Below are positions 1-64,000 of a DNA stretch of 64,000 nucleotides, in pieces. The position numbers were made by a program, and so were the translations under genes. Every line of letters begins with the position of its first letter. The stretch's first letter is position 1. Below the pieces are notes generated by a model. That model was given only the letters and a program-made list of their open reading frames with translations, made no database searches and was not told the origin of the DNA. This DNA comes from Streptomyces dangxiongensis. GTDB lineage: Bacteria > Actinomycetota > Actinomycetes > Streptomycetales > Streptomycetaceae. The stretch is from positions 7,502,001-7,566,000 of the forward strand of contig NZ_CP033073.1 of the NCBI RefSeq assembly GCF_003675325.1. Direction: 5' to 3'.

Positions 1-376
1 TGCCCTGGCTGCCCAGTCGCCGCCACCGGCCGAGCAGCATCACCAGGGGCAGGACGACCGCCATCGCGGCCACCGTGCTGTGCAGCAGCAGCCCGGCCGC
101 CGTGGCCGCGATCGTGCCGGCCCCGATCGCCGCGAGCTGTTGCAGTCCGTGGGCGATCGACCGGTAGACCGTCGTCTCCACCAGGACGACCGCCACCCAG
201 GGCGCGACGAACGCCACCGGGGCGTGCAGCCACCATCCCGCCACCACCCAGGCCAGCCACGCGGCCAGCGCGGCCTTCACCGCCTGGAGGGCCATGTCCC
301 GTTCCCGGCCCGGTCCTCTCCAGGCCTGTCGTACCGTCCGTACCGCGTCCGACAGCTCACGCCGTACGCCCTGCAA
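1..376 (-). CDS. FUSC / aromatic acid exporter-like membrane protein, N-terminal part
   Basis: The reading frame runs off the left edge, so only the first ~125 residues are present. The visible part has a short basic N-terminus and then hydrophobic helices (around LAAWLAWVVAGWW, PWVAVVLVETTVYRS, and a Gly/Ala-rich pair of helices). This resembles the FUSC/aromatic acid exporter family, inner-membrane proteins thought to export aromatic acids. I chose the TTG at 376 because GGAG lies five bases upstream; an in-frame GTG at 397 is the alternative. The AI-2E-type gene at 492-1667 lies upstream in the same orientation, 115 bases away, so the two may be cotranscribed. The family call rests on the N-terminal helices only. 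Confidence 0.6.
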   Translation of the reverse strand, partial: MQGVRRELSDAVRTVRQAWRGPGRERDMALQAVKAALAAWLAWVVAGWWLHAPVAFVAPWVAVVLVETTVYRSIAHGLQQLAAIGAGTIAATAAGLLLHSTVAAMAVVLPLVMLLGRWRRLGSQG

Positions 377-491
377 GGTCACTCCTGTCCCACGCACGGT
401 GACCCGGGTGCCACCGGTCGGCCCGGTCCATGCCGCCCATCCCCGCCCCGGCACTGTGACAGCGCACACCACCCCGTGGCGGGGCGTGCCG

Positions 492-1667
492 TCAGGGGGG
501 TACCGCGCGCAGGGCACGCAGCACCGACCACACCACCGAGACCAGTGGAACCGCCACGACGGCGCCGATCACCCCCGCCATGACGCTGCCCGCGATGACG
601 GACAGGGCGACGACCAGCGGGTGCAGCCGTACCGCCCAGCTCATCACCAGCGGGTGCAGCACATGCCCCTCGAGCTGGCCGATCACGACGATCAGGACCA
701 GCACGCACGCCGCCGTGAAAGGTCCGCGCCCGGCGAGCGCGACGACCGTGGCGACCGCGAGGGCGACCGGCGAACCCACCAGCGGCACGAACGCCGCGAA
801 GAACTCCAGCAGGGCCAGCGGCAGCGCGAGCGGCACCCGCAGCACCAGCAGGGCGACACCGACCAGTACGGCGTTGGTGGCGGCCACGATGATGATGCCC
901 CTGGTGTAACCGGCGAAGCTGTGCCAGGCCGCCCGGCCCGCCCGGTCCCAGGCCGCGCGGGCACCGTCGGGCAGGAGCTGGTCGCGTGCCCAGCCCCACA
1001 GGTGCTCGCCGGAGTGGATGAAGAACACCGACGCGAACAGCGCGAGTGCGCCGCCCGCGACCAGCTCCACCACCCGGCCGAACTCGCTGACCGCGCTGCT
1101 GAACAGAACCGCCCGGTGCGCGGAGACATAGTGCGCCAGTTGGTCCTGGAGGGCGGAGAGCCGGTCCGGGCTGAGCCGGAACGGTGGCCGTTGCAGCCAG
1201 TCCTGGATGCGGTGCGTACCGCCGCGGAGGTCGCCCACCAGCCGGGCCGACTCGCCCGCCACCGCGCTGCCCACCAGGGCGAGCAGGGCGAGCAGGGCGA
1301 GCAGGCTGCCGATCAGCACCACGGCCACGGCGACCGGCCGCGGCAGGAACCGGCCGAGCAGGTCGGCGAGCGGGCGCAGGACGGACGTCACGACCAGCGC
1401 GAGGAACAGGGCCACGGCGATCAACTGGAAGCTGCCGAGGACGCTGAAGACGCCGTAGACGACGACGCCGACGAGGATCAGCCGCCAGGAGAAGGCCGCG
1501 GCGACCCGCAGCCACGGCACCGTCCGCTCGGCCGGCGGTGTCGGCGGCTCCGGCCGGGGCGGCGCCGGCAGCCGCACCGAGTACGCCGGCCGGCTGCCCA
1601 GCACCCGGCCGGCGGCCCGCCGCCCGCCGCCTCGCCCGGACCCCCGTCGGCGCTCCTCGCCCACCAC
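492..1667 (-). CDS. AI-2E family transporter (TqsA/PerM-like permease)
   Basis: A 391-residue polytopic membrane protein. After a basic, proline-rich N-terminus of about 45 residues come two paired helices, a hydrophilic central segment (about residues 150-215), and a C-terminal block of five to six helices. The C-terminal block contains the glycine/proline pattern FAAFVPLVGSPVA and GQLEGHVLHPLVMSW, typical of the AI-2E/PerM family (compare E..vi.P.i.g). Members export small molecules or ions; the substrate cannot be inferred here. Length is normal for the family. The family assignment is firm, the transported substrate unknown. Confidence 0.88.
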   Translation of the reverse strand: MVGEERRRGSGRGGGRRAAGRVLGSRPAYSVRLPAPPRPEPPTPPAERTVPWLRVAAAFSWRLILVGVVVYGVFSVLGSFQLIAVALFLALVVTSVLRPLADLLGRFLPRPVAVAVVLIGSLLALLALLALVGSAVAGESARLVGDLRGGTHRIQDWLQRPPFRLSPDRLSALQDQLAHYVSAHRAVLFSSAVSEFGRVVELVAGGALALFASVFFIHSGEHLWGWARDQLLPDGARAAWDRAGRAAWHSFAGYTRGIIIVAATNAVLVGVALLVLRVPLALPLALLEFFAAFVPLVGSPVALAVATVVALAGRGPFTAACVLVLIVVIGQLEGHVLHPLVMSWAVRLHPLVVALSVIAGSVMAGVIGAVVAVPLVSVVWSVLRALRAVPP

Positions 1668-1766
1668 CGCTCACGCCTCCTCGCCACCCGCGACGACCGG
1701 TCACCTCCACAGCACCGTAAGCACGGGGCGGGAAAGGGGCGCGCCGAGCGCACCCGCCGGGCCCTT

Positions 1767-1817
1767 CGTACCGGACCGTGGTGCCGGAGCCGTGGCTCTC
1801 CGTACCGGACCGTGGTG
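1767..1817. repeat. 17-bp direct repeat upstream of a small membrane gene
   Basis: The sequence cgtaccggaccgtggtg occurs exactly at 1767-1783 and again at 1801-1817, 34 bases apart. It lies in the divergent interval between the AI-2E gene (minus) and the small gene at 1982 (plus). It could be paired regulator sites; nothing else supports that. Confidence 0.5.
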
Positions 1818-1981
1818 AGCCGGTGCCGGGCCCGGGCGAGCTGGTGCTCGGGCCCGGCCCGACGCCGCACCGCGGGCCGGTCCGGTTGCGAGTGGTCACA
1901 GGACCTTCACAGCCGGCGGGGGTGGGCGCCCGGGAGGAGGGCACTCGCGTCGGTGACCCCGGCAGGGAGGGGGAGCCTCCG

Positions 1982-2125
1982 ATGATGATCGTCGCGGTTC
2001 TGCTGCTCCCGGTCCTCAGCGTCCTGCTGTACGGACTGGATCAGGTGGAGGACCGGTGGGTGCTGCGGCCTCCGTCGTCCCGTCGCTCCCGGCACCGCCG
2101 GGGGAGCCGGCACGGCCGTCGGTGA
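1982..2125 (+). CDS. Small single-span membrane protein (47 aa)
   Basis: A short gene with a strong ribosome-binding region (AGGGAGGGGGAG) about seven bases before the ATG. The product has one hydrophobic helix (about residues 2-17, IVAVLLLPVLSVLLYGL) followed by an acidic turn and a strongly basic arginine-rich tail. Small proteins of this shape are common in streptomycetes and have no known function. Its 3' part overlaps the end of the ANTAR gene on the other strand by 110 bases, so the transcripts are convergent and could interfere. Confidence 0.55.
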   Translation: MMIVAVLLLPVLSVLLYGLDQVEDRWVLRPPSSRRSRHRRGSRHGRR

Positions 2126-2471
2126 CCGGCATCCCGCCGCACCGGCGGTGCCGGACGATCGCTTTCTCGAGTTCGGCCCGCTCCGACTCGGGAAGCGGGC
2201 CGCCCTGGGCGTGGTCCAGGATGTGCTCTGCGACCGTCCGCAGCTTGGTGTTGGTGCGCTGGGAGACGTCCCGCAGCGCCCGCCAGGCCCCTTCCGGCGC
2301 CATCCGGCCGAGGGTGACCACGACGCCGATGGCCTGGTCGATCACGGCGTGCGAGGTGACCGCGCGCCGTAGCTGCTCGTTCTCCTCTTGCAACCGGTGG
2401 TGTTCGGTCACCAGGTCGGTGGTCGACAGCAGGACGAGCGGCTTGTTCCGGGAGACGGCGAAGAAGGCCAT
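2016..2471 (-). CDS. ANTAR domain-containing regulator
   Basis: A 151-residue protein. Residues about 25-45 form a short helix rich in Glu/Gln/Arg, followed by the ANTAR core at about 42-95 (AVIDQAIGVVV, then AWRALRDVSQRTNTKLRTV). ANTAR domains bind paired RNA hairpins and prevent transcription termination. The GAF or PAS sensor module often found before ANTAR is missing, so any sensory input must be short or come from a partner. The C-terminal ~45 residues are Gly/Ala/Thr-rich and likely disordered. The start has the GGTGCTCC-complement AGGTGC-type region just upstream. Confidence 0.85.
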   Translation of the reverse strand: MAFFAVSRNKPLVLLSTTDLVTEHHRLQEENEQLRRAVTSHAVIDQAIGVVVTLGRMAPEGAWRALRDVSQRTNTKLRTVAEHILDHAQGGPLPESERAELEKAIVRHRRCGGMPVTDGRAGSPGGAGSDGTTEAAAPTGPPPDPVRTAGR

Positions 2472-2647
2472 TGGAGCACCTTTTCGGGGTGGGGGGCGTC
2501 ACTGCTTCACCTGCCCCCAGTGAGCGTACGCATACGAATTGAACCAGTGGGGCCGGTCCCGGTCATGCCGTGCCGGTCCACGTCGGTCGGCTCGCGCCGT
2601 CGGGGTGCCCGGCTCCCGCCGCGGACCGGGCACCCGGCGCCGGGTGT

Positions 2648-3061
2648 CTATACGGCCCGGCCCGTCGGCAGCAGCTCGCGGATGTCGGCGGGCAGCGCCC
2701 CGGCCATCCGTTCGGTCAGCTCCGGGGCGAGGGCGGCGTCCAGCACCTCCAGGACGGCGGCGGCCTCCCGCAGCGCGGTGTCCTCGTCGGTGGCGGCCCG
2801 GACGGCGATGCGTCCGGCGAAGGCGGTCAGCCCGAACCGTTCGGCCGACGTGCCGGAGTCCGGCCCCGCCGAGGCGTCGGCCGCCTCCCGCATGGCCGCC
2901 GCCATGTCGTGCGGCAACTGGGCGGCCACATGCCGGGCCAGTCCCGACGGCAGCCGTTCCGACAGCGTGGTCACCACCGCGTGCGCGGCCCGCTCGGCCG
3001 TTCGCCGGTCGGGTAGCTGGGCCAGCGCCTGCACCTTTCCGATCATCTCGTCGTGCCGCAT
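2648..3061 (-). CDS. DUF2267 domain-containing protein
   Basis: A 137-residue soluble protein matching the DUF2267 pattern: an N-terminal MRHDEMIGKV helix, an amphipathic helix with repeated Arg/Ala (TAERAAHAVVTTLSERLP), GLARHVAAQLP, and a second copy-like helical half ending in LPADIRELLPTG. The family is helical and of unknown function; in actinobacteria it is often near stress and dormancy genes. I chose the ATG at 3061, preceded by GAAGGGACC; a longer in-frame extension to 3154 lacks family similarity. Confidence 0.8.
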   Translation of the reverse strand: MRHDEMIGKVQALAQLPDRRTAERAAHAVVTTLSERLPSGLARHVAAQLPHDMAAAMREAADASAGPDSGTSAERFGLTAFAGRIAVRAATDEDTALREAAAVLEVLDAALAPELTERMAGALPADIRELLPTGRAV

Positions 3062-3241
3062 GAGGCCGGTCCCTTCGCACGGAGTCCTGACGGCAGCGCC
3101 GTCCCGCGGGCATGGCGGCCCCGGACGGGTACCCCCGCACCCGCGCCGTGTCACGGTCGCCGGGCGCCCGGTGGCGTCGTCGCCGTGGCGCGGGGCGGGC
3201 GTCGGCGGCGTAGGATCGACTGATCATCGTGCGAGGTGCGC

Positions 3242-3976
3242 ATGACAGGAGCGGGACTGGCCGCCCCGCTGTGGGACATCCACAACGGGCAGGGGCCGCG
3301 GCAGTTGGCCGAACTCGGACTGGCGCTCGTGCTGTCCAGCGTGATCGGCTGGGAGCGCGCGGCCCGGCAGAAGAGCGCGGGCCTGCGCACCCACACGCTG
3401 GTCGGCATCGCCAGCGCGCTGATGATGGAGGTCTCCCAGCACGGGTTCACCGCGGTGCTGGGGCTGCAGAACGTCTCCTTCGACCCCTCCCGCGTCGCGG
3501 CGCAGATCGTCTCCGGGATCGGCTTCATCGGCGGCGGTCTGATCTTCGTACGACGTGACGCCGTGCGGGGCCTGACGACCGCCGCCACCGTCTGGCTGAC
3601 CTGCGCCGTCGGCATGGCCTGCGGCGGTGGGCTGCCCCTCCTCGCGGTCGCGGTGACGGCGCTGCACTTCCTGGTGGTACGGGGCTACCCGCGGCTCTCG
3701 CGCCGGCTGGTCCCCGGCGCGACCGCCGCCTTCGAGGCACGCCTGACCTACCGGACCGGCTCGGCACTGCTGCCCCGCCTGATGGAGGCCTGCACCCGGC
3801 GCGGCTTCCGGATCGTCCAGGTCAAGGTCGAACGGCTGCCCGACCGCGCCGACGCCGCCGCCCGGGTCCTGGTGCGGCTGGAGGGCACCGCGGACCCCTC
3901 GCGGCTGGCCGCGGAACTGTTCCACGACGACGGCGTACTCGACGTCGAGCTGACCACCGCGGAGGACGACGAATAG
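3242..3976 (+). CDS. MgtC/SapB family membrane protein
   Basis: A 244-residue protein. The N-terminal ~150 residues carry the MgtC signature: LGLALVLSSVIGWERAARQKSAGLRTH, then LVGIASALMMEVS, and a GIGFIGGGLIFVR segment followed by TTAATVWLTCAVGMACG. The C-terminal ~85 residues form an ACT-like soluble domain. In pathogens MgtC inhibits the F1Fo ATP synthase and is needed at low Mg2+; the role in streptomycetes is not settled. The ATG at 3242 has GAGG five bases upstream; a GTG two codons earlier is also possible. Confidence 0.88.
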   Translation: MTGAGLAAPLWDIHNGQGPRQLAELGLALVLSSVIGWERAARQKSAGLRTHTLVGIASALMMEVSQHGFTAVLGLQNVSFDPSRVAAQIVSGIGFIGGGLIFVRRDAVRGLTTAATVWLTCAVGMACGGGLPLLAVAVTALHFLVVRGYPRLSRRLVPGATAAFEARLTYRTGSALLPRLMEACTRRGFRIVQVKVERLPDRADAAARVLVRLEGTADPSRLAAELFHDDGVLDVELTTAEDDE

Positions 3977-4446
3977 CCCGCACGGGGGACGGCGCACCTC
4001 CCGGCGCACGACGAAACGGCGGTCGGCGCGGGACGGGCAGCAGCCGACGCGGAACCGGCGGCGAGCACACCGCCTCCGCGCCGGTCGGCTTCCGCCGGCT
4101 GCTCACCCCCGAGGCCGGTGACCGCCGCGCCGCCGCCCTGCTCCGCCACCCCGACCTGCTCGCCCCGGTGGCCGGACTCCACCAGGACCAGCTCCTCGAC
4201 CGCCTCACCCCCGGCCGGCCCCTCGCGGCCTGAGTCCGACCCGCGCGGGGCACGCCCTCCCGGCGCACGTCCACCCCGATCACCCCCGCCCCGCCGCAGG
4301 CACACCGCGACGAGCGGGGCGGGGCGTACGACGACCCCCGCGACCCCCGCCGTGCGATCCGGATGGCCCAAGAGAGCCGGGCGAGGCCGGCGAAACGCCG
4401 TGGCGGTTCTTCACGGCACCCCGGCGAACGACGACCATGCCGTGCC
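3977..4446. other. Intergenic stretch with a start-less open frame
   Basis: This 470-base interval separates mgtC and hypX. The plus strand holds a codon-biased frame ending at 4233 (TGA) whose last ~45 codons read like protein (FRRLLTPEAGDRRAAALL, then HPDLLAPVAGLHQDQLLDRL), but there is no ATG or GTG with a ribosome site ahead of it. It may be the 3' end of a decayed gene at the operon border. The rest (4234-4446) should contain the hypX operon promoter, but I cannot point to one. Confidence 0.35.
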
Positions 4447-6156
4447 ATGGACATCCTGCTGGTCGCCAGCGCGTTCAACAGCCTCTCCCAGCGCGTGTAC
4501 GCCGAACTGTCGGACCTCGGGCACCGGGTCGACGTGGTGCTCGCCGCACACGGCCCCGACCCGGTCCGCGCCGCCGTGCGCGAGTCGCGGCCGGAGCTGA
4601 TCATCGCGCCGATGCTCAGGACGGCCCTGCCCGAGGACGTGTGGCGCGACCACACCTGCCTGATCGTGCACCCGGGGCCGCCGGGCGACCGCGGCCCGTC
4701 CGCGCTGGACTGGGCCATCGCCGGCCGGGCGGAGCAGTGGGGCGTGACCGTGCTCCGGGCCGAGGCGGCGATGGACGCGGGCGCGATCTGGGCGGCCGAG
4801 CCGTTCCCCGTGCCGCCCGTCGGCAAGAGCGACCTCTACCGCAACGAGGCCTCCGACGCCGCCGTCACCGCCGTCCTGACGGCCGTACGGCGCTACGCGG
4901 AAGGCTTCTACAAGCCCCTCCCGCAGACCGACGCGTCGGTCACGGTCGGGTGGCGCGACTTCTTCCGGCAGGAGCAGCGGCGGATCGACTGGGAACGCGA
5001 CGACACCGAGACGGTCCTGCGCACGCTCCGCGGCGCCGACTCCCAGCCGGGCGTCCTGGACGAACTCCTCGGCCGCCAGGTGTTCCTGCACGGCGGGCAC
5101 CCCGAGGACCGGCTGCGCGGCCGTCCCGGCGCCCTGCTGGCCCAGCGCGCCGGAGCCGTCTGCCGGGCGACCCGGGACGGCGCGGTCTGGATCCCGGAAC
5201 TGCGTCCCCGCCGCGACTCCGGCGACCCGGCGCCCTTCCGCCGCCCGGCCGCCTCGGTGCTCGCCTCCCAGCAGCCCGGCCTCCGGCTCCCGGAGGACCC
5301 CGCCCCACCGGAACTCCCGCCCGGCCGGCGCACCTGGACCGACATCCGCTACCGGCAGCACGGTGACGTCGGCTTCCTCGCCTTCTCCTTCCCGGGCGGC
5401 GCGATGAGCACCGACCAGTGCCGCAGACTGCTCGCCGCCTACACGCAGGCCCTCGCACGCCCCACCCGCGTCCTCGTCCTCGGCGGGACCCGCGACTTCT
5501 TCTCCAACGGCATCCACCTGAACGTCATCGAGGCCGCCCCCGACCCGGCCGAGGAGTCCTGGACCAACCTCAACGCCATGGACGACCTCGTCGAGGCCGT
5601 GCTGCGCACCACCGACCGGCTGGTGGTGGCCGCCCTCGCCGGCAACGCCGCGGCCGGCGGGGCCATGCTGGCCCTCGCCGCCGACCAGGTGTGGTGCCGC
5701 ACGGGCGCCGTCCTCAACCCGCACTACCGGCGCATGGGCCTGTACGGCTCCGAGTTCTGGACCTACACCCTGCCCCGCCGCGTCGGCCCCGGCAACGCAC
5801 GCCGGCTGACCACCGAGGCGGTGCCGGTCAGCGCCGCGTCCGCCGAACGGCTCGGCCTCGTGGACCGGCTGGTGCCGGCCGCACCGCAGGACTTCGCGGC
5901 CGAGGTGCGGCGGCTGGCGACCACCCTCGCCGCCGCCCCGGACCTCGACCGGCGGCTCGCCGCCAAGGCGGCGGCCCGCGCGGCGGACGAGCGGGAACGC
6001 CCCCTGGCCGACCACCGGCAGGCGGAACTGGCCCGCATGCACGCCGTCTTCTTCGACCCCGCGGCCCCCTACCACGCCCTGCGCTCGGCCTTCGTCCGCA
6101 AGACACCGGCCGGCTCGCCCCGGCCCCTCGCCCCGGCCGCGGGAGACGTCCGGTGA
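4447..6156 (+). CDS. hypX: HypX, hydrogenase maturation protein (formyl-THF to CO)
   Basis: A 569-residue two-domain protein. Residues 1 to ~280 resemble the formyl-tetrahydrofolate transferase fold ([55 protein letters not shown]). Residues ~300-540 resemble enoyl-CoA hydratase/crotonase (RVLVLGGTRDFFSNGIHLN; NAAAGGAMLALAADQVW). HypX is known to take the formyl group of N10-formyl-THF and release CO for the active-site iron in aerobic organisms, with formyl-CoA as intermediate. It heads the plus operon and overlaps the next gene by four bases. I used the ATG at 4447; an upstream ATG at 4363 adds a basic tail not seen in the family. Confidence 0.93.
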   Translation: MDILLVASAFNSLSQRVYAELSDLGHRVDVVLAAHGPDPVRAAVRESRPELIIAPMLRTALPEDVWRDHTCLIVHPGPPGDRGPSALDWAIAGRAEQWGVTVLRAEAAMDAGAIWAAEPFPVPPVGKSDLYRNEASDAAVTAVLTAVRRYAEGFYKPLPQTDASVTVGWRDFFRQEQRRIDWERDDTETVLRTLRGADSQPGVLDELLGRQVFLHGGHPEDRLRGRPGALLAQRAGAVCRATRDGAVWIPELRPRRDSGDPAPFRRPAASVLASQQPGLRLPEDPAPPELPPGRRTWTDIRYRQHGDVGFLAFSFPGGAMSTDQCRRLLAAYTQALARPTRVLVLGGTRDFFSNGIHLNVIEAAPDPAEESWTNLNAMDDLVEAVLRTTDRLVVAALAGNAAAGGAMLALAADQVWCRTGAVLNPHYRRMGLYGSEFWTYTLPRRVGPGNARRLTTEAVPVSAASAERLGLVDRLVPAAPQDFAAEVRRLATTLAAAPDLDRRLAAKAAARAADERERPLADHRQAELARMHAVFFDPAAPYHALRSAFVRKTPAGSPRPLAPAAGDVR

Positions 6157-6731
6157 CGCCCCGGATCCTGGTGGCCGGAGTCGGCAACATCTTCCTCGCC
6201 GACGACGCCTTCGGCCCCGAGGTGATCCGCGCACTCGCACACCGCCCGCTGCCGCCCGGGGTGCGGGTGCGCGACTACGGCATCCGCGGCCTGGACCTCG
6301 CCTACGACCTGCTGGCCGGCTGTGCCACCGCCGTCCTGGTCGACGCGGCCCCGCGCGGGCACCGCCCCGGCACCCTCTCGCTGATCGAGGCCGAACCGCC
6401 CGACGGGACCGTCGCGCCCGAGGCCCACGGCATGGACCCGGCGAAGGTACTGGCCCTGGCCCGACACCTGGGCGACGAGCCCCTGCCCCGGGTCCTCGTC
6501 CTGGCCTGCGAACCCGGCGTACTGCCGGCCGGCGACGACCTCCTCGGGGGACTGAGCGCCCCGGTGCGCGAAGCGGTCGGCCGGGCCGTGGACGCGCTGC
6601 ACACGCTCGTCCCCGCCCTGCTCGACGACCCCGCCGGGTCCCTGCCCCCGTTGGGCCGCCCGGTGGAATCCGGCACCCCGCACCCGGCTGCGCTGCCCGC
6701 AACGGCGCCCGGCGGCACCCAGAATCGCTGA
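6153..6731 (+). CDS. Hydrogenase maturation protease (HyaD/HoxM type)
   Basis: A 192-residue protein beginning at a GTG that overlaps the hypX stop. The N-terminus has the M52 endopeptidase pattern: ILVAGVGNIFLADDAFGPEV, with the nickel-sensing acidic residue in the DDAFG segment, then DYGIRGLDLAYDLL and VLVDAAPRG. A histidine in the APEAHGMDPAKVL segment is the likely second metal ligand. These proteases cut the C-terminal tail from the large subunit after nickel insertion; the large subunit here has such a tail. The C-terminal ~35 residues are proline-rich and dispensable-looking. Confidence 0.92.
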   Translation: MTPRILVAGVGNIFLADDAFGPEVIRALAHRPLPPGVRVRDYGIRGLDLAYDLLAGCATAVLVDAAPRGHRPGTLSLIEAEPPDGTVAPEAHGMDPAKVLALARHLGDEPLPRVLVLACEPGVLPAGDDLLGGLSAPVREAVGRAVDALHTLVPALLDDPAGSLPPLGRPVESGTPHPAALPATAPGGTQNR

Positions 6732-6791
6732 GATGCCGGGCCGCACGCGATGCGGCCCGCGCCCCGTCACCCCATCCGAGGAGCAGCGCCC

Positions 6792-7514
6792 ATGTGCCGG
6801 TCCGACGTCAGACAGGCCGTCCTGGCGAAGAACGACGACCTGGCCGCGAGCCTGCGCGGCGACCTCGCCCGGCAGGGCGTGACCCTGGTCAACCTCCTGT
6901 CCAGCCCCGGCAGCGGCAAGACCGAACTCCTCGGCCGGGTCCTGGCCCGCGCGGTGGAGCGCGGCGTCCCGGTGGCCGCGCTCACCGCGGACCTGGCCAC
7001 CGAGAACGACGCCGTCCGGCTGGCCCGCTCCGGCGCCCCCGTCCAGCAGCTCCTCACCGACGGACTGTGCCACCTGGAGGCCCGTCAGGTCCGGGCCCGG
7101 CTGGCGGGCTGGCTGCCGGGCGACACCTCCGTGCTCTTCGTGGAGAACGTCGGCAACCTGGTCTGCCCGGCCGCCTACGACCTCGGCGAGACCCTGCGCG
7201 TCGTGCTGATGGCCGTCACCGAGGGCGAGGACAAGCCGCTGAAGTACCCGACCGCGTTCGGCTCCGCCCATCTCGTGGTGATCACCAAGACCGACCTCGC
7301 CGGACCGGCCGGCTTCGACGAGAGCCTGTTCCACGAGAACGTGCACCAGGTCAACCCGGGCGTGGAGATCGTACGATCCTGCGCCCGCACCGGTTCCGGC
7401 GTCGGCACCCTGCTCGACCGCGCCCTCGCCGCCCGCGACGGAGTCCCGCCGCACCGCCCGCCGCTCGCCCCCCACCCGCACGTCCACCACCCCGATTCCG
7501 CCCCCGTCGCGTGA
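6792..7514 (+). CDS. hypB: HypB, hydrogenase nickel-insertion GTPase
   Basis: A 240-residue SIMIBI-class GTPase. The P-loop SSPGSGKT is at residues 37-44, followed by ALTADLATENDA (switch I), VENVGNLVCPAAYDLGE (containing the conserved metal-site Cys), and the specificity motif TKTDL. HypB works with HypA to insert nickel into the large subunit. It has no N-terminal histidine-rich store or CxxCGC nickel site, but the last ~20 residues are rich in His and Pro (HRPP, HPHVHH), an unusual place for a possible nickel buffer. ATG 6792 follows GAGGAGCAGCGCCC. The gene overlaps hypF by four bases. Confidence 0.95.
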   Translation: MCRSDVRQAVLAKNDDLAASLRGDLARQGVTLVNLLSSPGSGKTELLGRVLARAVERGVPVAALTADLATENDAVRLARSGAPVQQLLTDGLCHLEARQVRARLAGWLPGDTSVLFVENVGNLVCPAAYDLGETLRVVLMAVTEGEDKPLKYPTAFGSAHLVVITKTDLAGPAGFDESLFHENVHQVNPGVEIVRSCARTGSGVGTLLDRALAARDGVPPHRPPLAPHPHVHHPDSAPVA

Positions 7515-9865
7515 CGGCGCCCGCCACCGGACCGGTCCGCCGCCGCATCACCGTGCGCGGCACGGTGCAGGGGGTCGGCTTCCGGCCGTACGTACACCGG
7601 CTGGCCGCCACCCTCGCCCTGCCCGGGTTCGTGAGCAACACCGCCGACGGCGTGCTCATCGAGGTCGAGGGCCCGCCGGACGAGGTGGAGCTGTTCGTCC
7701 GCCGGCTGGCCGAGCGGCCGCCCCCGCTGGCGACCGTGACCGGCGTCGGCTGCGAGGACGTCCCCGCCACCGGCGCCACCGGCCCCTTCGGCATCCGCTC
7801 CACCGAGCGGTCCCCGGGCCGCACACACCTCCCGCCCGACACGGCGACCTGCGCCGACTGCCTGCGCGAACTGGCCGACCCCGGCGACCGCCGCTACCGC
7901 CACCCCTTCCTGACCTGCACACACTGCGGCCCCCGCTTCACCGTCGCCACCGGCATGCCCTACGACCGCGCCGCCACCACCATGGCCGGCTTCCCGATGT
8001 GCTCCGCCTGCGCCCGGGAGTACGGCGACCCGGCCGACCGGCGCTTCCACGCCCAGCCCGTCGCCTGCCCCGACTGCGGTCCGCGGCTCGCCCTGGTCCC
8101 GGCCGACAGGACCGGGGTCCGCCCGGCCCGGGACGCGGCGGCCCTCGCGAGCGCCCGCGCGCTGCTCGCCGCCGGGCGGATCGTCGCCGTCAAGGGCGTC
8201 GGCGGCTACCACCTGGCCTGCGACGCCACCGACGCCCGCGCCGTCACCGCCCTGCGCGACCGCAAGGAGCGCGGCGGCAAGGCCTTCGCGGTGATGTGCG
8301 CCGACCTGCCCACGGCCGAACGGATCGCGATCCTCTCCGACGCGGAACGCGATGCCCTCACCGGCGCCCACCGCCCCGTCGTCCTGCTGCGCCGCCGCAC
8401 ACCCCCCGACGGCATCCGCCTCGCCGGCCAGGTCTGCCCCGGCAGCCCGTACGTCGGCGTGATGCTGCCCTACACCCCCGTCCACACCCTGCTGTTCGGG
8501 CTGCCCGGCGATCCCCCCGGCCCCCGGGTCCTGGTCATGACCAGCGGCAACCGCTCCGGTGAGCCCATCGTCACCGACGACGCCCAGGCCCTGACCCGGC
8601 TGGCCGGCCTCGCCGACGCCTGGCTCACCCACGACCGGCCCATCGCCTCCCCGTGCGACGACTCCCTGCTGCGCGTCCGCCCCGACGGCACCCCACAGGT
8701 CCTGCGGCGCTCCCGCGGCTACGTTCCCCGCCCGGTGCGCCTGCCGGTCCCGGTCCGGCCCACGCTCGCCGTCGGCGGCGACCTGAAGAACGTCCTCTGT
8801 CTGGGCGAGGGCGACCACGCCTGGCTCGGGCCGCACATCGGCGACATGGGCGAGCTGGCCACCCTGGCAGCCGCCGAGCGGGCCGAGCGGCACCTCACCC
8901 GCCTCACCGGAGTCGTCCCCCGGCGGGTGGCGGCCGACCGGCACCCCGGCTACCACTCGACCCGCCTGGCGCGCGGCCGGGCCGCCCGGCTCGGCCTGTC
9001 CGGGCCGGTGCTGGTGCAGCACCACCATGCCCACATCGCCGCCGCGATGGCCGAGCACGGCCTGGACGGCGGCGCACCCGTCATCGGCGTCGCCTTCGAC
9101 GGCACCGGCTACGGCGACGACGGCACGGTGTGGGGCGGCGAGGTCCTGCTCGCCGACTACACCGGCTACCGCCGCTTCGCTCACCTGGAGCCCGCCCCGC
9201 TGCCCGGCGGCGACGCCGGTGTGGCCAACCCGTGCCGCCTGGCCCTGGCCCGGCTGTGGGCGGCGGGACTGCCGTGGACGCGGGAACTGCCGAGCGTCAT
9301 CGCCTGCTCGGACACCGAACGCGCGGTGCTCCGACGCCAACTGGAACGACAGGTGGCCTGTGTGCCGTCCTCCGGCATGGGGCGGCTCTTCGACGCCGTC
9401 TCCTCGCTCGTCGGCGTGTGCCACCGTGCTGACTACGAGGCGCAGGCCGCCCTGGAGCTGGAGGCGGCGGCACTGGAGGCGGCCGGCGAGAACACCGTGG
9501 CCTACCCCTTCGGGCTCAGCGGCACGGACCGCCTCACGTGCAGCCCCACGCCGATGCTGCGGGCGCTCCTGCACGACCGGGCCCGCGGCACGCCCGCGCC
9601 CGTACTCGCCGCCCGCTTCCACCGCGGCGTCGCGCGTACCGTCGCCGAGATCTGCCGCCGCGCCCGCACGGCCACCGGCCTGACCACCGTCGCCCTCACC
9701 GGCGGCGTCTTCGCCAACGCCCTGCTGGAGGAGGAGTGCGCCGGCCTGCTCGACCGGGACGGGTTCACGCTCCTGCGGCACGGCGAAGTCCCCCCGAACG
9801 ACGGCGGTCTCGCGCTCGGCCAGCTCATGGTCGCGGGAACGGCCGTCCACCACGAGACGGAGTGA
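7511..9865 (+). CDS. hypF: HypF, carbamoyltransferase for hydrogenase cyanide ligands
   Basis: A 784-residue protein of normal length with all four expected parts in order. The acylphosphatase domain carries [14 protein letters not shown] at about residues 18-31. Two C4 zinc fingers follow (CADC..CTHC and CSAC..CPDC, about 115-195). A YrdC-like domain contains [16 protein letters not shown], and the Kae1-like C-terminal domain contains [16 protein letters not shown] and [13 protein letters not shown]. HypF makes carbamoyl-adenylate from carbamoyl phosphate and ATP and transfers the carbamoyl group to the C-terminal Cys of HypE, the source of the CN ligands. The GTG start overlaps the hypB stop. 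Confidence 0.96.
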
Positions 9866-9868
9866 CCC

Positions 9869-10159
9869 ATGTGTCTGGCTGTGCCCGGCAAGGTCGTGTC
9901 CATCGACCATCGCGCCGACCCGCTCACCGGGCTGATCGATTTCGGCGGAGTGCAGAAACAGGCGTGCCTGGAGTACCTGCCCGATGTGCGGGTGGGGGAG
10001 TACGTCATCGTCCACGTCGGCTTCGCGCTCCAGCGCCTGGACGAGGAATCGGCCCGGGCCTCCCTGGAGCTGTTCGAGCAACTCGGACTGTTGGAGGAGG
10101 AGTTCGGCGACGCCTGGGAGCAGGCGGCCCGGCAGGAGAACGGAAGCGAGTCCCGGTGA
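9869..10159 (+). CDS. hypC: HypC, hydrogenase assembly chaperone
   Basis: A 96-residue protein starting MCLAVPGKV, the diagnostic N-terminus with the catalytic Cys2, then [19 protein letters not shown] and [18 protein letters not shown]. HypC binds the iron and HypD while the Fe(CN)2CO unit is built and then docks to the large-subunit precursor. It is slightly longer than usual because of an acidic C-terminal tail. It starts three bases after hypF and overlaps hypD by four bases, consistent with tight cotranslation. Confidence 0.96.
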
Positions 10160-11298
10160 AGTACATCGACGAGTTCAACGACCCCGCTCTGGCACACCGG
10201 CTGCTCGACGAGATCCGGGCCACCGCCACCCGCCCATGGGCGCTCATGGAGGTCTGCGGCGGCCAGACCCACTCCATCATCCGCCACGGGATCGACCAAC
10301 TCCTCCCAGAGAACGTGGAGTTGATTCATGGCCCCGGCTGCCCGGTGTGCGTCACGCCCCTCGACGTCATCGACAAGGCACTGGAGATCGCCGCCCGCCC
10401 CGGCGTGATCTTCTGCTCCTTCGGCGACATGCTCCGCGTGCCGGGCACCGACCGGGACCTGTTCCGCGTCAAGGGCGAGGGCGGTGACGTACGCGTGGTG
10501 TACTCCCCGCTCGACGCCCTCGACATCGCCCGCAGGAACCCGGACCGTCAGGTGGTGTTCTTCGCGATCGGCTTCGAGACGACCGCCCCCGCCAACGCCA
10601 TGGCCGTGCACCAGGCCCGCAGGCTCGGCCTCGACAACTTCAGCCTGCTGGTGTCCCACGTCCGGGTCCCCCCGGCGATCGAGGCCATCATGACCGCGCC
10701 CGGCTGCCGCGTGCAGGGCTTCCTCGCCGCCGGTCACGTGTGCAGCGTGATGGGCACCGCCGAGTACCCGGAGCTGGCCGCGAGGCACCGGGTGCCGATC
10801 GTCGTGACCGGCTTCGAGCCGCTCGACATCCTCGAAGGCATCCGCCGCGCCGTCCACCAACTGGAGCGCGGCGAGCACGGCGTGGACAACGCCTACGCCC
10901 GCGCCGTACGCGACCAGGGCAACCAGGCCGCCATGCGCATGATCGAGGAGGTCTTCGAGGTCACGGACCGCAACTGGCGCGGCATCGGCCGCATCCCGGC
11001 CAGCGGCTGGCGGCTGACCGACGCCTTCCGCGCCCACGACGCCGAGCACCGCTTCGACGTCACCGGGATCCGCACCGAGGAACCCGCCGTGTGCCGGGCC
11101 GGTGAGGTCCTGCAAGGGCTGATCAAGCCGACCGAGTGCGAGGCGTTCGGCACGGCCTGCACCCCGCGCACCCCGCTCGGCGCCACCATGGTCTCCAGCG
11201 AGGGCGCCTGCGCCGCCTACTACCTGTACCGCCGGATGAACGCCCCGGCACCACAGGGATCCCGTATCCCGCAGGAGGAGATGAACTCCGTTGGCTGA
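10156..11298 (+). CDS. hypD: HypD, Fe(CN)2CO assembly scaffold
   Basis: A 380-residue protein with the family's invariant motifs: [16 protein letters not shown] near residue 30, [11 protein letters not shown] near 58, the GFETTAPA segment, and the C-terminal cysteine set for the [4Fe-4S] cluster ([14 protein letters not shown]...[10 protein letters not shown], ~335-365). HypD supplies electrons and, with HypC, holds the iron while cyanide from HypE and CO are attached. It starts at GTG overlapping hypC and overlaps the hypE start by eight bases. Confidence 0.96.
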
Positions 11299-12418
11299 TC
11301 TCGCCACCGAAGCCGCCGAAGCCACCGAAGCCGCCGAAGCCGCCGGGGCCGCCGCGGCGGGCACCGCTGCCGTCGACCCCGCGGAGTGGACCTGCCCGGC
11401 GCCCCTGCGCGACCAGCCGGTCGTCGTCATGGGACACGGCGGAGGCGGCGCCCTGTCCGCCGAACTGATCGAACAGGTCTTCACCCCCGCGTACGGCAAC
11501 CCCACCCTGGCCGCGCTCGCCGACTCGGCCGTCCTCGACCTGGGCGGCGCCCGGCTGGCCTTCTCCACCGACTCCTACGTCGTACGCCCGCTGTTCTTCC
11601 CCGGCGGCAGCCTCGGCGACCTGGCCGTCAACGGCACCGTCAACGACCTGGCGATGAGCGGCGCCCGGCCCGCGTACCTGTCCACCGCCTTCATCCTCGA
11701 GGAGGGCGTGGAACTGGCCGTGGTGGAGCGCGTCGCACGTGCCGTCGGCGCGGCGGCCCGGGCGGCGGACGTCACCGTCGCCACCGGTGACACCAAGGTC
11801 GTGGAGTCCGGGCACGGCGACGGCGTCTACGTCACCACCGCCGGCGTCGGCCTCGTGCCGGACGGCGTCGACATCCGCCCGCAGCGCGCCCGGCCGGGCG
11901 ACGCCGTCATCGTCAGCGGCCCCATCGGCCTGCACGGCGTGGCCATCATGAGTGTGCGGGAAGGACTGGAGTTCGGGGGCGAGATCGCCTCCGACACCGC
12001 ACCCCTGGCCGGCCTCGTGGCGGCCATGCTGGCGGTCACCCCGGACATCCACGTCCTGCGCGACCCCACCCGCGGCGGCCTCGGCGCGTCCCTCAACGAG
12101 ATCGCCCGCGCCTCCGGCACCGGGGTCCGGCTGCGCGAGCGGGCCATCCCGGTCCCGGACGAGGTCGCGAACGCCTGCGGCTTCCTCGGCCTGGACCCTA
12201 TGTACGTCGCCAACGAGGGCCGGCTCGTCGCCTTCGTACCCCCGGAGCACGCCGAGGGCGTGCTGGCGGCCATGCGGGCCCACCCGCACGGCGCCGGCGC
12301 GGCCCTCATCGGCGAGTGCGTGGCCGACCACCCCGGAACGGTCGTCGTCGCCACCGGCCTCGGCGGCACCCGCGTGGTGGACCTGCCGCTGGGGGAGCAA
12401 CTGCCCCGCATCTGCTGA
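11291..12418 (+). CDS. hypE: HypE, carbamoyl dehydratase
   Basis: A 375-residue AIR-synthase-like protein. After a low-complexity N-terminus of ~30 residues (alternating TEAAEA), the family pattern begins: [44 protein letters not shown], and [10 protein letters not shown]. It ends in PRIC, whose terminal Cys carries the thiocarboxamide that HypE dehydrates to thiocyanate. The start is TTG at 11291, inside the end of hypD, with AGGAGG seven to twelve bases upstream. It closes the plus operon and faces hypA. Confidence 0.95.
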
Positions 12419-12426
12419 GCGGCCGG

Positions 12427-12476
12427 GCGGTGCCGGCCCCACCGCTCAGGGCGGGACCGGCACCGCTTCGACCCCG
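12427..12476. terminator. Hairpin between convergent hypE and hypA
   Basis: An inverted repeat with arms at 12427-12440 (gcggtgccggcccc) and 12463-12476 (gggaccggcaccgc) sits where the two hydrogenase operons meet. It overlaps the last codons of hypA. It is a likely bidirectional terminator; no U-tract is present, as is usual in streptomycetes. Confidence 0.55.
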
Positions 12477-12802
12477 GTGATCTCCAGCTCGCGCCCGCTG
12501 CGCAGCTCCCGCGAGGGCCGGTCGCAGCGCGGGCACCAGAAGAACGGCGGCATGCCGAGCGCGAACTCCTCGGCACACTCCCCGCACCAGGCCTGGGCGG
12601 GCACCCGCTCGACCACGAGCCGGGCCGCCGCGAGGGCCGTACCGTCACGGGCCACCTCGAAGGCGAAGTGCAGCGCGTCCGGCACCACACCGGCCAGCTC
12701 ACCGACGCGGACGGTCACCGACGAGACATCGCCGGCACCGTCCGCCCGGGCGATCTCCCCGGCCTGCTCCACGATCGCGGTCGCGATCGACAGCTCGTGC
12801 AC
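12446..12802 (-). CDS. hypA: HypA, hydrogenase nickel chaperone
   Basis: A 118-residue protein starting MHEL, whose His2 binds nickel. A zinc site is formed by Cys73, Cys76, Cys90 and Cys93 (WCGEC and WCPRC). It delivers nickel to the large subunit together with HypB. Unlike in most hyp operons it is separated from hypB and is the last gene of the opposite-strand structural operon, eight bases after the small membrane gene before it. Confidence 0.95.
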   Translation of the reverse strand: MHELSIATAIVEQAGEIARADGAGDVSSVTVRVGELAGVVPDALHFAFEVARDGTALAAARLVVERVPAQAWCGECAEEFALGMPPFFWCPRCDRPSRELRSGRELEITGVEAVPVPP

Positions 12803-12809
12803 GCCGCCC

Positions 12810-12998
12810 TCACGGATACCGGCGGCGGGCGCGCAGGCCCCCGGTCATCCGGTAGATCCGCACCTCGCGCACGAGGCCCGGGAACTCCTTGACGAACAGC
12901 GCCGCGGCAAGGCCGCCGGCCAGCGCGGCCTGAACCAGCAGCACCCGGCGTCCCGACATCTCCGCGCGCGCGGTCCTTCTTCGCCTGCGGACATCCAT
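12810..12998 (-). CDS. Very small single-helix protein in the hydrogenase operon
   Basis: A 62-residue protein: a basic N-terminus (RRRRRTAR), one hydrophobic segment (VLLVQAALAGGLAAALFV) and a basic tail with the pattern KEFPGLVREVRIYRM. That tail resembles the small streptomycete proteins classed as DUF6893, though I recall this family only by its pattern. The strong GAGAGGGAA upstream serves the ATG at 12998, or a GTG three codons earlier. It lies between the 68-residue gene and hypA. A membrane-attachment role is possible because the hydrogenase subunits have no membrane anchor, but this is inference. Confidence 0.6.
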   Translation of the reverse strand: MDVRRRRRTARAEMSGRRVLLVQAALAGGLAAALFVKEFPGLVREVRIYRMTGGLRARRRYP

Positions 12999-13032
12999 GA
13001 CGGTCACTTCCCTCTCTCTAGGCCCCGCATCG

Positions 13033-13239
13033 TCATCCCGGCGAGATGTTCGGCATTTCCTTCACCAGGGCGTCGTGCCGCTTCCAGTGGATACCGGTGG
13101 AGCGGCGCGCGTCGGACGTGCCGTCCTCGTGGTGTCCGGTCTGGCGCCGGTACGGGCCCCAGTTGCCCTGGTGCAGTCCGCGCACGTGGGTGGGCGTGTC
13201 GGGCTTCGCCTGGGGGCGGCCCACTCGGATGCTGCCCAT
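13033..13239 (-). CDS. Small basic hydrophilic protein in the hydrogenase operon
   Basis: A 68-residue protein with no hydrophobic segment, rich in His, Arg, Gly, Pro and Thr (GRPQAKPDTPTHVRGLHQG; GIHWKRHDALVKEMP). ATG 13239 is preceded by GGAGAGCGGAC. It sits 20 bases after the DUF5947-type gene. I do not recognise the family. The five histidines (at about 18, 23, 36, 37 and 51) could bind metal. Being kept inside a tight operon is the main sign that it is real. Confidence 0.6.
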   Translation of the reverse strand: MGSIRVGRPQAKPDTPTHVRGLHQGNWGPYRRQTGHHEDGTSDARRSTGIHWKRHDALVKEMPNISPG

Positions 13240-13259
13240 GTCCGCTCTCCTTCCCGGTC

Positions 13260-13856
13260 TCACGACCGCTCGGTCAGCTCCTTGAAGAACTGTTCTACGG
13301 CCGGCCACACCCGGCCGCCACCGGACAGGCCCCGCCACTCGCGGCGGATCAGGGCCGTCATCCGGAAGCAGTCGTCGACCGGCACGATCCAGTGCTCGTC
13401 CAGGCCGCGCACGGTGTTCACCAGCAGCGCCTCGACGTCGGGTGCCAGAGAGGCGAGCAGCGGCACCCCGGCCGCCAGCCGCCGCCAGGCCGCCGTGTCC
13501 ACCTCCCACCGCATGGCCCCTGCGGGGCTCGGCCCCTGCGCGGTGACCGTGCCGTCGGAGCGTGGCACGAAGAAGACCAGCCCCACCGGGACGCCCAGCA
13601 CCGCCGTGTCGACCGGCGGCAGCCGCAGCCGGCGCCTCGGCACGAGCCGGTAGCGGCCCTCGCCGGCCCCGTCGGCGGCGAACAGCACCGAACAGAGGCG
13701 GCACACGCACCGCACCTCCGCGGCCCCGGTCTCGTACAGGTGGGCGTGTTCGGTGCCCACCGGGGCGGCGCACAGCTCGCAGACCTCGGCCTCGGCCCGC
13801 TCCGCCCGGTCGGCGGCGGAGCGGATCACCCGGGCGAGCGCGCCGTCCACGCTCAC
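13260..13856 (-). CDS. DUF5947-type hydrogenase-associated protein
   Basis: A 198-residue protein starting at a GTG that overlaps the stop of the NifU-like gene. The N-terminal part has a cysteine-rich knuckle: Cys26-x2-Cys29, then Cys50, Cys52 and Cys55 (CELC ... CVCRLC), which looks like a zinc or iron-sulfur site. The remainder is a mixed alpha/beta domain with VPVGLVFFVPRS and an aromatic segment (DEHWIVPVDDCFRMTALIRREW). From memory this matches DUF5947, which occurs beside high-affinity hydrogenases; no function is known. The operon position suggests assembly or regulation of the hydrogenase. Confidence 0.75.
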   Translation of the reverse strand: MSVDGALARVIRSAADRAERAEAEVCELCAAPVGTEHAHLYETGAAEVRCVCRLCSVLFAADGAGEGRYRLVPRRRLRLPPVDTAVLGVPVGLVFFVPRSDGTVTAQGPSPAGAMRWEVDTAAWRRLAAGVPLLASLAPDVEALLVNTVRGLDEHWIVPVDDCFRMTALIRREWRGLSGGGRVWPAVEQFFKELTERS

Positions 13857-14416
13857 GGCGTCTCCTGGGCCACGGGCCGGCGTCGGATGCTGGTCAGCGG
13901 CACGAACGCGGGGGCCGTCACGCGTTCGGGGGCAGCCTCCACCGTCTCCACGGAGGTCAGTTCGGGGGCGACGGCCAGCACCGCCGCCCGGACCGCCTCG
14001 GTGACGTCCGAGGAGCCGCCGCCGCTGCCGCAGCCGGAACCGCAGCCGCCACCGGTCTTCAGCCGCACCCGCGCCACCTGCCCCTCCAGGCCGGCCCACT
14101 CCAGTTCGCCGCCGCGCTCGCGCACCGCCGGCCGCAGCTTCTCCACCGCGCGGGCGGCCCGGCGCTCGGGCGGCTCGGGGTGCATGTCGTGCAGGACCAG
14201 CAGGTGTCCGAGCAGTTCGTCCTCGGCGAGCCGCTCCCGCAGCGGGCCCTCGGCGTGATCCAGCACCCGGGCGAGCGCCTCGCCGTAGACCTCGCTCAGC
14301 AGCGCCACCGCCTCCAGCGCCGGGCCGGGCGCGGCCTCCAGCCCGGCCAGCACCTCGTCCAGGCGGGCGAGCCGCACCTCCACCGCAGGGTCCGCGAGCC
14401 GCGCGGCGTCAGCCAT
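13853..14416 (-). CDS. NifU-domain protein with altered cysteine motif
   Basis: A 187-residue protein. Residues 1 to ~80 are helical, and residues ~85-160 resemble the C-terminal NifU domain (VEKLRPAVRERGGELEW; ARVRLKTGGG; DVTEAVRAAVLAVAPEL). The canonical CxxC cluster site (usually C-x-S-C-P) is replaced by Cys125-Gly-Ser-Gly-Cys129, a CxxxC spacing within a Gly/Ser-rich loop. NifU domains hold and pass on Fe-S clusters, and the small subunit next door needs three clusters. It overlaps the large-subunit gene by eight bases and the next gene by four. Confidence 0.8.
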   Translation of the reverse strand: MADAARLADPAVEVRLARLDEVLAGLEAAPGPALEAVALLSEVYGEALARVLDHAEGPLRERLAEDELLGHLLVLHDMHPEPPERRAARAVEKLRPAVRERGGELEWAGLEGQVARVRLKTGGGCGSGCGSGGGSSDVTEAVRAAVLAVAPELTSVETVEAAPERVTAPAFVPLTSIRRRPVAQETP

Positions 14417-16202
14417 GGTCGGCTCCGTACGTCGGCGAGTGCACGGTGGTCAGGGTCTTGCCCTTGCCCATGTACATGTGGACGCCGCACGGCAGACAGG
14501 GGTCGAAACTGCGCACGGTGCGCATGATGTCGACGCCCTTGAAGTCGTCGGGCCCGTTCTCCTCGAAGATCGGCTGGCCCTGGACGGCGTCCTCGTAGGG
14601 GCCCGGGGTGCCGTAGATGTCGCGGGGGCTGGCGTTCCACGGGGTCGGCGGGTACGGGTGGTAGTTGGCGATCTTCTTGTCGCGGATCACCAGGTGGTGC
14701 GAGAGGACCCCGCGCACCGCCTCGTGGAAGCCGCAGCCGATGGCCTCGTCCGGCACCTCGAAGTTCTCGTACACCTTCGTGTCGCCGCTGCGGAGCATCT
14801 GCATCGCCTCCTCCAGGAACTGGAGGGCCATGGCGGCGGCGTAGGCGATGAAGTACGGCCGGGCGCGGTCCCGTTCGAGGGTGTTGCTCCACTTCGGGAT
14901 GCGCCACTCCAGGGTCGTCTCCGGCAGCTTCTCGCCCTTGGGCAGGGTGATGCGGATACCGCCGCCGGTCGCCTTGACGTACGGGGTGTCGACCAGGCCG
15001 CTCAGCGCGGTCGACCAGAGCCGGGCGAGGGGCCCGCCGCCGGTGTCCAGGGCGAGGTGCTCGCCGGTCTGCCGGTGGTACCAGCGGGGGCTCATCACCC
15101 AGCTGTAGTTGCCGTCGAACTCCCGCTTCTGCGGCACCGGGACCGTGGTCTGGTTCCACGGGTGGCGCATGTCGACGGGGTTGCCGAGCGGGTCGTGGGT
15201 GACGAACGGCTCCTCGTTGACCCAGTCCTCGTAGAACGAGCTGCCCAGCATGATGCGCAGGCCCAGATTGATGTCGACCAGGTTGTTGGTGACGAGCTCG
15301 CCGTCCACGATGATGCCCGGGGTGACGTACATAGCCCGGCCCCACTCGTTCATCGTCGCGTAGCGGTAGTCGACGACGTCCGGGTTCTGGAAGGCACCCC
15401 AGCAGCCGAGCATGATGCGGCGTCTGCCGACCTCCTCGTAGCCGGGCAGGGCCTCGTAGAAGAAGTCGAAGACGTCGTCGTTCATCGCCACCGCCTTCTT
15501 GATGAAGTCGATGACGCGCATCAGCCGGCTGAGGTAGTCGGTGAAGGTGCTCGGCTGCGGCATCGTGCCGACCCCGCCCGGGTACAGCGTGGAGGGGTGC
15601 ACATGCCGGCCCTCCATCAGGCAGAACATCTCCCGGGTGATCCGGCTGACCTTCAGCGCCTCCTTGTAGACCTCGCCCTCGAAGGGGTTGAAGGCCTTCA
15701 TGATGTCGGCGACGGTCCGGTAGCCGTGGATGTCCCCGCGGGGCGCGTCGGTGCGCTCGGCGCGGGCCAGGACCCCGGGGTTGGTGGCCTTGACCATCGC
15801 CTCGCAGAAGTCCACGAAGACGAGGTTGTCCTGGAAGATCGTGTGGTCGAAGATGTACTCCGCGGCCTCGCCGAGGTTGGTGATGTGCTCGGCCAGTTTG
15901 GGCGGCTTGACGCCGTAGGCCATCTGCTGGGCGTAGTTGGAGCAGGTGGTGTGGTTGTCGCCGCAGATGCCGCAGATCCGCGAGGTGATGAACCCGGCGT
16001 CCCGCGGGTCCTTGCCCTTCATGAACACCGAATAGCCGCGGAACAGCGACGAGGTGCTGTGGCACTCCACGACTTCCTGATTGGCGAAGTCGATCTTCGT
16101 GTAGATCCCCAGGTTGCCGATGATCCGGGTGATCGGATCCCAGGACATGTCCACGATCTGGGCGGGTTTGCGTCCTGTGGGCCGGGACTCGGTGGTGGTC
16201 AT
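14409..16202 (-). CDS. hhyL: [NiFe]-hydrogenase large subunit, group 1h type
   Basis: A 597-residue catalytic subunit that oxidises H2 at a Ni-Fe(CN)2CO centre. The L1 motif is RICGICGDNH (Cys77, Cys80, His84) and the L2 motif is DPCLPCGVH (Cys569, Cys572, His575); these four cysteines bind Ni and Fe. A 22-residue tail follows His575, the expected target of the maturation protease. Strings such as SWDPITRIIGNLGIYTKIDF and CHSTSSLFRGYSVFMKGKD fit actinobacterial high-affinity enzymes that scavenge atmospheric H2. It lies 94 bases after the small-subunit gene. GAGGGG lies about 12 bases before the ATG. Confidence 0.96.
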   Translation of the reverse strand: MTTTESRPTGRKPAQIVDMSWDPITRIIGNLGIYTKIDFANQEVVECHSTSSLFRGYSVFMKGKDPRDAGFITSRICGICGDNHTTCSNYAQQMAYGVKPPKLAEHITNLGEAAEYIFDHTIFQDNLVFVDFCEAMVKATNPGVLARAERTDAPRGDIHGYRTVADIMKAFNPFEGEVYKEALKVSRITREMFCLMEGRHVHPSTLYPGGVGTMPQPSTFTDYLSRLMRVIDFIKKAVAMNDDVFDFFYEALPGYEEVGRRRIMLGCWGAFQNPDVVDYRYATMNEWGRAMYVTPGIIVDGELVTNNLVDINLGLRIMLGSSFYEDWVNEEPFVTHDPLGNPVDMRHPWNQTTVPVPQKREFDGNYSWVMSPRWYHRQTGEHLALDTGGGPLARLWSTALSGLVDTPYVKATGGGIRITLPKGEKLPETTLEWRIPKWSNTLERDRARPYFIAYAAAMALQFLEEAMQMLRSGDTKVYENFEVPDEAIGCGFHEAVRGVLSHHLVIRDKKIANYHPYPPTPWNASPRDIYGTPGPYEDAVQGQPIFEENGPDDFKGVDIMRTVRSFDPCLPCGVHMYMGKGKTLTTVHSPTYGADHG

Positions 16203-16296
16203 CTGCGGTGGTGCCCCTCGCTGTTCGGGTTCGACGGGTGGATGGCCGGCGGCGGAGACGTGACGGACTGCGGGACGGGCGCGGCGGCCGGCCGGG

Positions 16297-17385
16297 TCAC
16301 GCGCGCCAGTGCGGGTCGTAACCGCTGGTCAGCTTCTCCTTGTTGTGACGCCACCTGGGCTCGTGGTTCACCATGTCGTTGGTCATGCCGCGCAGCCGGC
16401 GGATGACCGCCCCGTACGGCTTGATCACCAACGACGACAAGGTGCCGCCCGGAGGTTCGTCCATGAACGGCATGAAGGCGTCGGGGAAGCTCGGCATGGT
16501 GCAGCCGATGCAGATGCCGCCGACGTTCGGGCAGCCGCCGACGCCGCCCATCCAGCCGCGCTTGGGCACGTTGCAGTTGACGACCGGACCCCAGCAGCCG
16601 ATCTTCACCTGGCACTTGGGGGAGTTGTAGTCCCTGGAGAAGTCGGCCTGCTCGTAGTACGCGGCCCGGTCGCAGCCCTCGTGCACGGTCTTGCCGAACA
16701 GCCACTGCGGTCGCAGCATGTGGTCCAGCGGCGGCGGGGGAGCGGCACCGGCCGCGTGCTGGAGCGTCCAGACCAGGGTCTCCATGAAGTTCTCCGGCTG
16801 GATGGGACAGCCGGGCACGTTGACGATCGGGAGCCCCGACCGGGCCTTGAAGTCCCAGCCCAGGTAGTCCGCGAGCCCCATGCAGCCGGTCGGGTTGCCG
16901 GCCATGGCGTGGATGCCGCCGAACGTCGCACAGGTCCCGGCCGCGATCACCGCCCAGGCCTTGGGCGCCAGTTGGTCGATCCACCAGTTCAGCGTCTGCG
17001 GCTGACCGGTCTCCGGGTCGTTGCCGAACGACGTCCAGTAGCCGTCGCCCTCGATGATGTTCTGGTTCGGGACCGAGCCCTCGATGACGAGGATGAACGG
17101 CTCCAGTTCGCCGCGGGCCGCCTCCCGGTACGGGGCCAGGAAGTCCTCCCCGCCCAGGCTGGGCGAGAGGACCTTGTTGACGAGGATCACCCTCGGCAGG
17201 CCCGGGATCAGCCCGAGCACCACGTCCTCGATGGACGGCTGCCCCGCCGCGGTCAGCGACACGGTGTCGCCGTCGCAGCTCATCCCCTCCGAGATCCACA
17301 GGATGGTGATCTCGTCGAAGCCCTCCCGCGCCTCGGCCCTGCTGGGCTCGCCAAGCACTTCGGTCGTACCGCTCTGTGTGGTCAT
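16297..17385 (-). CDS. hhyS: [NiFe]-hydrogenase small subunit, group 1h type
   Basis: A 362-residue electron-transfer subunit. There is no twin-arginine signal peptide and no C-terminal membrane helix, so the enzyme should be cytoplasmic. The proximal-cluster motif, normally CxGC, reads Cys37-Asp38-Gly39-Asp40, so an Asp replaces a Cys. That matches the 3Cys-1Asp proximal cluster known from the structure of the Ralstonia eutropha actinobacterial-type hydrogenase. The remaining Cys ligands are in AAGTCATFGG, NVPGCPIQ, HEGCDRAAYY, KCQVKIGCWGPVVNC and GGCPNVGGICIGC. ATG 17385 follows GGAGGCCGCAGAC. Confidence 0.96.
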   Translation of the reverse strand: MTTQSGTTEVLGEPSRAEAREGFDEITILWISEGMSCDGDTVSLTAAGQPSIEDVVLGLIPGLPRVILVNKVLSPSLGGEDFLAPYREAARGELEPFILVIEGSVPNQNIIEGDGYWTSFGNDPETGQPQTLNWWIDQLAPKAWAVIAAGTCATFGGIHAMAGNPTGCMGLADYLGWDFKARSGLPIVNVPGCPIQPENFMETLVWTLQHAAGAAPPPPLDHMLRPQWLFGKTVHEGCDRAAYYEQADFSRDYNSPKCQVKIGCWGPVVNCNVPKRGWMGGVGGCPNVGGICIGCTMPSFPDAFMPFMDEPPGGTLSSLVIKPYGAVIRRLRGMTNDMVNHEPRWRHNKEKLTSGYDPHWRA

Positions 17386-17505
17386 GTCTGCGGCCTCCGT
17401 TGCAGCCGGTCACGGAATGGGTTTCGGGCCGCGGCCGAGGGGGCCGCGCGGGTCGGTGCGGGGGGTTCGCCGGGGGCGGCCGTCGTGCGGACGCCCTCCG
17501 GCGTC

Positions 17506-19005
17506 TCACGGGCACGCATCGGACCATCCGCTCTCCGGCCGCCGGTCGGCGGGCCGCGCGGGCCGTGGGGCCTGCGGCCGGGGCGGTCCGGGCGGGCCCG
17601 GTGCGCCGGCGGTGCCGAGCGGCTCCAGCTCCTCGGGCCGGAAGTAGTGGAACCGGCCGTACCAGCCGTGCAGTTCGGCGGCGGGATCGTCGTCCACGGT
17701 GACGGCCAGGTGGACGCTGCCGTCCACGTCGTGGAAGACCGCGGCGACCTGCGCGGTCCGCCCCTGAAGGAACATGTCCTGGGCGTCGGCGCCCCGCCCG
17801 CGCGGGCGCAGCCGCACCCGGCTGCCGCCGCCCACGGGCACCCCGCCGACCGGCACGGTGTCCGTCGTCGGGGACAGTCCGTCGTCGCCGTGCTCCTGCC
17901 ACCAGGCGGGCCGGCCGGAGTCCGGCGCCCGCGCGGGTGCCAGGGAGCGGATGGTGCCGTGCAGCCGGGCGAAGACCTCCTGGGGCATGGTGTCGACGCG
18001 GTCCAGGATCCGGGCGGCCCGTGGGTCGGTGGCCCGGGCCTCGGCCTTCTCCTCGTCGGTCAGCAGCATCGTGCGGAGGGTGAGGATCTCGTCGATCTCC
18101 GCGGCGTCGTGCAGGTCGCCGGGGCTCTCGGGCGCCACCTGCGGATGGTCCGGGAGGATGATCGGCGCGGAGAGCAGGTAGGCGCCCGTCGCCCCGTCGC
18201 CGTCCGCGGACGCCGGCGGTGCCCCGCCGAGCACGGGGAACGTGAACGCGTTGCGGCAGCCCTTCACGTGTTCCGCGAGCGCGGCGGGCGGATCGATCGG
18301 CGATACGAACTCCACCGCGTCCCCGGCGAGGAGCGTGTGGGTGGCGAGCAGCGCCTGCCCCAGCACCGCACCCCGCGGGGCCTGCGGGTCCGGGGCGTCG
18401 GCGGTGTTCTCGGTGCGTACGCGCAGCCGGTACAGCCCCGGCCCGAGCGGTTCGGCGAGGACCGTCGTCCCGGCCCGCACCTCCCGTCGCCGCCGCACCG
18501 TCCGCCCGGCTCCCGACGGCAACGGCTCGTACTCCGCACCTGCCGGCGCTCCCACGGGCACGGTCCGCCCGCCGCGCGACAGCTCGGCCAGCGGGAGCAC
18601 CAGCTCGGTCTCGCGGGGCACCGCCTCCTCGAACGACAGGTGGGTGACGCCGTCGGCCGTCCGCAGCGACTGGACCGGGCGGTGCCGCCCGTCGCCGTCC
18701 GCGGCCTCCACCTGCTTGTGCTGCATCTGGAGGTAGCGCACCCGCACCCGTACGACGGCGTCCTCGCCGTGGACCCGCAGCACGCACTCGGTCCGCTGGT
18801 ACCACGAGTCGGCGGAGCCGGAGATCCCCGGCGTGACCGGACCGTCCCGCTCCACCCAGTTCCGGGGCAGCAGCACCCCGAACTGCCAGCGGACCCGGTT
18901 CTTCGCCGAGGAGCGGCGGTAGGGATAGAGCAGATAGCCCTCGTACAGCACGGCGTCCGCCACGGCACTGAGCTGCTCACAGCCCTCGCCGACCCTGTTG
19001 GCCAT
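17506..19005 (-). CDS. 499-residue orphan protein heading the hydrogenase structural operon
   Basis: The first gene of the minus operon, 120 bases before hhyS, with a strong GGTGAGGAGAGGGC site. The protein has no signal peptide, no membrane helix and no cysteine cluster (single Cys at ~9 and a few others). The N-terminal ~220 residues look beta-rich (YEGYLLYPYRRSSAKNRVRW; LRVHGEDAVVRVRVRYLQMQ). The middle holds the motif HVKGCRNAFTFPVLG and a helical stretch (LHDAAEIDEILTLRTMLLTDEEKAEA). The C-terminus has a conserved-looking beta segment (AQDMFLQGRTAQVAAVF; YGRFHYFRPEELEPLG) followed by a proline-rich tail. I know of similar large hypotheticals next to group 1h hydrogenases but not a function. 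Confidence 0.8.
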   Translation of the reverse strand: MANRVGEGCEQLSAVADAVLYEGYLLYPYRRSSAKNRVRWQFGVLLPRNWVERDGPVTPGISGSADSWYQRTECVLRVHGEDAVVRVRVRYLQMQHKQVEAADGDGRHRPVQSLRTADGVTHLSFEEAVPRETELVLPLAELSRGGRTVPVGAPAGAEYEPLPSGAGRTVRRRREVRAGTTVLAEPLGPGLYRLRVRTENTADAPDPQAPRGAVLGQALLATHTLLAGDAVEFVSPIDPPAALAEHVKGCRNAFTFPVLGGAPPASADGDGATGAYLLSAPIILPDHPQVAPESPGDLHDAAEIDEILTLRTMLLTDEEKAEARATDPRAARILDRVDTMPQEVFARLHGTIRSLAPARAPDSGRPAWWQEHGDDGLSPTTDTVPVGGVPVGGGSRVRLRPRGRGADAQDMFLQGRTAQVAAVFHDVDGSVHLAVTVDDDPAAELHGWYGRFHYFRPEELEPLGTAGAPGPPGPPRPQAPRPARPADRRPESGWSDACP

Positions 19006-19146
19006 GCCCTCTCCTCACCGGAGCGTCCGCGGTTCTCCCCCCCACGGTCACATCCGTCGCGCCCGCCCGCCCCTCAGGCGCACCGTCATTGCGCCGGACA
19101 GGGGAGGGCACGCGCCGTGACCGCCACGCGGCGGTGGGTCAGCGGG

Positions 19147-19257
19147 GCCGAGATGGCGCGGGCGCGGCGGGGCAGGGGGGAGCCTGAGGTGGCGGGGGCG
19201 CAGCGGGAAAGGGGCGCCGAGGTGGCGCGGGCGCGGGCGCGGCGGGGCAGGGGGGCG
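19147..19257. repeat. Imperfect GC-only tandem repeat, three units
   Basis: Three related units of 33-42 bases lie head to tail: 19147-19180, 19182-19215 and 19216-19257. They share the core gccgag-tggcgcgggcg followed by cggcggggcagggggg. They fill most of the 256-base gap between the start of the 499-residue gene and the 3' end of the broken gene next to it. They lie upstream of the hydrogenase structural operon. Confidence 0.6.
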
Positions 19258-19261
19258 AGGT

Positions 19262-19893
19262 TCAGCGGAGCAGCAGGTAGTGGGTGACGAGGGACTGCGC
19301 CCGGTCCGCGCCGATGCCCAGGGCCCTGCCGAGGGCCTCCCACCGCCGGTCCGGGTCCTCCTCGATCATGCAGGCCGCCTCCCGGCCGGCGCGCCGGGTC
19401 AGGCGGTCCAGCGCGACGACGGCCCGCAGGGCGGCGGCCGGCGCGTCCTCGGGGCCAGCGCGAACAGCCTGTCCTCCACGGCGTTCAGCAGTTGGGCCAG
19501 CTCGTCCGGCAGCGGCACCGTCTGCCGCTCCACCGTACGGATGTGCTCGCTCCAGTCCCGGCGCGCACGCGAGACGTCCAGGTCCTCCAGGCCGTCCCCG
19601 GCCAGTTCCTCCCACGGGACCGGCGCGCTCGGACCGCGCCAGCCGCAGGTGCACGAGGCGCGCACCGCCGCCGCCTTCGGGCGGGTCATGCTGCCGTCGT
19701 ACGCCCACCACTCGCTGGTCGCGTACATCTCGGCGCCGCTGCCGATGTCGAAACAGGCGGGCTTCGGTTCGCTGCCGTCGGCCAGGACGGCACCCACGAT
19801 GCCCTCGTGCGACTCCCCGAACTCCTCGGTCGTCCACCCCACGGCCGTCTCCCTCCCCTCGCCGGGCTTCGTCCTGCCCATCATCGGCGACAC
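19262..19893 (-). pseudogene. Frameshifted orphan gene (single-base deletion)
   Basis: Two frames join to give one plausible ~210-residue protein. The upstream frame begins at 19893 and includes a Cys-Gly-Trp motif (ASCTCGWRGPSAPVPWEEL), ending its sensible part at NAVEDRLFALAP. The downstream frame continues EDAPAAALRAVVALDRLTRR and ends in AQSLVTHYLLLR at 19262. The switch falls at a run of four G (plus strand 19451-19454); one more base there restores a single frame. The domain is unknown to me. It may be a true frameshift or a homopolymer undercall. Confidence 0.6.
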
Positions 19894-20222
19894 GGTGCCC
19901 CGCCGGGCCGCGGACGGGAAAAAGGGGCCGAAAGGGGGCCGTTCACGGGCCGGGGCGCCCGGACGTCACGGCCCGTGCGGCGGCCGGGCAGCCGCTCCAG
20001 CGTGACCAGCGCCGCGTCGTCGCCGGGGTCGCCGTGCGCATGGCGGACGAGGTCCCGGCGCAGGCCCGCCACCAGGAGCGTCCGGCGGCCGGCCGGCGTG
20101 GGCCTCGACACGGGCGGCCAGGACGCGGAACCGGCCGCGCGGGCCACGGTCGCCGGTGCCGCCTCGGCGCCGTCGGTACGTCCGGTCCGCGTGGCCGGAG
20201 CGGTCCACCGTGCGCCGCTCAT
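19881..20222 (-). CDS. Hypothetical protein resembling a phosphatase C-terminal fragment
   Basis: A 113-residue frame starting ATG at 20222. Most is Ala/Arg/Thr-rich low-complexity sequence. Around residues 65-95 it reads LLVAGLRRDLVRHAHGD then DDAALVTLERLPG, which resembles the last strand and helix of SpoIIE/PP2C phosphatases (the DD.AL..L.R motif) without any catalytic aspartates. It is probably a remnant of such a phosphatase. It overlaps the start of the broken gene next to it by 13 bases. Confidence 0.35.
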   Translation of the reverse strand: MSGARWTAPATRTGRTDGAEAAPATVARAAGSASWPPVSRPTPAGRRTLLVAGLRRDLVRHAHGDPGDDAALVTLERLPGRRTGRDVRAPRPVNGPLSAPFSRPRPGGAPCRR

Positions 20223-20442
20223 GCCGTCCCCGCCTCCCTCGGTCGCACTGTGGTCCTCTCCCGGCGGGTCCGCCCGGACGGACCCCGATAGGCCGCCCAG
20301 GATGATCAGACAAATGGGGCATGACGCTGATGTGGGCGATGTGTGGAGGAGGGGGTTCTCGGGAGCTCTGTCGGGCCCGCGTCCGGCCCCGTACACTGCC
20401 GATCCGCAGACATGCGGGCGCAGTTGACCGGGGGGAGCCGAC

Positions 20443-22062
20443 ATGTCCGAAGGTCCGTACGGTTCGGGTCAGGGGTTCGCGGGAGCACCGCAGCCGCCCC
20501 TGCCGCCGGGTCCGCCGCCGCTGCCGCCCCTGCCGCCCGGCCCGCCGCCCAGCCCGCCGCCCGGGCCGCCGGACGTCTGGCGGGCCGCAGCGGTCGCCGT
20601 GCTCAACCTGAGCGGTCTCGGACTCGGTTACGCCCTGCTGCGGCGCCGGCTCGCGACGGCCGCGTGCTGGGTGGTGACCGGCCTGTTCCTGCTCTTCGCG
20701 CTCCCCGCGGACGCCGACGGCGTCCCCGGCGCCGCGCTCGCCGGCTACGCCGTCCTCCTGCTGGCGGCGGCCGTCCACGGCGGTCTCACCGGACTGCGCA
20801 CCCCACTGGTCCGGCCGGGCAGCGCGCCCCTCGCACTGCTGCTCGGCGTGCTGCTCCTCGCCGTACCGGCCGGCGGCGCCCTCTGGTACCAGGACGCCCA
20901 CGACGAGGCCGTGGAACAGCAGCTTCTCGGCCGTCTGGAGCGGGCCGACGACCTCGTGGCCGCGAGCGGCCGGCAGCCGTTCGGCACCGCCAGGGCCGAC
21001 TACCGGACCGCCCTGGACGTCTACCGCGACATCGCCGCCGACCACCCCGGCTCCCGCGCCGCCCACAAGGTCCCCGACAGCCTGCGGACCTACTACACGA
21101 CGGTCGCCGCTCCGTACGGCCACCAGGAGTACTGCGACGCCGTCGAGCCGCTGAAGTACCTGCGGACCGTGCCCGACACGATGCCGGAGGGCCGGCTCGG
21201 CTCGCTGGCCCACTGGCCCGACGGCCGGCTCGCGACCGCCCTGTACGAGTGCGGCGCACAGCGCATCGCGGCCGACGAGGCCGACTGGGTGACCCGCTTC
21301 GGCGACCTGCTGGACACCTTCCCGCGGTCCGCGCCGGCGGCGAGGGTGGTGCCCGCCGTCGACTCGGCGGTGAAGACGGCGGAGAAGGCCGTCGACGGTG
21401 ACGAACCCTGCGCGGCCGTCGAGCGACTGCACACCCTGAACACCCGGATCGGCGACCTGTCCCGGTCGGCCGGCGACACGGACGGCGGTCTGGCGAAGGC
21501 CGCGGGCCGGGCGGGCCGCTCCGGTGACTCGGGCGCGTACGCCTGCGGCGTCGACCAGTACCGGGACGGTGACTTCGCCGCCGCCCAGAAGACGATGGAA
21601 CGGTTCGCCGCCGACCACGAGCACGACCGGAACCGGGCGCGCGCGCAGAAGACCGCCATAGCCGCCGAGGTCGCCCAGACGCTCCCCGCGGCCGGCCGGA
21701 AGCTGCCCACCACGGCCTCCGGTGGCAGCATCTCCATCACCGTCAAGAACGACAGCCCGGACGACATCACCGTCCTGTACACCGGCCCGGTCACCGGGAG
21801 TTTCACCCTCAAGGGCTGCGGGGGCTGCCGGTCCTACTCGTTCGCCGACACACTGGCCGCCCGCTTCAAGCCCTGCAACGACAGCGGCAGGGACTATCCG
21901 CGGCGCACCATCAGCCTGCCCGCCGGCACCACGTACTTCGTGCACAAGCCGCACGGTGACAGGGCCGCGACCCCGGCCTCGGACACCGCCAAGCTCAGGC
22001 CCGGCTACATCTACACGGAATGCGCCTACTCGACCCGGACCCTGGGCTCCTCCGCGAACTGA
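20443..22062 (+). CDS. Proline-rich membrane protein with large extracytoplasmic domain
   Basis: A 539-residue protein, with GGGGGGAG five bases before the ATG. Residues ~15-45 are a polyproline/glycine tract. Four hydrophobic segments follow at about 48-150 (AVAVLNLSGLGLGYALL; CWVVTGLFLLFAL; GYAVLLLAAAVHGGL; LALLLGVLLLAVPAG). The rest is a long soluble domain of helical repeats with paired cysteines (EYCDAVEPL, YECGAQRIA, EPCAAVERL, YACGVDQY) and a C-terminal beta domain with a CGGC motif and a Cys near the end. The repeated xxCxxxxxL spacing suggests disulfide-stabilised TPR-like helices outside the membrane. Function unknown. Confidence 0.8.
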   Translation: MSEGPYGSGQGFAGAPQPPLPPGPPPLPPLPPGPPPSPPPGPPDVWRAAAVAVLNLSGLGLGYALLRRRLATAACWVVTGLFLLFALPADADGVPGAALAGYAVLLLAAAVHGGLTGLRTPLVRPGSAPLALLLGVLLLAVPAGGALWYQDAHDEAVEQQLLGRLERADDLVAASGRQPFGTARADYRTALDVYRDIAADHPGSRAAHKVPDSLRTYYTTVAAPYGHQEYCDAVEPLKYLRTVPDTMPEGRLGSLAHWPDGRLATALYECGAQRIAADEADWVTRFGDLLDTFPRSAPAARVVPAVDSAVKTAEKAVDGDEPCAAVERLHTLNTRIGDLSRSAGDTDGGLAKAAGRAGRSGDSGAYACGVDQYRDGDFAAAQKTMERFAADHEHDRNRARAQKTAIAAEVAQTLPAAGRKLPTTASGGSISITVKNDSPDDITVLYTGPVTGSFTLKGCGGCRSYSFADTLAARFKPCNDSGRDYPRRTISLPAGTTYFVHKPHGDRAATPASDTAKLRPGYIYTECAYSTRTLGSSAN

Positions 22063-22209
22063 CAGGACCGCCCACCCTGACCGGCGTCGGCGGGGCACTG
22101 GCCGAGCGCGGCGATCACGGACGGCCAGGTGGGGAGCCGGCCGCCGAATGCGTGCTGCTCGACGGGGCCGGTCAGGAGCGGCGGACGCCGGACGACCGGC
22201 CCCGCCCCG

Positions 22210-22482
22210 TCACCCGGCCGGGTTGTCGACCCGGATCCGCACCTGCTCCTCCAGCCGTCCCAGACTGCCGTCCAGGGCCTCGTACACGGCCTGCTCGCCC
22301 GGGTCGTGGCCCTCGTCGACCTGCCCGGTGCTGTCCTCGTGCACGGTTACGGCGGGCGGGTTCTCGACATCCACGTGCAGGCGGTCGGGGAGCCAGGCAT
22401 CGAGCTGCGTGATGTCGGCGGCCCGGTCGAAGACGTGCTCGGGCAGTGCCGGCATCGTGCGGGAACGTTCGTACTCGGCCAT
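22210..22482 (-). CDS. Short SRPBCC-like protein
   Basis: A 90-residue protein. The start resembles the SRPBCC (START-like) fold: ERSRTMPALPEHVFDRAADI followed by LDAWLPDRLHVDVEN. The end (YEALDGSLGRLEEQVRIRV) matches the closing amphipathic helix. The central strands of a full ~140-residue SRPBCC domain are missing, so it is either a compact family or an internally deleted copy. The DNA shows no frameshift. An acidic patch (EDSTGQVDEGHD) replaces the strands. Confidence 0.6.
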   Translation of the reverse strand: MAEYERSRTMPALPEHVFDRAADITQLDAWLPDRLHVDVENPPAVTVHEDSTGQVDEGHDPGEQAVYEALDGSLGRLEEQVRIRVDNPAG

Positions 22483-22584
22483 CGCGGCACCGCTCCTCCG
22501 GTTCGGGAGTCGTACCCCGGCCGCGTGCCCGTTCCGAGTCGGCCGAAAAGCCCGGGCGGAGCCGCGGCCGCGGGCTCGTGGCGG

Positions 22585-22815
22585 TCACAGGCCCATGGCG
22601 ATGGCTGTGCGGGTCAGTTGGGCCGTGTTGGTGATGTTCAGCTTGGCCCGGATGCGGCGCAGGTAGGCGTCCACGGTGTGGGTGGAGAGTCCCATGTGGC
22701 GGGCCGTTTGCACGTAGGTGCGGCCGGCGGCGATGTGCCGGAGCGTCTCCCGCTCGCGCGGAGCCAGCGCGGGGGCGGGGGCCTCGGTGGGCGACGGGGC
22801 GAGAGTGGCGCTCAT
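22585..22815 (-). CDS. Stand-alone LuxR-type helix-turn-helix regulator
   Basis: A 76-residue protein that is almost only the DNA-binding domain: LAPRERETLRHIAAGRTYVQ, then RHMGLSTHTVDAYLRRIRAKL, then NTAQLTRTAIAMGL. There is no receiver domain. ATG 22815 has GGAGG seven bases upstream. Stand-alone GerE-like proteins act as developmental or stress regulators. Its upstream region holds a 9-bp direct repeat (22917-22936). Confidence 0.85.
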   Translation of the reverse strand: MSATLAPSPTEAPAPALAPRERETLRHIAAGRTYVQTARHMGLSTHTVDAYLRRIRAKLNITNTAQLTRTAIAMGL

Positions 22816-22916
22816 GGTGGTTCCTCCGGCAGAACGGCTCGGGGGGTGTCCGCTTAGGGCGTTTTGCCCTTGTTCCACCAGATTGATTGCCGGACTTCAT
22901 GGGCGTGTCCGCCGAC

Positions 22917-22936
22917 TGTCACAGGCGTGTCACAGG
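22917..22936. promoter_or_regulatory. 9-bp direct repeat, possible operator
   Basis: The sequence tgtcacagg occurs at 22917-22925 and 22928-22936, 11 bases apart, so both copies face the same side of the helix. It lies in the gap between the serine hydrolase stop and the LuxR-type start, about 100-120 bases upstream of the LuxR gene. It could bind a dimeric regulator. Confidence 0.4.
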
Positions 22937-22989
22937 GGTACGATCAACGGTTTGTCCCACTCGAGCGGCCCCGTCGGCCGGCGGGTCCC

Positions 22990-23790
22990 TCAGGCCACGG
23001 CCGCCCGCGCCGTCCGCTCCACCAGGGACACCCCGTCGCTCATGGACGCGCTGCCGTCCGTCAGGACCGCGACGAGACACCGGTGCCCCCCGACGGTGAC
23101 CTCGCCGACGCTGTTGACGTCCCACCGGCCCGTCGTGCTGCGCTCCAGCCAGCCGTTCTTCAGGATGCGCCCGGCGCCACCGGCACCCGCCGCGGAGACG
23201 CCCCAGGACTGCTCGGGCACGACCTGGCTCATCAGGGTGCGCACGTAGGCACGGGACGCCGGGTGCAGCGCGGCGTGCGCCGGGTCGCCGGGGTCGAACA
23301 CGTCCCGCAGCAGCCGTATCTGGTCGCTCGCGGTCGTCCGGGTCAGCCCCCACTTGGGTCCCGGTCCGCCCGTCGTGGCGGTGAGCCCCAGCCGCCTGTT
23401 CGCCGCGGCCAGCCCGGAGGCCCGGCCGATCCGGCGCCACAGCGTGCCGGCCGCCGCGTTGTCGCTGCGCCGGATCATCGGCTCGGCCAGTTCCCGCTCC
23501 CGCGCGGTGAGCTGCCGTCCCGCGTCCTGTGCCTGGAGCAGCAGCGCCGCGAGGATGTCGACCTTGACGATGCTGGCGGTGTCGTACGCCCTGTCCTGGC
23601 CGTGGACCACGGGCGTGCCGCCGGTGCGGTCCAGGTCGAGGACGGCGGCCGTGGCGTGCACCGCGCCCGCCGTGGAGGACGCTGCGGCGGCCGTCGCCGG
23701 CTGGAGGGGACCGGCGGACAGGAGGGCCGCTGCCGAGGCCAGGAGGGCGCCGGCACGGACACGTGCGGTGGGAGAGGGGAGAGACGGCAT
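22990..23790 (-). CDS. Secreted serine hydrolase, class A beta-lactamase-like
   Basis: A 266-residue protein with a signal peptide (about 1-37; ALLASAAALLSAGP, cleavage near ATAAA). The catalytic SxxK is Ser73-Ile-Val-Lys76 and the SDN motif is Ser109-Asp-Asn111, both matching class A beta-lactamase/D-Ala-D-Ala-peptidase-like enzymes. The KTG triad is not clear; KNGW is the nearest match. A typical Glu166 loop is not obvious, so true beta-lactamase activity is doubtful. A cell-wall or ester substrate is possible. Confidence 0.82.
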   Translation of the reverse strand: MPSLPSPTARVRAGALLASAAALLSAGPLQPATAAAASSTAGAVHATAAVLDLDRTGGTPVVHGQDRAYDTASIVKVDILAALLLQAQDAGRQLTARERELAEPMIRRSDNAAAGTLWRRIGRASGLAAANRRLGLTATTGGPGPKWGLTRTTASDQIRLLRDVFDPGDPAHAALHPASRAYVRTLMSQVVPEQSWGVSAAGAGGAGRILKNGWLERSTTGRWDVNSVGEVTVGGHRCLVAVLTDGSASMSDGVSLVERTARAAVA

Positions 23791-23918
23791 GGGTCACGAA
23801 GGTAGCCACCCCGCGCGTCCGGCGACGTGGCACCCGTCACTCCCAGGCCCTTTCGGGCCGAATTGTGAGAAGAGCCACCGAGGGGGCGCACCGTGCTGCC
23901 GGGTCACCTTCGGTGGTG

Positions 23919-24051
23919 GGTGCGCGTGCCCGGACGGCCCTTCCGGTGGCAGGTACGCGCGCCCGGGCGGCCCTCCCGGGGGTGTGATACGCGCGTCCGG
24001 GCGGCCTTTCCACGGCGTGTACGGCCGTCGCGGCAGCCCCTCTCGCCTATC
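23919..24051. repeat. About 33-bp imperfect tandem repeat, four units
   Basis: Units begin at 23919, 23952, 23986 and 24019 and share ggtacgcgcgcccgggcgg followed by a pyrimidine/GC segment. The first three are close copies; the fourth is diverged. They end about 30 bases upstream of the permease start. The minus strand can be read as a repeating Gly/Pro/Arg peptide, but no start or ribosome site supports a gene. They may be regulatory or a decayed coding repeat. Confidence 0.6.
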
Positions 24052-24081
24052 GTCGGCCGGACACCGACATCCGGAGCGATC

Positions 24082-25122
24082 ATGGAAAAAACGGATGAAC
24101 TGGTTGGCGTGACGGAAGGGCCGGCGGCCGTACCCACCGGCCCGCCCGAGCGCCGCGTCCCGCCCCGGCCGCCCGGCGCCGCCGCCCTCGCGCTCGCCGC
24201 CGGTGCCGCCGCCGTACTCCTCGCGGCGGGCACGCGGTGGCTGGACCAGCCGGCCGTCCAGGCCTGGCGCACCGTCTGCCTGGCCATCACCGTCCAAGCG
24301 CTGCCGTTCCTGCTCCTCGGCACCGCCCTGTCCGGCGCCATCAACGCCTTCGTCCCGGCCGCACTGTTCACCCGGGCGCTGCCGAAGCGGGCGGCCCTCG
24401 CCGTACCGGTCGCCGGCATCGCCGGCGCGGTCCTGCCGGGCTGCGAGTGCGCCTCCGTCCCCGTCGCGAGCAGCCTGATCCGCCGGGGCGTCACCCCGGC
24501 CGCCGCCTTCGCCTTCCTGCTCTCCGCACCGGCGATCAACCCCGTCGTCCTCACCGCCACCGCCGTCGCCTTCCCCGGCAACCCGGCGATGGTCGCCGCC
24601 CGCCTGCTGGCCTCCCTCGCCACCGCGGCCGTGATGGGCTGGCTCTGGCTCTGGCTCGGCAAGGAGGAGTGGCTGCGGCCCCTCCTGCGCCACGGGCACA
24701 CCGGCCACCGGCACGGACACAGCCGCTGGACCGAGTTCCGGCTCGGCTTCCAGCACGACTTCCTGCACGCGGGCGGCTTCCTGGTGCTGGGCGCCATGGC
24801 CGCCGCCACCTTCAACGTCGCCGTGCCGCGCACCGTCCTGGACGCCTTCTCCGGCACGCTCTGGCCGGCGGTGCTCTTCCTGGCCGGTCTCGCCGTGCTG
24901 CTGGCCGTCTGCTCGGAGGCCGACGCGTTCGTCGCCGCGTCCCTCACCGGCTTCCCGCCGACCGCCCGGCTCGCGTTCCTGGTGGTCGGCCCGATGGTCG
25001 ACCTGAAGCTGATCGCCCTCCAGGCGGGCACCTTCGGCCGTGCCTTCGCGTGGCGGTTCTCCGCGGCGACCACCGTCGTCGCGGTCGTCCTGAGCGTCCT
25101 GACCGGAGGCGCGCTGCTGTGA
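24082..25122 (+). CDS. Permease (YraQ/ArsP-type, DUF318) with histidine-rich loop
   Basis: A 346-residue polytopic protein. After a hydrophilic N-terminus come about eight helices in two halves, each with the family's signature: ALPFLLLGTALSGAINAFVP, AVLPGCECASVPVASSLIRR and SAPAINPVVL in the first half, and LAVCSEADAFVAASL in the second. The two cysteines in GCEC and one in VCSEAD are typical of the family. The loop between the halves (about residues 208-222) is rich in His and Gly (HGHTGHRHGHS), pointing to a metal ion. The GTG of the next gene overlaps its stop. GGAG precedes the ATG. Confidence 0.87.
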   Translation: MEKTDELVGVTEGPAAVPTGPPERRVPPRPPGAAALALAAGAAAVLLAAGTRWLDQPAVQAWRTVCLAITVQALPFLLLGTALSGAINAFVPAALFTRALPKRAALAVPVAGIAGAVLPGCECASVPVASSLIRRGVTPAAAFAFLLSAPAINPVVLTATAVAFPGNPAMVAARLLASLATAAVMGWLWLWLGKEEWLRPLLRHGHTGHRHGHSRWTEFRLGFQHDFLHAGGFLVLGAMAAATFNVAVPRTVLDAFSGTLWPAVLFLAGLAVLLAVCSEADAFVAASLTGFPPTARLAFLVVGPMVDLKLIALQAGTFGRAFAWRFSAATTVVAVVLSVLTGGALL

Positions 25123-25952
25123 GACGCCACGTCCAGACCCTGCTCCTGACACTGACCGGCGCGGGCCTGCTGCACACGGCCCTGCTCACCGACACCTACC
25201 TGCGTTACGTCAAAGCCGGACTGCGTCCCCCGCTGATCGCCTCCGGCGTGATCCTGCTGCTCCTGGGCCTGGCCCTAGGACTCGGCTCCGGCCTGCCGGC
25301 GGTCACCCGAGGCGGACACCGACCCGCGTCCCACGGCGACCGCGACCCCGCGTACGACCGCGACCCCGCGTACGACCGCGACCCCGCGTACGACCACGCT
25401 CCCACGCACGGTCAGGAACCCGGGCACGGCCACGACCACACCGCCGTCCCGCGCATCGCCTGGCTGCTGTTCCTCCCGGCGCTGAGCCTGCTCTTCCACG
25501 CGCCGCCGGCACTCGGCGCCTACACGGCGGCCCGCGCGAACGGCAAGCCCCTCGCCCTACGGGGAGGCTTCGCCCCCCTGCCCGCGACCTCGCCGCTGCC
25601 GCTGACCCTCACGGACTTCAGCAGGCACGTCCAGCAGGACCGCAGCCACGCCGTCCGCGGCCGGACCGTCCGGCTGACGGGCTTCGTCACACCGGCCGGC
25701 GAGGACGGCGGCTGGTATCTCACCCGCATCGTCTTCTCGTGCTGCGCGGCCGACTCGCAGACCGTCAAGGTGCGCATGTACGGCACCGAGGCGCCTCCCG
25801 CCGACACCTGGCTCGCGGTGACCGGCACCTGGCACCCACGGGGCACCCTCGGTACGGCGACCGCCGAGGCGGCCCTCGACGTCGCGGACGCCCGCCCCGT
25901 CGCCCGGCCGGTGAACGCCTACACCGACGACCTGCCGCTCACGCCCTCCTAG
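25119..25952 (+). CDS. TIGR03943-type partner subunit of the permease
   Basis: A 277-residue protein translationally coupled to the permease. It has two N-terminal helices (LLLTLTGAGLLHTALL; IASGVILLLLGLALGLG), then a hydrophilic linker with three exact copies of a six-residue unit (DPAYDR) and a His-rich stretch (HGQEPGHGHDHT), then a helix (AWLLFLPALSLLFH). The C-terminal soluble domain contains VFSCCAADSQTV, a double cysteine typical of this family. The pair resembles putative permease/partner systems seen near zinc genes in firmicutes; the metal is unproven. Confidence 0.87.
   Translation: MRRHVQTLLLTLTGAGLLHTALLTDTYLRYVKAGLRPPLIASGVILLLLGLALGLGSGLPAVTRGGHRPASHGDRDPAYDRDPAYDRDPAYDHAPTHGQEPGHGHDHTAVPRIAWLLFLPALSLLFHAPPALGAYTAARANGKPLALRGGFAPLPATSPLPLTLTDFSRHVQQDRSHAVRGRTVRLTGFVTPAGEDGGWYLTRIVFSCCAADSQTVKVRMYGTEAPPADTWLAVTGTWHPRGTLGTATAEAALDVADARPVARPVNAYTDDLPLTPS
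25341..25394. repeat. Perfect 18-bp in-frame tandem repeat, three copies
   Basis: The 18-base unit cgcgaccccgcgtacgac is repeated exactly three times (25341, 25359, 25377) inside the linker of the permease partner gene. Because the unit is six codons, copy-number change keeps the frame, so the linker length can vary. Confidence 0.9.
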
Positions 25953-26091
25953 AGGCCGGGGAGGTCCGCCGGGAGGCCGCCCGTGCGTCTCCCCCGACGC
26001 GGACGCGCCGCAGCCCCGGCTGGGGTGCACGATGGTGTCGTGAGGTTCGGCGGACCGGGTCCGCAAGACCGCGTGCCAGGAGGCGGTGACA

Positions 26092-26694
26092 ATGACACGG
26101 ACACCTCCCACGACGGTCAGTCAGGTGCGGCTGTGGCGTTGGCGGCGCAACCCGCTCCGGCGGCACAGCGACGTCGTCGAGGCCTGGATCGTCCTCGTCA
26201 CCTGGGTGCTCGCGCTGGCCGTCGGCGTCCTCGCGGGCCTGGTGGCGGCCCAGACCGCCGAGTCGGTGTTCACGGCGCGGCAGGCCCGGCTGCATGCCGT
26301 GTCCGCCGTGCTCACCGACGACGTGGCGACGACCCCGGCGGCCGGCACCGGCTACGACGACGGACGCGTGTGGGCCGTGGTGCGCTGGACCGACCCGGAC
26401 GGCTCGGTGCACACCGACCGGACGAAGGTCCTCCCGGGACACCCCGCCGGGACCCCGGTCACGGTGTGGACGAACCAGGCGGACCGGATCGTGTCCGCGC
26501 CCGTCATCGGCGCGGGGGCGGATCTCCAGGCGGCCCTCACCGGAGCCCTCCTCGCCCCGTCGGCCGGAGCGGCGGTCTGGGGGGTGGGATGGGTGATCCG
26601 GAACCGCCTCATCCGGCGGCGCATGGCCGAGTGGGACGAGGAGTGGAAACAGATCGGCCCCCGGTGGGGCAACCTCAGCGGAGGCCGGGGCTGA
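26092..26694 (+). CDS. Rv1733c-family membrane protein
   Basis: A 200-residue protein with two transmembrane helices (~31-54, IVLVTWVLALAVGVLAGLV; ~143-165) around an extracytoplasmic domain of beta character (VWAVVRWTDPDGSVHTDRT; GTPVTVWTNQADRIV). This arrangement and the VRWxDxxGxxHT pattern are those of the Rv1733c family, whose mycobacterial founder is induced in hypoxia and dormancy. ATG 26092 has AGGAGG eight bases upstream. The last third is cytoplasmic and basic. Function unknown. Confidence 0.85.
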   Translation: MTRTPPTTVSQVRLWRWRRNPLRRHSDVVEAWIVLVTWVLALAVGVLAGLVAAQTAESVFTARQARLHAVSAVLTDDVATTPAAGTGYDDGRVWAVVRWTDPDGSVHTDRTKVLPGHPAGTPVTVWTNQADRIVSAPVIGAGADLQAALTGALLAPSAGAAVWGVGWVIRNRLIRRRMAEWDEEWKQIGPRWGNLSGGRG

Positions 26695-26794
26695 CCCTCC
26701 GGGACTCCGACCCCGGCCACCACCGGGCGTCCTCGTGCGGGCGTTCGTGCGAGCCCGAGGGCTTGAGGTCGCGTCGCGGGGTTACCCGGGGCCC

Positions 26795-27859
26795 ATGGCG
26801 AAGCTGCATCTCCCCTGGCGACACAACCGGCAGCCCGGCGACGAGGCCCCGGCGACGCGGATCCCGGCGCCCGAGGAGGCCGGTCCCGGCGAGGACGTCG
26901 AACGGCGGGCCCCGGACAATCCCGCGAAACTGCCCCGGGGGGCCTGGGCGGCGGTGTTCAAGGGGTCCCTGCGCGAGTTCCGGGACGACGAACTGACCGA
27001 CCGGGCCGCGGCGCTCACCTACTACGCGATCCTGTCCCTGTTCCCGGCGCTGCTCGTGCTGGTCTCGCTGCTCGCCGTCGCCGGCAGGTCCGTCACCGAC
27101 AAGGTGCTGGCCAATCTGAAGAACCTTGCCCCCGGCCCCGCCCGGGACATCATCACTCATGCCGTGCGGCAGTTGCAGAACGGCTCCGGCACCGGCTCGC
27201 TCGTGGCCGTGATCGGCATCGTGCTGGCCGTGTGGTCGGCGTCCGGCTACGTCGCCGCCTTCATCCGCGCCGCCAACGCCGTCTACGACATGCCCGAAGG
27301 CCGCCCGGTCTGGAAGATCCTGCCGGTCCGTGTCGGCGTCACCGTCGTCCTGATGGTGCTCGCCGTGGCCAGCTCCCTCATCGTGGTCTTCACCGGCGGC
27401 CTGGCCCGCCGCGCCGGACAGGCGCTGGGGATCGGCGACACGGCGCTGACGGTCTGGACGATCGCGAAGTGGCCGGTGCTGGTCCTGCTCGTCACCGTGA
27501 TGATCGCCATCCTGTACTGGGCGACCCCCAACGCCAAGGTCAAGGGCTTCAAATGGCTCACCCCGGGCAGCGTCCTCGCCCTGCTGATCTGGATGGTCGC
27601 CTCCGCCGGTTTCGCCTTCTACGTCGCGAACTTCGCGTCCTACAACAAGACCTACGGCACCATGGCCGGCGTCATCATCTTCCTGGTCTGGCTGTGGCTC
27701 ACCAACCTGGCGATCCTGCTCGGCCTGGAGTTCGACGCGGAGACCGTGCGTCAGCGGGCCATCGCGGGCGGTCATCCGCCCGAGGCCGAGCCGTACACCC
27801 AGCCGCGCGACACCAGGAAGTGGGACGAGGAGGACGTTCGCCGCCTCGACGAGACCTGA
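26795..27859 (+). CDS. YihY/BrkB family membrane protein
   Basis: A 354-residue protein. A hydrophilic N-terminus (~45 residues) precedes the family start (FKGSLREFRDDELTDRAAALTYYAILSLFPAL, about 55-85). Six helices follow, with GTGSLVAVIGIVLAVWSASG, then the conserved TPNAKVKGFKWLTPGSVLAL and YNKTYGTMAGVIIFLVWLWL, then ILLGLEFDAE. The family was once called RNase BN, wrongly; the present view is a membrane protein of unknown transport role. It has a charged C-terminal tail. Same strand as the Rv1733c-family gene, 100 bases after it. Confidence 0.92.
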   Translation: MAKLHLPWRHNRQPGDEAPATRIPAPEEAGPGEDVERRAPDNPAKLPRGAWAAVFKGSLREFRDDELTDRAAALTYYAILSLFPALLVLVSLLAVAGRSVTDKVLANLKNLAPGPARDIITHAVRQLQNGSGTGSLVAVIGIVLAVWSASGYVAAFIRAANAVYDMPEGRPVWKILPVRVGVTVVLMVLAVASSLIVVFTGGLARRAGQALGIGDTALTVWTIAKWPVLVLLVTVMIAILYWATPNAKVKGFKWLTPGSVLALLIWMVASAGFAFYVANFASYNKTYGTMAGVIIFLVWLWLTNLAILLGLEFDAETVRQRAIAGGHPPEAEPYTQPRDTRKWDEEDVRRLDET

Positions 27860-28020
27860 CACCGGAAGCGACTCTTCGGCCCGCCCGCCGCCGGGGCCGA
27901 ACCGGTCCTGCCGCAGGCCGATGACGAGCCCGGACACCCGCACCGGCCGGCCCGCCGTCGTGGGCGGAGCGGCCGGTGCCGGGTACCGCTGGCGCCCCGG
28001 CGCCGAGCCGGGCGCCGGGC

Positions 28021-28997
28021 TCAGTCCGTGTGCAGCGCGGTGCGCAGGGTGCGGACGGCCAGGTCGATCGCGGCCGTGGCGGCGTGGGTGCCGCGCAGGG
28101 CGTTGAGCATGACGAAATCGTGGATGATGCCCTGGAAGCGCACGGCGGTGACGGCGACGCCGGCCTCGCGCAGCTTGTTGGCGTACGCCTCGCCCTCGTC
28201 GCGGAGCACGTCGGCCTCGCCGGTGATGACGAGGGCCGGGGGCAGGCCGGCGAGCTGCTCGGTGGTGGCGCGCAGCGGGGAGGCGGTGATCTGGGCGCGT
28301 TCGGCGGCGTCGGTGGTGTACTGGTCCCAGAACCACTGCATGCCGTCGCGGCGCAGGAAGTAGCCGGTGGCGAACTGGTGGTAGGACGGGGTGTCGAAGC
28401 CGGCGTCGGTGACGGGGTAGAACAGCACCTGCTGGAGCAGCGGGACGCCGCCGCGTTCCTTGGCCATCAGGGTCAGCGCGGCCGTCATGTTGCCGCCGAC
28501 GGAGTCACCGGCGACCGCGATGCGGGCCGCGTCCAGGCCGTGGTCCGCGCCCTGTTCTGTTCCACGATCCACCGGGCGACGGTGAAGTTCTGCTCGATGG
28601 CGACGGGGTAGCGGGCCTCGGGGGCGAGGTCGTACTCGGGGAAGACGACGGCGGCCTGTGCGCCGACGGCGAGTTCGCGTACCAGACGGTCATGGGTGTG
28701 GGCGTTGCCGAACACCCAGCCGGCGCCGTGGATGTAGAGGATGACCGGCAGGGTGCCGGTGGCACCGGCGGGCCTGACGAGGCGGGTGCGGACGCTGCCC
28801 GTGGGGCCGCCCGGGACGGTGATCCACTCCTCGTCGACCGGGGGCTTGTCGACGGCGCCGGACTGCACCTCGTCGACCGCCTTGCGGCCCTCCGCCGGTG
28901 GCAGGTCGAACAGGTACGGCGGCTGGGCGGTCGCCGCGGCGAACTCTGCTGCGGCGGATTCCAGTACCGGCTTCACCGGCGCTACGGCATCGGACAT
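28021..28997 (-). pseudogene. Alpha/beta hydrolase (HSL/acetyl-esterase type) broken by a 5-bp duplication
   Basis: The first frame starts at 28997 and runs through the oxyanion motif YIHGAGW (about residue 89) and EYDLAPEARYP to WIVEQ. A second frame then continues GADHGLDAARIAVAGDSVGG (nucleophile Ser in GDSVG), the Asp and His regions (TGEADVLRDEG; QGIIHDF), to 28021. The shift lies at tgttctgttc (plus strand 28553-28562), an exact tandem 5-bp repeat. Removing one copy gives one continuous ~323-residue hydrolase of normal length. As it stands no full product is made. A base-calling artefact is possible but less typical than for homopolymers. Confidence 0.8.
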
Positions 28998-29600
28998 CGA
29001 CGTTCTCCTCGGTTCGGGGGTGCCTCGCCACCGTAAAACCGCCGGGCTCGGGACGCTTGTCCGTCAGCGCACCGCCGGTGTAGCCACAGTGCACGGATTA
29101 GGTCCCCGGCGCATGCGGGGGCCGAATGGGAGGCGCGGGACGCGGTGGAGCGGGGCGGGGGCGCCGGGTCCCTGGGTAGGGGACGCGGGGCGCCGCGCCC
29201 ACGGTCGTACGCCCGCGTGATCCGGCCGGCGTCCTCCGCCGGAGCCGACGTGTCGCTCCGCTACCGGTTCCGGGCCGCGTGCCGGAGGGCGACGCGCAAA
29301 CGGGCCGGTGGAGGAGCTGCCCGGCGGCCGGGTCCGTATCCTCACCCAGGAGAGACGGATCGGACGGACGGCCGTCCGGCCGTCCGGTTGCGGAGCCGGC
29401 CCCGCGACGCCGGACCCGATGCCGGAACGGTACCGGGCGTGGCCCCGGCGGCCCAGTCCGCCCCGGCCCGTCCCGGACCGCCGCCCGAACGGTCCGCGCC
29501 GGCCTCCGACCGGACCGGCTCCGCGCCACCCGGACGCGCCCCGCGACCCGCGTGACGTGTCCGGCCAACGCCCGCAAGCAACCATCAGGAAGGTGACGAC
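28998..29600. other. Intergenic, no gene recognised
   Basis: A 603-base interval upstream of both the broken esterase (minus) and the oxidoreductase (plus). Several overlapping open frames exist on both strands, but they are Arg/Pro/Gly-rich and have no family features or ribosome sites. It should hold two divergent promoters, which I cannot pinpoint. Confidence 0.4.
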
Positions 29601-30497
29601 ATGTCCGCCAAGCTGACCGTGAGTGTCCTGGGCACCGGCATCATGGGCGCCGCGATGGCCCGCAACCTCGTTCGGGCCGGGCACACCGTCCGGGCCTGGA
29701 ACCGCACCCGCGCCAAGGCCGAACCCCTCGCCGCCCACGGCGTGCACGTCGCCGGCACGCCCGCAGAGGCCGTCGAGGGCGCCGACGCCGTCCTGACCAT
29801 GCTCTACGACGGCCGGGCCGTCCTGGACGTCCTGCGCGAGGCCGCCCCCGCACTGCGCTCCGGCACCCTCTGGGCGCAGTCCACCACCGCCGGGCTCGAC
29901 ACCATCGGCGAACTGGCCGCCTTCGCGCACGAGCACGGCCTCGTCTTCTTCGACGCACCCGTGCTGGGCACCCGCCAGCCCGCCGAGGCCGGCCGGCTCC
30001 TCGTCCTCGCCGCGGGGCCGGTCGAGCACCGCGACGCCGTGGCACCGGTGTTCGACGCGGTCGGCTCCCGCACCGTGTGGACCGGCGAGGACGGCGCGGC
30101 CGGCAGCGCCACACGGCTGAAGCTGGTCGCCAATGGCTGGGTCATCGCGGCCACCGCCGCGGCCGGCGAGGCGATGGCCCTGGCACAGGCGCTCGGCGTG
30201 AACCCGCAGAGCTTCTTCGACGCCATCGACGGCGGCCCGCTCGACATGCCGTACCTGCGCGTCAAGTCCGGACTGATCCTCGACGACCAACTGTCGCCGC
30301 CCCAGTTCGCGGTGGACACGGCCGCCAAGGACGCCCGGCTCATCGTCGAGGCGGGTCGACGCGAGGGCGTGCGCCTGGACGTGGCCGCCGCGAGCGCGGA
30401 GCGCCTGGAGCGAGCCGCGGCGCAGGGCCACGGCGCCGAGGACATGGCCGCCGCCTACTTCGCGAGCTTCGACCCCGACGGCCGTCCGTTCGCCTGA
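29601..30497 (+). CDS. NAD(P)-binding beta-hydroxyacid dehydrogenase family protein
   Basis: A 298-residue protein. The N-terminal Rossmann domain starts with VSVLGTGIMGAAMARNLVRAGH (GxGxMG) and continues NRTRAKAEPLAAHG, which suggests NADP preference from the Arg/Thr after the second strand. The substrate motif normally DAPVSGG reads DAPVLGTRQPAEAG, and the catalytic Lys lies in TRLKLVANGW (about residue 173-174). This resembles imine reductases and 3-hydroxyisobutyrate/glyoxylate reductase-like enzymes. Substrate unknown. ATG 29601 has AGGAAGGTG upstream. Confidence 0.88.
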   Translation: MSAKLTVSVLGTGIMGAAMARNLVRAGHTVRAWNRTRAKAEPLAAHGVHVAGTPAEAVEGADAVLTMLYDGRAVLDVLREAAPALRSGTLWAQSTTAGLDTIGELAAFAHEHGLVFFDAPVLGTRQPAEAGRLLVLAAGPVEHRDAVAPVFDAVGSRTVWTGEDGAAGSATRLKLVANGWVIAATAAAGEAMALAQALGVNPQSFFDAIDGGPLDMPYLRVKSGLILDDQLSPPQFAVDTAAKDARLIVEAGRREGVRLDVAAASAERLERAAAQGHGAEDMAAAYFASFDPDGRPFA

Positions 30498-30907
30498 GGC
30501 GCCCGTGCGCCGGGGCCGCCGGCACGGCCCGGCGGCCACCCGCCACCAGTGGGAAGCGGCCCGAGCGTGCCGCCGCGCCCGTGACGAAGGCCGGTTGTCC
30601 GCCTGAAGGGCCGGTGCGCCGGGGCCGTCGGGGCTCGGGGTGCCCGGCCGGCCGGGGCGTGGAGCGGCTGAGCGGGCCTTGAAGTTTCCCGGCGGGATGC
30701 CGAGGTGGCGGGCGGCGTAAGCGCGGGGTTGTCCGCTGCGCATCCGCACGAGGCGAATGCTCAGCCACAGTGCAAGCGGCGGCCCGGCGCCGTTCACCGG
30801 CCCCCGTCCGTGGCATCGTCACACCGACCCGATTGGTCTGTACCTGACCCCTGCCGGTGGGGTACCGATGGGTGACCCGACACCTTCCACCGAAGGGACC
30901 ACGGCCG
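30498..30907. other. Intergenic with a possible gene remnant on the minus strand
   Basis: The minus strand at about 30797-30650 reads LALWLSIRLVRMRSGQPRAY then AARHLGIPPGNFKARS, which has protein-like composition, but the frame then runs into low-complexity sequence and no family is recognised. The plus-strand part near 30820-30905 is the probable promoter region of the AraC-type gene. No terminator is obvious. Confidence 0.3.
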
Positions 30908-31846
30908 ATGCGCAGCACCACCGTCTTCCAGGGAACCCCCGGCCTTCCGCCTCCGGTCGGAGACGTACCCCTGCACCGGCTGGAGGTGGACGGGCCGGAC
31001 GCCGTTCCGTTCGCCGCGGGCACCTTCGCGGCGGTCGGACCGCTGTCCCGCTGGGACCGGCCGCACCGGCACACCTTCTACGAGATCGTCCATGTGAGCG
31101 CCGGTTCCGGCACCCACGTCGTCGACCTCGCCCGCTGGCCCGTACGGCCCCCGCACCCGGCGGTCGTCCTGCCCGGCCAGGTGCACCACTGGGAGGGCGG
31201 CCGGGGGCCGGAGGGGACGCTCGCGCTGTTCACCGACGACTTCCTGGTGGACCACCCCCGCGACCGCCAGACACTGCGGAGACTCGGCCGGCAGTGCTGG
31301 TTCGCCCTGGACGCCGAACACGACCGCTCCGTCGGGCGCCTGATGGCCGAACTCGTCACGGAACACCGGCAGCGGGCTCCGGGACACGAGAGCGTCCTGC
31401 GCTCCCTGCTCCACGTGCTCGTCGTGCGCGCCGCCCGGCTGCCGGACCGTACCGGCGACGGCCGCGGACCGGAGGCCGGGGGACGGCCGGCCGCCGTGGC
31501 CGAGGCGTTCACGCGGCTGCTCACCCGCCCCGGGGCGGCGGGGTGGTCCGTGCGGGAGTGCGCCGACCGGCTGGGCGTGACGCCCGGCTACCTCACACAG
31601 GCGGTACGGACCTCAACCGGCCGCCCGCCGGGACGGCTGCTCATCGAGGCACGCGCGTACCAGGCGCAACGGCTGCTCGCCCACACCGAGTTGTCGGTAC
31701 GACAGGTCGCCGCCCGCACCGGGTCCGCCGACCCCGCCTACTTCAGCCGGTTCTTCCGGCGGGAGACCGGCAGCAGCCCCGGCGACTTCCGAAAACACCA
31801 CAGCCGCCCTCACCAGTCCCTCGAAGCCCCGTCGGCCCACGCCTAG
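30908..31846 (+). CDS. AraC family transcriptional regulator
   Basis: A 312-residue protein. An N-terminal cupin-like ligand domain (WDRPHRHTFYEIVHVSAGSG; LPGQVHHWEGG) is followed by two helix-turn-helix units: VRECADRLGVTPGYLTQAVR and VRQVAARTGSADPAYFSRFF, with the AraC closing signature RRETGSSPGDFRKH. The two histidines in HRHTFYE are usual in the sugar/aromatic-sensing group. It sits 38 bases before the intradiol dioxygenase gene in the same direction and is its likely regulator. ATG 30908 lies downstream of GAAGGGACC. Confidence 0.92.
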   Translation: MRSTTVFQGTPGLPPPVGDVPLHRLEVDGPDAVPFAAGTFAAVGPLSRWDRPHRHTFYEIVHVSAGSGTHVVDLARWPVRPPHPAVVLPGQVHHWEGGRGPEGTLALFTDDFLVDHPRDRQTLRRLGRQCWFALDAEHDRSVGRLMAELVTEHRQRAPGHESVLRSLLHVLVVRAARLPDRTGDGRGPEAGGRPAAVAEAFTRLLTRPGAAGWSVRECADRLGVTPGYLTQAVRTSTGRPPGRLLIEARAYQAQRLLAHTELSVRQVAARTGSADPAYFSRFFRRETGSSPGDFRKHHSRPHQSLEAPSAHA

Positions 31847-31884
31847 GTTCGTTGCCGATCCGACCCCCCACAGGAGGAGCAGCC

Positions 31885-32796
31885 ATGCACGGAGCACACG
31901 CGGACAGAGCGCACGCGGGCGGGGCAGACGCGGACGGAATGCACATGGACGACGTGGGTGCGAACGAGCCGGGCGCGGCGGACGGGACGAGGTCTCCCCG
32001 GCTCGTGGGCCGCAAGACGGTGCTGCGCGCGGCGCTCGCGGCCACCGCGGCGATCCCCGTCGCCCTGATGGGCGGCCCCGCCCTCGCCCGTACCCTGACC
32101 GCGGGCGGCACGGCACCCGGCCTCACCCCGCCGTGCGACGACGGCGACGATCCCACCCCGGAACAGATCGAAGGCCCCTACTTCAAGCCCCGCTCGCCGG
32201 AGCGCACCAGCCTCCTGGAACCGGGCATGCCGGGAACCCCGCTCACCGTCACGGGCTACGTCTTCGGCCGGGCCTGCCGCCCGCTGACCGGCGTCCTGCT
32301 CGACTTCTGGCAGGCCGACACCAACGGCGCGTACGACAACACCGGGTTCCGGCTGCGGGGGCACCAGTACACCGGTTCGCAGGGCTCGTTCGCGCTCACC
32401 ACGATCGTGCCGGGCCTCTACCCGGGCCGCACCCGGCACCTCCACGTCAAGGTGCAGGCGCCCGGCCGGTCCGTGCTGACCACGCAGCTCTACTTTCCGA
32501 ACGAGCCGCGCAACACCACCGACACGATCTTCGACCCGCGGCTGGTGATGACCGTGCGGGACGCGGGCGGCGGCCGGGAGGCGGCGTTCGACTTCGTCCT
32601 CGACGTCCCGCAGGACCCCGGACCCGGCCCCACCCCGACGGACACTCCGCCGGGCGGCACCTGGGTGGTGGGCCTCACCTACCGGGCGGGGGACCGGGTC
32701 ACCTACGCGGGCCGCGCCTACACCTGCCTGCAGCCGCACACGGCCCAGCCCGGCTGGGAGCCCCCGGCGGTACCCGCTCTGTGGCGGGCCGCCTGA
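31885..32796 (+). CDS. Secreted intradiol ring-cleavage dioxygenase with carbohydrate-binding module
   Basis: A 303-residue three-part protein. The N-terminus is hydrophilic (~45 residues, His/Asp/Ala-rich) followed by an export signal with GRKTVLRAALAATAAIPVALM, arginine-lysine rather than twin arginine. The catalytic domain (~80-235) has EQIEGPYFKP, LDFWQADTNGAYDN and TRHLHVKVQAPG; Tyr and the HLH histidines (~185-187) are the Fe(III) ligands. After a Pro/Thr linker the last ~45 residues match a CBM5/12 chitin/cellulose-binding module (YRAGDRVTYAGRAYTCLQ). This is the design of SACTE_2871 from Streptomyces sp. SirexAA-E, which cleaves catechols outside the cell. AGGAGGAG precedes the ATG. 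Confidence 0.92.
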   Translation: MHGAHADRAHAGGADADGMHMDDVGANEPGAADGTRSPRLVGRKTVLRAALAATAAIPVALMGGPALARTLTAGGTAPGLTPPCDDGDDPTPEQIEGPYFKPRSPERTSLLEPGMPGTPLTVTGYVFGRACRPLTGVLLDFWQADTNGAYDNTGFRLRGHQYTGSQGSFALTTIVPGLYPGRTRHLHVKVQAPGRSVLTTQLYFPNEPRNTTDTIFDPRLVMTVRDAGGGREAAFDFVLDVPQDPGPGPTPTDTPPGGTWVVGLTYRAGDRVTYAGRAYTCLQPHTAQPGWEPPAVPALWRAA

Positions 32797-32832
32797 CAGG
32801 GAGGAGGGCGAGGCACCGGGGGAGGCGGGCGT

Positions 32833-34116
32833 TCACGGCGCCGGGGGAGGGGGGAGGAGCCGGCGTGCGGTCAGGGCCAGGGCGGTCTCGACCAGGTCGG
32901 CCGGGCGGGACAGGCAACGGCCGGTCAGCCGCTCGTAGCGGCGCAGGCGGTTCAGGACGGTGTTGCGGTGGCAGTACAACCGACGGCTCGCCCGCTGCGC
33001 GGAACCGTCACAGGCCAGCCAGGCGGCCACCGTGTCCAGCAGCACGTCGGCGTCGCCCGGCTCCAGCCGCCCGAGCGGACCGAACGCGCGCTCGACCAGT
33101 AAGGAGGCGAGGTCCGGGCGGGACACCACGAGCGCCTCGGGCAGGTGACCGGCCAGCCGTACCGTGCCGCCCGTGACGGGACACAGGCCCAGGGCGGTGT
33201 CCGCCAGCCGGCGCGCCTCGCCGACCGCGGCCAGCCCCGCCACGGCCGGACCGATCCCGACGCGCAGTCCGGACGGCGTTGCGGCCGGTACGGCGGCGTT
33301 GCCGTCTCCGGCCGCGACGCTGCCGTCCTCGGCCGCGACGATGCCGTAGTCCGTCTCCGGGCCGGTGTGCCAGTGCACCCGCACACGCGGGGGCAGCAGG
33401 GCGCGCACGGCGTCGGCGGAGCGTGCGCCCGCGACCGCGACGACGGTGTACCGGCCCTGCTCGGGCAGTCCGAGGGCCTGCGCGGTCTCCGGCAGATCGG
33501 CGATGCGGCCGGTGCCGTCGAGCAGGGCGGCGGCCAGCAGCCGCACCCGGTTCTCACGCCGCCAGGTGAGCTGCCGTTCGGTCTGCCGGTAGGCGTCCGC
33601 GACGAGCGTGCAGTGCTCGTCGACGAAGTCCCAGACGTCGCCCGCCACATGCACCAGGAGCCGTACGTCCTCGGGAGCGGTACGGCAGGTGACGTCGACG
33701 AGTTCCTGCCACACCAGAGCACCGCCCAGCCGGTAGGCGTGCAGCACCGCGTCCAACGGGATCCCCTGCTCGGCGCGGGTGACACCGATACGCCAGGAGC
33801 ACTGGCGGGCCGTGTCGCGGGTGCCGCGCGGATCGAGCAGCGAGGAGACGCTGTGCCGCAGCGAGCGGTGCACCTCCTGCCAGGTGCCGGGACGGTCGTC
33901 GTCCAGCGCGGCCCGGTACGCCGGCTGCCGTTCCCGCAGGGCGTCGACCAGCCGGTCGGTGAGGCCGGGCAGCCCGTCCAGCAGCATGCGGGCGGCACGG
34001 TGCAGCACCCGCAGGGCCTCGGCGTCGATCAGCGACCGGGAACGCGGCGCGCGCGACCGGGGCGCGGGCGGGGATCCCGGCCGGAACACGGGCCGTGGCC
34101 GTACGGCAGGGTGCAT
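32833..34116 (-). CDS. PucR/CdaR-type transcriptional regulator
   Basis: A 427-residue protein. The N-terminal half is helical, with FDx-type pattern segments (IGVTRAEQGIPLDAVLHAYRLGG; DFVDEHCTLVADAYRQTE) typical of the RsbT-coantagonist-like/PucR N-terminus. A central GGDEF-like fold follows, and the C-terminal helix-turn-helix reads RRLYCHRNTVLNRLRRYERL then TGR. These regulators control purine, polyketide or sugar-diacid genes. It is convergent with the dioxygenase gene, 36 bases apart, and its promoter lies at 34117-34182. Target unknown. Confidence 0.9.
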   Translation of the reverse strand: MHPAVRPRPVFRPGSPPAPRSRAPRSRSLIDAEALRVLHRAARMLLDGLPGLTDRLVDALRERQPAYRAALDDDRPGTWQEVHRSLRHSVSSLLDPRGTRDTARQCSWRIGVTRAEQGIPLDAVLHAYRLGGALVWQELVDVTCRTAPEDVRLLVHVAGDVWDFVDEHCTLVADAYRQTERQLTWRRENRVRLLAAALLDGTGRIADLPETAQALGLPEQGRYTVVAVAGARSADAVRALLPPRVRVHWHTGPETDYGIVAAEDGSVAAGDGNAAVPAATPSGLRVGIGPAVAGLAAVGEARRLADTALGLCPVTGGTVRLAGHLPEALVVSRPDLASLLVERAFGPLGRLEPGDADVLLDTVAAWLACDGSAQRASRRLYCHRNTVLNRLRRYERLTGRCLSRPADLVETALALTARRLLPPPPAP

Positions 34117-34182
34117 CGCGGTTCTCCCCCGGGGGCGGCTGATTCGTCGTGCTCGAAGAATGGCATACCGCCCGGTCGGCCC

Positions 34183-37100
34183 CTAGAGGTGTGCAGCGGA
34201 CTTCTCCGTCCGCGCCAGCAGGCGCGCCAGCTCCATCCGGGAACGGACACCGAGAGCGGAGAATATGTTGCGCAGGTGGTAGTCGACGGTGCGGGTGCTC
34301 ACCGACAGACTCAGGGCCACCTCCCGATTGGTCAGTCCCTGGGCGACACCGCGGGCGATGCGCAACTGCTGCGGGGTCAGCCGGGCCGGCGGGTCTGACC
34401 GGACGCCGTCGCCCCGGGGCACCGCTCCGCCCACCGCCACGGCTCCGCCCACCCCGGCCACCCCGTTCGCCCGGAGTTCCGCCACCGCCTGCTGCGCCCA
34501 CGGGCGGGCGCCGCACCGCTCGAAACCGAGCTGGGCGGCCCGCAGCCGGATGCGTGCCTCGCGCAGCCGGCGGCGTCTGCGCAGCCATTTGCCGTACAGA
34601 AGCTCCGTGCGGGCCCGTTCGAAGTCGCCGGCGGCCTCCTCGTGCCGGCGCAGCGCCTGTCGGTACAGCGGGTCGGCGGTCTCGGGCGAGGCCAGCAGGG
34701 CGCGGCAACGCAGCAGTTGGGCGGGGGCCTGGGGGTCGGCGTCGCAGGCCGTCCAGCGCGCGAAGTCCTCGACCGCGTCCCGGGCCTGCTCCGGCTGCCC
34801 GGCGAGCGCGCACGCCTCCACGTAGCAGGGTACGGCGAGCATCCACACGGCGAAGTGACCGCGCCCCGGGCCGGGCCGGACCAGCGGGCCCAGCCGTTCG
34901 GCGGCCTCGCGGGGCCGGCCGTGGCCCAGATCGGCGCGGGCGGTCGCCCACTGGGCCAGGGCGGCGGCCTGGGCCAGCCCGTGCCCGCGGGCGACGGCCA
35001 GCGCGGCCGTCACATGCTCGGCGACGGTGAGCGCGTCGCCCTCGATCGACGCCGCCAGGGCCAGTACGGCGTGATGGTGGGCGGCCGTGTTGCGCCGCCC
35101 GGTGCGGTACGCGGTGCGCAGGCCCTCCTCGGCGTGCGTACGGGCCAGGGCGTGCCGTCCGGCCCGGAGTTCGCCGTAGGCCAGGTACTCCAGTGCCTGC
35201 GCCTCGTGCACGTCGCACCGGTGCGTACGGGCCACCGCGAGCGCGCGCGCACCGGCCCGCCGGGCGGCGGCGGTGTCCCCGAGCAGCAGTGCCGCCGCGG
35301 CCGCCCGCAGAAACCGCTCCGGGTCGTCCGCCGGATGGGGGAGCGGAGAGGGGGTGTCCGTGGTGCGGGGGAGTGGTTCGGGGGTGTCCCTCGCGTGTGG
35401 TGGCCGTTCGGGGGCGTCCGCCGTCCACGCGTGGTTCACGACCCGCCGCAAAGGGGCGGCAGCCTCGCCGAAGTGGCCCAGCAGGACGGCGCGTAGGCCC
35501 GCGCGGTGGTCACGCAGGACGGCGGACGGCACGACGGCGCCACGGGCCGGGCGGGTCGGGAGGCGAGGGTCGGTGGGTGGGAGGAGGGGCTGCCCGGCCG
35601 GCGGATGCATGTGACCCGGCCGGGTCGGGCGGTCCCCGCCGCATGTGCCGGGCGAGGAGGGGGCGCGGGTGGGGCCTTCCGCCAGCGCGCGCAGGCATGC
35701 CGCGAGGTCGCCCGCCGACCAGGCGGCGTCCGCGGCGTCCAAGGCGGCCTCGGCGGACCGTTCGGGGTCGTGCGGAGCGAACGACGCCGCTGCGAGCAGC
35801 AGGGTCTCGTGGGCGTCGTCCACCGGGCCGTCCCAGCGCAGTACCGTCCCGCGCAGCAGCTCGGCACGCGCGCGTAGCGCCGGTGGTGCCGGGCGACTGC
35901 GGACGGCGTCGAGCAGTCGCAGTGCGCGGGCGGACTGCCCGGCCAGCAGGGCCTGTTCGGCGGCGGCCGTGTACCACCTGGCCTGTTGGGTCCCGTCCGG
36001 CGTGAGTTCGGCGGCGCGTGTGTGGGCGGTGCAGCGCAGTGCGGGCGGGGTCGCCGGGGCCGGGTCGGACGCGGCGGCCGCGAGACCGGCGGCGAGCGAC
36101 GGATCGGGGGCGGTGACGGCCCAGGAGCGGTGCAGCAACGCCGGCAGACCGCGCCCGTCGGGGAGCACACCGGCCAGGGCGTCATGGGCGGCACGGCGCC
36201 GCTCGGCCGGCGCACTCGCGTACACCGTGCGGCACAGCAACCCACTGCGGAAGCCGAGCCGGCCATCGGCGGCGACGAGCGACTCGGGCAACGGGACAGG
36301 ACGCGGTCGTGGACCGGGGTGCGGTTCGAGGTGATCGAGGGACGCGGGCAGCGCCACGAGGCGCGGATCGGAGTGGCACTCGGCCGAGTCGGGCGCCGGG
36401 GGCTGCGCACCGGAGCCCGGTGAAGTGGCGCGGTCCGCGCGGAGGGGTCGCTGAGCCGGGCCGGTCGCGTCCGAGTCGGCGTGGTGGAGTCGCGGAGCGG
36501 GGCCGGTCGCGTCCGAGTGGATGTGGTGGGGCCGCGTACGGGGGTCGGGTGTGAGGCCGGCGGCGGTGGGACGTGGGTCCGCCGGAGGGTCGGGCCAGGG
36601 CGTGTGCCCGGTGAGCCGCGCGGTCGCACGGCGCACGAGTTCGGCCTCGACGGTCGGCTCACCGGAGGCCTGTAGGGCTGCCGCGGTCACCAGGAGCAGG
36701 TCCCGCTGCCCCGGGAGCGGTCCGGCGAGATGTCGACCGGCCAGCGCGGTCAGTGCCCCGGTGTCGGCCAGGGGACGCGGCAGGGGCGCGAGGCCGCGCA
36801 GCTCAGCCGGCGTCAGGCGGTGGAGCAGGCGCAGCAGGAGGGCGGGGTTGCCCTCCGCCGCGGCCGAGATCTCGTCCCGTACCGCGCGGTCCAGCGCGCC
36901 CTGCGCGGCGTCGTCCAGCAGCGACGCGGCGTCCTGCGGGGCCAGGGGATCCAGGCGCAGCAGCGGCAGACCGGCGAACTCCGGGTCCACGGGCCGGTGT
37001 CCGGCGACGCTGAGCAGCAGGACGACCCGGCTGCCCCCGGCGAGGCGGGCGGCGAGCCGGCCGAGAACGGCCCGGGAGGGGGCGTCCCAGAGATGGGCGT

Positions 37101-37464
37101 CGTCGACGCACAGGAGTACGGTCCGGGGCGGGGCCGTGGCCGTGGCCCCCAGCGCACCGATGATCTCCCGCTCCGGGTCGGCGGCGCGCACGGCGCCGGC
37201 CGGCACCCCGGCCGCGTGGCACAACGCGCTGAGCCCGGCCCGCGGTCGCCGGGACCACGTGGGATCGGCGGGTACGGTCACGACGGGCCCGGCGGTGAAC
37301 GCGCCCGCGGCCCAGGCGAGGAAGGCCGAGCGACCGCTGCCGGGGTCACCGGTCACGACGCACGCACCCTCGCCGCGCAACCGGTCCCACAGCGCGGCCA
37401 TGACGTGCCGTTGCGGACCCGGCCGGTACCGCGGGGCGGGTCCCAGGGGCGTCTGTCCGGTCAT
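34183..37464 (-). CDS. Large ATP-binding LuxR (LAL) family regulator
   Basis: A 1093-residue regulator. Residues 39-46 form the Walker A motif (GDPGSGRS, with Arg in place of the usual Lys) and Walker B is LLCVDDAHLWD near residue 125. A long helical, TPR-like middle (~500-1000) follows a low-complexity stretch with repeats of HSDATGPA-type (~300-340). The C-terminal GerE domain reads LTPQQLRIARGVAQGLTNRE, LSVSTRTVDYHLRNIFSALG. I chose ATG 37464; an upstream extension is basic and not family-like. It is divergent from the alginate lyase gene with 405 bases between, so it may control it. Confidence 0.9.
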   Translation of the reverse strand: MTGQTPLGPAPRYRPGPQRHVMAALWDRLRGEGACVVTGDPGSGRSAFLAWAAGAFTAGPVVTVPADPTWSRRPRAGLSALCHAAGVPAGAVRAADPEREIIGALGATATAPPRTVLLCVDDAHLWDAPSRAVLGRLAARLAGGSRVVLLLSVAGHRPVDPEFAGLPLLRLDPLAPQDAASLLDDAAQGALDRAVRDEISAAAEGNPALLLRLLHRLTPAELRGLAPLPRPLADTGALTALAGRHLAGPLPGQRDLLLVTAAALQASGEPTVEAELVRRATARLTGHTPWPDPPADPRPTAAGLTPDPRTRPHHIHSDATGPAPRLHHADSDATGPAQRPLRADRATSPGSGAQPPAPDSAECHSDPRLVALPASLDHLEPHPGPRPRPVPLPESLVAADGRLGFRSGLLCRTVYASAPAERRRAAHDALAGVLPDGRGLPALLHRSWAVTAPDPSLAAGLAAAASDPAPATPPALRCTAHTRAAELTPDGTQQARWYTAAAEQALLAGQSARALRLLDAVRSRPAPPALRARAELLRGTVLRWDGPVDDAHETLLLAAASFAPHDPERSAEAALDAADAAWSAGDLAACLRALAEGPTRAPSSPGTCGGDRPTRPGHMHPPAGQPLLPPTDPRLPTRPARGAVVPSAVLRDHRAGLRAVLLGHFGEAAAPLRRVVNHAWTADAPERPPHARDTPEPLPRTTDTPSPLPHPADDPERFLRAAAAALLLGDTAAARRAGARALAVARTHRCDVHEAQALEYLAYGELRAGRHALARTHAEEGLRTAYRTGRRNTAAHHHAVLALAASIEGDALTVAEHVTAALAVARGHGLAQAAALAQWATARADLGHGRPREAAERLGPLVRPGPGRGHFAVWMLAVPCYVEACALAGQPEQARDAVEDFARWTACDADPQAPAQLLRCRALLASPETADPLYRQALRRHEEAAGDFERARTELLYGKWLRRRRRLREARIRLRAAQLGFERCGARPWAQQAVAELRANGVAGVGGAVAVGGAVPRGDGVRSDPPARLTPQQLRIARGVAQGLTNREVALSLSVSTRTVDYHLRNIFSALGVRSRMELARLLARTEKSAAHL

Positions 37465-37869
37465 TCCCGCGACCTTACTGACGCGTAAAGAAGGGCGGAA
37501 GCCGTACGTCCGGGTCGTCCGGCCGGGTCGGCACCGCTGCCACCTGCGCGTTTCCGAGGTAGCCGGCGCGCCCCGCCTTGTGACGCGGCACAACATCCGA
37601 GCCGCCACTCGGTGCACCGGCACAACCGCTGCCATCGGGCCGCAGGTGCCACTGCGGGCGCCGTGCGGGGACGACCGGACCGGCAATCTCACCGGTCGTG
37701 CGCCGATGAGCCACGGCGGCCTGCCGCGACGGGTTCCCGCTCCACCTCTTGACGTGTCTGGTTCAGACTTTTAGGTTCACGGACCCACGGCCCGTCCAAG
37801 AATGCACTCGGCGTTCAACAGGCTGAACGACTGTCGTGATTCCATCGCGCCTCGGAGGTTCCCCCCCAC
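37465..37869. other. Divergent regulatory interval between LAL regulator and alginate lyase
   Basis: No gene is seen. The plus-strand portion near 37740-37830 is relatively AT-rich for this genome (gttcagacttttaggttcac), which fits a promoter. It also holds the inverted repeat described at 37812-37829. Confidence 0.5.
37812..37829. promoter_or_regulatory. Inverted repeat upstream of the alginate lyase gene
   Basis: Perfect arms cgttca (37812-37817) and tgaacg (37824-37829) are separated by six bases, about 40 bases before the start codon. This is a typical dimeric regulator site for sugar-responsive GntR/LacI or LuxR-type proteins; the identity of the binder is unknown. Confidence 0.45.
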
Positions 37870-38652
37870 ATGACCCGTTCCCGTTCCAGGCTCCTCGCGA
37901 CGATGACCGTCGCGGGCCTCGTCGGCACCCTGTCAGCACTCGGCAACGGCAGCGCGAACGCCGCGGATCCGCATGTCGCGCCCGGCGGCAACTTCGACCT
38001 GTCCGTATGGCAGCTCCAGGAACCGGTCGGCTCCCCGGGATCGCCGACCACCATCCCCTCCTCCCGCCTCCAGGGGGCCGGCGGCTACCAGGACGCGTAC
38101 TTCTACACCGACACGCGCGACGGGGCGATGACGTTCTGGGCGCCGGAGAAGGGGGTCACGACCCCGAACTCCCACTACGCCCGTTCCGAACTGCGCGAGA
38201 TGAACCGCGACGGCAGCGCCGCGAACTGGTCGCTGAGCGGCTCCCACCGGATGAGCGCCACACTGCGCGTGGTGTCGGTGACGTCCAACGTCTGCGTGGG
38301 CCAGATCCACCTCGGCACCGGGGGCTCCTCCACCAAACCGCTGGTCGAGCTGTACCAGCACGCCGACGGCGACATCGTCCTGGGCACCGAGGGCTCCCCG
38401 TCCGGCGGCCAGACACCGCACACCGTGGGGCACGTGGCGATCGGCAAGACCTGGACCTACACGATCGCCGTCTCCGGCGGCAGCACCGTCGACCTGACCG
38501 TCAACGGCAGCACCACCCACTACGCCGTCCCGTCCTCCTTCAAGCCGTACAAGCAGTACTTCAAGGCCGGCTCGTACAACCAGTCGTCCTCGGACAGCAC
38601 CACGAAGGGAGCACGTGTCGCCTTCTACGGGCTGACGGTCTCGCACGGCTGA
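37870..38652 (+). CDS. Secreted polysaccharide lyase family 7 (alginate lyase)
   Basis: A 260-residue protein. Residues 1 to ~31 are a signal peptide (RSRSRLLATMTVAGLVGTLS, cleaving near ANA-AD). The PL7 motifs are all present: RSELREM (~104-110), QIH (~145-147, with Ile rather than Val) and YFKAGSYNQ (~230-238). QIH is generally linked to preference for guluronate-containing or mixed alginate. Length is normal for a single-domain PL7 enzyme. GGAGG lies about ten bases before ATG 37870. It points toward the GH16 gene. Confidence 0.92.
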   Translation: MTRSRSRLLATMTVAGLVGTLSALGNGSANAADPHVAPGGNFDLSVWQLQEPVGSPGSPTTIPSSRLQGAGGYQDAYFYTDTRDGAMTFWAPEKGVTTPNSHYARSELREMNRDGSAANWSLSGSHRMSATLRVVSVTSNVCVGQIHLGTGGSSTKPLVELYQHADGDIVLGTEGSPSGGQTPHTVGHVAIGKTWTYTIAVSGGSTVDLTVNGSTTHYAVPSSFKPYKQYFKAGSYNQSSSDSTTKGARVAFYGLTVSHG

Positions 38653-38676
38653 TCCGCCGGACCCGTACGGCGGGGT

Positions 38677-39474
38677 TCACGGCCCGGCCGGCCTCCGCTC
38701 GTCGCCTCCTGCCGGGGACGCCCCGCCGGGGTGCCGGGCGGCGGCTGCCGTGCCGTGTCCGGCGCCGCCCGCGGCAGGACGCCGTACGACGAGGTCGGCC
38801 ACCTCGTACGACATCTCGGTCGTCCCCGGTTCGGGTGGCGGGTGGTAACGCCCGCCGCACACCGACAGGTTGACGATGAGATAGGCGTGCCAGCGGTGCC
38901 CCACGCCCCGCCCGTCCGTGAAGACCCGCGCGCCGTTCAGCCACCAGACCACGGAGTGGGGCCCGAACTCGGTGCGCAGCTCGATCCAGGCACCGGGGCG
39001 GACGGCGTGGTCCCGGACGTAACGGTTGGCACCGTGCACGTGGTTGGTGAGTTCCAGCAGGTCCGGGTTGTCCGGGTGGTACTCGAAGACGTCGATCTCC
39101 TGGTCGCCGTCCCGCCACGTCCAGATGGCCGGCCAGGCGCCGATCTCCCGCGGCAGCCGTACGCGGGCCTCCAGGACGTCCCCCGGCTGGACGGTGAACC
39201 CCTCCTCGCTGCCTTCTGTGGTGAGCAGGCCCGTGTTCCATCTGCCGTCGGGCCGGCGGCCGGCCCGGAAGACTCCCGAGCGGCTGTACTCGGCGTCGGG
39301 CACCAGGTAGTCCAGTTTGTCGTCGCCCGGGTTGACCGGGCCTCCCCCCGGATAGGCCCAGGAGCGGCCCGCGACCCACTGCGTCGCCGAGGTGAAGTCC
39401 GCCCTGAACACTTCGTCGTACACGGTCGGGCGGCGCGGCCCCGGAAGCGGGCCGCCCAGTGCAGGTTCGTCCAT
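38677..39474 (-). CDS. Glycoside hydrolase family 16 protein
   Basis: A 265-residue jelly-roll enzyme. The catalytic signature is Glu126-Ile-Asp128-Val-Phe-Glu131 (ExDxxE), in which the first Glu is the nucleophile and the last the acid/base, preceded by AWPAIWTWRDGDQ. The start ATG 39474 gives no signal peptide, unusual for this family of secreted glucanases and galactanases; the longer frame upstream is basic and not a clear signal either. It may act inside the cell or the true start may be wrong. It is convergent with the PL7 gene, 24 bases apart. Confidence 0.87.
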   Translation of the reverse strand: MDEPALGGPLPGPRRPTVYDEVFRADFTSATQWVAGRSWAYPGGGPVNPGDDKLDYLVPDAEYSRSGVFRAGRRPDGRWNTGLLTTEGSEEGFTVQPGDVLEARVRLPREIGAWPAIWTWRDGDQEIDVFEYHPDNPDLLELTNHVHGANRYVRDHAVRPGAWIELRTEFGPHSVVWWLNGARVFTDGRGVGHRWHAYLIVNLSVCGGRYHPPPEPGTTEMSYEVADLVVRRPAAGGAGHGTAAAARHPGGASPAGGDERRPAGP

Positions 39475-39646
39475 GTCCGATATATCGCCTACAGCGGGCC
39501 GGTCATGCGCCCGAGCGCCGAGCCGGCCCCAAGATTGGTCCTGACGGGTGAACGGCGTGGTCGCGCCCGGCCCCGCCGACGGACGCCGCACGGAAACCGG
39601 TGGCCCGACGCGTCCGAACTCCCGCCGTGCCCGCGCGGTCACCCGG

Positions 39647-40441
39647 TCAGGGAAGGATCGAATCGACGTACCCGCCGTCGACGCGCAGCGCTCCGCCGGT
39701 CGTGGCCGACGCCTGTTCCGAGCTGAGGTACACCACCATGTGGGCGATCTCCTCCGGCTCGATCAGCCGCTGGATCAGGGACTGCGGGCGGTGCTCGCGC
39801 ATGAACGTACGCTGCGCCTCGTCCCAGGGCACGTCCCGGTCGACGAGTTCGTACACGAAGTCCTCGACGCCCCCGGTGTGCGTGGGCCCGGCGATGACGG
39901 AGTTGACCGTCACTCCCGTGCCCGCCGCCTTCTTGGCGAACCCACGGCTCACCGCGAGCAGCGCGGTCTTCGACATCCCGTAGTGGATCATCTCCGCGGG
40001 AATCGCGACCGCCGAGTCACTGGCGACGTACTGGACGCGCCCCCAGCCGCGCTCGGTCATACCCGGCAGGTACTGCCGGGTCAGCCGTACGGCGGCCAGC
40101 ACGTTCACCTCGAAATAGCGCCGCCACTCCGCGTCGCTGATCTCCAGCGGGTCGGCCGTGCCGAAGACCCCCAGGTTGTTGACGAGGATGTCCACCCGCG
40201 GCAGCAGTTCGGCCACCCGGGCCGCGCCCTCCTCGCCGGACACGTCGGCGGCCACCGGCACCAGCTCCGCGCCGGGCGCCCGGCCGGCCAGCGACTCGAC
40301 GCTGTCGGCCACCCGCTGCTCGTCGCGGCCGTTGACGCCCACGCGGGCGCCGGCCCGGGCGAGAGCGAGGGCGATGGCCGCGCCGATGCCCTGAGTGGAG
40401 CCGGTGACCAGTGCGGTGCGTCCTGTCAGATCGATGTGCAT
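39647..40441 (-). CDS. SDR family oxidoreductase
   Basis: A 264-residue short-chain dehydrogenase. The cofactor motif TGSTQGIG starts at residue 13, the NNLG motif is at ~88-91, and the catalytic set is Ser141 or Ser143, Tyr154 and Lys158 (HYGMSK). The C-terminus ends GGALRVDGGYVDSI, typical of FabG-like enzymes. NNLG (rather than NNAG) is a small variation. Substrate is unknown. The start at 40441 agrees with the family; no downstream partner on the same strand lies close by. Confidence 0.9.
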   Translation of the reverse strand: MHIDLTGRTALVTGSTQGIGAAIALALARAGARVGVNGRDEQRVADSVESLAGRAPGAELVPVAADVSGEEGAARVAELLPRVDILVNNLGVFGTADPLEISDAEWRRYFEVNVLAAVRLTRQYLPGMTERGWGRVQYVASDSAVAIPAEMIHYGMSKTALLAVSRGFAKKAAGTGVTVNSVIAGPTHTGGVEDFVYELVDRDVPWDEAQRTFMREHRPQSLIQRLIEPEEIAHMVVYLSSEQASATTGGALRVDGGYVDSILP

Positions 40442-40668
40442 GAGCGGGCGGGTTCCCTTCGTGCGCGCGTGCATGTCACGGCCCGTCGAGTGTGGCGCCT
40501 CCGCGCGCCGGAGAGCGGCAGGGCACGAGCGTGATCGGCCGTCCGGCCCGGCGTTCTGCGAGGCACCCCCACCGGCCCCGGCCCGCACCGGTCAGTGCAG
40601 TCCGCACCGGCCGGTGTGATGTCGGCTCGATTCCGCCGTGGTGGGGAGGGGGCGCGGCCCCGGCGCGC

Positions 40669-41268
40669 TCAGTCCTCGACGTCGATCCGGTACGCCAGTG
40701 CGGTGACCCGGAGGTCACCGTGGTCCACCCACTGCGGGAACGCGAGCGTCTTGTGGCTGCTCGCAGCCGGCGGCGTCACCTGGAGGTAGGCGGCACGGAC
40801 CGCGTCCGGGGTGCCGGTGTCGGCATGGGTCCAGGACATGACCGCCTCGACGCTCCCGCCCTTGCGGAGGGTCAGGGTGGACTTGGCGGGACTCTTCGCG
40901 TACCAGGTGTCGCCCCAGTGGGTGGTCGAGTGGAGCGTGCGGTGAGCGGCGTTCTCCAGGCCGAGGCCCGGATAGCCCCGCAGCAGGCAGGTGCGGGCAC
41001 CGGTGTTCGTCAGTTCGACGACCACGCCCTGGTGGTTCATGCCGCCGGCCAGCTGCTTGCCGAACGAGGCGCTCAGCTCGGATACGGCGCAGGTGGGCGT
41101 CGCGGCCGCCGTTCCCGTCCCGGCGGCCCGCGCGGCGCCCGTGCCGGCGACGCCCAGTCCGGCGGCGGTGGTCACGGCGAGTATCGCCCGGCTGAGGTGT
41201 CGGCGGCGCGCGGACCGGGCGGCGGTCGCGGCCTGGGTGATGTGACTCCTGTGCTGCCGAGTCGTCAT
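40669..41268 (-). CDS. Secreted DUF4232 domain protein
   Basis: A 199-residue protein. A basic N-terminus and hydrophobic segment (ILAVTTAAGLGVAGTGAARA, cleaving near residue 50) form a signal peptide. The mature part matches DUF4232, a beta-sandwich with GGMNHQGVVVELTNTGARTC and CLLRGYPGLGLEN, and two conserved Cys likely forming a disulfide (near CAVSELS and CLLRG). Function unknown; common in actinobacterial secretomes. ATG 41268 has AAGGAGCACC upstream. Confidence 0.88.
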   Translation of the reverse strand: MTTRQHRSHITQAATAARSARRRHLSRAILAVTTAAGLGVAGTGAARAAGTGTAAATPTCAVSELSASFGKQLAGGMNHQGVVVELTNTGARTCLLRGYPGLGLENAAHRTLHSTTHWGDTWYAKSPAKSTLTLRKGGSVEAVMSWTHADTGTPDAVRAAYLQVTPPAASSHKTLAFPQWVDHGDLRVTALAYRIDVED

Positions 41269-41511
41269 GAGTCGGGTGCTCCTTCGTTGTCGGCTTCCGG
41301 GTCTGCCTTCCCCGGGTGAGATGCCGTACGTGCGGGGAATGTTCGCCAACGCCGATCCGACCGAAAGGATCCGGCCGCGCACGTCCTCCGTTGCCACCGG
41401 GGGCCGGCACCACTTCGCCTTTTTTCCGGGCACAGGTCACGACGGTCCGCTCCCGGCGTGACACGATTGCTACTCGCAAGTACCGAACGTGTCCCCCGGG
41501 AGGGCGTCGCC

Positions 41512-42021
41512 GTGACCCGCGTATTCACCGTGTCCCGCAGTATCTTCATCGACGTCCCGCCCGAGACGGTCTACGAGGCGGTGTGCCGTCCCGGTGACAT
41601 GGGCCGGTGGAGCCCGGAGAACCTGGGAACGGTGGGCGGTGTGCCGGGTGAACGGGCCGCCGTGGGAACGACGTTCGAGGGACGCAACAAGCGGGGGACG
41701 TTCCGCTGGGTCACCCGGTGCACGGTGACCGCGGCCGATCCCGGCCACCGCTTCGCCTTCCGCGTCCACGCGATCGGGGTGAGACGCCCGCGTCTGCGCG
41801 GCCCCATCGCCACCTGGGAGTACACCTTCGCGCCGGAAGGCACCGGCAGCCGGGTGACGGAGACCTGGACGGACGACCGGCGCTCGTGGCCCGGCCCCGT
41901 GGCCCAGCTCTTCGACCGGGTCGCCACCGGGGGGAAGACGTTCGCCGACTTCCAGACGGGCAACATCGACAGGACCCTGCGGAACCTCAAGCGGGATCTG
42001 GAGGCGGCTCACCAGGTCTGA
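41512..42021 (+). CDS. SRPBCC family protein
   Basis: A 169-residue START-like domain: SRSIFIDVPPETVYEAVCRP near the start, MGRWSPENL, then four strands (TFRWVTRCTVTAADPGHRF), WEYTFAPEGTGSRVTETWTD, and a long C-terminal helix ending LRNLKRDLEAAHQ. Such folds bind hydrophobic ligands; the ligand is unknown. Start is GTG 41512 with GGGAGGG upstream. It is divergent from the DUF4232 gene. Confidence 0.85.
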   Translation: MTRVFTVSRSIFIDVPPETVYEAVCRPGDMGRWSPENLGTVGGVPGERAAVGTTFEGRNKRGTFRWVTRCTVTAADPGHRFAFRVHAIGVRRPRLRGPIATWEYTFAPEGTGSRVTETWTDDRRSWPGPVAQLFDRVATGGKTFADFQTGNIDRTLRNLKRDLEAAHQV

Positions 42022-42050
42022 GTGCCGCGCTCACGTCCGGGCCGGGTGTG

Positions 42051-42082
42051 CCGTCGAGTTCACGTCGCCCGTCGAGTTCACG
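42051..42082. repeat. 14-bp direct repeat
   Basis: The sequence ccgtcgagttcacg occurs at 42051-42064 and 42069-42082, an 18-base period, just downstream of the SRPBCC stop. It lies in a 339-base gene-free interval (42022-42360) where I see nothing else. Confidence 0.5.
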
Positions 42083-42360
42083 CGCCCGTAGCGCCGATGT
42101 CGGCTCACGAGGCTGTGGCCGTCACGCACGGCCGGTGGAGGGGACCACCGTTTCCGACTGCGCGCCGGGCGGGCGGACGGCCCGCCGGGCCGGTCGTCCC
42201 CGCACCAGAGGTGAGGTGGACGGGCATGCGTCACCCCCGTCGGCCGAGCGGTGGACGACCCGGCCCCCCGCTCCCGGTGCGCGCGGCACTGACGTCCGCC
42301 GCGGGTGATCCACATGGCAGGATGCGGAGAGCCGAACGTGCAGACAGACGGGCATCGCGC

Positions 42361-42774
42361 ATGACTGCTGAGTGGTACGTCCTCGTCGAGGAGGACACGA
42401 GAACGACGGAGCGCGTCGACGGCACGTCACTGAGACTGCACCGTTGGATGCTGGCGGCCGCTCACCCCGTCGACGGGGACGAGGCGCGGGCGGTCGCGGC
42501 GGCCGAGGACGCGGCGCTGCACTATCTGCCGGACATGCTGGCCCGCCACGCCCGGCCCGGAGACGAACCGGCGCGGCACGCCCTCCTCACCCGGGACGGT
42601 GCCTGGATCGTGCTCCTGAGGCAGCGGCGGCGGGAGTGTCACATACGGGTGACCACGGCCCGGCTCATGCACACGACGGAGGAGAAGGAAGCTCCGCCGA
42701 AGAGCCTGAAGGACAAGTTCCGCAGCGCCCTGGACGGCCCGCCGCCTCCCCGCGAGCAGTGGGAGCCGACATGA
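42361..42774 (+). CDS. Hypothetical protein (137 aa)
   Basis: A hydrophilic protein of no recognised family. The first ~100 residues have alternating strands and helices (TAEWYVLVEEDTRTTERVDG; LHRWMLAAAHPVDGDEARAV; AWIVLLRQRRRECHIRVTTA), suggesting a small alpha/beta fold. The end is charged and proline-rich (SLKDKFRSALDGPPPPREQW). A start 17 codons upstream is also possible. It is followed 49 bases later by the ACT-domain gene on the same strand. Confidence 0.6.
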   Translation: MTAEWYVLVEEDTRTTERVDGTSLRLHRWMLAAAHPVDGDEARAVAAAEDAALHYLPDMLARHARPGDEPARHALLTRDGAWIVLLRQRRRECHIRVTTARLMHTTEEKEAPPKSLKDKFRSALDGPPPPREQWEPT

Positions 42775-42823
42775 CGGCATAGCGGCTTGCCGGAGGGGGC
42801 GACAGCACGGCTACGCTCACCGC

Positions 42824-43234
42824 ATGACTCCTCCCCGGCGGAAACTGCTGACTCTGCCTGCCCTCTTCCGGATCGAGCACGTCTCCGGTGGTGCGCGGCC
42901 CGCCGATGACGACTGGTACGCGGTCGTACGCGCTCCCGAGGGCCTGACCGTCCTGCGCGAGGTGCCCCTCGACGCCGCCGGCGCACACCGGGAGGTCTCC
43001 CCCGATGCCTCCGGCGCACACGAACACTGGGCCGGCCTGTACGGCGACGACCCTCACGATCTCGATCTGCCGGGCATGCTGGCCGCCGTGGTCGGGCCCC
43101 TGGGCTCGGCGGGGATTCCGGTGTTCGTGACCTCCACCTTCCACTCGGACCTCGTACTCGTCCCCGCCGACCGGTACGACGACGCGGTCGGCGTCCTGCG
43201 TTCCGCGGGACACGAGGTCGTCCCGGCGGCCTGA
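42824..43234 (+). CDS. ACT domain-containing protein
   Basis: A 136-residue protein. The first half (LPALFRIEHV; DDDWYAVVRAPEGLTVLRE) and second half (GPLGSAGIPVFVTSTFHSDL, VPADRYDDAVGVLRSAGHEV) match the CASTOR/ACT-type tandem fold, which binds amino acids. The segment IPVFVTSTFHSDLVLVP is the clearest signature. An internal near-repeat (AAGAHREVSPDASGAHEHW) is present. Ligand and partner are unknown. Confidence 0.82.
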   Translation: MTPPRRKLLTLPALFRIEHVSGGARPADDDWYAVVRAPEGLTVLREVPLDAAGAHREVSPDASGAHEHWAGLYGDDPHDLDLPGMLAAVVGPLGSAGIPVFVTSTFHSDLVLVPADRYDDAVGVLRSAGHEVVPAA

Positions 43235-43379
43235 CATTCGCACCCGGTGAGAGCTGCTGGAACAGCGGTACGGTCGGTGTCCGGGCGGCGACGACCGGTG
43301 TGGGCGAGGCAGACGCCGACGGCGTCCCGTGCTCCTGGCCGGGGCGTGCCGGCGCCGTGTGCCTCCTGCGGGGGTGCGG

Positions 43380-43856
43380 TCAGAGGGAGGAACCGGAGTC
43401 GCCGGGCCGGACGCGGCCGCGCCAGGCACCGGATTCCGCGCCGCGTTCCTCGATGTACTCCTTGAACCGCCGCATGTCTCCCTTGACGCGCCGGTCGATG
43501 GTACCGACCATGTCCGCGACCTTCTCGACGGCTCCGCTGGGCTCGACCTCCAGCACCAGCTCCACCTTGGTGTGGGAGTCGTCCAGGCGCTCGAAGCGGA
43601 CCATGCCCTTCTGGTGGGTGTCGCCGGTGGTGGTGCGCCAGGTGATGCGCTCGTCGGCGAGCTGGTCGACGATCTCGGTGTCGAACTCCCGGCGTACTCC
43701 GGCGATCTTCGTGGTCCAGTGATTGTGCTGCGCGTCGAGCTGGGTGACCTCCTCGACGCCCTCCATGAAGTTCGGGAACTCCTCGAACTGCGTCCACTGG
43801 TTGTAGGCGGTGTGGACGGGGACGTCGACTTCCACCACTTCCTTGATCGTGCTCAT
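43380..43856 (-). CDS. SRPBCC/cyclase-dehydrase family protein
   Basis: A 158-residue START-like protein: STIKEVVEVDVPVHTAYNQW, then FEEFPNFMEGVEEVTQLD, GDTHQKGMVRFERLDDSHTK, and a long C-terminal helix with basic residues (DRRVKGDMRRFKEYIEERGA). This is the polyketide-cyclase-like group often found near stress genes. Its start is divergent to the htpG-like gene at 44064, about 208 bases away. It is followed by a short charged tail. Confidence 0.87.
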   Translation of the reverse strand: MSTIKEVVEVDVPVHTAYNQWTQFEEFPNFMEGVEEVTQLDAQHNHWTTKIAGVRREFDTEIVDQLADERITWRTTTGDTHQKGMVRFERLDDSHTKVELVLEVEPSGAVEKVADMVGTIDRRVKGDMRRFKEYIEERGAESGAWRGRVRPGDSGSSL

Positions 43857-44063
43857 CTGTGCGCCTCCGTTGTCCTGGTTCGACTGCCGGACGGCCCGTC
43901 GGCCCACTCGGCGGGCCGGGGCCGGTCGGGTACCCGAGGAGGCACCGGTCATGACCGATGCGGATCCAGCCACCGCCACCGTATACCGGCCACCACCGTG
44001 ACGTGGTGTTTTAGAGTGTCTGGCACCAGTTCCGGCAACAGGACCTGTGAGGTACACGCGAAC

Positions 44064-45976
44064 ATGCCGACCGAGACATTCGAGTTCCAGGTGGAGGCCC
44101 GTCAGCTGCTCCAGCTGATGATCCACTCCGTCTACTCGAACAAAGACGTCTTCCTGCGCGAACTCGTCTCCAACGCCTCCGACGCGTTGGACAAGCTGCG
44201 TCTGGAGAAGCTCAGGGACGACTCCCTCGACGCCGACGTGTCCGACCCGCACATCGAGATCGACGTCGACAAGGACACCCGCACCCTGACCGTGCGGGAC
44301 AACGGCATCGGAATGTCGTACGAGGAGGTCGGGCAGCTCATCGGCACGATCGCCAACTCGGGCACCGCCGAGTTCCTCAGGGAGCTGCGGGAAGCACAGG
44401 AGGGCGGCGGCACCGAGGGGCTCATCGGCCAGTTCGGCGTCGGCTTCTACTCCGGCTTCATGGTGGCGGACGAGGTCACCCTGCTGACCCGGCGAGCCGG
44501 CGAGGACCGGGGCACCCGCTGGACGTCACGCGGCGAGGGCACGTACACCCTCGAAGCGGTCGACGACGCGCCGCAGGGCACCTCGGTCACGCTCCACCTC
44601 AAGCCGGCCGACCCGGAGAACCAGCTCCACGACTACACCGCCCCGTGGAAGATCAAGGAGATCATCCAGCGCTACTCGGACTTCATCACCTGGGCCGATC
44701 CGGATGGTGCCCGAGGCGCCCGCCACGGCCGACGAGAACGCCGAGACGCCCGGACCCCGAGACGCTCAACAGCATGAAGGCGCTGTGGGCCCGCTCGCGC
44801 GAGGAGGTGTCCGAGGACGAGTACCACGAGCTGTACAAGCACATCGCCCACGACTGGCGCGACCCGCTGGAGACGATCCGCCTCCAGGCGGAGGGCACCT
44901 TCGAGTACCAGGCCCTGCTGTTCCTCCCCGCGCACGCCCCCCACGACCTGTTCACCCGGGACGCCAAGCGGGGCGTGCAACTGTACGTCAAGCGCGTGTT
45001 CATCATGGACGACTGCGAGGCGCTGCTGCCGCCGTACCTGCGCTTCGTCAAGGGCGTCGTGGACGCGGCGGACCTGTCACTGAACGTGTCCCGGGAGATC
45101 CTCCAGCAGGACCGCCACATCGAGATGATGCGGCGCCGGCTGACGAAGAAGGTCCTGTCCACGGTCAAGGACATGATGGCCAAGGACCAGGACCGCTACG
45201 CCACGTTCTGGCGTGAGTTCGGCACGGCACTGAAGGAGGGCCTGGTCACCGACTCGGAGAACCGCGACGCCCTCCTCGCCGTCGCCTCGTTCGCGAGTAC
45301 GCACCACGACACCGAGCCGACCACCCTCAAGCAGTACGTGGAGCGGATGCGGGACGGCCAGGACGACATCTACTACCTGACCGGTGAGTCCCGGCAGAGC
45401 ATCGAGAACTCCCCGCACATGGAGGCCTTCCGGGAGCGCGGCATCGAGGTGCTGCTGCTCACCGACGCCGTGGACGAGGTGTGGGCCGACGCCGTCGGCG
45501 AGTACGAGGGCAAGAAGCTGCGCTCCGTCGCCAAGGGCCGCATCGACCTCGACGCCGAGGACGACGACACCGCCGACGGTGAGCGGGAGAAGCAGAGCGA
45601 GGAGTACGCCGGGCTGCTCGACTGGATGAAGGAGCAGCTCACGGAGGACATCAAGGAGGTGCGCCTCTCCTCCCGGCTGACCGTTTCCCCGGCCTGCGTC
45701 GTCTCCGACGCGCACGACCTGACCCCGGCCCTGGAGAACATGTACCGCGCGATGGGCCAGGAGGTGCCCCGCGCCAAGCGCATCCTGGAACTCAACCCGG
45801 ACCACCAGCTCGTCAAGGGCCTCAACCAGGCGTACAAGGAGCGCGAGGACCGAGCGGAACTGGCCGAGACCGCCGAGCTGCTGCACGGCCTCGCGGTCCT
45901 CGCCGAGGGAGGCCAGCCGAAGGAGCCGGCCCGCTTCGTCAAGCTGATGGCGGACCGTCTGGAACGCGCGCTGTAA
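44064..45976 (+). pseudogene. htpG: HtpG (Hsp90) gene with two single-base frameshifts
   Basis: Chaperone ATPase gene. Frame one (44064 to ~44693) holds the GHKL ATP-binding domain: [44 protein letters not shown]. The frame then shifts twice: at tgggcc (~44693), after which a short segment reads PIRMVPEAPATADENAE, and at gacccc (~44752), after which the middle and C-terminal domains run intact to 45976 (ETLNSMKALWARSREEVSED; VKRVFIMDDCEALLPPYLRF; SSRLTVSPACVV). Dropping one G and one C gives a normal 636-residue HtpG. Both shifts are in homopolymers, so error is possible, but as given no full protein is made. Confidence 0.9.
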
Positions 45977-45991
45977 CCCGGCCCGCCGGGC

Positions 45992-46034
45992 GTCGGCGGT
46001 CTGTTCCTCCGCGCCGGAGGGGCAGGCCGCCGAC
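45992..46034. terminator. Hairpin after htpG
   Basis: Arms gtcggcggtctgttcctcc (45992-46010) and ggaggggcaggccgccgac (46016-46034) pair with three G-T type mismatches over 19 bases around a five-base loop. It lies between the end of htpG and the convergent short gene at 46063, so it may terminate both. Confidence 0.7.
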
Positions 46035-46062
46035 TACCGGGCCGCGGACGGCCGCTCAGGGT

Positions 46063-46242
46063 TCAGCCGCGGGGGCCGCCGATCCGTCCGGGCTCGATGA
46101 CGACCGCGACGGCACCCCGCGGGTCGCGCGCTGTGTTCCGGGTCCTCTGACGCGACTCGACACCGTTGATCAGGATGCACTCGCCGTCGGTGTCGACCCA
46201 CGTCTGGGTGAGCGACAGGTCTTCGCCGAGGGGAGCGGGCAT
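46063..46242 (-). CDS. Short PPOX-type (pyridoxamine 5'-phosphate oxidase-like) remnant
   Basis: A 59-residue frame. Its middle resembles the second and third strands of F420/FMN-binding PPOX proteins: QTWVDTDGECILINGVES then RTRNTARDPRGAVAVVI (compare vWvd.dg..l.NT..gr.K.rNl.rDPrvsl). The first strand, and everything after the third strand including most flavin contacts, are absent, so it is likely an inactive remnant, though it has an ATG. It lies 21 bases after the MFS gene in the same orientation. Confidence 0.5.
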   Translation of the reverse strand: MPAPLGEDLSLTQTWVDTDGECILINGVESRQRTRNTARDPRGAVAVVIEPGRIGGPRG

Positions 46243-46263
46243 GGGGCTCTTTTCGGGGGCGGG

Positions 46264-47781
46264 TCAGGTGTGCCGGGCGTGCATCGGGTCGTCGGCGGTC
46301 TCGTCCGGGCTCTTGCGGTGCGGCCGGTCCGCCCCCCGGTCGCGCTGCCGGTCGAACAGCGCGAGCGCCAGGGCGGCCAGCATGCCGACGAGGGCGGAGC
46401 ACAGTGCGGTGACGACGGCGCCGCGGTAGTCGCCGCTGCCGCCTAGCACCAGGTAGAACAGGCCGGGCAGGGCGGCGGTCCCCAGCGCGGCGCCCAGCCG
46501 CTGTCCCGTCTGCAGGGCGCCGCCCGCCGCGCCCGCCATGCGGACGGGCACGTCCCGCAGGGTCATGGTGATGTTGGGGGAGACAACGAAGCCGCTGCCG
46601 ATGCCGCCGAGGAACAGGACCGGGGCGGCGAGCCACGGAGCGCTGTGCAGGGGCGCGAGACGCAGCAGCAGGGCGGTGCCGCCGAAGCCGACGATCACAC
46701 CCGTGAGGCCGCACACGGTGAGCAGGCGGCCGAACCGCTCCACCAGCCGTCCCGCGATCACGGCCGCACCGGCCGAGCCGATGGCGAAGGGAGTGACGGC
46801 GAGGCCGGACAGGAGCGGGGAGAAGCCGAGGCCGCGCTGGTAGAACAGGGCGAAGACCAGCCAGACGCCGCTGAAGCCGATGAAGTACAGGGTGCCGATG
46901 CCGGCGCCCACCGCGTAGCCGCGCACGGTGGTGAACAGGCGGGGGTCGAGCAGCGGCTGGGCGTCCCGGGCGACGAGGCGGTGCTGCCAGCGGGCGAAGA
47001 CGACGAGGATCGCGGCACCCGCGGGGAACAGCCACCACAGGCGGTTGACGCCTCCGGAGTCAGCCTGGACCAGTGGGTACATCAGCGCGAGGACGCCGAG
47101 ACCGAGGAGCAGGATGCCGGGCACGTCCAGGTGGCCCCGTCCGGAGCGCCGGGTGCGGGGCAGCAGGCGGCGGCCGAGGAGGACGGCGAGGATGCCGATG
47201 GGCACGTTGACATAGAAGATCCAACGCCAGCCCTGCTCGCCGGCGGCGAGGGCGAGGATGGTGCCGCCGGTTATCGGACCGGCGGCGGAGGATATGCCGA
47301 CGGTGGCGCCGAAGAAGCCGAAGGCCCGGCCGCGTTCGGCGCCGCGGAACATCTGCTGGATGAGCGCGGAGTTCTGGGGAGCCATGAAGCCGGCTGCCAG
47401 GCCCTGGGCGAGGCGGGCGACCACGAGGAGCGTGATGTCGGGGGCGGCTCCGCAGGCCGCGCTGAAGAGGACGAAGCCGCCGAGGGCCAGCAGGAAGATG
47501 CGGCGCCGGTCCAGCGCGTCGCCGAGGCGGCCGGCGGTGACGAGGGCGAGGGCGAAGGTCAGGGCGTACCCGGACACCACCCACTGCACCTGCGCGGGGG
47601 AGGCGTGCAGGTCCCGCTGGACGGTGGGCAGGGCGACCGCCACGATCGTCACGTCGAGCAGGCTCATGAATCCGGCCACCAGAGTGACCCACAGGGCACG
47701 CCACCGCCGCGGATCCGGCTCGTACCCGCTCTCCTGAGCGCCCGGGCCGCGACCGCCTGCCGCTGACGTCGACGCTGTCAC
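46264..47781 (-). CDS. MFS transporter, DHA2 (14-helix) drug exporter type
   Basis: A 505-residue transporter with 14 predicted helices. Motif A is GRLGDALDRRRIFLLALGGF and the helix-1 motif is FMSLLDVTIVAVALPTVQRD, both typical of DHA2 multidrug exporters; QWVVSGYALTFALALVTAG and GWRWIFYVNVPIG are also family strings. It likely exports drugs or toxic compounds using the proton gradient. I chose the GTG at 47781 because GGAGGAG lies six bases upstream; an ATG at 47853 is farther and unsupported. The C-terminus is basic and hydrophilic. Confidence 0.92.
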   Translation of the reverse strand: MTASTSAAGGRGPGAQESGYEPDPRRWRALWVTLVAGFMSLLDVTIVAVALPTVQRDLHASPAQVQWVVSGYALTFALALVTAGRLGDALDRRRIFLLALGGFVLFSAACGAAPDITLLVVARLAQGLAAGFMAPQNSALIQQMFRGAERGRAFGFFGATVGISSAAGPITGGTILALAAGEQGWRWIFYVNVPIGILAVLLGRRLLPRTRRSGRGHLDVPGILLLGLGVLALMYPLVQADSGGVNRLWWLFPAGAAILVVFARWQHRLVARDAQPLLDPRLFTTVRGYAVGAGIGTLYFIGFSGVWLVFALFYQRGLGFSPLLSGLAVTPFAIGSAGAAVIAGRLVERFGRLLTVCGLTGVIVGFGGTALLLRLAPLHSAPWLAAPVLFLGGIGSGFVVSPNITMTLRDVPVRMAGAAGGALQTGQRLGAALGTAALPGLFYLVLGGSGDYRGAVVTALCSALVGMLAALALALFDRQRDRGADRPHRKSPDETADDPMHARHT

Positions 47782-47864
47782 CGGACTCCTCCCACCAGCT
47801 CGGCACCCCGGCGAACCAGGTTCCCGTCCACCGCGCGGCCTAACCGGCGGCACCCGCCGCCGAC

Positions 47865-47909
47865 CGAGCGGCGGTCCCGGAGGCGGTCGAGCGGCGGTCC
47901 CGAGGCGGT
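47865..47909. repeat. Tandem 22/23-bp repeat
   Basis: Two near-identical copies of cgagcggcggtcccggaggcggt lie head to tail (the second lacks one g). They lie in the divergent-type gap upstream of the MFS gene and downstream of the phosphatase gene. Possibly a duplicated regulatory site or slippage product. Confidence 0.6.
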
Positions 47910-48019
47910 CGGGGCGCGCTGCGGTGCGCCACGTCCCGGCCGCTGTCCGCGTGGCACGGCGCCGACGGCGGCGGACGGGCGTCGGCCGCGACGACCCACC
48001 GGCCGGCCGGGGCCGGTGT

Positions 48020-49201
48020 TCACCGGGCCGGCGACGGGGGTCCCTGGGGCGGCTCGCCGTCGGGGATGCGGACCGCCAGTGCCGCGATGTCGTCCTGGAG
48101 ACGGTTGCCGCTGTGGAGAAGCAGGTCGTGGTGGAGCCGTTCCAGCAGTTCCCGTGGCGGGAGGGCGGCCCAGCGACGCAGCCGCGGCAGCAGGGGATAG
48201 AACGCGCCGTCCGCGTCCCGCGTCTCCGTGATGCCGTCCGTGTACAGCAGTAGCTGGTCGCCGGGCCGCAGGGAGTAGGCGTCGACGTGGTACGGCTCCC
48301 CGACCAGCACGCCGAGGTTCAGCGGCGGCGCCGACCGTCCCCGGTCCAGTTCCCGCACCTCACCGGACCGGATGAGAACCGGCGGCGGATGGCCGCAGTT
48401 GACGACGCGGACCACGGGCGCGTCGGCGGGGATCTCGGCGAAGACGGCGGTGACGAACCGTTCGCCCAGCTCGCCGCCGCCCAGTTGCACCGCCCTGCGG
48501 TTCATGCTCGTCTCCACCCGGTCGGCCAGCGCGGGAAGGGCGGGTTCGTCGTGCGCCGCCTCGCGGAACGCGCTCAGCAGGGCCGCGGCGGTCTCCACCG
48601 CGAGCAGCCCCTTGCCGCGCACGTCACCGATGACCACCCGGACCCCGTACCGGGTGGGGACCGCCTCGTACAGGTCACCGCCGATGCGGGCCTCCGCGGC
48701 GGCGGACAGGTAGAGGCTCTCCAGCACGAGACCGTCGATCCGCTGCGCAACCGGTCGGAGCAGGACCCGCTGGGCGATCTCGGCCACGGACCGCACGTCG
48801 GCCAGCGTGCGTTCACGGCGGATGCGGTGCGCGGCCAGGATCGTGGCGAGGACGCCCACCAGGGCGGTGCAGACGTAGTCGGCCACGTAGTGCCGGTCCC
48901 AGAGGTAGCCGACCGGCCGGCCGGCGCAGCACGGGGTACCGGCCAGGACGCCTTCCAGGACGATGGCGAGCACCGTGACGACGCCGACGACGACGGGACC
49001 GTGGGCGAAGGCGGTCACCAGGGAAACGCCGACCAGCAGGAAACTGACCGGCCAGTCCACCGGGGTGACGGGCTCCAGCAGCAGGACAACCGCGACGTAC
49101 AGGGCCGGGAGCCACCGCATCCACGCCGGCGGCGCCGGCAGCTCCGTCCGTGTACCCGTGCCGCCCTCCGGCTCCCGACCGGTATGTCCGGGCCTCGGCA
49201 T
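48020..49201 (-). CDS. Membrane-bound SpoIIE/PP2C-type serine phosphatase
   Basis: A 393-residue protein. Four to five N-terminal helices (ALYVAVVLLLEPV; SFLLVGVSLVTAF; VVGVVTVLAIVLEGVL; VCTALVGVLATILA) precede the phosphatase domain. Metal-binding motifs are present: ARIGGDLYEAV, VVIGDVRGKGLLAVETAA, YTDGITETRDADG, and DDIAALAVRIP at the end. These phosphatases usually act on anti-sigma-factor antagonists. I chose ATG 49201 with GAGG upstream; a longer frame to 49276 is possible. The promoter region is shared with the multidomain phosphatase at 49427. Confidence 0.9.
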   Translation of the reverse strand: MPRPGHTGREPEGGTGTRTELPAPPAWMRWLPALYVAVVLLLEPVTPVDWPVSFLLVGVSLVTAFAHGPVVVGVVTVLAIVLEGVLAGTPCCAGRPVGYLWDRHYVADYVCTALVGVLATILAAHRIRRERTLADVRSVAEIAQRVLLRPVAQRIDGLVLESLYLSAAAEARIGGDLYEAVPTRYGVRVVIGDVRGKGLLAVETAAALLSAFREAAHDEPALPALADRVETSMNRRAVQLGGGELGERFVTAVFAEIPADAPVVRVVNCGHPPPVLIRSGEVRELDRGRSAPPLNLGVLVGEPYHVDAYSLRPGDQLLLYTDGITETRDADGAFYPLLPRLRRWAALPPRELLERLHHDLLLHSGNRLQDDIAALAVRIPDGEPPQGPPSPAR

Positions 49202-49426
49202 ACGTGGTCCTCGCACACGGACTCCTGTCACAGGAACTCGACAAGATCCCCAGCCTGGTGTGCCGGGCCACGGCACACCGGTGATTGCTCCACCTCACGG
49301 CATGTTCGGGTGACCCCGCATCCGCGCCGGCAGGCGGCCCGCGACCGCCCCGCGCGCCGGCATCCCCGCCCCCCTCGGCCGGCGCACCGGTCGCCGATCA
49401 CGGAGAGGGGGTGTTAGAACAGGGAG

Positions 49427-52213
49427 ATGAGCGGACGTTCCCGCTGGCCATGGGCGAGGGCGGCGCCGCCGTCCGGCACCCGGTGGTCATCCGATCCGTC
49501 CCGCAGGAGAAGGCAGTCCTGGCCGCCGCGCGGACGCCGCCTGTCCTCCTCCCTGAGCGTCCGCACGCTCGCCGCGCAGGTCTTCCTGCTCCAGGCGCTG
49601 ATCATGCTGGTCCTGGTGGCGGTGGCCGCCTCCGCCCTCGTCGTGCAGGGCCGGTACGACGCCGAACGCAGCGCCAGGGATCGTTCCCTGGCCGCCGCGG
49701 AGTCGTTCGCGCACGCGCCCGGCACGGCACTCGCGCTCCGGTCACCGGACCCCACGGCCCGGTTGCAGGGGGCGGCGGAACAGGCACGCAAGGGCTCCGG
49801 CGTCGACTTCGTCACCGTCCTGGACGAGCACGGGGTCCGGCTCACCGATCCCGCCCCCGCACTGATCGGCACCAAGGCGCAGGGCGTCGGCCGGGCCGCC
49901 GCGGGGGAGACGTTCACGGAGACGTTCCACGGCCGGCCGGCCGACGCCGTGCGCGCGGTCGTACCGGTGACGGACGCGAGCAGACGCGTGGTCGGCATGG
50001 TCGCCGCCGGCATCGAGTACGCCAACGTGGGCGACGTGCTGAACCAGCAGCTCCCGATGCTGCTCGGCGCCGCGGCCGGGGCGCTCGTGCTGGCCACCGG
50101 TGGCGCGGCGCTGATCAGCCGTCGGCTGCTGCGGCAGACCCACGGACTCGGCCCGGCCGAGATGACCCGGATGTACGAGCACCACGACGCCGTGCTGCAC
50201 GCGGTGCGCGAGGGCGTACTGATCGTCGGCGGTGACGGGCGGATCCTGCTCGCCAACGACGAGGCGAGCCGCCTGCTGGGCCTCCCCGAGGACACCGACC
50301 AGCGGCACGTGCGGGAGCTGGGCCTGGGGCCGGGCCTGACCCGGCTGCTGGTGGCGGGTGAGGCCGTGTCCGACGAGATCATCCCGACCGGGGGCCGGCT
50401 GCTGGCGGTCAACATCCGGCCCACCGCCCCGTACGGCGGCGCCCAGGGACTCGTCGCCACCTTCCGTGACACCACCGACCTCAGGGCCCTCACCGGGCAG
50501 GCCGAACTGGCGCGGGGCCGGCTGTCCTTCCTGTACGAGGCGGGCATGCGGATCGGCACCACACTCGACATACGGCGCACGGCCGAGGAGCTGACCGAGG
50601 TGGCCGTCCCCCGCATGGCCGACATCGTCACCGTGGAACTCCTCGACTCCGTGCTGCGCGGCGAGGAGCCCACGAGCGCGGTGCACGAGATGCGCCGCAC
50701 CGCGCTGCGCGCCTCGCGGCCCGGACACCCCCTGCAGCCGGTCGGCGACGTGATCCGGTTCGTGATGGCCGACACCCCGACGGTGGCGGCGCTGCGCCGG
50801 GGCAGGGCCGTCCTCGTGGCGGACCTGGACACCGCCCGGGACTGGCGGGCACAGGACCCCGAGGGGGCACGGCGGGCGCTGGACCACGGCATCCACTCAC
50901 TGATCTCGGTGCCGCTCCGGGCACGCGGGGTGGTCCTCGGCATGGTCAACTTCTGGCGCGGCGCGGACACCCCCCGGTTCGAGGACGAGGACGTCGCCGT
51001 GACCGAGGAGCTGGTGGCCCGGGCCGCCGTCGCCATCGACAACGCACGCCGCTACTCCCGCGAACACGCCATGGCCATGACCCTCCAGCGGAACCTGCTG
51101 CCGCTGGGGCTCCCGGAACAGGACGCGCTGGAGATCGCTTCCCGCTATCTGCCGGCGCAGTCCGGTGTGGGCGGCGACTGGTTCGACGTCATCCCGCTGC
51201 CCGGTTTCCGGGTGGCGCTCGTCGTCGGTGACATCGTGGGACACGGGCTGCAGGCCGCCGTGACCATGGGACGGCTCCGCACGGCCGTGCTGAACTTCTC
51301 CTCCCTGGACCTGGCCCCCGACGAACTGCTCGGCCATCTGGACGAGATGGTGACCCGGCTGGACTCGCAGACCGCGACCGACGACGACGGCGAACCTCTC
51401 ACCGGCGCCACCTGCCTCTACGCCATCTACGACCCGGTCGGCGGGCGCTGCACCTTCTCCCGCGCCGGCCACCTCGCGCCCGCCGTCGCGGATCCCCAGG
51501 GCCGGGTGACCTTCCCCGACCTGCCCCTGTCGCCGCCCCTGGGCGTGGGCGGGCACCCCTTCGAGGCCGGCGAGCTGGATCTGCCCGAGGGCAGCCGCCT
51601 CGTGCTGTTCACCGACGGCCTGGTCGAGAACCGCGGACGGGACATCGACGAGGGCCTGGAGATGCTCTCCTCGACCATCGCCCGCGCGGACCCGTCACCG
51701 GAGGAGACCTGCCGCGCCCTCGTGGAGACGATGCTGCCCGAACACCCCAGTGACGACGTGGCGCTGCTCGTCGCCCGGACCCGGCTGCTCGACCCCTCGT
51801 GCGCCGTGACCTGGGAGGTACCGTTCGACGTCACGGCGGTGCCCCGAGTACGCAAGGAAGTGAGCCGGAGACTCGCCGAGTGGCAGCTCGAGGAGTCGGC
51901 CTTCACCACGGAACTCATCCTCAGCGAACTCCTCACCAACGCCCTCCGCTACGGCGCCCCGCCCATCTGCGTCCGGCTGCTGCTGGGCCGCACCCTGGTC
52001 TGCGAGGTGTCGGACGGCAGCAACACCTCACCCCGGCTGCGGCACGCGGCCACCACCGACGAAGGCGGCCGCGGCCTCTTCCTCGTCTCCCAGTTCGCGG
52101 ACATCTGGGGGACCCGCTACGCGGCGCGGGGAAAGGTCATCTGGGCCGAACAGAACCTGGACCGCACCACGGCACCGGACGCGTCGGCGATGTTCGACGT
52201 CCTCGATCTCTAG
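49427..52213 (+). CDS. Multidomain sensor phosphatase (sensor-PAS-GAF-SpoIIE-HATPase)
   Basis: A 928-residue protein. A basic N-terminus leads to helix 1 (~48-70, VFLLQALIMLVLVAVAASAL), an extracytoplasmic sensor domain of DcuS/CitA type (FVTVLDEHGVRLTDPAPALI) and helix 2 (~208-228). A PAS domain follows (LIVGGDGRILLANDEASRLL), then a GAF domain (~375-540), the SpoIIE phosphatase (SGVGGDWFDVIPL, VGDIVGHGLQAAV, FTDGLVENRG, DDVALLVART) and an HATPase-type domain (ILSELLTNALRYG; GRGLFLVSQFAD). It links an external signal to anti-sigma partner-switching. The start follows AGGGAG directly, without the usual spacer. Confidence 0.92.
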   Translation: MSGRSRWPWARAAPPSGTRWSSDPSRRRRQSWPPRGRRLSSSLSVRTLAAQVFLLQALIMLVLVAVAASALVVQGRYDAERSARDRSLAAAESFAHAPGTALALRSPDPTARLQGAAEQARKGSGVDFVTVLDEHGVRLTDPAPALIGTKAQGVGRAAAGETFTETFHGRPADAVRAVVPVTDASRRVVGMVAAGIEYANVGDVLNQQLPMLLGAAAGALVLATGGAALISRRLLRQTHGLGPAEMTRMYEHHDAVLHAVREGVLIVGGDGRILLANDEASRLLGLPEDTDQRHVRELGLGPGLTRLLVAGEAVSDEIIPTGGRLLAVNIRPTAPYGGAQGLVATFRDTTDLRALTGQAELARGRLSFLYEAGMRIGTTLDIRRTAEELTEVAVPRMADIVTVELLDSVLRGEEPTSAVHEMRRTALRASRPGHPLQPVGDVIRFVMADTPTVAALRRGRAVLVADLDTARDWRAQDPEGARRALDHGIHSLISVPLRARGVVLGMVNFWRGADTPRFEDEDVAVTEELVARAAVAIDNARRYSREHAMAMTLQRNLLPLGLPEQDALEIASRYLPAQSGVGGDWFDVIPLPGFRVALVVGDIVGHGLQAAVTMGRLRTAVLNFSSLDLAPDELLGHLDEMVTRLDSQTATDDDGEPLTGATCLYAIYDPVGGRCTFSRAGHLAPAVADPQGRVTFPDLPLSPPLGVGGHPFEAGELDLPEGSRLVLFTDGLVENRGRDIDEGLEMLSSTIARADPSPEETCRALVETMLPEHPSDDVALLVARTRLLDPSCAVTWEVPFDVTAVPRVRKEVSRRLAEWQLEESAFTTELILSELLTNALRYGAPPICVRLLLGRTLVCEVSDGSNTSPRLRHAATTDEGGRGLFLVSQFADIWGTRYAARGKVIWAEQNLDRTTAPDASAMFDVLDL

Positions 52214-52428
52214 GACCCCGCCCACGGCGGCCCCCGCCCGTCACGGGCGCAGCGACCACCCCGGCACCGTCACACGCGCACGGCACACGGACACCGGTGG
52301 TCCCGGCGCGGTACGACGTGCGGCTGCCCCCGACCCGGGGGATGGTGGGAGCCACCAGGTCACTGCCTTCGGCGCGTCCGGGACCGGGTTCGGTCTCCCG
52401 GGTGTCGTGGAACTCCCGGGAGGACGCA

Positions 52429-53052
52429 ATGACGACGGCTCCGGCTCGCCGCCCCCGATTCGCTCCGCGATGGAAGACGTCACGCGACTGGCCCCTGGCC
52501 GCGGCCGCGGTCTCCGCGCTGCTGAGTCTCGTGATGCTCTTCCTGCCCTGGCTGACGACCAGCGCGGGCGACAGCGAGAACGCCTTCGGGGTGGACCTCC
52601 CGACCGCGGGACCGGCGCTGATCGTCGCCATGGCGTTCGCCACGGTCGTCCTGCTGGCCCTGGCCCTGGCCGTGGCAACGGGCGGCAGACGGTACCTGGA
52701 AGCGGCGCTCGTCCCGTCGTCCGTCCTGCTGGCCGTCTACGTCCTGAAGGCGGCGGACGTGTCCGACCTGGCGGACCTGTACAGCCGGCTGGCCGCATCG
52801 TTCACCGGCGCCAGCATCGGCACCGGCGTGGGCCTGTGGCTGGGCCTGGCCTTCGCCGCCCTGACCCTGCTGTTCGTCCTCGCGGCCGTGCTGCTCGGGT
52901 GGGGGACCGGTGACACCCTCACCTACCCGGCGTTCGGCACCGCACGGCGGCCCGGCAACGCCGCACCACCGGCCGGCGACACCACCTTCTACCCGCCCCG
53001 GCCGGACAGCCCGCCCGGCGCCGCCCCGGAACCGCACGACAGAGGCGAGTAA
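52429..53052 (+). CDS. Four-helix membrane protein
   Basis: A 207-residue protein with four hydrophobic segments: AAAVSALLSLVMLFLPWLT, ALIVAMAFATVVLLALALAV, ALVPSSVLLAVYVL and GVGLWLGLAFAALTLLFVLA. The loop after helix 1 is acidic (GDSENAFGVD), and the loop after helix 3 is charged. The C-terminal ~45 residues are Pro/Ala-rich. No family is recognised. GGGAGGACGCA supports the ATG. It lies 215 bases after the sensor phosphatase. Confidence 0.7.
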   Translation: MTTAPARRPRFAPRWKTSRDWPLAAAAVSALLSLVMLFLPWLTTSAGDSENAFGVDLPTAGPALIVAMAFATVVLLALALAVATGGRRYLEAALVPSSVLLAVYVLKAADVSDLADLYSRLAASFTGASIGTGVGLWLGLAFAALTLLFVLAAVLLGWGTGDTLTYPAFGTARRPGNAAPPAGDTTFYPPRPDSPPGAAPEPHDRGE

Positions 53053-53147
53053 GGAGGGCGAGGGGAGGGCCGGGGTGCCTGCCCGTCGGCCGACGGCACG
53101 ACATCGGCCGATGATCGGACGACCGGCGGGGAACGCCCCGGCCGGGG

Positions 53148-54555
53148 CTACTCGCACACCGTGCCGTCCCGTGGCATCGTGCCGTCGAGCAGATAGGTGT
53201 TCACCGTGTTCGTCACGCAGGTGTCGGTGCCGTACGTCCCGTGCCCCTGCCCCTTGACCGTCAGCTCGACGCCGACGTCCTCGCCGAGTTCGTCGGCCAT
53301 CCGCCTGGCCCCCGCGTACGGAGTGGCCGGGTCTGCGGTGTTGCCGACGAGGAGGATCGGGGCCGCTCCCTCGGCGCTGACGTCCGGATCGTCGGACGCG
53401 CCCCTGACCGGCCAGTCGCTGCACGACAGCAGGCCTGAGGCCAGATCCGCGCCGAAGACGGGCGAGGCCGCCCGGAACCGGGGCAGCATCCGCTCCACGT
53501 CGTGCTGCGTGTAGCGCCGGGCGCTGTCCGCGCAGTGAATGGCCTGGTAGGCGTCCGCCGAGTTGGTGTAATGGCCGCTGGAGTCCCGCCCGTCGTAGGC
53601 GTCGGCGAGCAGGAGGAACGTGGTCCCCGTCCCGTGCTGTCCGGCTTCCCGCAGGGCCTGTGTCAGGTAGGGCCAGGAGTCCTTGGAGTACAGCGCCGCG
53701 GTGATGCCCGTGAGGGCCAGACCACGGGTGAGCCTGCGGCCGTCGCCGGTGGGCAGTGGCCGCGCGTCGAGTCGGTTAGTTGAGCCTGTCGTCGCCGAGG
53801 ACCTGGCGGAGCAGGTCCAGGTCCCGGGCGGCGTCGACCGTGCCGACGTGCGCGAGGACCTTCCCGGAGTGCCGCAGGCAGTCCGGCAGGTACTTGTCCG
53901 ACAGCGCGAGGAGCGCCTGGGCTTCCTTGTCGTTCTTCGGGGTGCCGTCGGACTGGTCGAGGGTTTCGGTGTCCTTGTCGTCCAGGCAGCGCACGGGCGC
54001 GCTGGCACCGACGCCGCGCGGGTCGAGACTGACCAGGTCGTAGCGGGTGTGCAGGGCCGCGTACTGCCCCGAGAGCTGGGGGAGACCGGCGACGCCGGAA
54101 GCGCCGGGGCCGCCGAAGTTGAACACGAGCGAGCCGATGCGCCGCTGTCCGTGCCCGGGGCGGGCTCTCGCGCGGATCAGCGCCAGGGTGATCGTGTCGC
54201 CGCCCGGGTCCGCGTAGTCGAGGGGGACCTTCAGGGCGGCGCACTCCCAGGATGTGCCGTCCGGCAGCGCTTTCGGCGCCTCGGCGTCCGAGGCCTGGAG
54301 GGCGGTGGGAGCCCGGCAGCTCCGCCAGGCGGGTCTCTGCCCTGTGAGCGAGGCGGGCAAGGGTGCGCCCGGCTGCGCGGCCGGCGGGGCCGCGGTGGGT
54401 GTCGCCGTGGCGTGCCCCGGGAGCGTGGGCACGGCGGTCGCCGGGAGCAGGACACCGGCGCAGAGCGTCGCGGCCGAGGCGACGACCAGGGTGATACGGG
54501 CGGTGTGCCCCGTGGGCCGGGGGCGTGCGTGGTCGGAGTGGCCATCGTGGATCAT
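53148..54555 (-). pseudogene. Tripeptidyl aminopeptidase-like alpha/beta hydrolase with catalytic segment deleted
   Basis: The first frame starts at 54555, with a signal peptide (ITLVVASAATLCAGVLLPAT), then WECAALKVPLDYADPGGD, FNFGGPGASG (oxyanion) and VSLDPRGVGAS. It ends at an in-frame TAA right after GDDRLN. The expected continuation (Y-x-G-x-S-Y-G with the catalytic serine, and roughly 90-110 more residues) is missing. The C-terminal domain resumes in another frame at RLDARPLPTGDGRRLT, with the Asp (GNTADPATP) and His (KGQGHGTYG) regions and the usual end DGTMPRDGTVCE. The gene is dead: its nucleophile is gone. Confidence 0.9.
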
Positions 54556-54779
54556 GGTCTTGCCTGTCGCTGTCGACGCCGGGTGGATCCCGCTCAGGCG
54601 TCGGGGCCGGGCGGGTGACGGATCACCTCCAGTGAGCCCGGGACCGTACAGGGGCGTCATGTTCCGGGAACTCGGGACTTGACGCCGACCGGCCGAAGAC
54701 AGCGTGCCGCCCTCTTGACGGCGACCGGCCGGTGACACTGCGCCGCCCGGTCTCCGAAACCGGCGGCTGAGCGGCGGCG

Positions 54780-55241
54780 AGTCGTCCCCGCGCCGCCGCT
54801 CGGCCGCCCTTTCCGGTGCCTGGGAACCGTCCTCGTCGTCGCCGCAGTCGTGGTACACGTACTGGTCGATGTCCAGCGACGCCCCGGCCCTGGCGAGCCA
54901 GGCCAGCAGGTCCGCCCCGAGGAAGACGCCCTTGTGCTGCGGGTCGTCGGGATCGGTGATCGACTGGACGAGCACCGGGGAGACGTCGGCGTCCCCGGAG
55001 CGGGCCAGCCGCCCCGGGGCGGCGGCGAACTCCGGCCCCCGGCCGAGGACCACCGGTTCCAGATCCTCCGGCCGTGCGGGCCGTGCGGGCCGTGCGGGCC
55101 GTGCGAGCGCGGCGGCGACTGGGGGCGCCTGCGGCTGCCGATCGCGGCCGACTCGTCGGGTGCGGCCCACAGCCTCGCGGAGATCCCCTGAGGTTGCAGG
55201 GACCCGCTGACCACCCCGAGGTACATGCGGAACGCGCTCAC
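54780..55241 (-). pseudogene. Decayed unknown gene with internal 9-bp repeats
   Basis: Two protein-like pieces lie in different frames. From the GTG at 55241: AFRMYLGVVSGSLQPQGISA then RLWAAPDESAAIG. In the other frame: PEDLEPVVLGRGPEFAAAPG, then DPDDPQHKGVFLGADLLAWL and IDQYVYHDCGDDED. The switch is in or near the 9-bp repeat block at 55070-55105. The second frame has no stop until it merges with the peptidase pseudogene, so the true 3' end is unclear. I do not recognise the family. Confidence 0.5.
55070..55105. repeat. Perfect 9-bp tandem repeat, four copies
   Basis: Four exact copies of ggccgtgcg run from 55070 to 55105. On the minus strand they encode a repeating three-residue unit in any frame. 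The unit length preserves frame, so expansion alone does not explain the break in the surrounding gene. Confidence 0.9.
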
Positions 55242-55434
55242 GGGTGTTGCGTGCGCGCCGGAGCGCGCGGTCGCCAACACGGTGAACCGTTACCAGCGGT
55301 CATGATCAACCCGAACCGGGCACCGTCGGTTCCGCGGGTCGAAGCCGCCGGTCGTGCCCTACTCCCGCCGCCGGCGCGGCTCTTGGGTGCGCACCGGTAC
55401 GTTTGCCCGTGCGGTGGCGGGCAACGCGAAGCCC

Positions 55435-55863
55435 ATGACTGAATCGAACAGCGGGACGAGTCGAAAGTCCGATCAGGAGCGGCAGACCGCCTCGAAGGCC
55501 CGGCGGACGGCGGACAAGGCGACGGCGCCGGCCGGTCGCGCGGCGAAGAAGGCCGTGGCGGCCTCCGACGGCGCGACGTCGGCCGTGAAGGCCGGTACCG
55601 AGCGGACGGCGGAGGTGACGAGCGGCGCCGTCCGCACCGCGGCCCGCGGCGTCGAGACCGGCCGTCAGGCGCTGGTCACGGCGTCCGGCCAGGTCGCGTC
55701 CACCGCCAAGACGGCCTGGACGGTGGTCGCCCACCGCAAGCTGGTCGCCGCCGGTGTCAGCGCGGGCCTGACCGCGATGACCGTGGCGTCGTACGCGATG
55801 GGCCGCCGGGCCGAGCGCCAGACCCACGGGCCGCTCACGCGCCTCACCCAGGGCCGTTTCTGA
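55435..55863 (+). CDS. Ala-rich protein with one C-terminal hydrophobic segment
   Basis: A 142-residue protein. The first ~95 residues are an Ala/Lys/Thr/Arg-rich amphipathic stretch with short repeats (ASKARRTADKATAPAGRAAK; AVKAGTERTAEVTSGAVRTA), resembling apolipoprotein-like or LEA-like helices. A hydrophobic segment follows (KLVAAGVSAGLTAMTVASYA) and a basic tail. It could coat a membrane or interact with DNA or lipid bodies; no evidence chooses between these. It is the only intact gene between the peptidase remnant and the snapalysin gene. Confidence 0.65.
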   Translation: MTESNSGTSRKSDQERQTASKARRTADKATAPAGRAAKKAVAASDGATSAVKAGTERTAEVTSGAVRTAARGVETGRQALVTASGQVASTAKTAWTVVAHRKLVAAGVSAGLTAMTVASYAMGRRAERQTHGPLTRLTQGRF

Positions 55864-55960
55864 CACATGGCCGGCGCACGCGGGCACACGCCCCGCGTGA
55901 AGCCGTGCCGCGGACGTGCGGGCGGGGCCGGCGGGGCCGGCCGCGCCAGGCGCACACTTC

Positions 55961-56034
55961 TCGACGCAGGGGCCCGGTCTTCACTGAACGAGGTGCTGAG
56001 CATCTCACTGAACGAAGGCCGGGCCCCTGCCGTC
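55961..56034. terminator. Long near-perfect hairpin between convergent genes
   Basis: The arms cgacgcaggggcccggtctt+c (55961-55981) and its partner at 56013-56034 pair over about 21 bases with one mismatch and one bulge. The 31-base loop contains a 9-bp direct repeat (actgaacga, one copy each side) around a tgctgagca centre. It lies between the stops of the 55435 gene (plus) and the snapalysin gene (minus) and probably ends both transcripts. Confidence 0.75.
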
Positions 56035-56130
56035 GTGCACGGCGGCGGCACGGACCGCGGATCGACGCCGTGGTCCGCACCGCCGTGGCGGGCCGGCCCG
56101 TGGGGGAGGCCGGCCCGCTCGCTCACCGGG

Positions 56131-56817
56131 TCAGCCGGTCTTCGCCACCTGGGCGAGGGCCTTGGTGAGGCCGTTGGCCCACAGTTGGTTGACACGGGCG
56201 CGCTCGGTGCTGTTCGGGTACCGGTTGGTGCAGGACGTGCCGGGGCCGCCGCCCGACATCAGCTCGCTGCACGGGCCGCTGTAGTGGTCCGGCAGCCCCA
56301 GCACGTGACCGGTCTCGTGGGCCGCCACCCGGATCGAGTCGTACTGCCGGTTCTGCGTGTAGTCCAGGAAGATGTAGCCGCTGCCGTGGCCGTCGGTGGA
56401 GGCGTACGACCCGCGCGAGTCGTTGCCCTCGTAGTAGGAGAAGTCGGCGCTGCCCGTCGTCGCCTGGAGCTTGACGTTGGACACGGAGCTGTTCCAGATG
56501 GAGGCGGCGCTCGATATCTGGGAGCGGAAGCTCGGCGCCTGGGCGGTGTTGTAGTAGACGGTCACCACCTTGAGGGTGGGCTGGGCGGCCTGCCGCTTGG
56601 CGACCGACTTCAGTACGGCGTCGAAGAACGCCTTGTTGCCGGTCTTCTCGCTCGAGCCGACGTAGCCGGCGGTGGCGGAGTGGGCCGGTATCGTGGCGGT
56701 GCTCCGGGCGCTCGCCGGGCTCGCGGTGCCGAGCGCGGCGGAGGCCAGACCGACACCGAGCGCGAGGGCCAGCAGTCGTCTGTTCTTCGGCCCGGTGCTG
56801 GTGCGGAACGACGTCAT
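56131..56817 (-). CDS. snpA: Snapalysin-type secreted zinc metalloprotease (M7)
   Basis: A 228-residue protein. Residues 1 to ~38 are a signal peptide ([18 protein letters not shown], cleaving near ASA). A short propeptide follows. The zinc motif is His167-Glu168-x2-His171-x5-Asp177 ([11 protein letters not shown]), the snapalysin variation with Asp as third ligand, and the downstream segment reads [17 protein letters not shown] with two cysteines. It is a small neutral protease of streptomycetes. The divergent LysR gene and the palindrome between them match the known snpA/snpR arrangement. Confidence 0.94.
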
Positions 56818-56898
56818 GGGGGGCTCCTACTCGTCCTGTGGGGTTGAACGATCGGTTGCCAGTGAGTCTCCGGCAGGCCAACGGGACGGCGGATGATG

Positions 56899-56913
56899 GC
56901 AATCGGGGATTGC
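56899..56913. promoter_or_regulatory. LysR-type palindrome between snpA and snpR
   Basis: A perfect 15-bp palindrome, gcaatc-ggg-gattgc, lies midway in the 181-base divergent interval, about 82 bases from the snpA start and 86 bases from the LysR start. With the T at 56897 and A at 56909 it also fits the T-N11-A box recognised by LysR-type regulators. It is the best candidate binding site for the adjacent regulator. Confidence 0.65.
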
Positions 56914-56998
56914 ACGGGGCTATCGGCGGCCGACTCGTCCACTTTCGTTGGAACTTGAACATCTGGTGCGGTGCCGCGCGCCCCCTTACGCTCCCCCC

Positions 56999-58012
56999 AT
57001 GGAGCTCGAGGTGAGGCATCTGCGCGTTCTCTGCGCCATCGCCGACACCGGCAGTCTGCACAAAGCGGCACGGCAACTGGGCCTTGCGCAGCCCACGTTG
57101 AGTACTCAACTGGCACGCATCGAGCGCGCGCTCGGTGCGCAGCTCTTCGTGCGGACCCGGACCGGCTGCCGGCCGACCCCGCTGGGGCTGGTGGTGCTGA
57201 GCCGGGCCAGGCCGCTGGTGGCGGAGTTCGCGGCGCTGGTCACGGAGACCCGGGCGGCCGCCGCTCGTGCCGCCGGGGGGTGCCGGCTGCGTATCGGTGC
57301 CACGGCGAGCCGGGCCATCCCGGGCTGGCTGCGCCTGCTACGGGCCCGGGTTCCGCGCGTCGAACCGACGCTGGAGATGAACGCCTCCGCCAATGCCCTG
57401 CTCGGCATGGTCGCCGCCGGCCGGCTCGACATGGCGTTCGTGCACGAGGTCGAGGGCAGTCCGCTGCGCGTTCCGCCCGGCCTGCGTCTGCGCGTGCTGG
57501 TCGAACGCGAACCGCAGTTCGTCACACTCGCCGCGGACCATCCGGCGGCGGCGCGGGCGGAGGTGAGCCTGGCCGACCTGTCCGGCGACCGCTGGATGAT
57601 CGACTCCACGGTCGACGGCGAGTGGGACGCACTGTGCCGGGTGCTGCGGGCCGCGGGCCTCAACTCCGACATCCTGCACGGCGACTACCTCACCGCCTAC
57701 TCGCTGGCCGCCATCGGCGAGGTGGTCACGGTCAGCCAGCCGACCGCCCCTGTCCGCACCGATCTCGCCATCCGCCCCCTGGAGGGCGACCCGATAGGGG
57801 TACGTCTGCTGCTCGCGGCCCGCACGGAGGACGACCTGGACGACGTCTACCCGGAGTTGGAGACGGCCTACTGGGCGGTGGCCCAGGAGGCACCGGCCTA
57901 CCGGAAGTGGTTACAGCGCGCGCACCCACCCGGCCCGGACGCCTGCCGGAACGGCCACGGTTCACCGGTGCCGGCGCGGTGGCCGGTGGCGGCCGACCTG
58001 CGCTCGCGGTGA
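56999..58012 (+). CDS. snpR: LysR family regulator, probable activator of the snapalysin gene
   Basis: A 337-residue protein. The helix-turn-helix at residues 1-60 reads LEVRHLRVLCAIADTGSLHK, LGLAQPTLSTQLARIERALG. The effector domain (~90-300) is of the usual type, and the C-terminus adds an unusual ~30-residue Pro/Gly tail. Divergent position to the snpA-type gene and the T-N11-A palindrome between them indicate that it activates the protease. The start ATG at 56999 lacks a strong ribosome site, so a weak or leaderless-like start is possible; an upstream in-frame start exists at 56948. Confidence 0.9.
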   Translation: MELEVRHLRVLCAIADTGSLHKAARQLGLAQPTLSTQLARIERALGAQLFVRTRTGCRPTPLGLVVLSRARPLVAEFAALVTETRAAAARAAGGCRLRIGATASRAIPGWLRLLRARVPRVEPTLEMNASANALLGMVAAGRLDMAFVHEVEGSPLRVPPGLRLRVLVEREPQFVTLAADHPAAARAEVSLADLSGDRWMIDSTVDGEWDALCRVLRAAGLNSDILHGDYLTAYSLAAIGEVVTVSQPTAPVRTDLAIRPLEGDPIGVRLLLAARTEDDLDDVYPELETAYWAVAQEAPAYRKWLQRAHPPGPDACRNGHGSPVPARWPVAADLRSR

Positions 58013-58106
58013 GGGCTGGGGCCGGCGCCGGTCGGCGTCCCATCGGACGGGACCGCCGGGCCCGGCCGGCACACCCCGACCCGCCGTGGGCGGTATTGAC
58101 GCACTG

Positions 58107-58925
58107 TCAGGTCCGCTGTCCCCAGGCCATGACCATGCCGGGGCCCAGCTCGGCGAGCCCGGGCGAGGCCAGGTAGGCGAGTGCCTCGTCGATGACCGCG
58201 GCGTCCACCAGGCCGGTCTCCTCCAGCGCGGGGCGCATCCGGCTCCATGTCTCGGACCAGAACCGGGCCAGTGGGCCGCCCGCGACCAGCGGCGGGATGA
58301 ACAGTTCCGCGGCGACGTGCTGGAGACCCTCCTCCTTCAGGATGTGCGGGTACGCCGGGACGGAGGAGGTGTCGGTGCCGATCGTCGTCCGCAGTGCCTG
58401 CCACAGCGCGTCCATGGTGCGACGGTAGGCGGAGGACGTGTCCAGGGCGTTCGGCACCTCCAGGGCGTCGCCCAGCAGCAGCCGGCCTCCGGGAGCGAGC
58501 CATCGCACGAGCCGTGTGACGAGCCGGCGGCGCTGAGGCAGGTGCATGAGGACGAACCTGGCGTGGATGAGGTCGAAGCTGCCCGGACGCAGGCTCTCGT
58601 CGGTGAGATCTCCGGTGACCACCCGCAGCCTGGGGTCCGCGCGGACGTCCAGCCGGCCGGTGTCCCGGTCCAGGGCGACCACCTCGTCGACACCCGCCTC
58701 CTCCAGCAGCCAGCGCGCCACGGTCCCCGTGCCGGCGCCCACTTCGAGGCAGCGGCTGCCCGGTCCGGCGCCGAGAGCCCGCAGGCGCCGTGTGGTCACG
58801 GGGTCGTAGACCAGTGCTGCCGCGTCGATCCGCGCGGTCTCCCCGGGGCGGTCCGGTTCGAACAGGTCCTCGCCGTAGTGGCCGTCCCCGGCGGTGGCCC
58901 CTCCCGAAGGCGGCGGTGTGTTCAT
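58107..58925 (-). CDS. SAM-dependent class I methyltransferase
   Basis: A 272-residue protein. SAM motif I reads CLEVGAGTGTVARWLLEE (~residues 58-75), followed by an acidic residue (VALDRDTGRLDV), GDLTDESLRPGSFDLIHARF and LMHLPQRRRLV, then a GGRLLLGDALEV segment. It resembles UbiE/methyltransferase domain 25 proteins. The substrate is unknown. ATG 58925 has GGAGG about seven bases upstream. It is convergent with the LysR gene and divergent from the lipoprotein gene. Confidence 0.88.
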   Translation of the reverse strand: MNTPPPSGGATAGDGHYGEDLFEPDRPGETARIDAAALVYDPVTTRRLRALGAGPGSRCLEVGAGTGTVARWLLEEAGVDEVVALDRDTGRLDVRADPRLRVVTGDLTDESLRPGSFDLIHARFVLMHLPQRRRLVTRLVRWLAPGGRLLLGDALEVPNALDTSSAYRRTMDALWQALRTTIGTDTSSVPAYPHILKEEGLQHVAAELFIPPLVAGGPLARFWSETWSRMRPALEETGLVDAAVIDEALAYLASPGLAELGPGMVMAWGQRT

Positions 58926-59103
58926 GATGGGACCTCCCGCGCCGGTGGCCGTGGCGTCCCTCGGTACTGGGAAGGGAACGTCGTCCCACCATGGACGCGC
59001 ACATCCGAAGTTCCGCCGGATCGCGGCCCACGGCACCCCGGTCCCATCCGAATGGCCGAGCGGCGGGCGGGTGGTGGGGTCGTGCCGGGGCACCCGAAGG
59101 CGC

Positions 59104-59889
59104 ATGAAGGTGACCGAGAGAAGATGCCTGCCCCGTCTCACCGCGGTCCTGGCGCTGCTGCCCCTGGCCGTGGCGTGCGGCGGCGCACACCAGGGATCCG
59201 GCGGTGGGACGGCGGCGGCAGGACCGGCGCCCGGCGCGCTGGGCGACACCCTTGTCGTCACCAGCGACAACGGGCTGAGGTTACGTCCGGCCGACGGCCA
59301 CCGGGTCACGGTGGACGGCCACGTCGACCAGGCCGACCGCCACTGGTCCCACCATGCCGGGACCTGGGTCCTGGACCTGTCCTGCGGGCGCCGGGACGAC
59401 GCGGACCGCGGCCGGGACGACGCCCCATGCCCCCGCATGCCCGAGGTGGACGTCCCCGACGGCGTCAGCGTCACGGTGAGCGCCCGCAACGCCGGCATCG
59501 ACGCCGTGGGAGTCCCGGCCGGCCTGGACCTGACGACGGTCAACGGCGATGTCACGGTGACCCGTTCCGGCCGGAGCGGGGACGTGACCCGGCTGGCCAC
59601 CCGCAACGGCTCGGTGCGCGCAGTCGCTCTCGACGCACGCCGGCTGACGGCCGTGACCACCAACGGGGACGTGATCCTGGCGTGCGGCACCGCGCCCACG
59701 GCCGTCACCGCGAGGACCACCAACGGCTCGGTCGGCGTGACCGTTCCGCACGACAGCCCCGCCTACCGGGTCACCGCCGCCACGGCCAACGGCCGCGCCA
59801 CCGTGGACGTTCCCGCGCGGAAGGCCGGCCACGGTCCCGCCATGAAGCTGACCACGGTCAACGGCGACGTCGACGCGCGCCGCGACTGA
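59104..59889 (+). CDS. Lipoprotein with DUF4097-type repeated beta motif
   Basis: A 261-residue protein. The signal peptide ends in the lipobox LAVACGG (Cys25), so it is attached to the outer face of the membrane. The second half has at least six repeats of the pattern (T)TxNGxVxV (LTTVNGDVTV, TRNGSVRAV, TTNGDVILA, TTNGSVGV, ATANGRATV, LTTVNGDVDA), the ladder of a right-handed beta helix seen in DUF4097 adhesin-like proteins. The linker has two paired acidic stretches. GAAGG precedes the ATG. Function unknown. Confidence 0.85.
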   Translation: MKVTERRCLPRLTAVLALLPLAVACGGAHQGSGGGTAAAGPAPGALGDTLVVTSDNGLRLRPADGHRVTVDGHVDQADRHWSHHAGTWVLDLSCGRRDDADRGRDDAPCPRMPEVDVPDGVSVTVSARNAGIDAVGVPAGLDLTTVNGDVTVTRSGRSGDVTRLATRNGSVRAVALDARRLTAVTTNGDVILACGTAPTAVTARTTNGSVGVTVPHDSPAYRVTAATANGRATVDVPARKAGHGPAMKLTTVNGDVDARRD

Positions 59890-60041
59890 ACCGCCCTCGA
59901 CCGTCCCGTCCTTCTCCCGTCGTGGCGGCGGACGAACGACGTCCGCCGCCCCGTACGGGACGTCAGGGTGTGGCCGGTCCGGTCAGGGGCATCCGCAGTG
60001 CACTGAGTGCGTCACCACCCGGCTTCGAAGGGATCAGCATC

Positions 60042-60218
60042 ATGTTGGCCATCGTCTCGGCGGTCCTGTTCTTCATCGCGTTCCTGATCAACGCGGCTGA
60101 CATCTCGACCAACGACACCTTCACCTCGACGAACATCATGCTCCTCGGGCTGACCGTGCTCGCCCTGCACCTCGCGGGGGTGGGCAGCGGCTGGACGGCC
60201 CGGGGCCGCAGACACTGA
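60042..60218 (+). CDS. Small two-helix membrane protein
   Basis: A 58-residue protein with helices at about 2-20 (LAIVSAVLFFIAFLINA) and 32-48 (IMLLGLTVLALHLAGVG) and a basic tail. The loop is polar (DISTNDTFTST). The ATG is preceded by GAAGGGATC. Proteins of this shape occur widely in actinobacteria, often beside other membrane genes, but no function is known. It converges with the gene at 60256. Confidence 0.6.
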   Translation: MLAIVSAVLFFIAFLINAADISTNDTFTSTNIMLLGLTVLALHLAGVGSGWTARGRRH

Positions 60219-60232
60219 GCGGCACGAGAAGT

Positions 60233-60273
60233 GCCCGGCACCCCGGCGGTGTTCGCTACCGGGGTGCCCGGGC
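60233..60273. terminator. Hairpin between convergent small membrane gene and operon
   Basis: Arms gcccggcaccccgg (60233-60246) and ccggggtgcccgggc (60259-60273) pair with a single-base bulge around a 12-base loop. The right arm overlaps the last codons of the minus-strand gene. Probably a bidirectional terminator. Confidence 0.7.
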
Positions 60274-60789
60274 CGGCTCTCCGGCCTTCAGCGCGGCGTC
60301 CATCGTGCGCAGGCGCTCGTGCCGGCGGTTGCCGTGGTAGATGATCCAGCCGACGAAGACCACGGTGAGCACCGCGAACCCGACCGCCTGGCGGACCGTG
60401 CCGGTGAACACCATCAACAGCGTGACGGCGGTGAAGAGCACTGCCAGGCAGATCAGGGCCGGCACGCGGTGACGCATGCGGTGCAGGCGCTGTGCCACGA
60501 GTTCGCGCATGGCCCCGCGCTCCTCGGGGGCCGACGGCACCTCGCCCCGGCGCAGCTTGGCGTCCAGTGCCACGACCGCGTCCGCCGAGCCGCCGGCGGC
60601 GCGCCTCTCCTTGCGCCGCCGGGTGAGCACCACGGCGATCGCCCCGACGGAGGTGAACGCCGTACGGAGCAGCACCGACAGCACCGGTCGCCCGGGGAAG
60701 AGCACCACGATCAGCGCCACGGCCACGAGCAGGGACAGCGTCAGTTGCAACCACAGGTGCCGGGCGAGGAGCAGACGGACGCGGTTCAT
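60256..60789 (-). CDS. Membrane protein of a two-gene operon
   Basis: A 177-residue protein with about four helices in two pairs (LWLQLTLSLLVAVALIVVLF; LLRTAFTSVGAIAVVL; LICLAVLFTAVTLLMVF; AVGFAVLTVVFVGWII). Between the pairs lies a soluble charged segment (RRRKERRAAGGSADAVVALD ... RRGEVPSAPEERGAMRELV). The C-terminus has a short helix (HERLRTMDAALKAGEPARAP). No family recognised. Its start overlaps the stop of the preceding gene (ATGA), so the two products are likely made together. Confidence 0.7.
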   Translation of the reverse strand: MNRVRLLLARHLWLQLTLSLLVAVALIVVLFPGRPVLSVLLRTAFTSVGAIAVVLTRRRKERRAAGGSADAVVALDAKLRRGEVPSAPEERGAMRELVAQRLHRMRHRVPALICLAVLFTAVTLLMVFTGTVRQAVGFAVLTVVFVGWIIYHGNRRHERLRTMDAALKAGEPARAPR

Positions 60790-61064
60790 CGCCGGTCCCC
60801 GGGGAAGGACCGCGTCCGGCGCCGCACGGCCGACACGCGCAGGACGAGCGCCAGGGCCGGCAGGGCCCACGCCGCGCCGGAGTAGGCCCACCGTGCCGAT
60901 CCGTGCAGCGAGCCGACCGATTCCAGTACCGCCCACACCGCCAGCACCACGCACAGGCAGGTCCAGGCGATGTCCGAGAGGCGGGCACGGAGCTGTTCGC
61001 GTTGTCTCGTCCCGGGTCCGAGGTCCCCGACCGCGGGGGCCTGAAAGGCTTTCCGTGACACCAC
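60786..61064 (-). CDS. Small two-helix membrane protein, first gene of the operon
   Basis: A 92-residue protein with a hydrophilic N-terminus (TRQREQLRARLSD), one helix at about 31-48 (IAWTCLCVVLAVWAVLES) and a second at ~60-78 (WAYSGAAWALPALALVLRV), ending in a basic tail. The start is one of two adjacent GTG codons (61064 or 61061) with GGAGGAGG seven bases upstream. It overlaps the next gene by four bases. No family recognised. Confidence 0.65.
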   Translation of the reverse strand: MVSRKAFQAPAVGDLGPGTRQREQLRARLSDIAWTCLCVVLAVWAVLESVGSLHGSARWAYSGAAWALPALALVLRVSAVRRRTRSFPGDRR

Positions 61065-61237
61065 GGGCCTCCTCCTTCCATCGTTGTCCGGGCTGTGCGC
61101 GTACCCCGCGTCCGCCCCGGCAGGCTGGTCAAATTCCTTGCAATAGGAGGAAGTTGACGTTCCGGGTCGGTGGAGGCTGTCCGGTGCCGGCCGTCCGGGG
61201 CGCGCGCTCGCGGAGGCCGGCGCCGTACCCGGGCCCG

Positions 61238-62431
61238 TCAGACGAAGGCGCTCTCCCCGGTGATCGCCTTGCCGACGATCAGCGTGTTCATCTCCCGGGT
61301 GCCCTCGAAGGAGTAGATGGCCTCCGCGTCCGCGAAGAAGCGTGCGACGTCGTAGTACAGGACGATGCCGTTGCCCCCGAAGATCTCCCGCGCCCACGCC
61401 ACGACCTCGCGCATACGGCCGGTGACGTGCGCCTTGGCCAGTGCCGAGTGCTCGTCCCGGAACACCCCGGCATCCTGCAACCGGGCGAGCTGCGACAGCA
61501 TCCCCCAGCACGACGTGATGTCCCCCAGGCTCTTCACCAACAGGTCCTGCACGAGCTGGAAGCCCGCGAGAGGCCGGCCGAACTGCTGCCTCTCCGTGGC
61601 GTAGCGCAGGGCCAGTTCATACGCTCCGATCATGACGCCGAGCGCCTGCCAGGCGACGCCGCTGCGCGTGGCCCGCAGGATCTCGGCGACCTCCCGGAAG
61701 GAGGACACGTTCTGCAACCGGTCGGCCTCCGCCACCCGGACGTCGGTGAGGGTGATGTCCGCGTTCTCGACGGTGCGCAACGACGTCTTGTGGGCGATCT
61801 TCTCCGCCGTGAAGCCCTCGGTGCCCTTGTCGACGACGAAGCCCTTGACCTGGTCGTCGGCGACGTCCCGGGCCCAGACGACGACGTGGTCGGCGAACGT
61901 CGCGTTGCCGGTCCAGCGTTTGGCACCGTTGAGAACCCATGTGTCACCGTCGCGACGGGCGGTGGTGCGCATGCCGGCCGCGATGTCCGAACCGTCGAGC
62001 GGCTCCGTGAGCGCGAACGCCCCGATGGTGTCCATCCTCGCCATGCCCGGCAGCCAGCGGTCACGCTGGGCCTGGTCGCCGCCCAGGTGGATCGCGCACA
62101 TCGCCAGTCCGCTGTGGACGCCGAAGAAGGTGGCGACCGACGCGTCGACGCGGCTCATCTCCATCGCCATCATCCCCGTCAGCAGATGGCTGGCGGCGGG
62201 GCCGTGATCGCCGTACCCCTCGTACGCCAGCCCGACCAGCCCGCTCTCACGGAAACGACTGATCAGCTACTCGGGGAAGGTGCCCTCGGCCCAGTGCTCG
62301 GCGACCAGGGGCCCGACCTCGTCCCGCATGAACGCCCTGGTGCGGAGGAGGACCTAGCGTTCCTGCTCCGTCAGGGCGCTCTCGAAGTCGTAGAGGTCGG
62401 CGGCGTTCTGCTGTTCCGTGAGTGAAGTCAT
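61238..62431 (-). pseudogene. Acyl-CoA dehydrogenase with two in-frame amber codons
   Basis: The frame from ATG 62431 to the stop at 61238 encodes a normal 397-residue acyl-CoA dehydrogenase, except for TAG at codon ~26 (62354-62356) and TAG at codon ~55 (62267-62269). Between and after these the sequence is family-like: VLLRTRAFMRDEVGPLVAEH, LISRFRESGLVGLAYEGYGD, SEPLDGSD-type AFALTEPLDGSD, and YSFEGTREMNTLIVGKAITG, with the catalytic Glu of glutaryl-CoA-dehydrogenase-like enzymes. Both TAGs are one transition from CAG (Gln). A 312-residue internal product from 62173 would lack most of the N-terminal domain. Confidence 0.88.
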
Positions 62432-62492
62432 GGGGCCCTTCTTCCACGATTGCGCCGGGCGATGCCCGGGCCGGCGGAGCGCCCTCCGCGCG

Positions 62493-62744
62493 TCAGACCT
62501 GGTCGGCGGGTGTGGCCACCATGACCTCCGTCCGGCGGCCGGGGCGGTGCGTCCCGGCCTCCCAGAGGCGCCAGGTCGACCACAGCAGGGCGACGAGGAA
62601 GACGGCGAGCAGTGCCAGCAGCACCACCGTCTGCCGCGCCGACCCGTCGTCCCGGACCATCTCCCACAGCAGACACAAGGACCAGGCCGCCACACCGCCT
62701 GCGTACACGGCCCTCAACTGCCGTAGCTGACCTACCGAACCCAT
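62493..62744 (-). CDS. Small two-helix membrane protein (83 aa)
   Basis: An 83-residue protein with helices at about 14-28 (VYAGGVAAWSLCLLWEM) and 40-58 (VVLLALLAVFLVALLWS). A short charged loop joins them, and the tail is basic and ends in ATPADQV. GGAGGGG eight bases upstream supports ATG 62744. It lies 61 bases upstream of the acyl-CoA dehydrogenase start in the same direction. Function unknown. Confidence 0.7.
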   Translation of the reverse strand: MGSVGQLRQLRAVYAGGVAAWSLCLLWEMVRDDGSARQTVVLLALLAVFLVALLWSTWRLWEAGTHRPGRRTEVMVATPADQV

Positions 62745-63012
62745 CGTCACCCCTCCGGGGAGTCGCGTCGCCTCGTCCTGCCGGTACCCACCCGACACGA
62801 CTTCACCACACACGAAACCGTCCCTTGAAGGCCGGACCGCGCCAAGTCGGCCTGCGGGCGGGGTTCTCGACGGCCTCGCGGGTGGTGCGGACCGTCGGCC
62901 GGCGAGCCGGGAGGACGCTCCCGAAAGGATGAACAGCCCAGTGGCACGGCGTGTCGGGAGCGCCGCACCAGCACGCTGTCACTCCGAGGACCGTGGACGT
63001 CAGGGGGCGCTT

Positions 63013-64000
63013 GTGAGGCGGCGGCACGCTTCGTTACGGGACCGGGCGCGCTATCTCTTCGACACGAGGCTGGCCCGCAGCACGGGGACGCTGCTCGGCT
63101 GGCTCGCCCTGGGCTGCCTCGTGGTCGTCGTGCCCGTCAGCATCCTGCTGGTGTGGATGGACCCGAGCGCGCCGCGTTCCCTGTCCGGCCGGCTCGCGGC
63201 CGTGTGGCGCACCAGCGCGGAGACCCTGCGCCTCGGGGTGGCGACCGGCACACCGCTGCGCATGCTGCTCTCCGTGCTGCTGGGACTGATCGCCCTGCTG
63301 TGCGTGTCGACGCTGACAGGGGTGATCACCACCGGGCTCGGGGACCGGCTGGCCGAGCTGCGGCGGGGACGCTCGACCGTGCTGGAGCGCGATCACGTGG
63401 TGGTGCTCGGCTGGTCGGAGCACGTGTTCACGGTGGTCGCCGAGCTGACGGCGGCGCGGGGCGGCCGAGGGCGCGGCATCGTGGCGGTGTTCGCCGACCG
63501 GGACACGGCCGAGATGGAGAAGGCGCTCGCCGCCGTGCCGGCAGCGGGCGGAGCCCGGCTGGTCTGCCGCACCGGAGCGCTGACGGCACCCGGGGCGCTG
63601 GCCCTGGTGGCCCCCGCCGTGGCCGAATCCGTACTGGTGCTGCCGGCCGAGGACACCGACGCCGACCTGGAGGTGGTACGGGTCCTGCTGGCGCTGCGGT
63701 CGCTGACGGCTACGGAGACCGGGCCGGCGGTCGTCGCCGCCGTACGGGACGGCCGCTACCTGCCGGCCGCGCGGCTGGCGGCCGGACCGCGAGGCGTCGT
63801 ACTGGAGACGGACACGACGACGGCGCGGCTGCTGGTGCAGTCGGCCTGGCGCCCCGGCCTGCCGGCCGTGCTGCACGACCTCCTCGACGTGGCCGGCGCC
63901 GAGTTCCACGTGATCGAGGCGCCCGGGCCTGCGGGGCCGGCCTTCGCGGAGACCGCGCTGCGCTTGGAGTCCGCCTGTCTGGTCGGGATCATGCGGGCCG
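63013..64000 (+). CDS. CASTOR/POLLUX-like ion channel regulator (partial)
   Basis: The frame runs off the right edge; 329 residues are present. After a basic N-terminus (RRRHASLRDRARYLFDTRLA) there are two helices (LLGWLALGCLVVVVPVSILL; MLLSVLLGLIALLCVSTLTG) separated by ~55 residues where the pore helix should lie. A TrkA-N-like domain follows: LERDHVVVLGWSEHVFTVVA, then ADRDTAEMEKAL, and TDADLEVVRVLLALRS. This is the layout of bacterial CASTOR/POLLUX-type NAD-binding ion channels. The GTG start has only a weak GGGGGCG upstream. Confidence 0.85.
   Translation, partial: MRRRHASLRDRARYLFDTRLARSTGTLLGWLALGCLVVVVPVSILLVWMDPSAPRSLSGRLAAVWRTSAETLRLGVATGTPLRMLLSVLLGLIALLCVSTLTGVITTGLGDRLAELRRGRSTVLERDHVVVLGWSEHVFTVVAELTAARGGRGRGIVAVFADRDTAEMEKALAAVPAAGGARLVCRTGALTAPGALALVAPAVAESVLVLPAEDTDADLEVVRVLLALRSLTATETGPAVVAAVRDGRYLPAARLAAGPRGVVLETDTTTARLLVQSAWRPGLPAVLHDLLDVAGAEFHVIEAPGPAGPAFAETALRLESACLVGIMRA

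Follow-up and report, generated by a model that had tools for sequence, protein, structure and literature searches.

A 499-amino-acid (aa) protein encoded ahead of the hydrogenase structural genes of Streptomyces dangxiongensis is, as judged from homology and gene linkage, a member of the PHG069 family. We propose that it is a cytoplasmic protein dedicated to scaffolding the assembly (maturation) of the group 1h [NiFe]-hydrogenase, a reading to which we assign a probability of roughly 50%.

Hydrogenase locus and gene

The window, by which we mean the whole stretch of 64,000 nucleotides analysed, contains a locus for a [NiFe]-hydrogenase of group 1h, the former group 5. Its minus-strand part encodes the 499-aa protein, followed by HhyS, HhyL, a NifU-like protein, a DUF5947 protein and HypA. 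The facing plus-strand cluster encodes a formyl-transferase/enoyl-CoA-hydratase protein, which we take to be HypX-like, a HycI-type protease, HypB, HypF, HypC, HypD and HypE.

19006..19018, minus strand: ribosome-binding site GTGAGGAGAGGGC ahead of the ATG
17506..19005, minus strand: 499-aa accessory protein of the group 1h hydrogenase, from the PHG069 family (ORF, homologue searches)
16297..17385, minus strand: HhyS, group 1h small subunit (Pfam; best solved match HofK 5aa5, E 3e-161)
14409..16202, minus strand: HhyL, group 1h large subunit (Pfam)
13853..14416, minus strand: NifU-like protein, short HhyE-like (Pfam)
13260..14099, minus strand: DUF5947 protein (Pfam); span of the ORF, the real gene start being probably internal
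12446..12802, minus strand: HypA (Pfam, NCBIfam)
11291..12418, plus strand: HypE, final gene of the facing maturation cluster (Pfam, NCBIfam)
6219..6599, plus strand: HycI-type hydrogenase maturation protease domain, within ORF 5418-6731 of the facing cluster

ORF and Pfam analyses confirmed a minus-strand reading frame of 499 codons directly ahead of HhyS and HhyL, and the strong ribosome site described in the earlier note was likewise recovered. The ATG start, the GAGGAG ribosome site and a GC3 value of 0.94 identify 17506-19005 as a real gene. Its product is not expected to contain a membrane helix (maximum 19-residue hydropathy 1.26), as had been stated before. The gene is plausibly the first of its transcript: the upstream minus-strand ORF 19399-19893 stops 393 bases short of the ATG. 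Shorter mechanical ORFs occur in between, with 19086-19343 in repetitive sequence. A simple scan ahead of the gene detected neither a promoter nor a terminator. The upstream ORF encodes 164 aa with about 80% identity in S. echinatus and has a homologue in three of 80 related loci; GC-rich repetitive DNA at 19150-19260 separates it from the operon.

Homologues of the 499-aa protein

A database search with the 499-aa protein identified 7998 of the 8000 scored candidates as homologues at a cut-off of E 0.001, and the designation as an orphan in the earlier note does not hold. Named homologues among the matches listed belonged to Streptomyces, and those listed in a second search with the Cupriavidus necator homologue as query mostly to Burkholderiales. 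By tblastn against plasmids, the family was detected in 12 records including C. necator pHG1, a plasmid of M. intracellulare and Methylocystis parvus. The counterpart in C. necator H16 (pHG1, WP_011153991.1) aligned by tblastn over residues 10-464 with 91% query coverage, 36% identity and an E value of 4e-51. It is located in the gene order HofK, HofG, NifU-like, DUF5947, DUF6084, PHG069, protease, which matches the published numbering with hofK as PHG064, hofG as PHG065 and the protease as PHG070; PHG066-069 carry no assigned function in that transcriptome study (PMC4377017). The C. necator homologue was therefore identified as PHG069.

Sequence relatives in the PDB were not found, the best E values being 0.34 with the single sequence and 1.2 with a profile. 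Searches over 78 family members with Pfam (best E 0.0014) and over 30 members with NCBIfam (best E 0.0057) returned nothing convincing, and the window protein itself matched no family above the cut-off in either collection. A literature search for PHG069 or DrmA together with hydrogenase yielded no linking paper among those listed, a search that may have passed over papers on DrmA and hydrogenase alone; one for DUF6084 alone listed a single, unrelated paper.

Linkage to the group 1h hydrogenase

Among 61 relatives, the family had 29 carriers, and a group 1h-like HhyL (68-100% identity, E below 1e-290) was detected in precisely these 29; three further relatives had distant hydrogenase matches only and lacked the family. 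In a sample of 296 genomes of the phylum, for which the best four to five candidates per genome were scored, 40 genomes matched HhyL at E 1e-50, the identity being 60% or more in 27 of them and at most 46% in the other 13. The family was present in 28 of the 296, namely in 25 of the 27 group 1h-like genomes, in one of the 13 with a distant HhyL (G273) and in two others. Where carriers had no group 1h-like HhyL (G246, G273, G347), the gene was located behind DUF6084 and close to a contig end. As to the two group 1h-like genomes without the family, the contig of G099 stops in DUF6084 and the HhyL match of G241 contains stops; the C-terminal domain described below was not found elsewhere in either. 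A weak match to this domain in another genome (G197, C83) was dropped as a chance hit; the region presumably carries an SRP54-like ORF.

HhyS or HhyL lies beside the family gene in 75 of 80 named loci, and in the other five the sequence breaks off, either at the end of the contig or at an N-gap. These 80 loci are the best of 569, biased to close relatives and nearly all actinobacterial; group 1h of Acidobacteria, Chloroflexi and Verrucomicrobia lay outside the search. The earlier note had supposed that the protein acts with the enzyme, and the linkage in the 29 carriers and in the named loci supports that it goes with the enzyme: neither the 61 relatives nor the 80 loci revealed homologues occurring mostly without hydrogenase genes.

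Gene order and its history

Three gene orders were observed in the loci. The usual one is HhyS-HhyL-NifU-DUF5947-DUF6084-PHG069 family-protease; the second is PHG069 family-protease-HhyS-HhyL-NifU-DUF5947 and the third PHG069 family-HhyS-HhyL-NifU-DUF5947-HypA. DUF6084 was detected in 18 of the 29 carriers and in 10 of the 80 named loci, and was not found in the remaining 11 carriers, which include the genome of the window. In an HhyL tree of 90 rows, calculated by a quick method with SH-aLRT support only and a midpoint root, a branch with a support of 100 split 25 rows with the gene behind the structural genes and with DUF6084 from 65 rows with the gene ahead of them; the three order labels need three changes on this tree. 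The pattern fits a single move ahead of hhyS that would have been accompanied by the loss of DUF6084. The protease adjoins the family gene when the latter follows DUF6084 behind the structural genes, and likewise in one of the head orders, which suggests that the two genes moved as a pair; the protease probably moved along at first and was separated from the PHG069-family gene later. In the window, this gene is not placed between DUF6084 and the protease but follows the derived clade-wide order with the protease in the facing cluster, whereas in many other genomes the protease adjoins its homologue.

According to the earlier note, HucM of Mycobacterium smegmatis precedes the small-subunit gene as well; the note had drawn an analogy with this protein, which would imply a role in oligomerisation and in a stalk for quinone delivery. 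The location of the window gene ahead of the small subunit agrees with such a role. However, the head-of-operon place is derived on the HhyL tree, and C. necator is among the organisms in which the structural genes come first; the place thus does not argue for a HucM-like function. Furthermore, the fold predicted for the 499-aa protein is beta-rich with an SH3-like barrel and no long coiled coil, as opposed to the helical stalk of the 188-aa HucM, so that we give hardly any credence to this reading. Overall, the observation in the earlier note is partly confirmed, the gene being real and not an orphan, and its interpretation is partly supported, in that the protein goes with the enzyme, the analogy with HucM being unsupported.

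Domain architecture and predicted structure

AlphaFold2 modelled the protein with a mean pLDDT of 85 and low confidence in the linker near residues 350-375 and in the tail. The model comprises two domains:

17941..19005, minus strand: N-terminal domain, residues 1-355 (AlphaFold2 model, pTM 0.88)
17611..17868, minus strand: C-terminal SH3-like barrel, residues 380-465 (predicted model); an ORF of its own in some genomes

The previous statement that no domain is recognisable thus stands for Pfam and NCBIfam and fails for the predicted structure. The N-terminal domain (mean pLDDT 87) consists of an N-terminal helix, long beta sheets (residues 69-280) and helices at 303-348. Helices in this domain are limited to one of 21 residues, four of 7-11 residues at the domain end and a few shorter ones, while the rest is beta.

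The C-terminal domain is separable. In seven genomes of one family, a protein of 328-339 residues corresponds to the N-terminal part and the last hundred residues form another ORF, which is located directly before the protease in four of the seven, the four whose order was read. In Prauserella (L123, L147), the operon begins with the N-terminal part, and the C-terminal ORF is found at the other end, beyond DUF5947, where it overlaps the first codons of a HycI protease gene. The stand-alone C-terminal protein as query retrieved 1284 relatives among 1296 similar-sized candidates.

In three Streptomyces loci (L107, L115, L131), the operon head carries the N-terminal domain only. A second family member is encoded elsewhere in these genomes (L148, L149, L150), which is of the 'behind DUF6084' type, covers residues 15-463 and adjoins a HycI protease and HypA; the L148 copy lacks about 80 internal residues. 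The C-terminal domain is thus part of this second member there and not a remnant, and these genomes give no word on domains acting in trans.

Structure matches of the C-terminal barrel, which has no Pfam match, were tied between PetP and other electron-transport barrels on the one hand and ribosomal and chromatin barrels on the other. As it resembles both equally, the barrel decides nothing on function. We take some of the matching SH3-like chains to be PetP, PsaE, FTR and nitrile hydratase beta.

Conservation was compared with model confidence in blocks of ten residues. The conserved blocks 21-30 (0.93), 31-40 (0.73), 291-300 (0.84) and 301-310 (0.85) reached pLDDT values of 66-72 only; of the 35 blocks into which the N-terminal domain was divided, 28 had at least 85. 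Conserved blocks that are poorly modelled are expected of segments which fold on a partner. Over all blocks, which are not independent, the correlation was weak (Spearman -0.38, p 0.026), and block 281-290 is conserved (0.81) yet confident (pLDDT 91).

The only conserved cysteines among the 78 members are C74 (66 of 78) and C250 (77 of 78). A conserved cysteine cluster or cofactor motif was not found, and a function as iron-sulfur electron carrier was rejected on this ground. The NifU-like protein of C. necator (L048:7124-7702) contains a single cysteine and no CxxC, whereas the window copy has CGSGC; an iron-sulfur role of the NifU-like protein can hardly be assumed in every group 1h operon.

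Similarity to DrmA

Residues 21-283 of the predicted model match the N-terminal chassis of DrmA from the DISARM system (7s9v/7s9w). The PADLOC DrmA profile PDLC02573 recognised 48 of 78 family members at E 0.01, the window protein not among them, and purpose-made DrmA profiles recognised 0 of 78. The genome of the window gave no DrmA match at E 0.001, and a viral structure library returned nothing useful. The DISARM structure paper describes the N-terminal half of DrmA as a structural chassis that also carries an interface to a partner, places DNA between the RecA domains and DrmB, locates a trigger loop at 176-232 and, in its available text, names no structural relatives of DrmA outside the RecA domains (PMC9142583). 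A DISARM-like locus with a 1173-aa DrmA-type helicase was observed in one genome (G443, L186:3152-8500, minus strand). Beside it are a cysteine-rich protein of 604 aa, presumably DrmB-like, and an ORF that presumably resembles a methyltransferase gene.

It is quite possible, if slightly less likely than not, that the DrmA chassis represents one fold with the accessory protein that is the largest among the conserved ones of atmospheric-H2 hydrogenases, and that this fold has two jobs, as a scaffold that holds helicase motors in one lineage and the [NiFe]-hydrogenase during assembly in the other. The DrmA fold and the profile matches would also agree with a nucleic-acid-binding or regulatory protein sharing its N-terminal domain with a DNA helicase. 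Yet the trigger loop falls inside the matched part, where by position the model appears to have only about 20 residues, the helicase part is missing and the protein is strictly linked to one enzyme class; we regard this explanation as improbable.

A putative scaffold for hydrogenase assembly

We favour an assembly scaffold because of the conserved low-confidence segments, the absence of cofactor ligands and of a membrane helix, the adjacency to the protease in two gene orders and the C-terminal ORF beside the protease. The co-occurrence with HhyL and the chassis role described for the N-terminal half of DrmA also count in its favour. In the proposed mechanism, the N-terminal chassis-like domain would grip an immature hydrogenase subunit via the conserved flexible segments around residues 20-40 and 291-310. 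The C-terminal SH3-like barrel on its disordered linker may recruit a late maturation partner, with HypA and the C-terminal protease as candidates. On completion of HhyS-HhyL, the scaffold would depart.

The protein might instead be an accessory subunit of the mature complex, which joins HhyS-HhyL to the NifU-like protein and to the electron acceptor, or else docks the complex at the membrane. Adjacency to the protease would fit a structural subunit too, and in the window the protease is encoded in the facing cluster, which also counts against a scaffold. HhyE was argued to be an electron acceptor of the group 1h enzyme and the PHG067 homologue to be a further candidate, with assembly roles also allowed (PMC6883350); the whole gene set might therefore encode accessory subunits. 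In favour of a scaffold, the structure solved for the C. necator group 1h enzyme was deposited with HofK. Presumably HofK and HofG are the only proteins in that structure. Of the two readings, we consider the accessory subunit possible and the less likely one.

Methylacidiphilum fumariolicum oxidises H2 with a group 1h enzyme and is described, in the available text, as not encoding counterparts of the hypothetical proteins known from the group 1h operon of Pyrinomonas (PMC7174314). If the PHG069 family is among those Pyrinomonas proteins, a group 1h enzyme can be made without it, and dependence on the family may not extend to the whole of group 1h.

Much of the atmospheric H2 taken up by soil is attributed to high-affinity [NiFe]-hydrogenases (PMC7174314). 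If the assembly scaffold reading is true, actinobacteria and several proteobacteria would make their group 1h enzymes with the help of a scaffold class outside the known Hyp/Hox/Hup maturation factors. The domains, the scaffold-type fold relative, the candidate binding segments and the protease-tied C-terminal domain turn a 'conserved hypothetical' protein into testable statements.

Comparison with known systems

PHG069 of C. necator and the window protein are homologous over their full length and share a common gene set. They differ in position, PHG069 being located behind DUF6084 while its homologue in the window heads the operon. Three highly conserved proteins ('HP') specific to the high-affinity hydrogenase, for which the available text gives no function, were reported from acidobacterial genomes (PMC5900883), and hhaABC were found on the hhyLS operon of Thermomicrobium (PMC6776052). 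As far as their published descriptions go, these proteins are conserved hypotheticals like the PHG069 family, with no domains or mechanism described. The family is already noted in print as conserved and unexplained; new, as far as we searched, are its domain make-up, the DrmA-like fold, the positional history and a testable mechanism.

HucM of the group 2a hydrogenase Huc, by its published description, forms a coiled-coil tetramer with a helical quinone stalk (PMC10017518), in contrast to the larger protein of the window with its predicted beta-rich fold. Small SH3-like domains such as PetP, PsaE, FTR and nitrile hydratase beta match the C-terminal domain in fold in ties with unrelated barrels, and the domain is assigned to no sequence family. 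With DrmA, the window protein has the chassis fold in common, as judged from the predicted model. Unlike DrmA, it lacks RecA helicase domains (Pfam detects no helicase family in its 499 aa), its fold is joined to an SH3-like barrel, and it is encoded in a hydrogenase operon from which the DISARM neighbours DrmB, DrmC and methyltransferase are absent. As a structural relative of DrmA outside defence, it may also serve work on phage defence.
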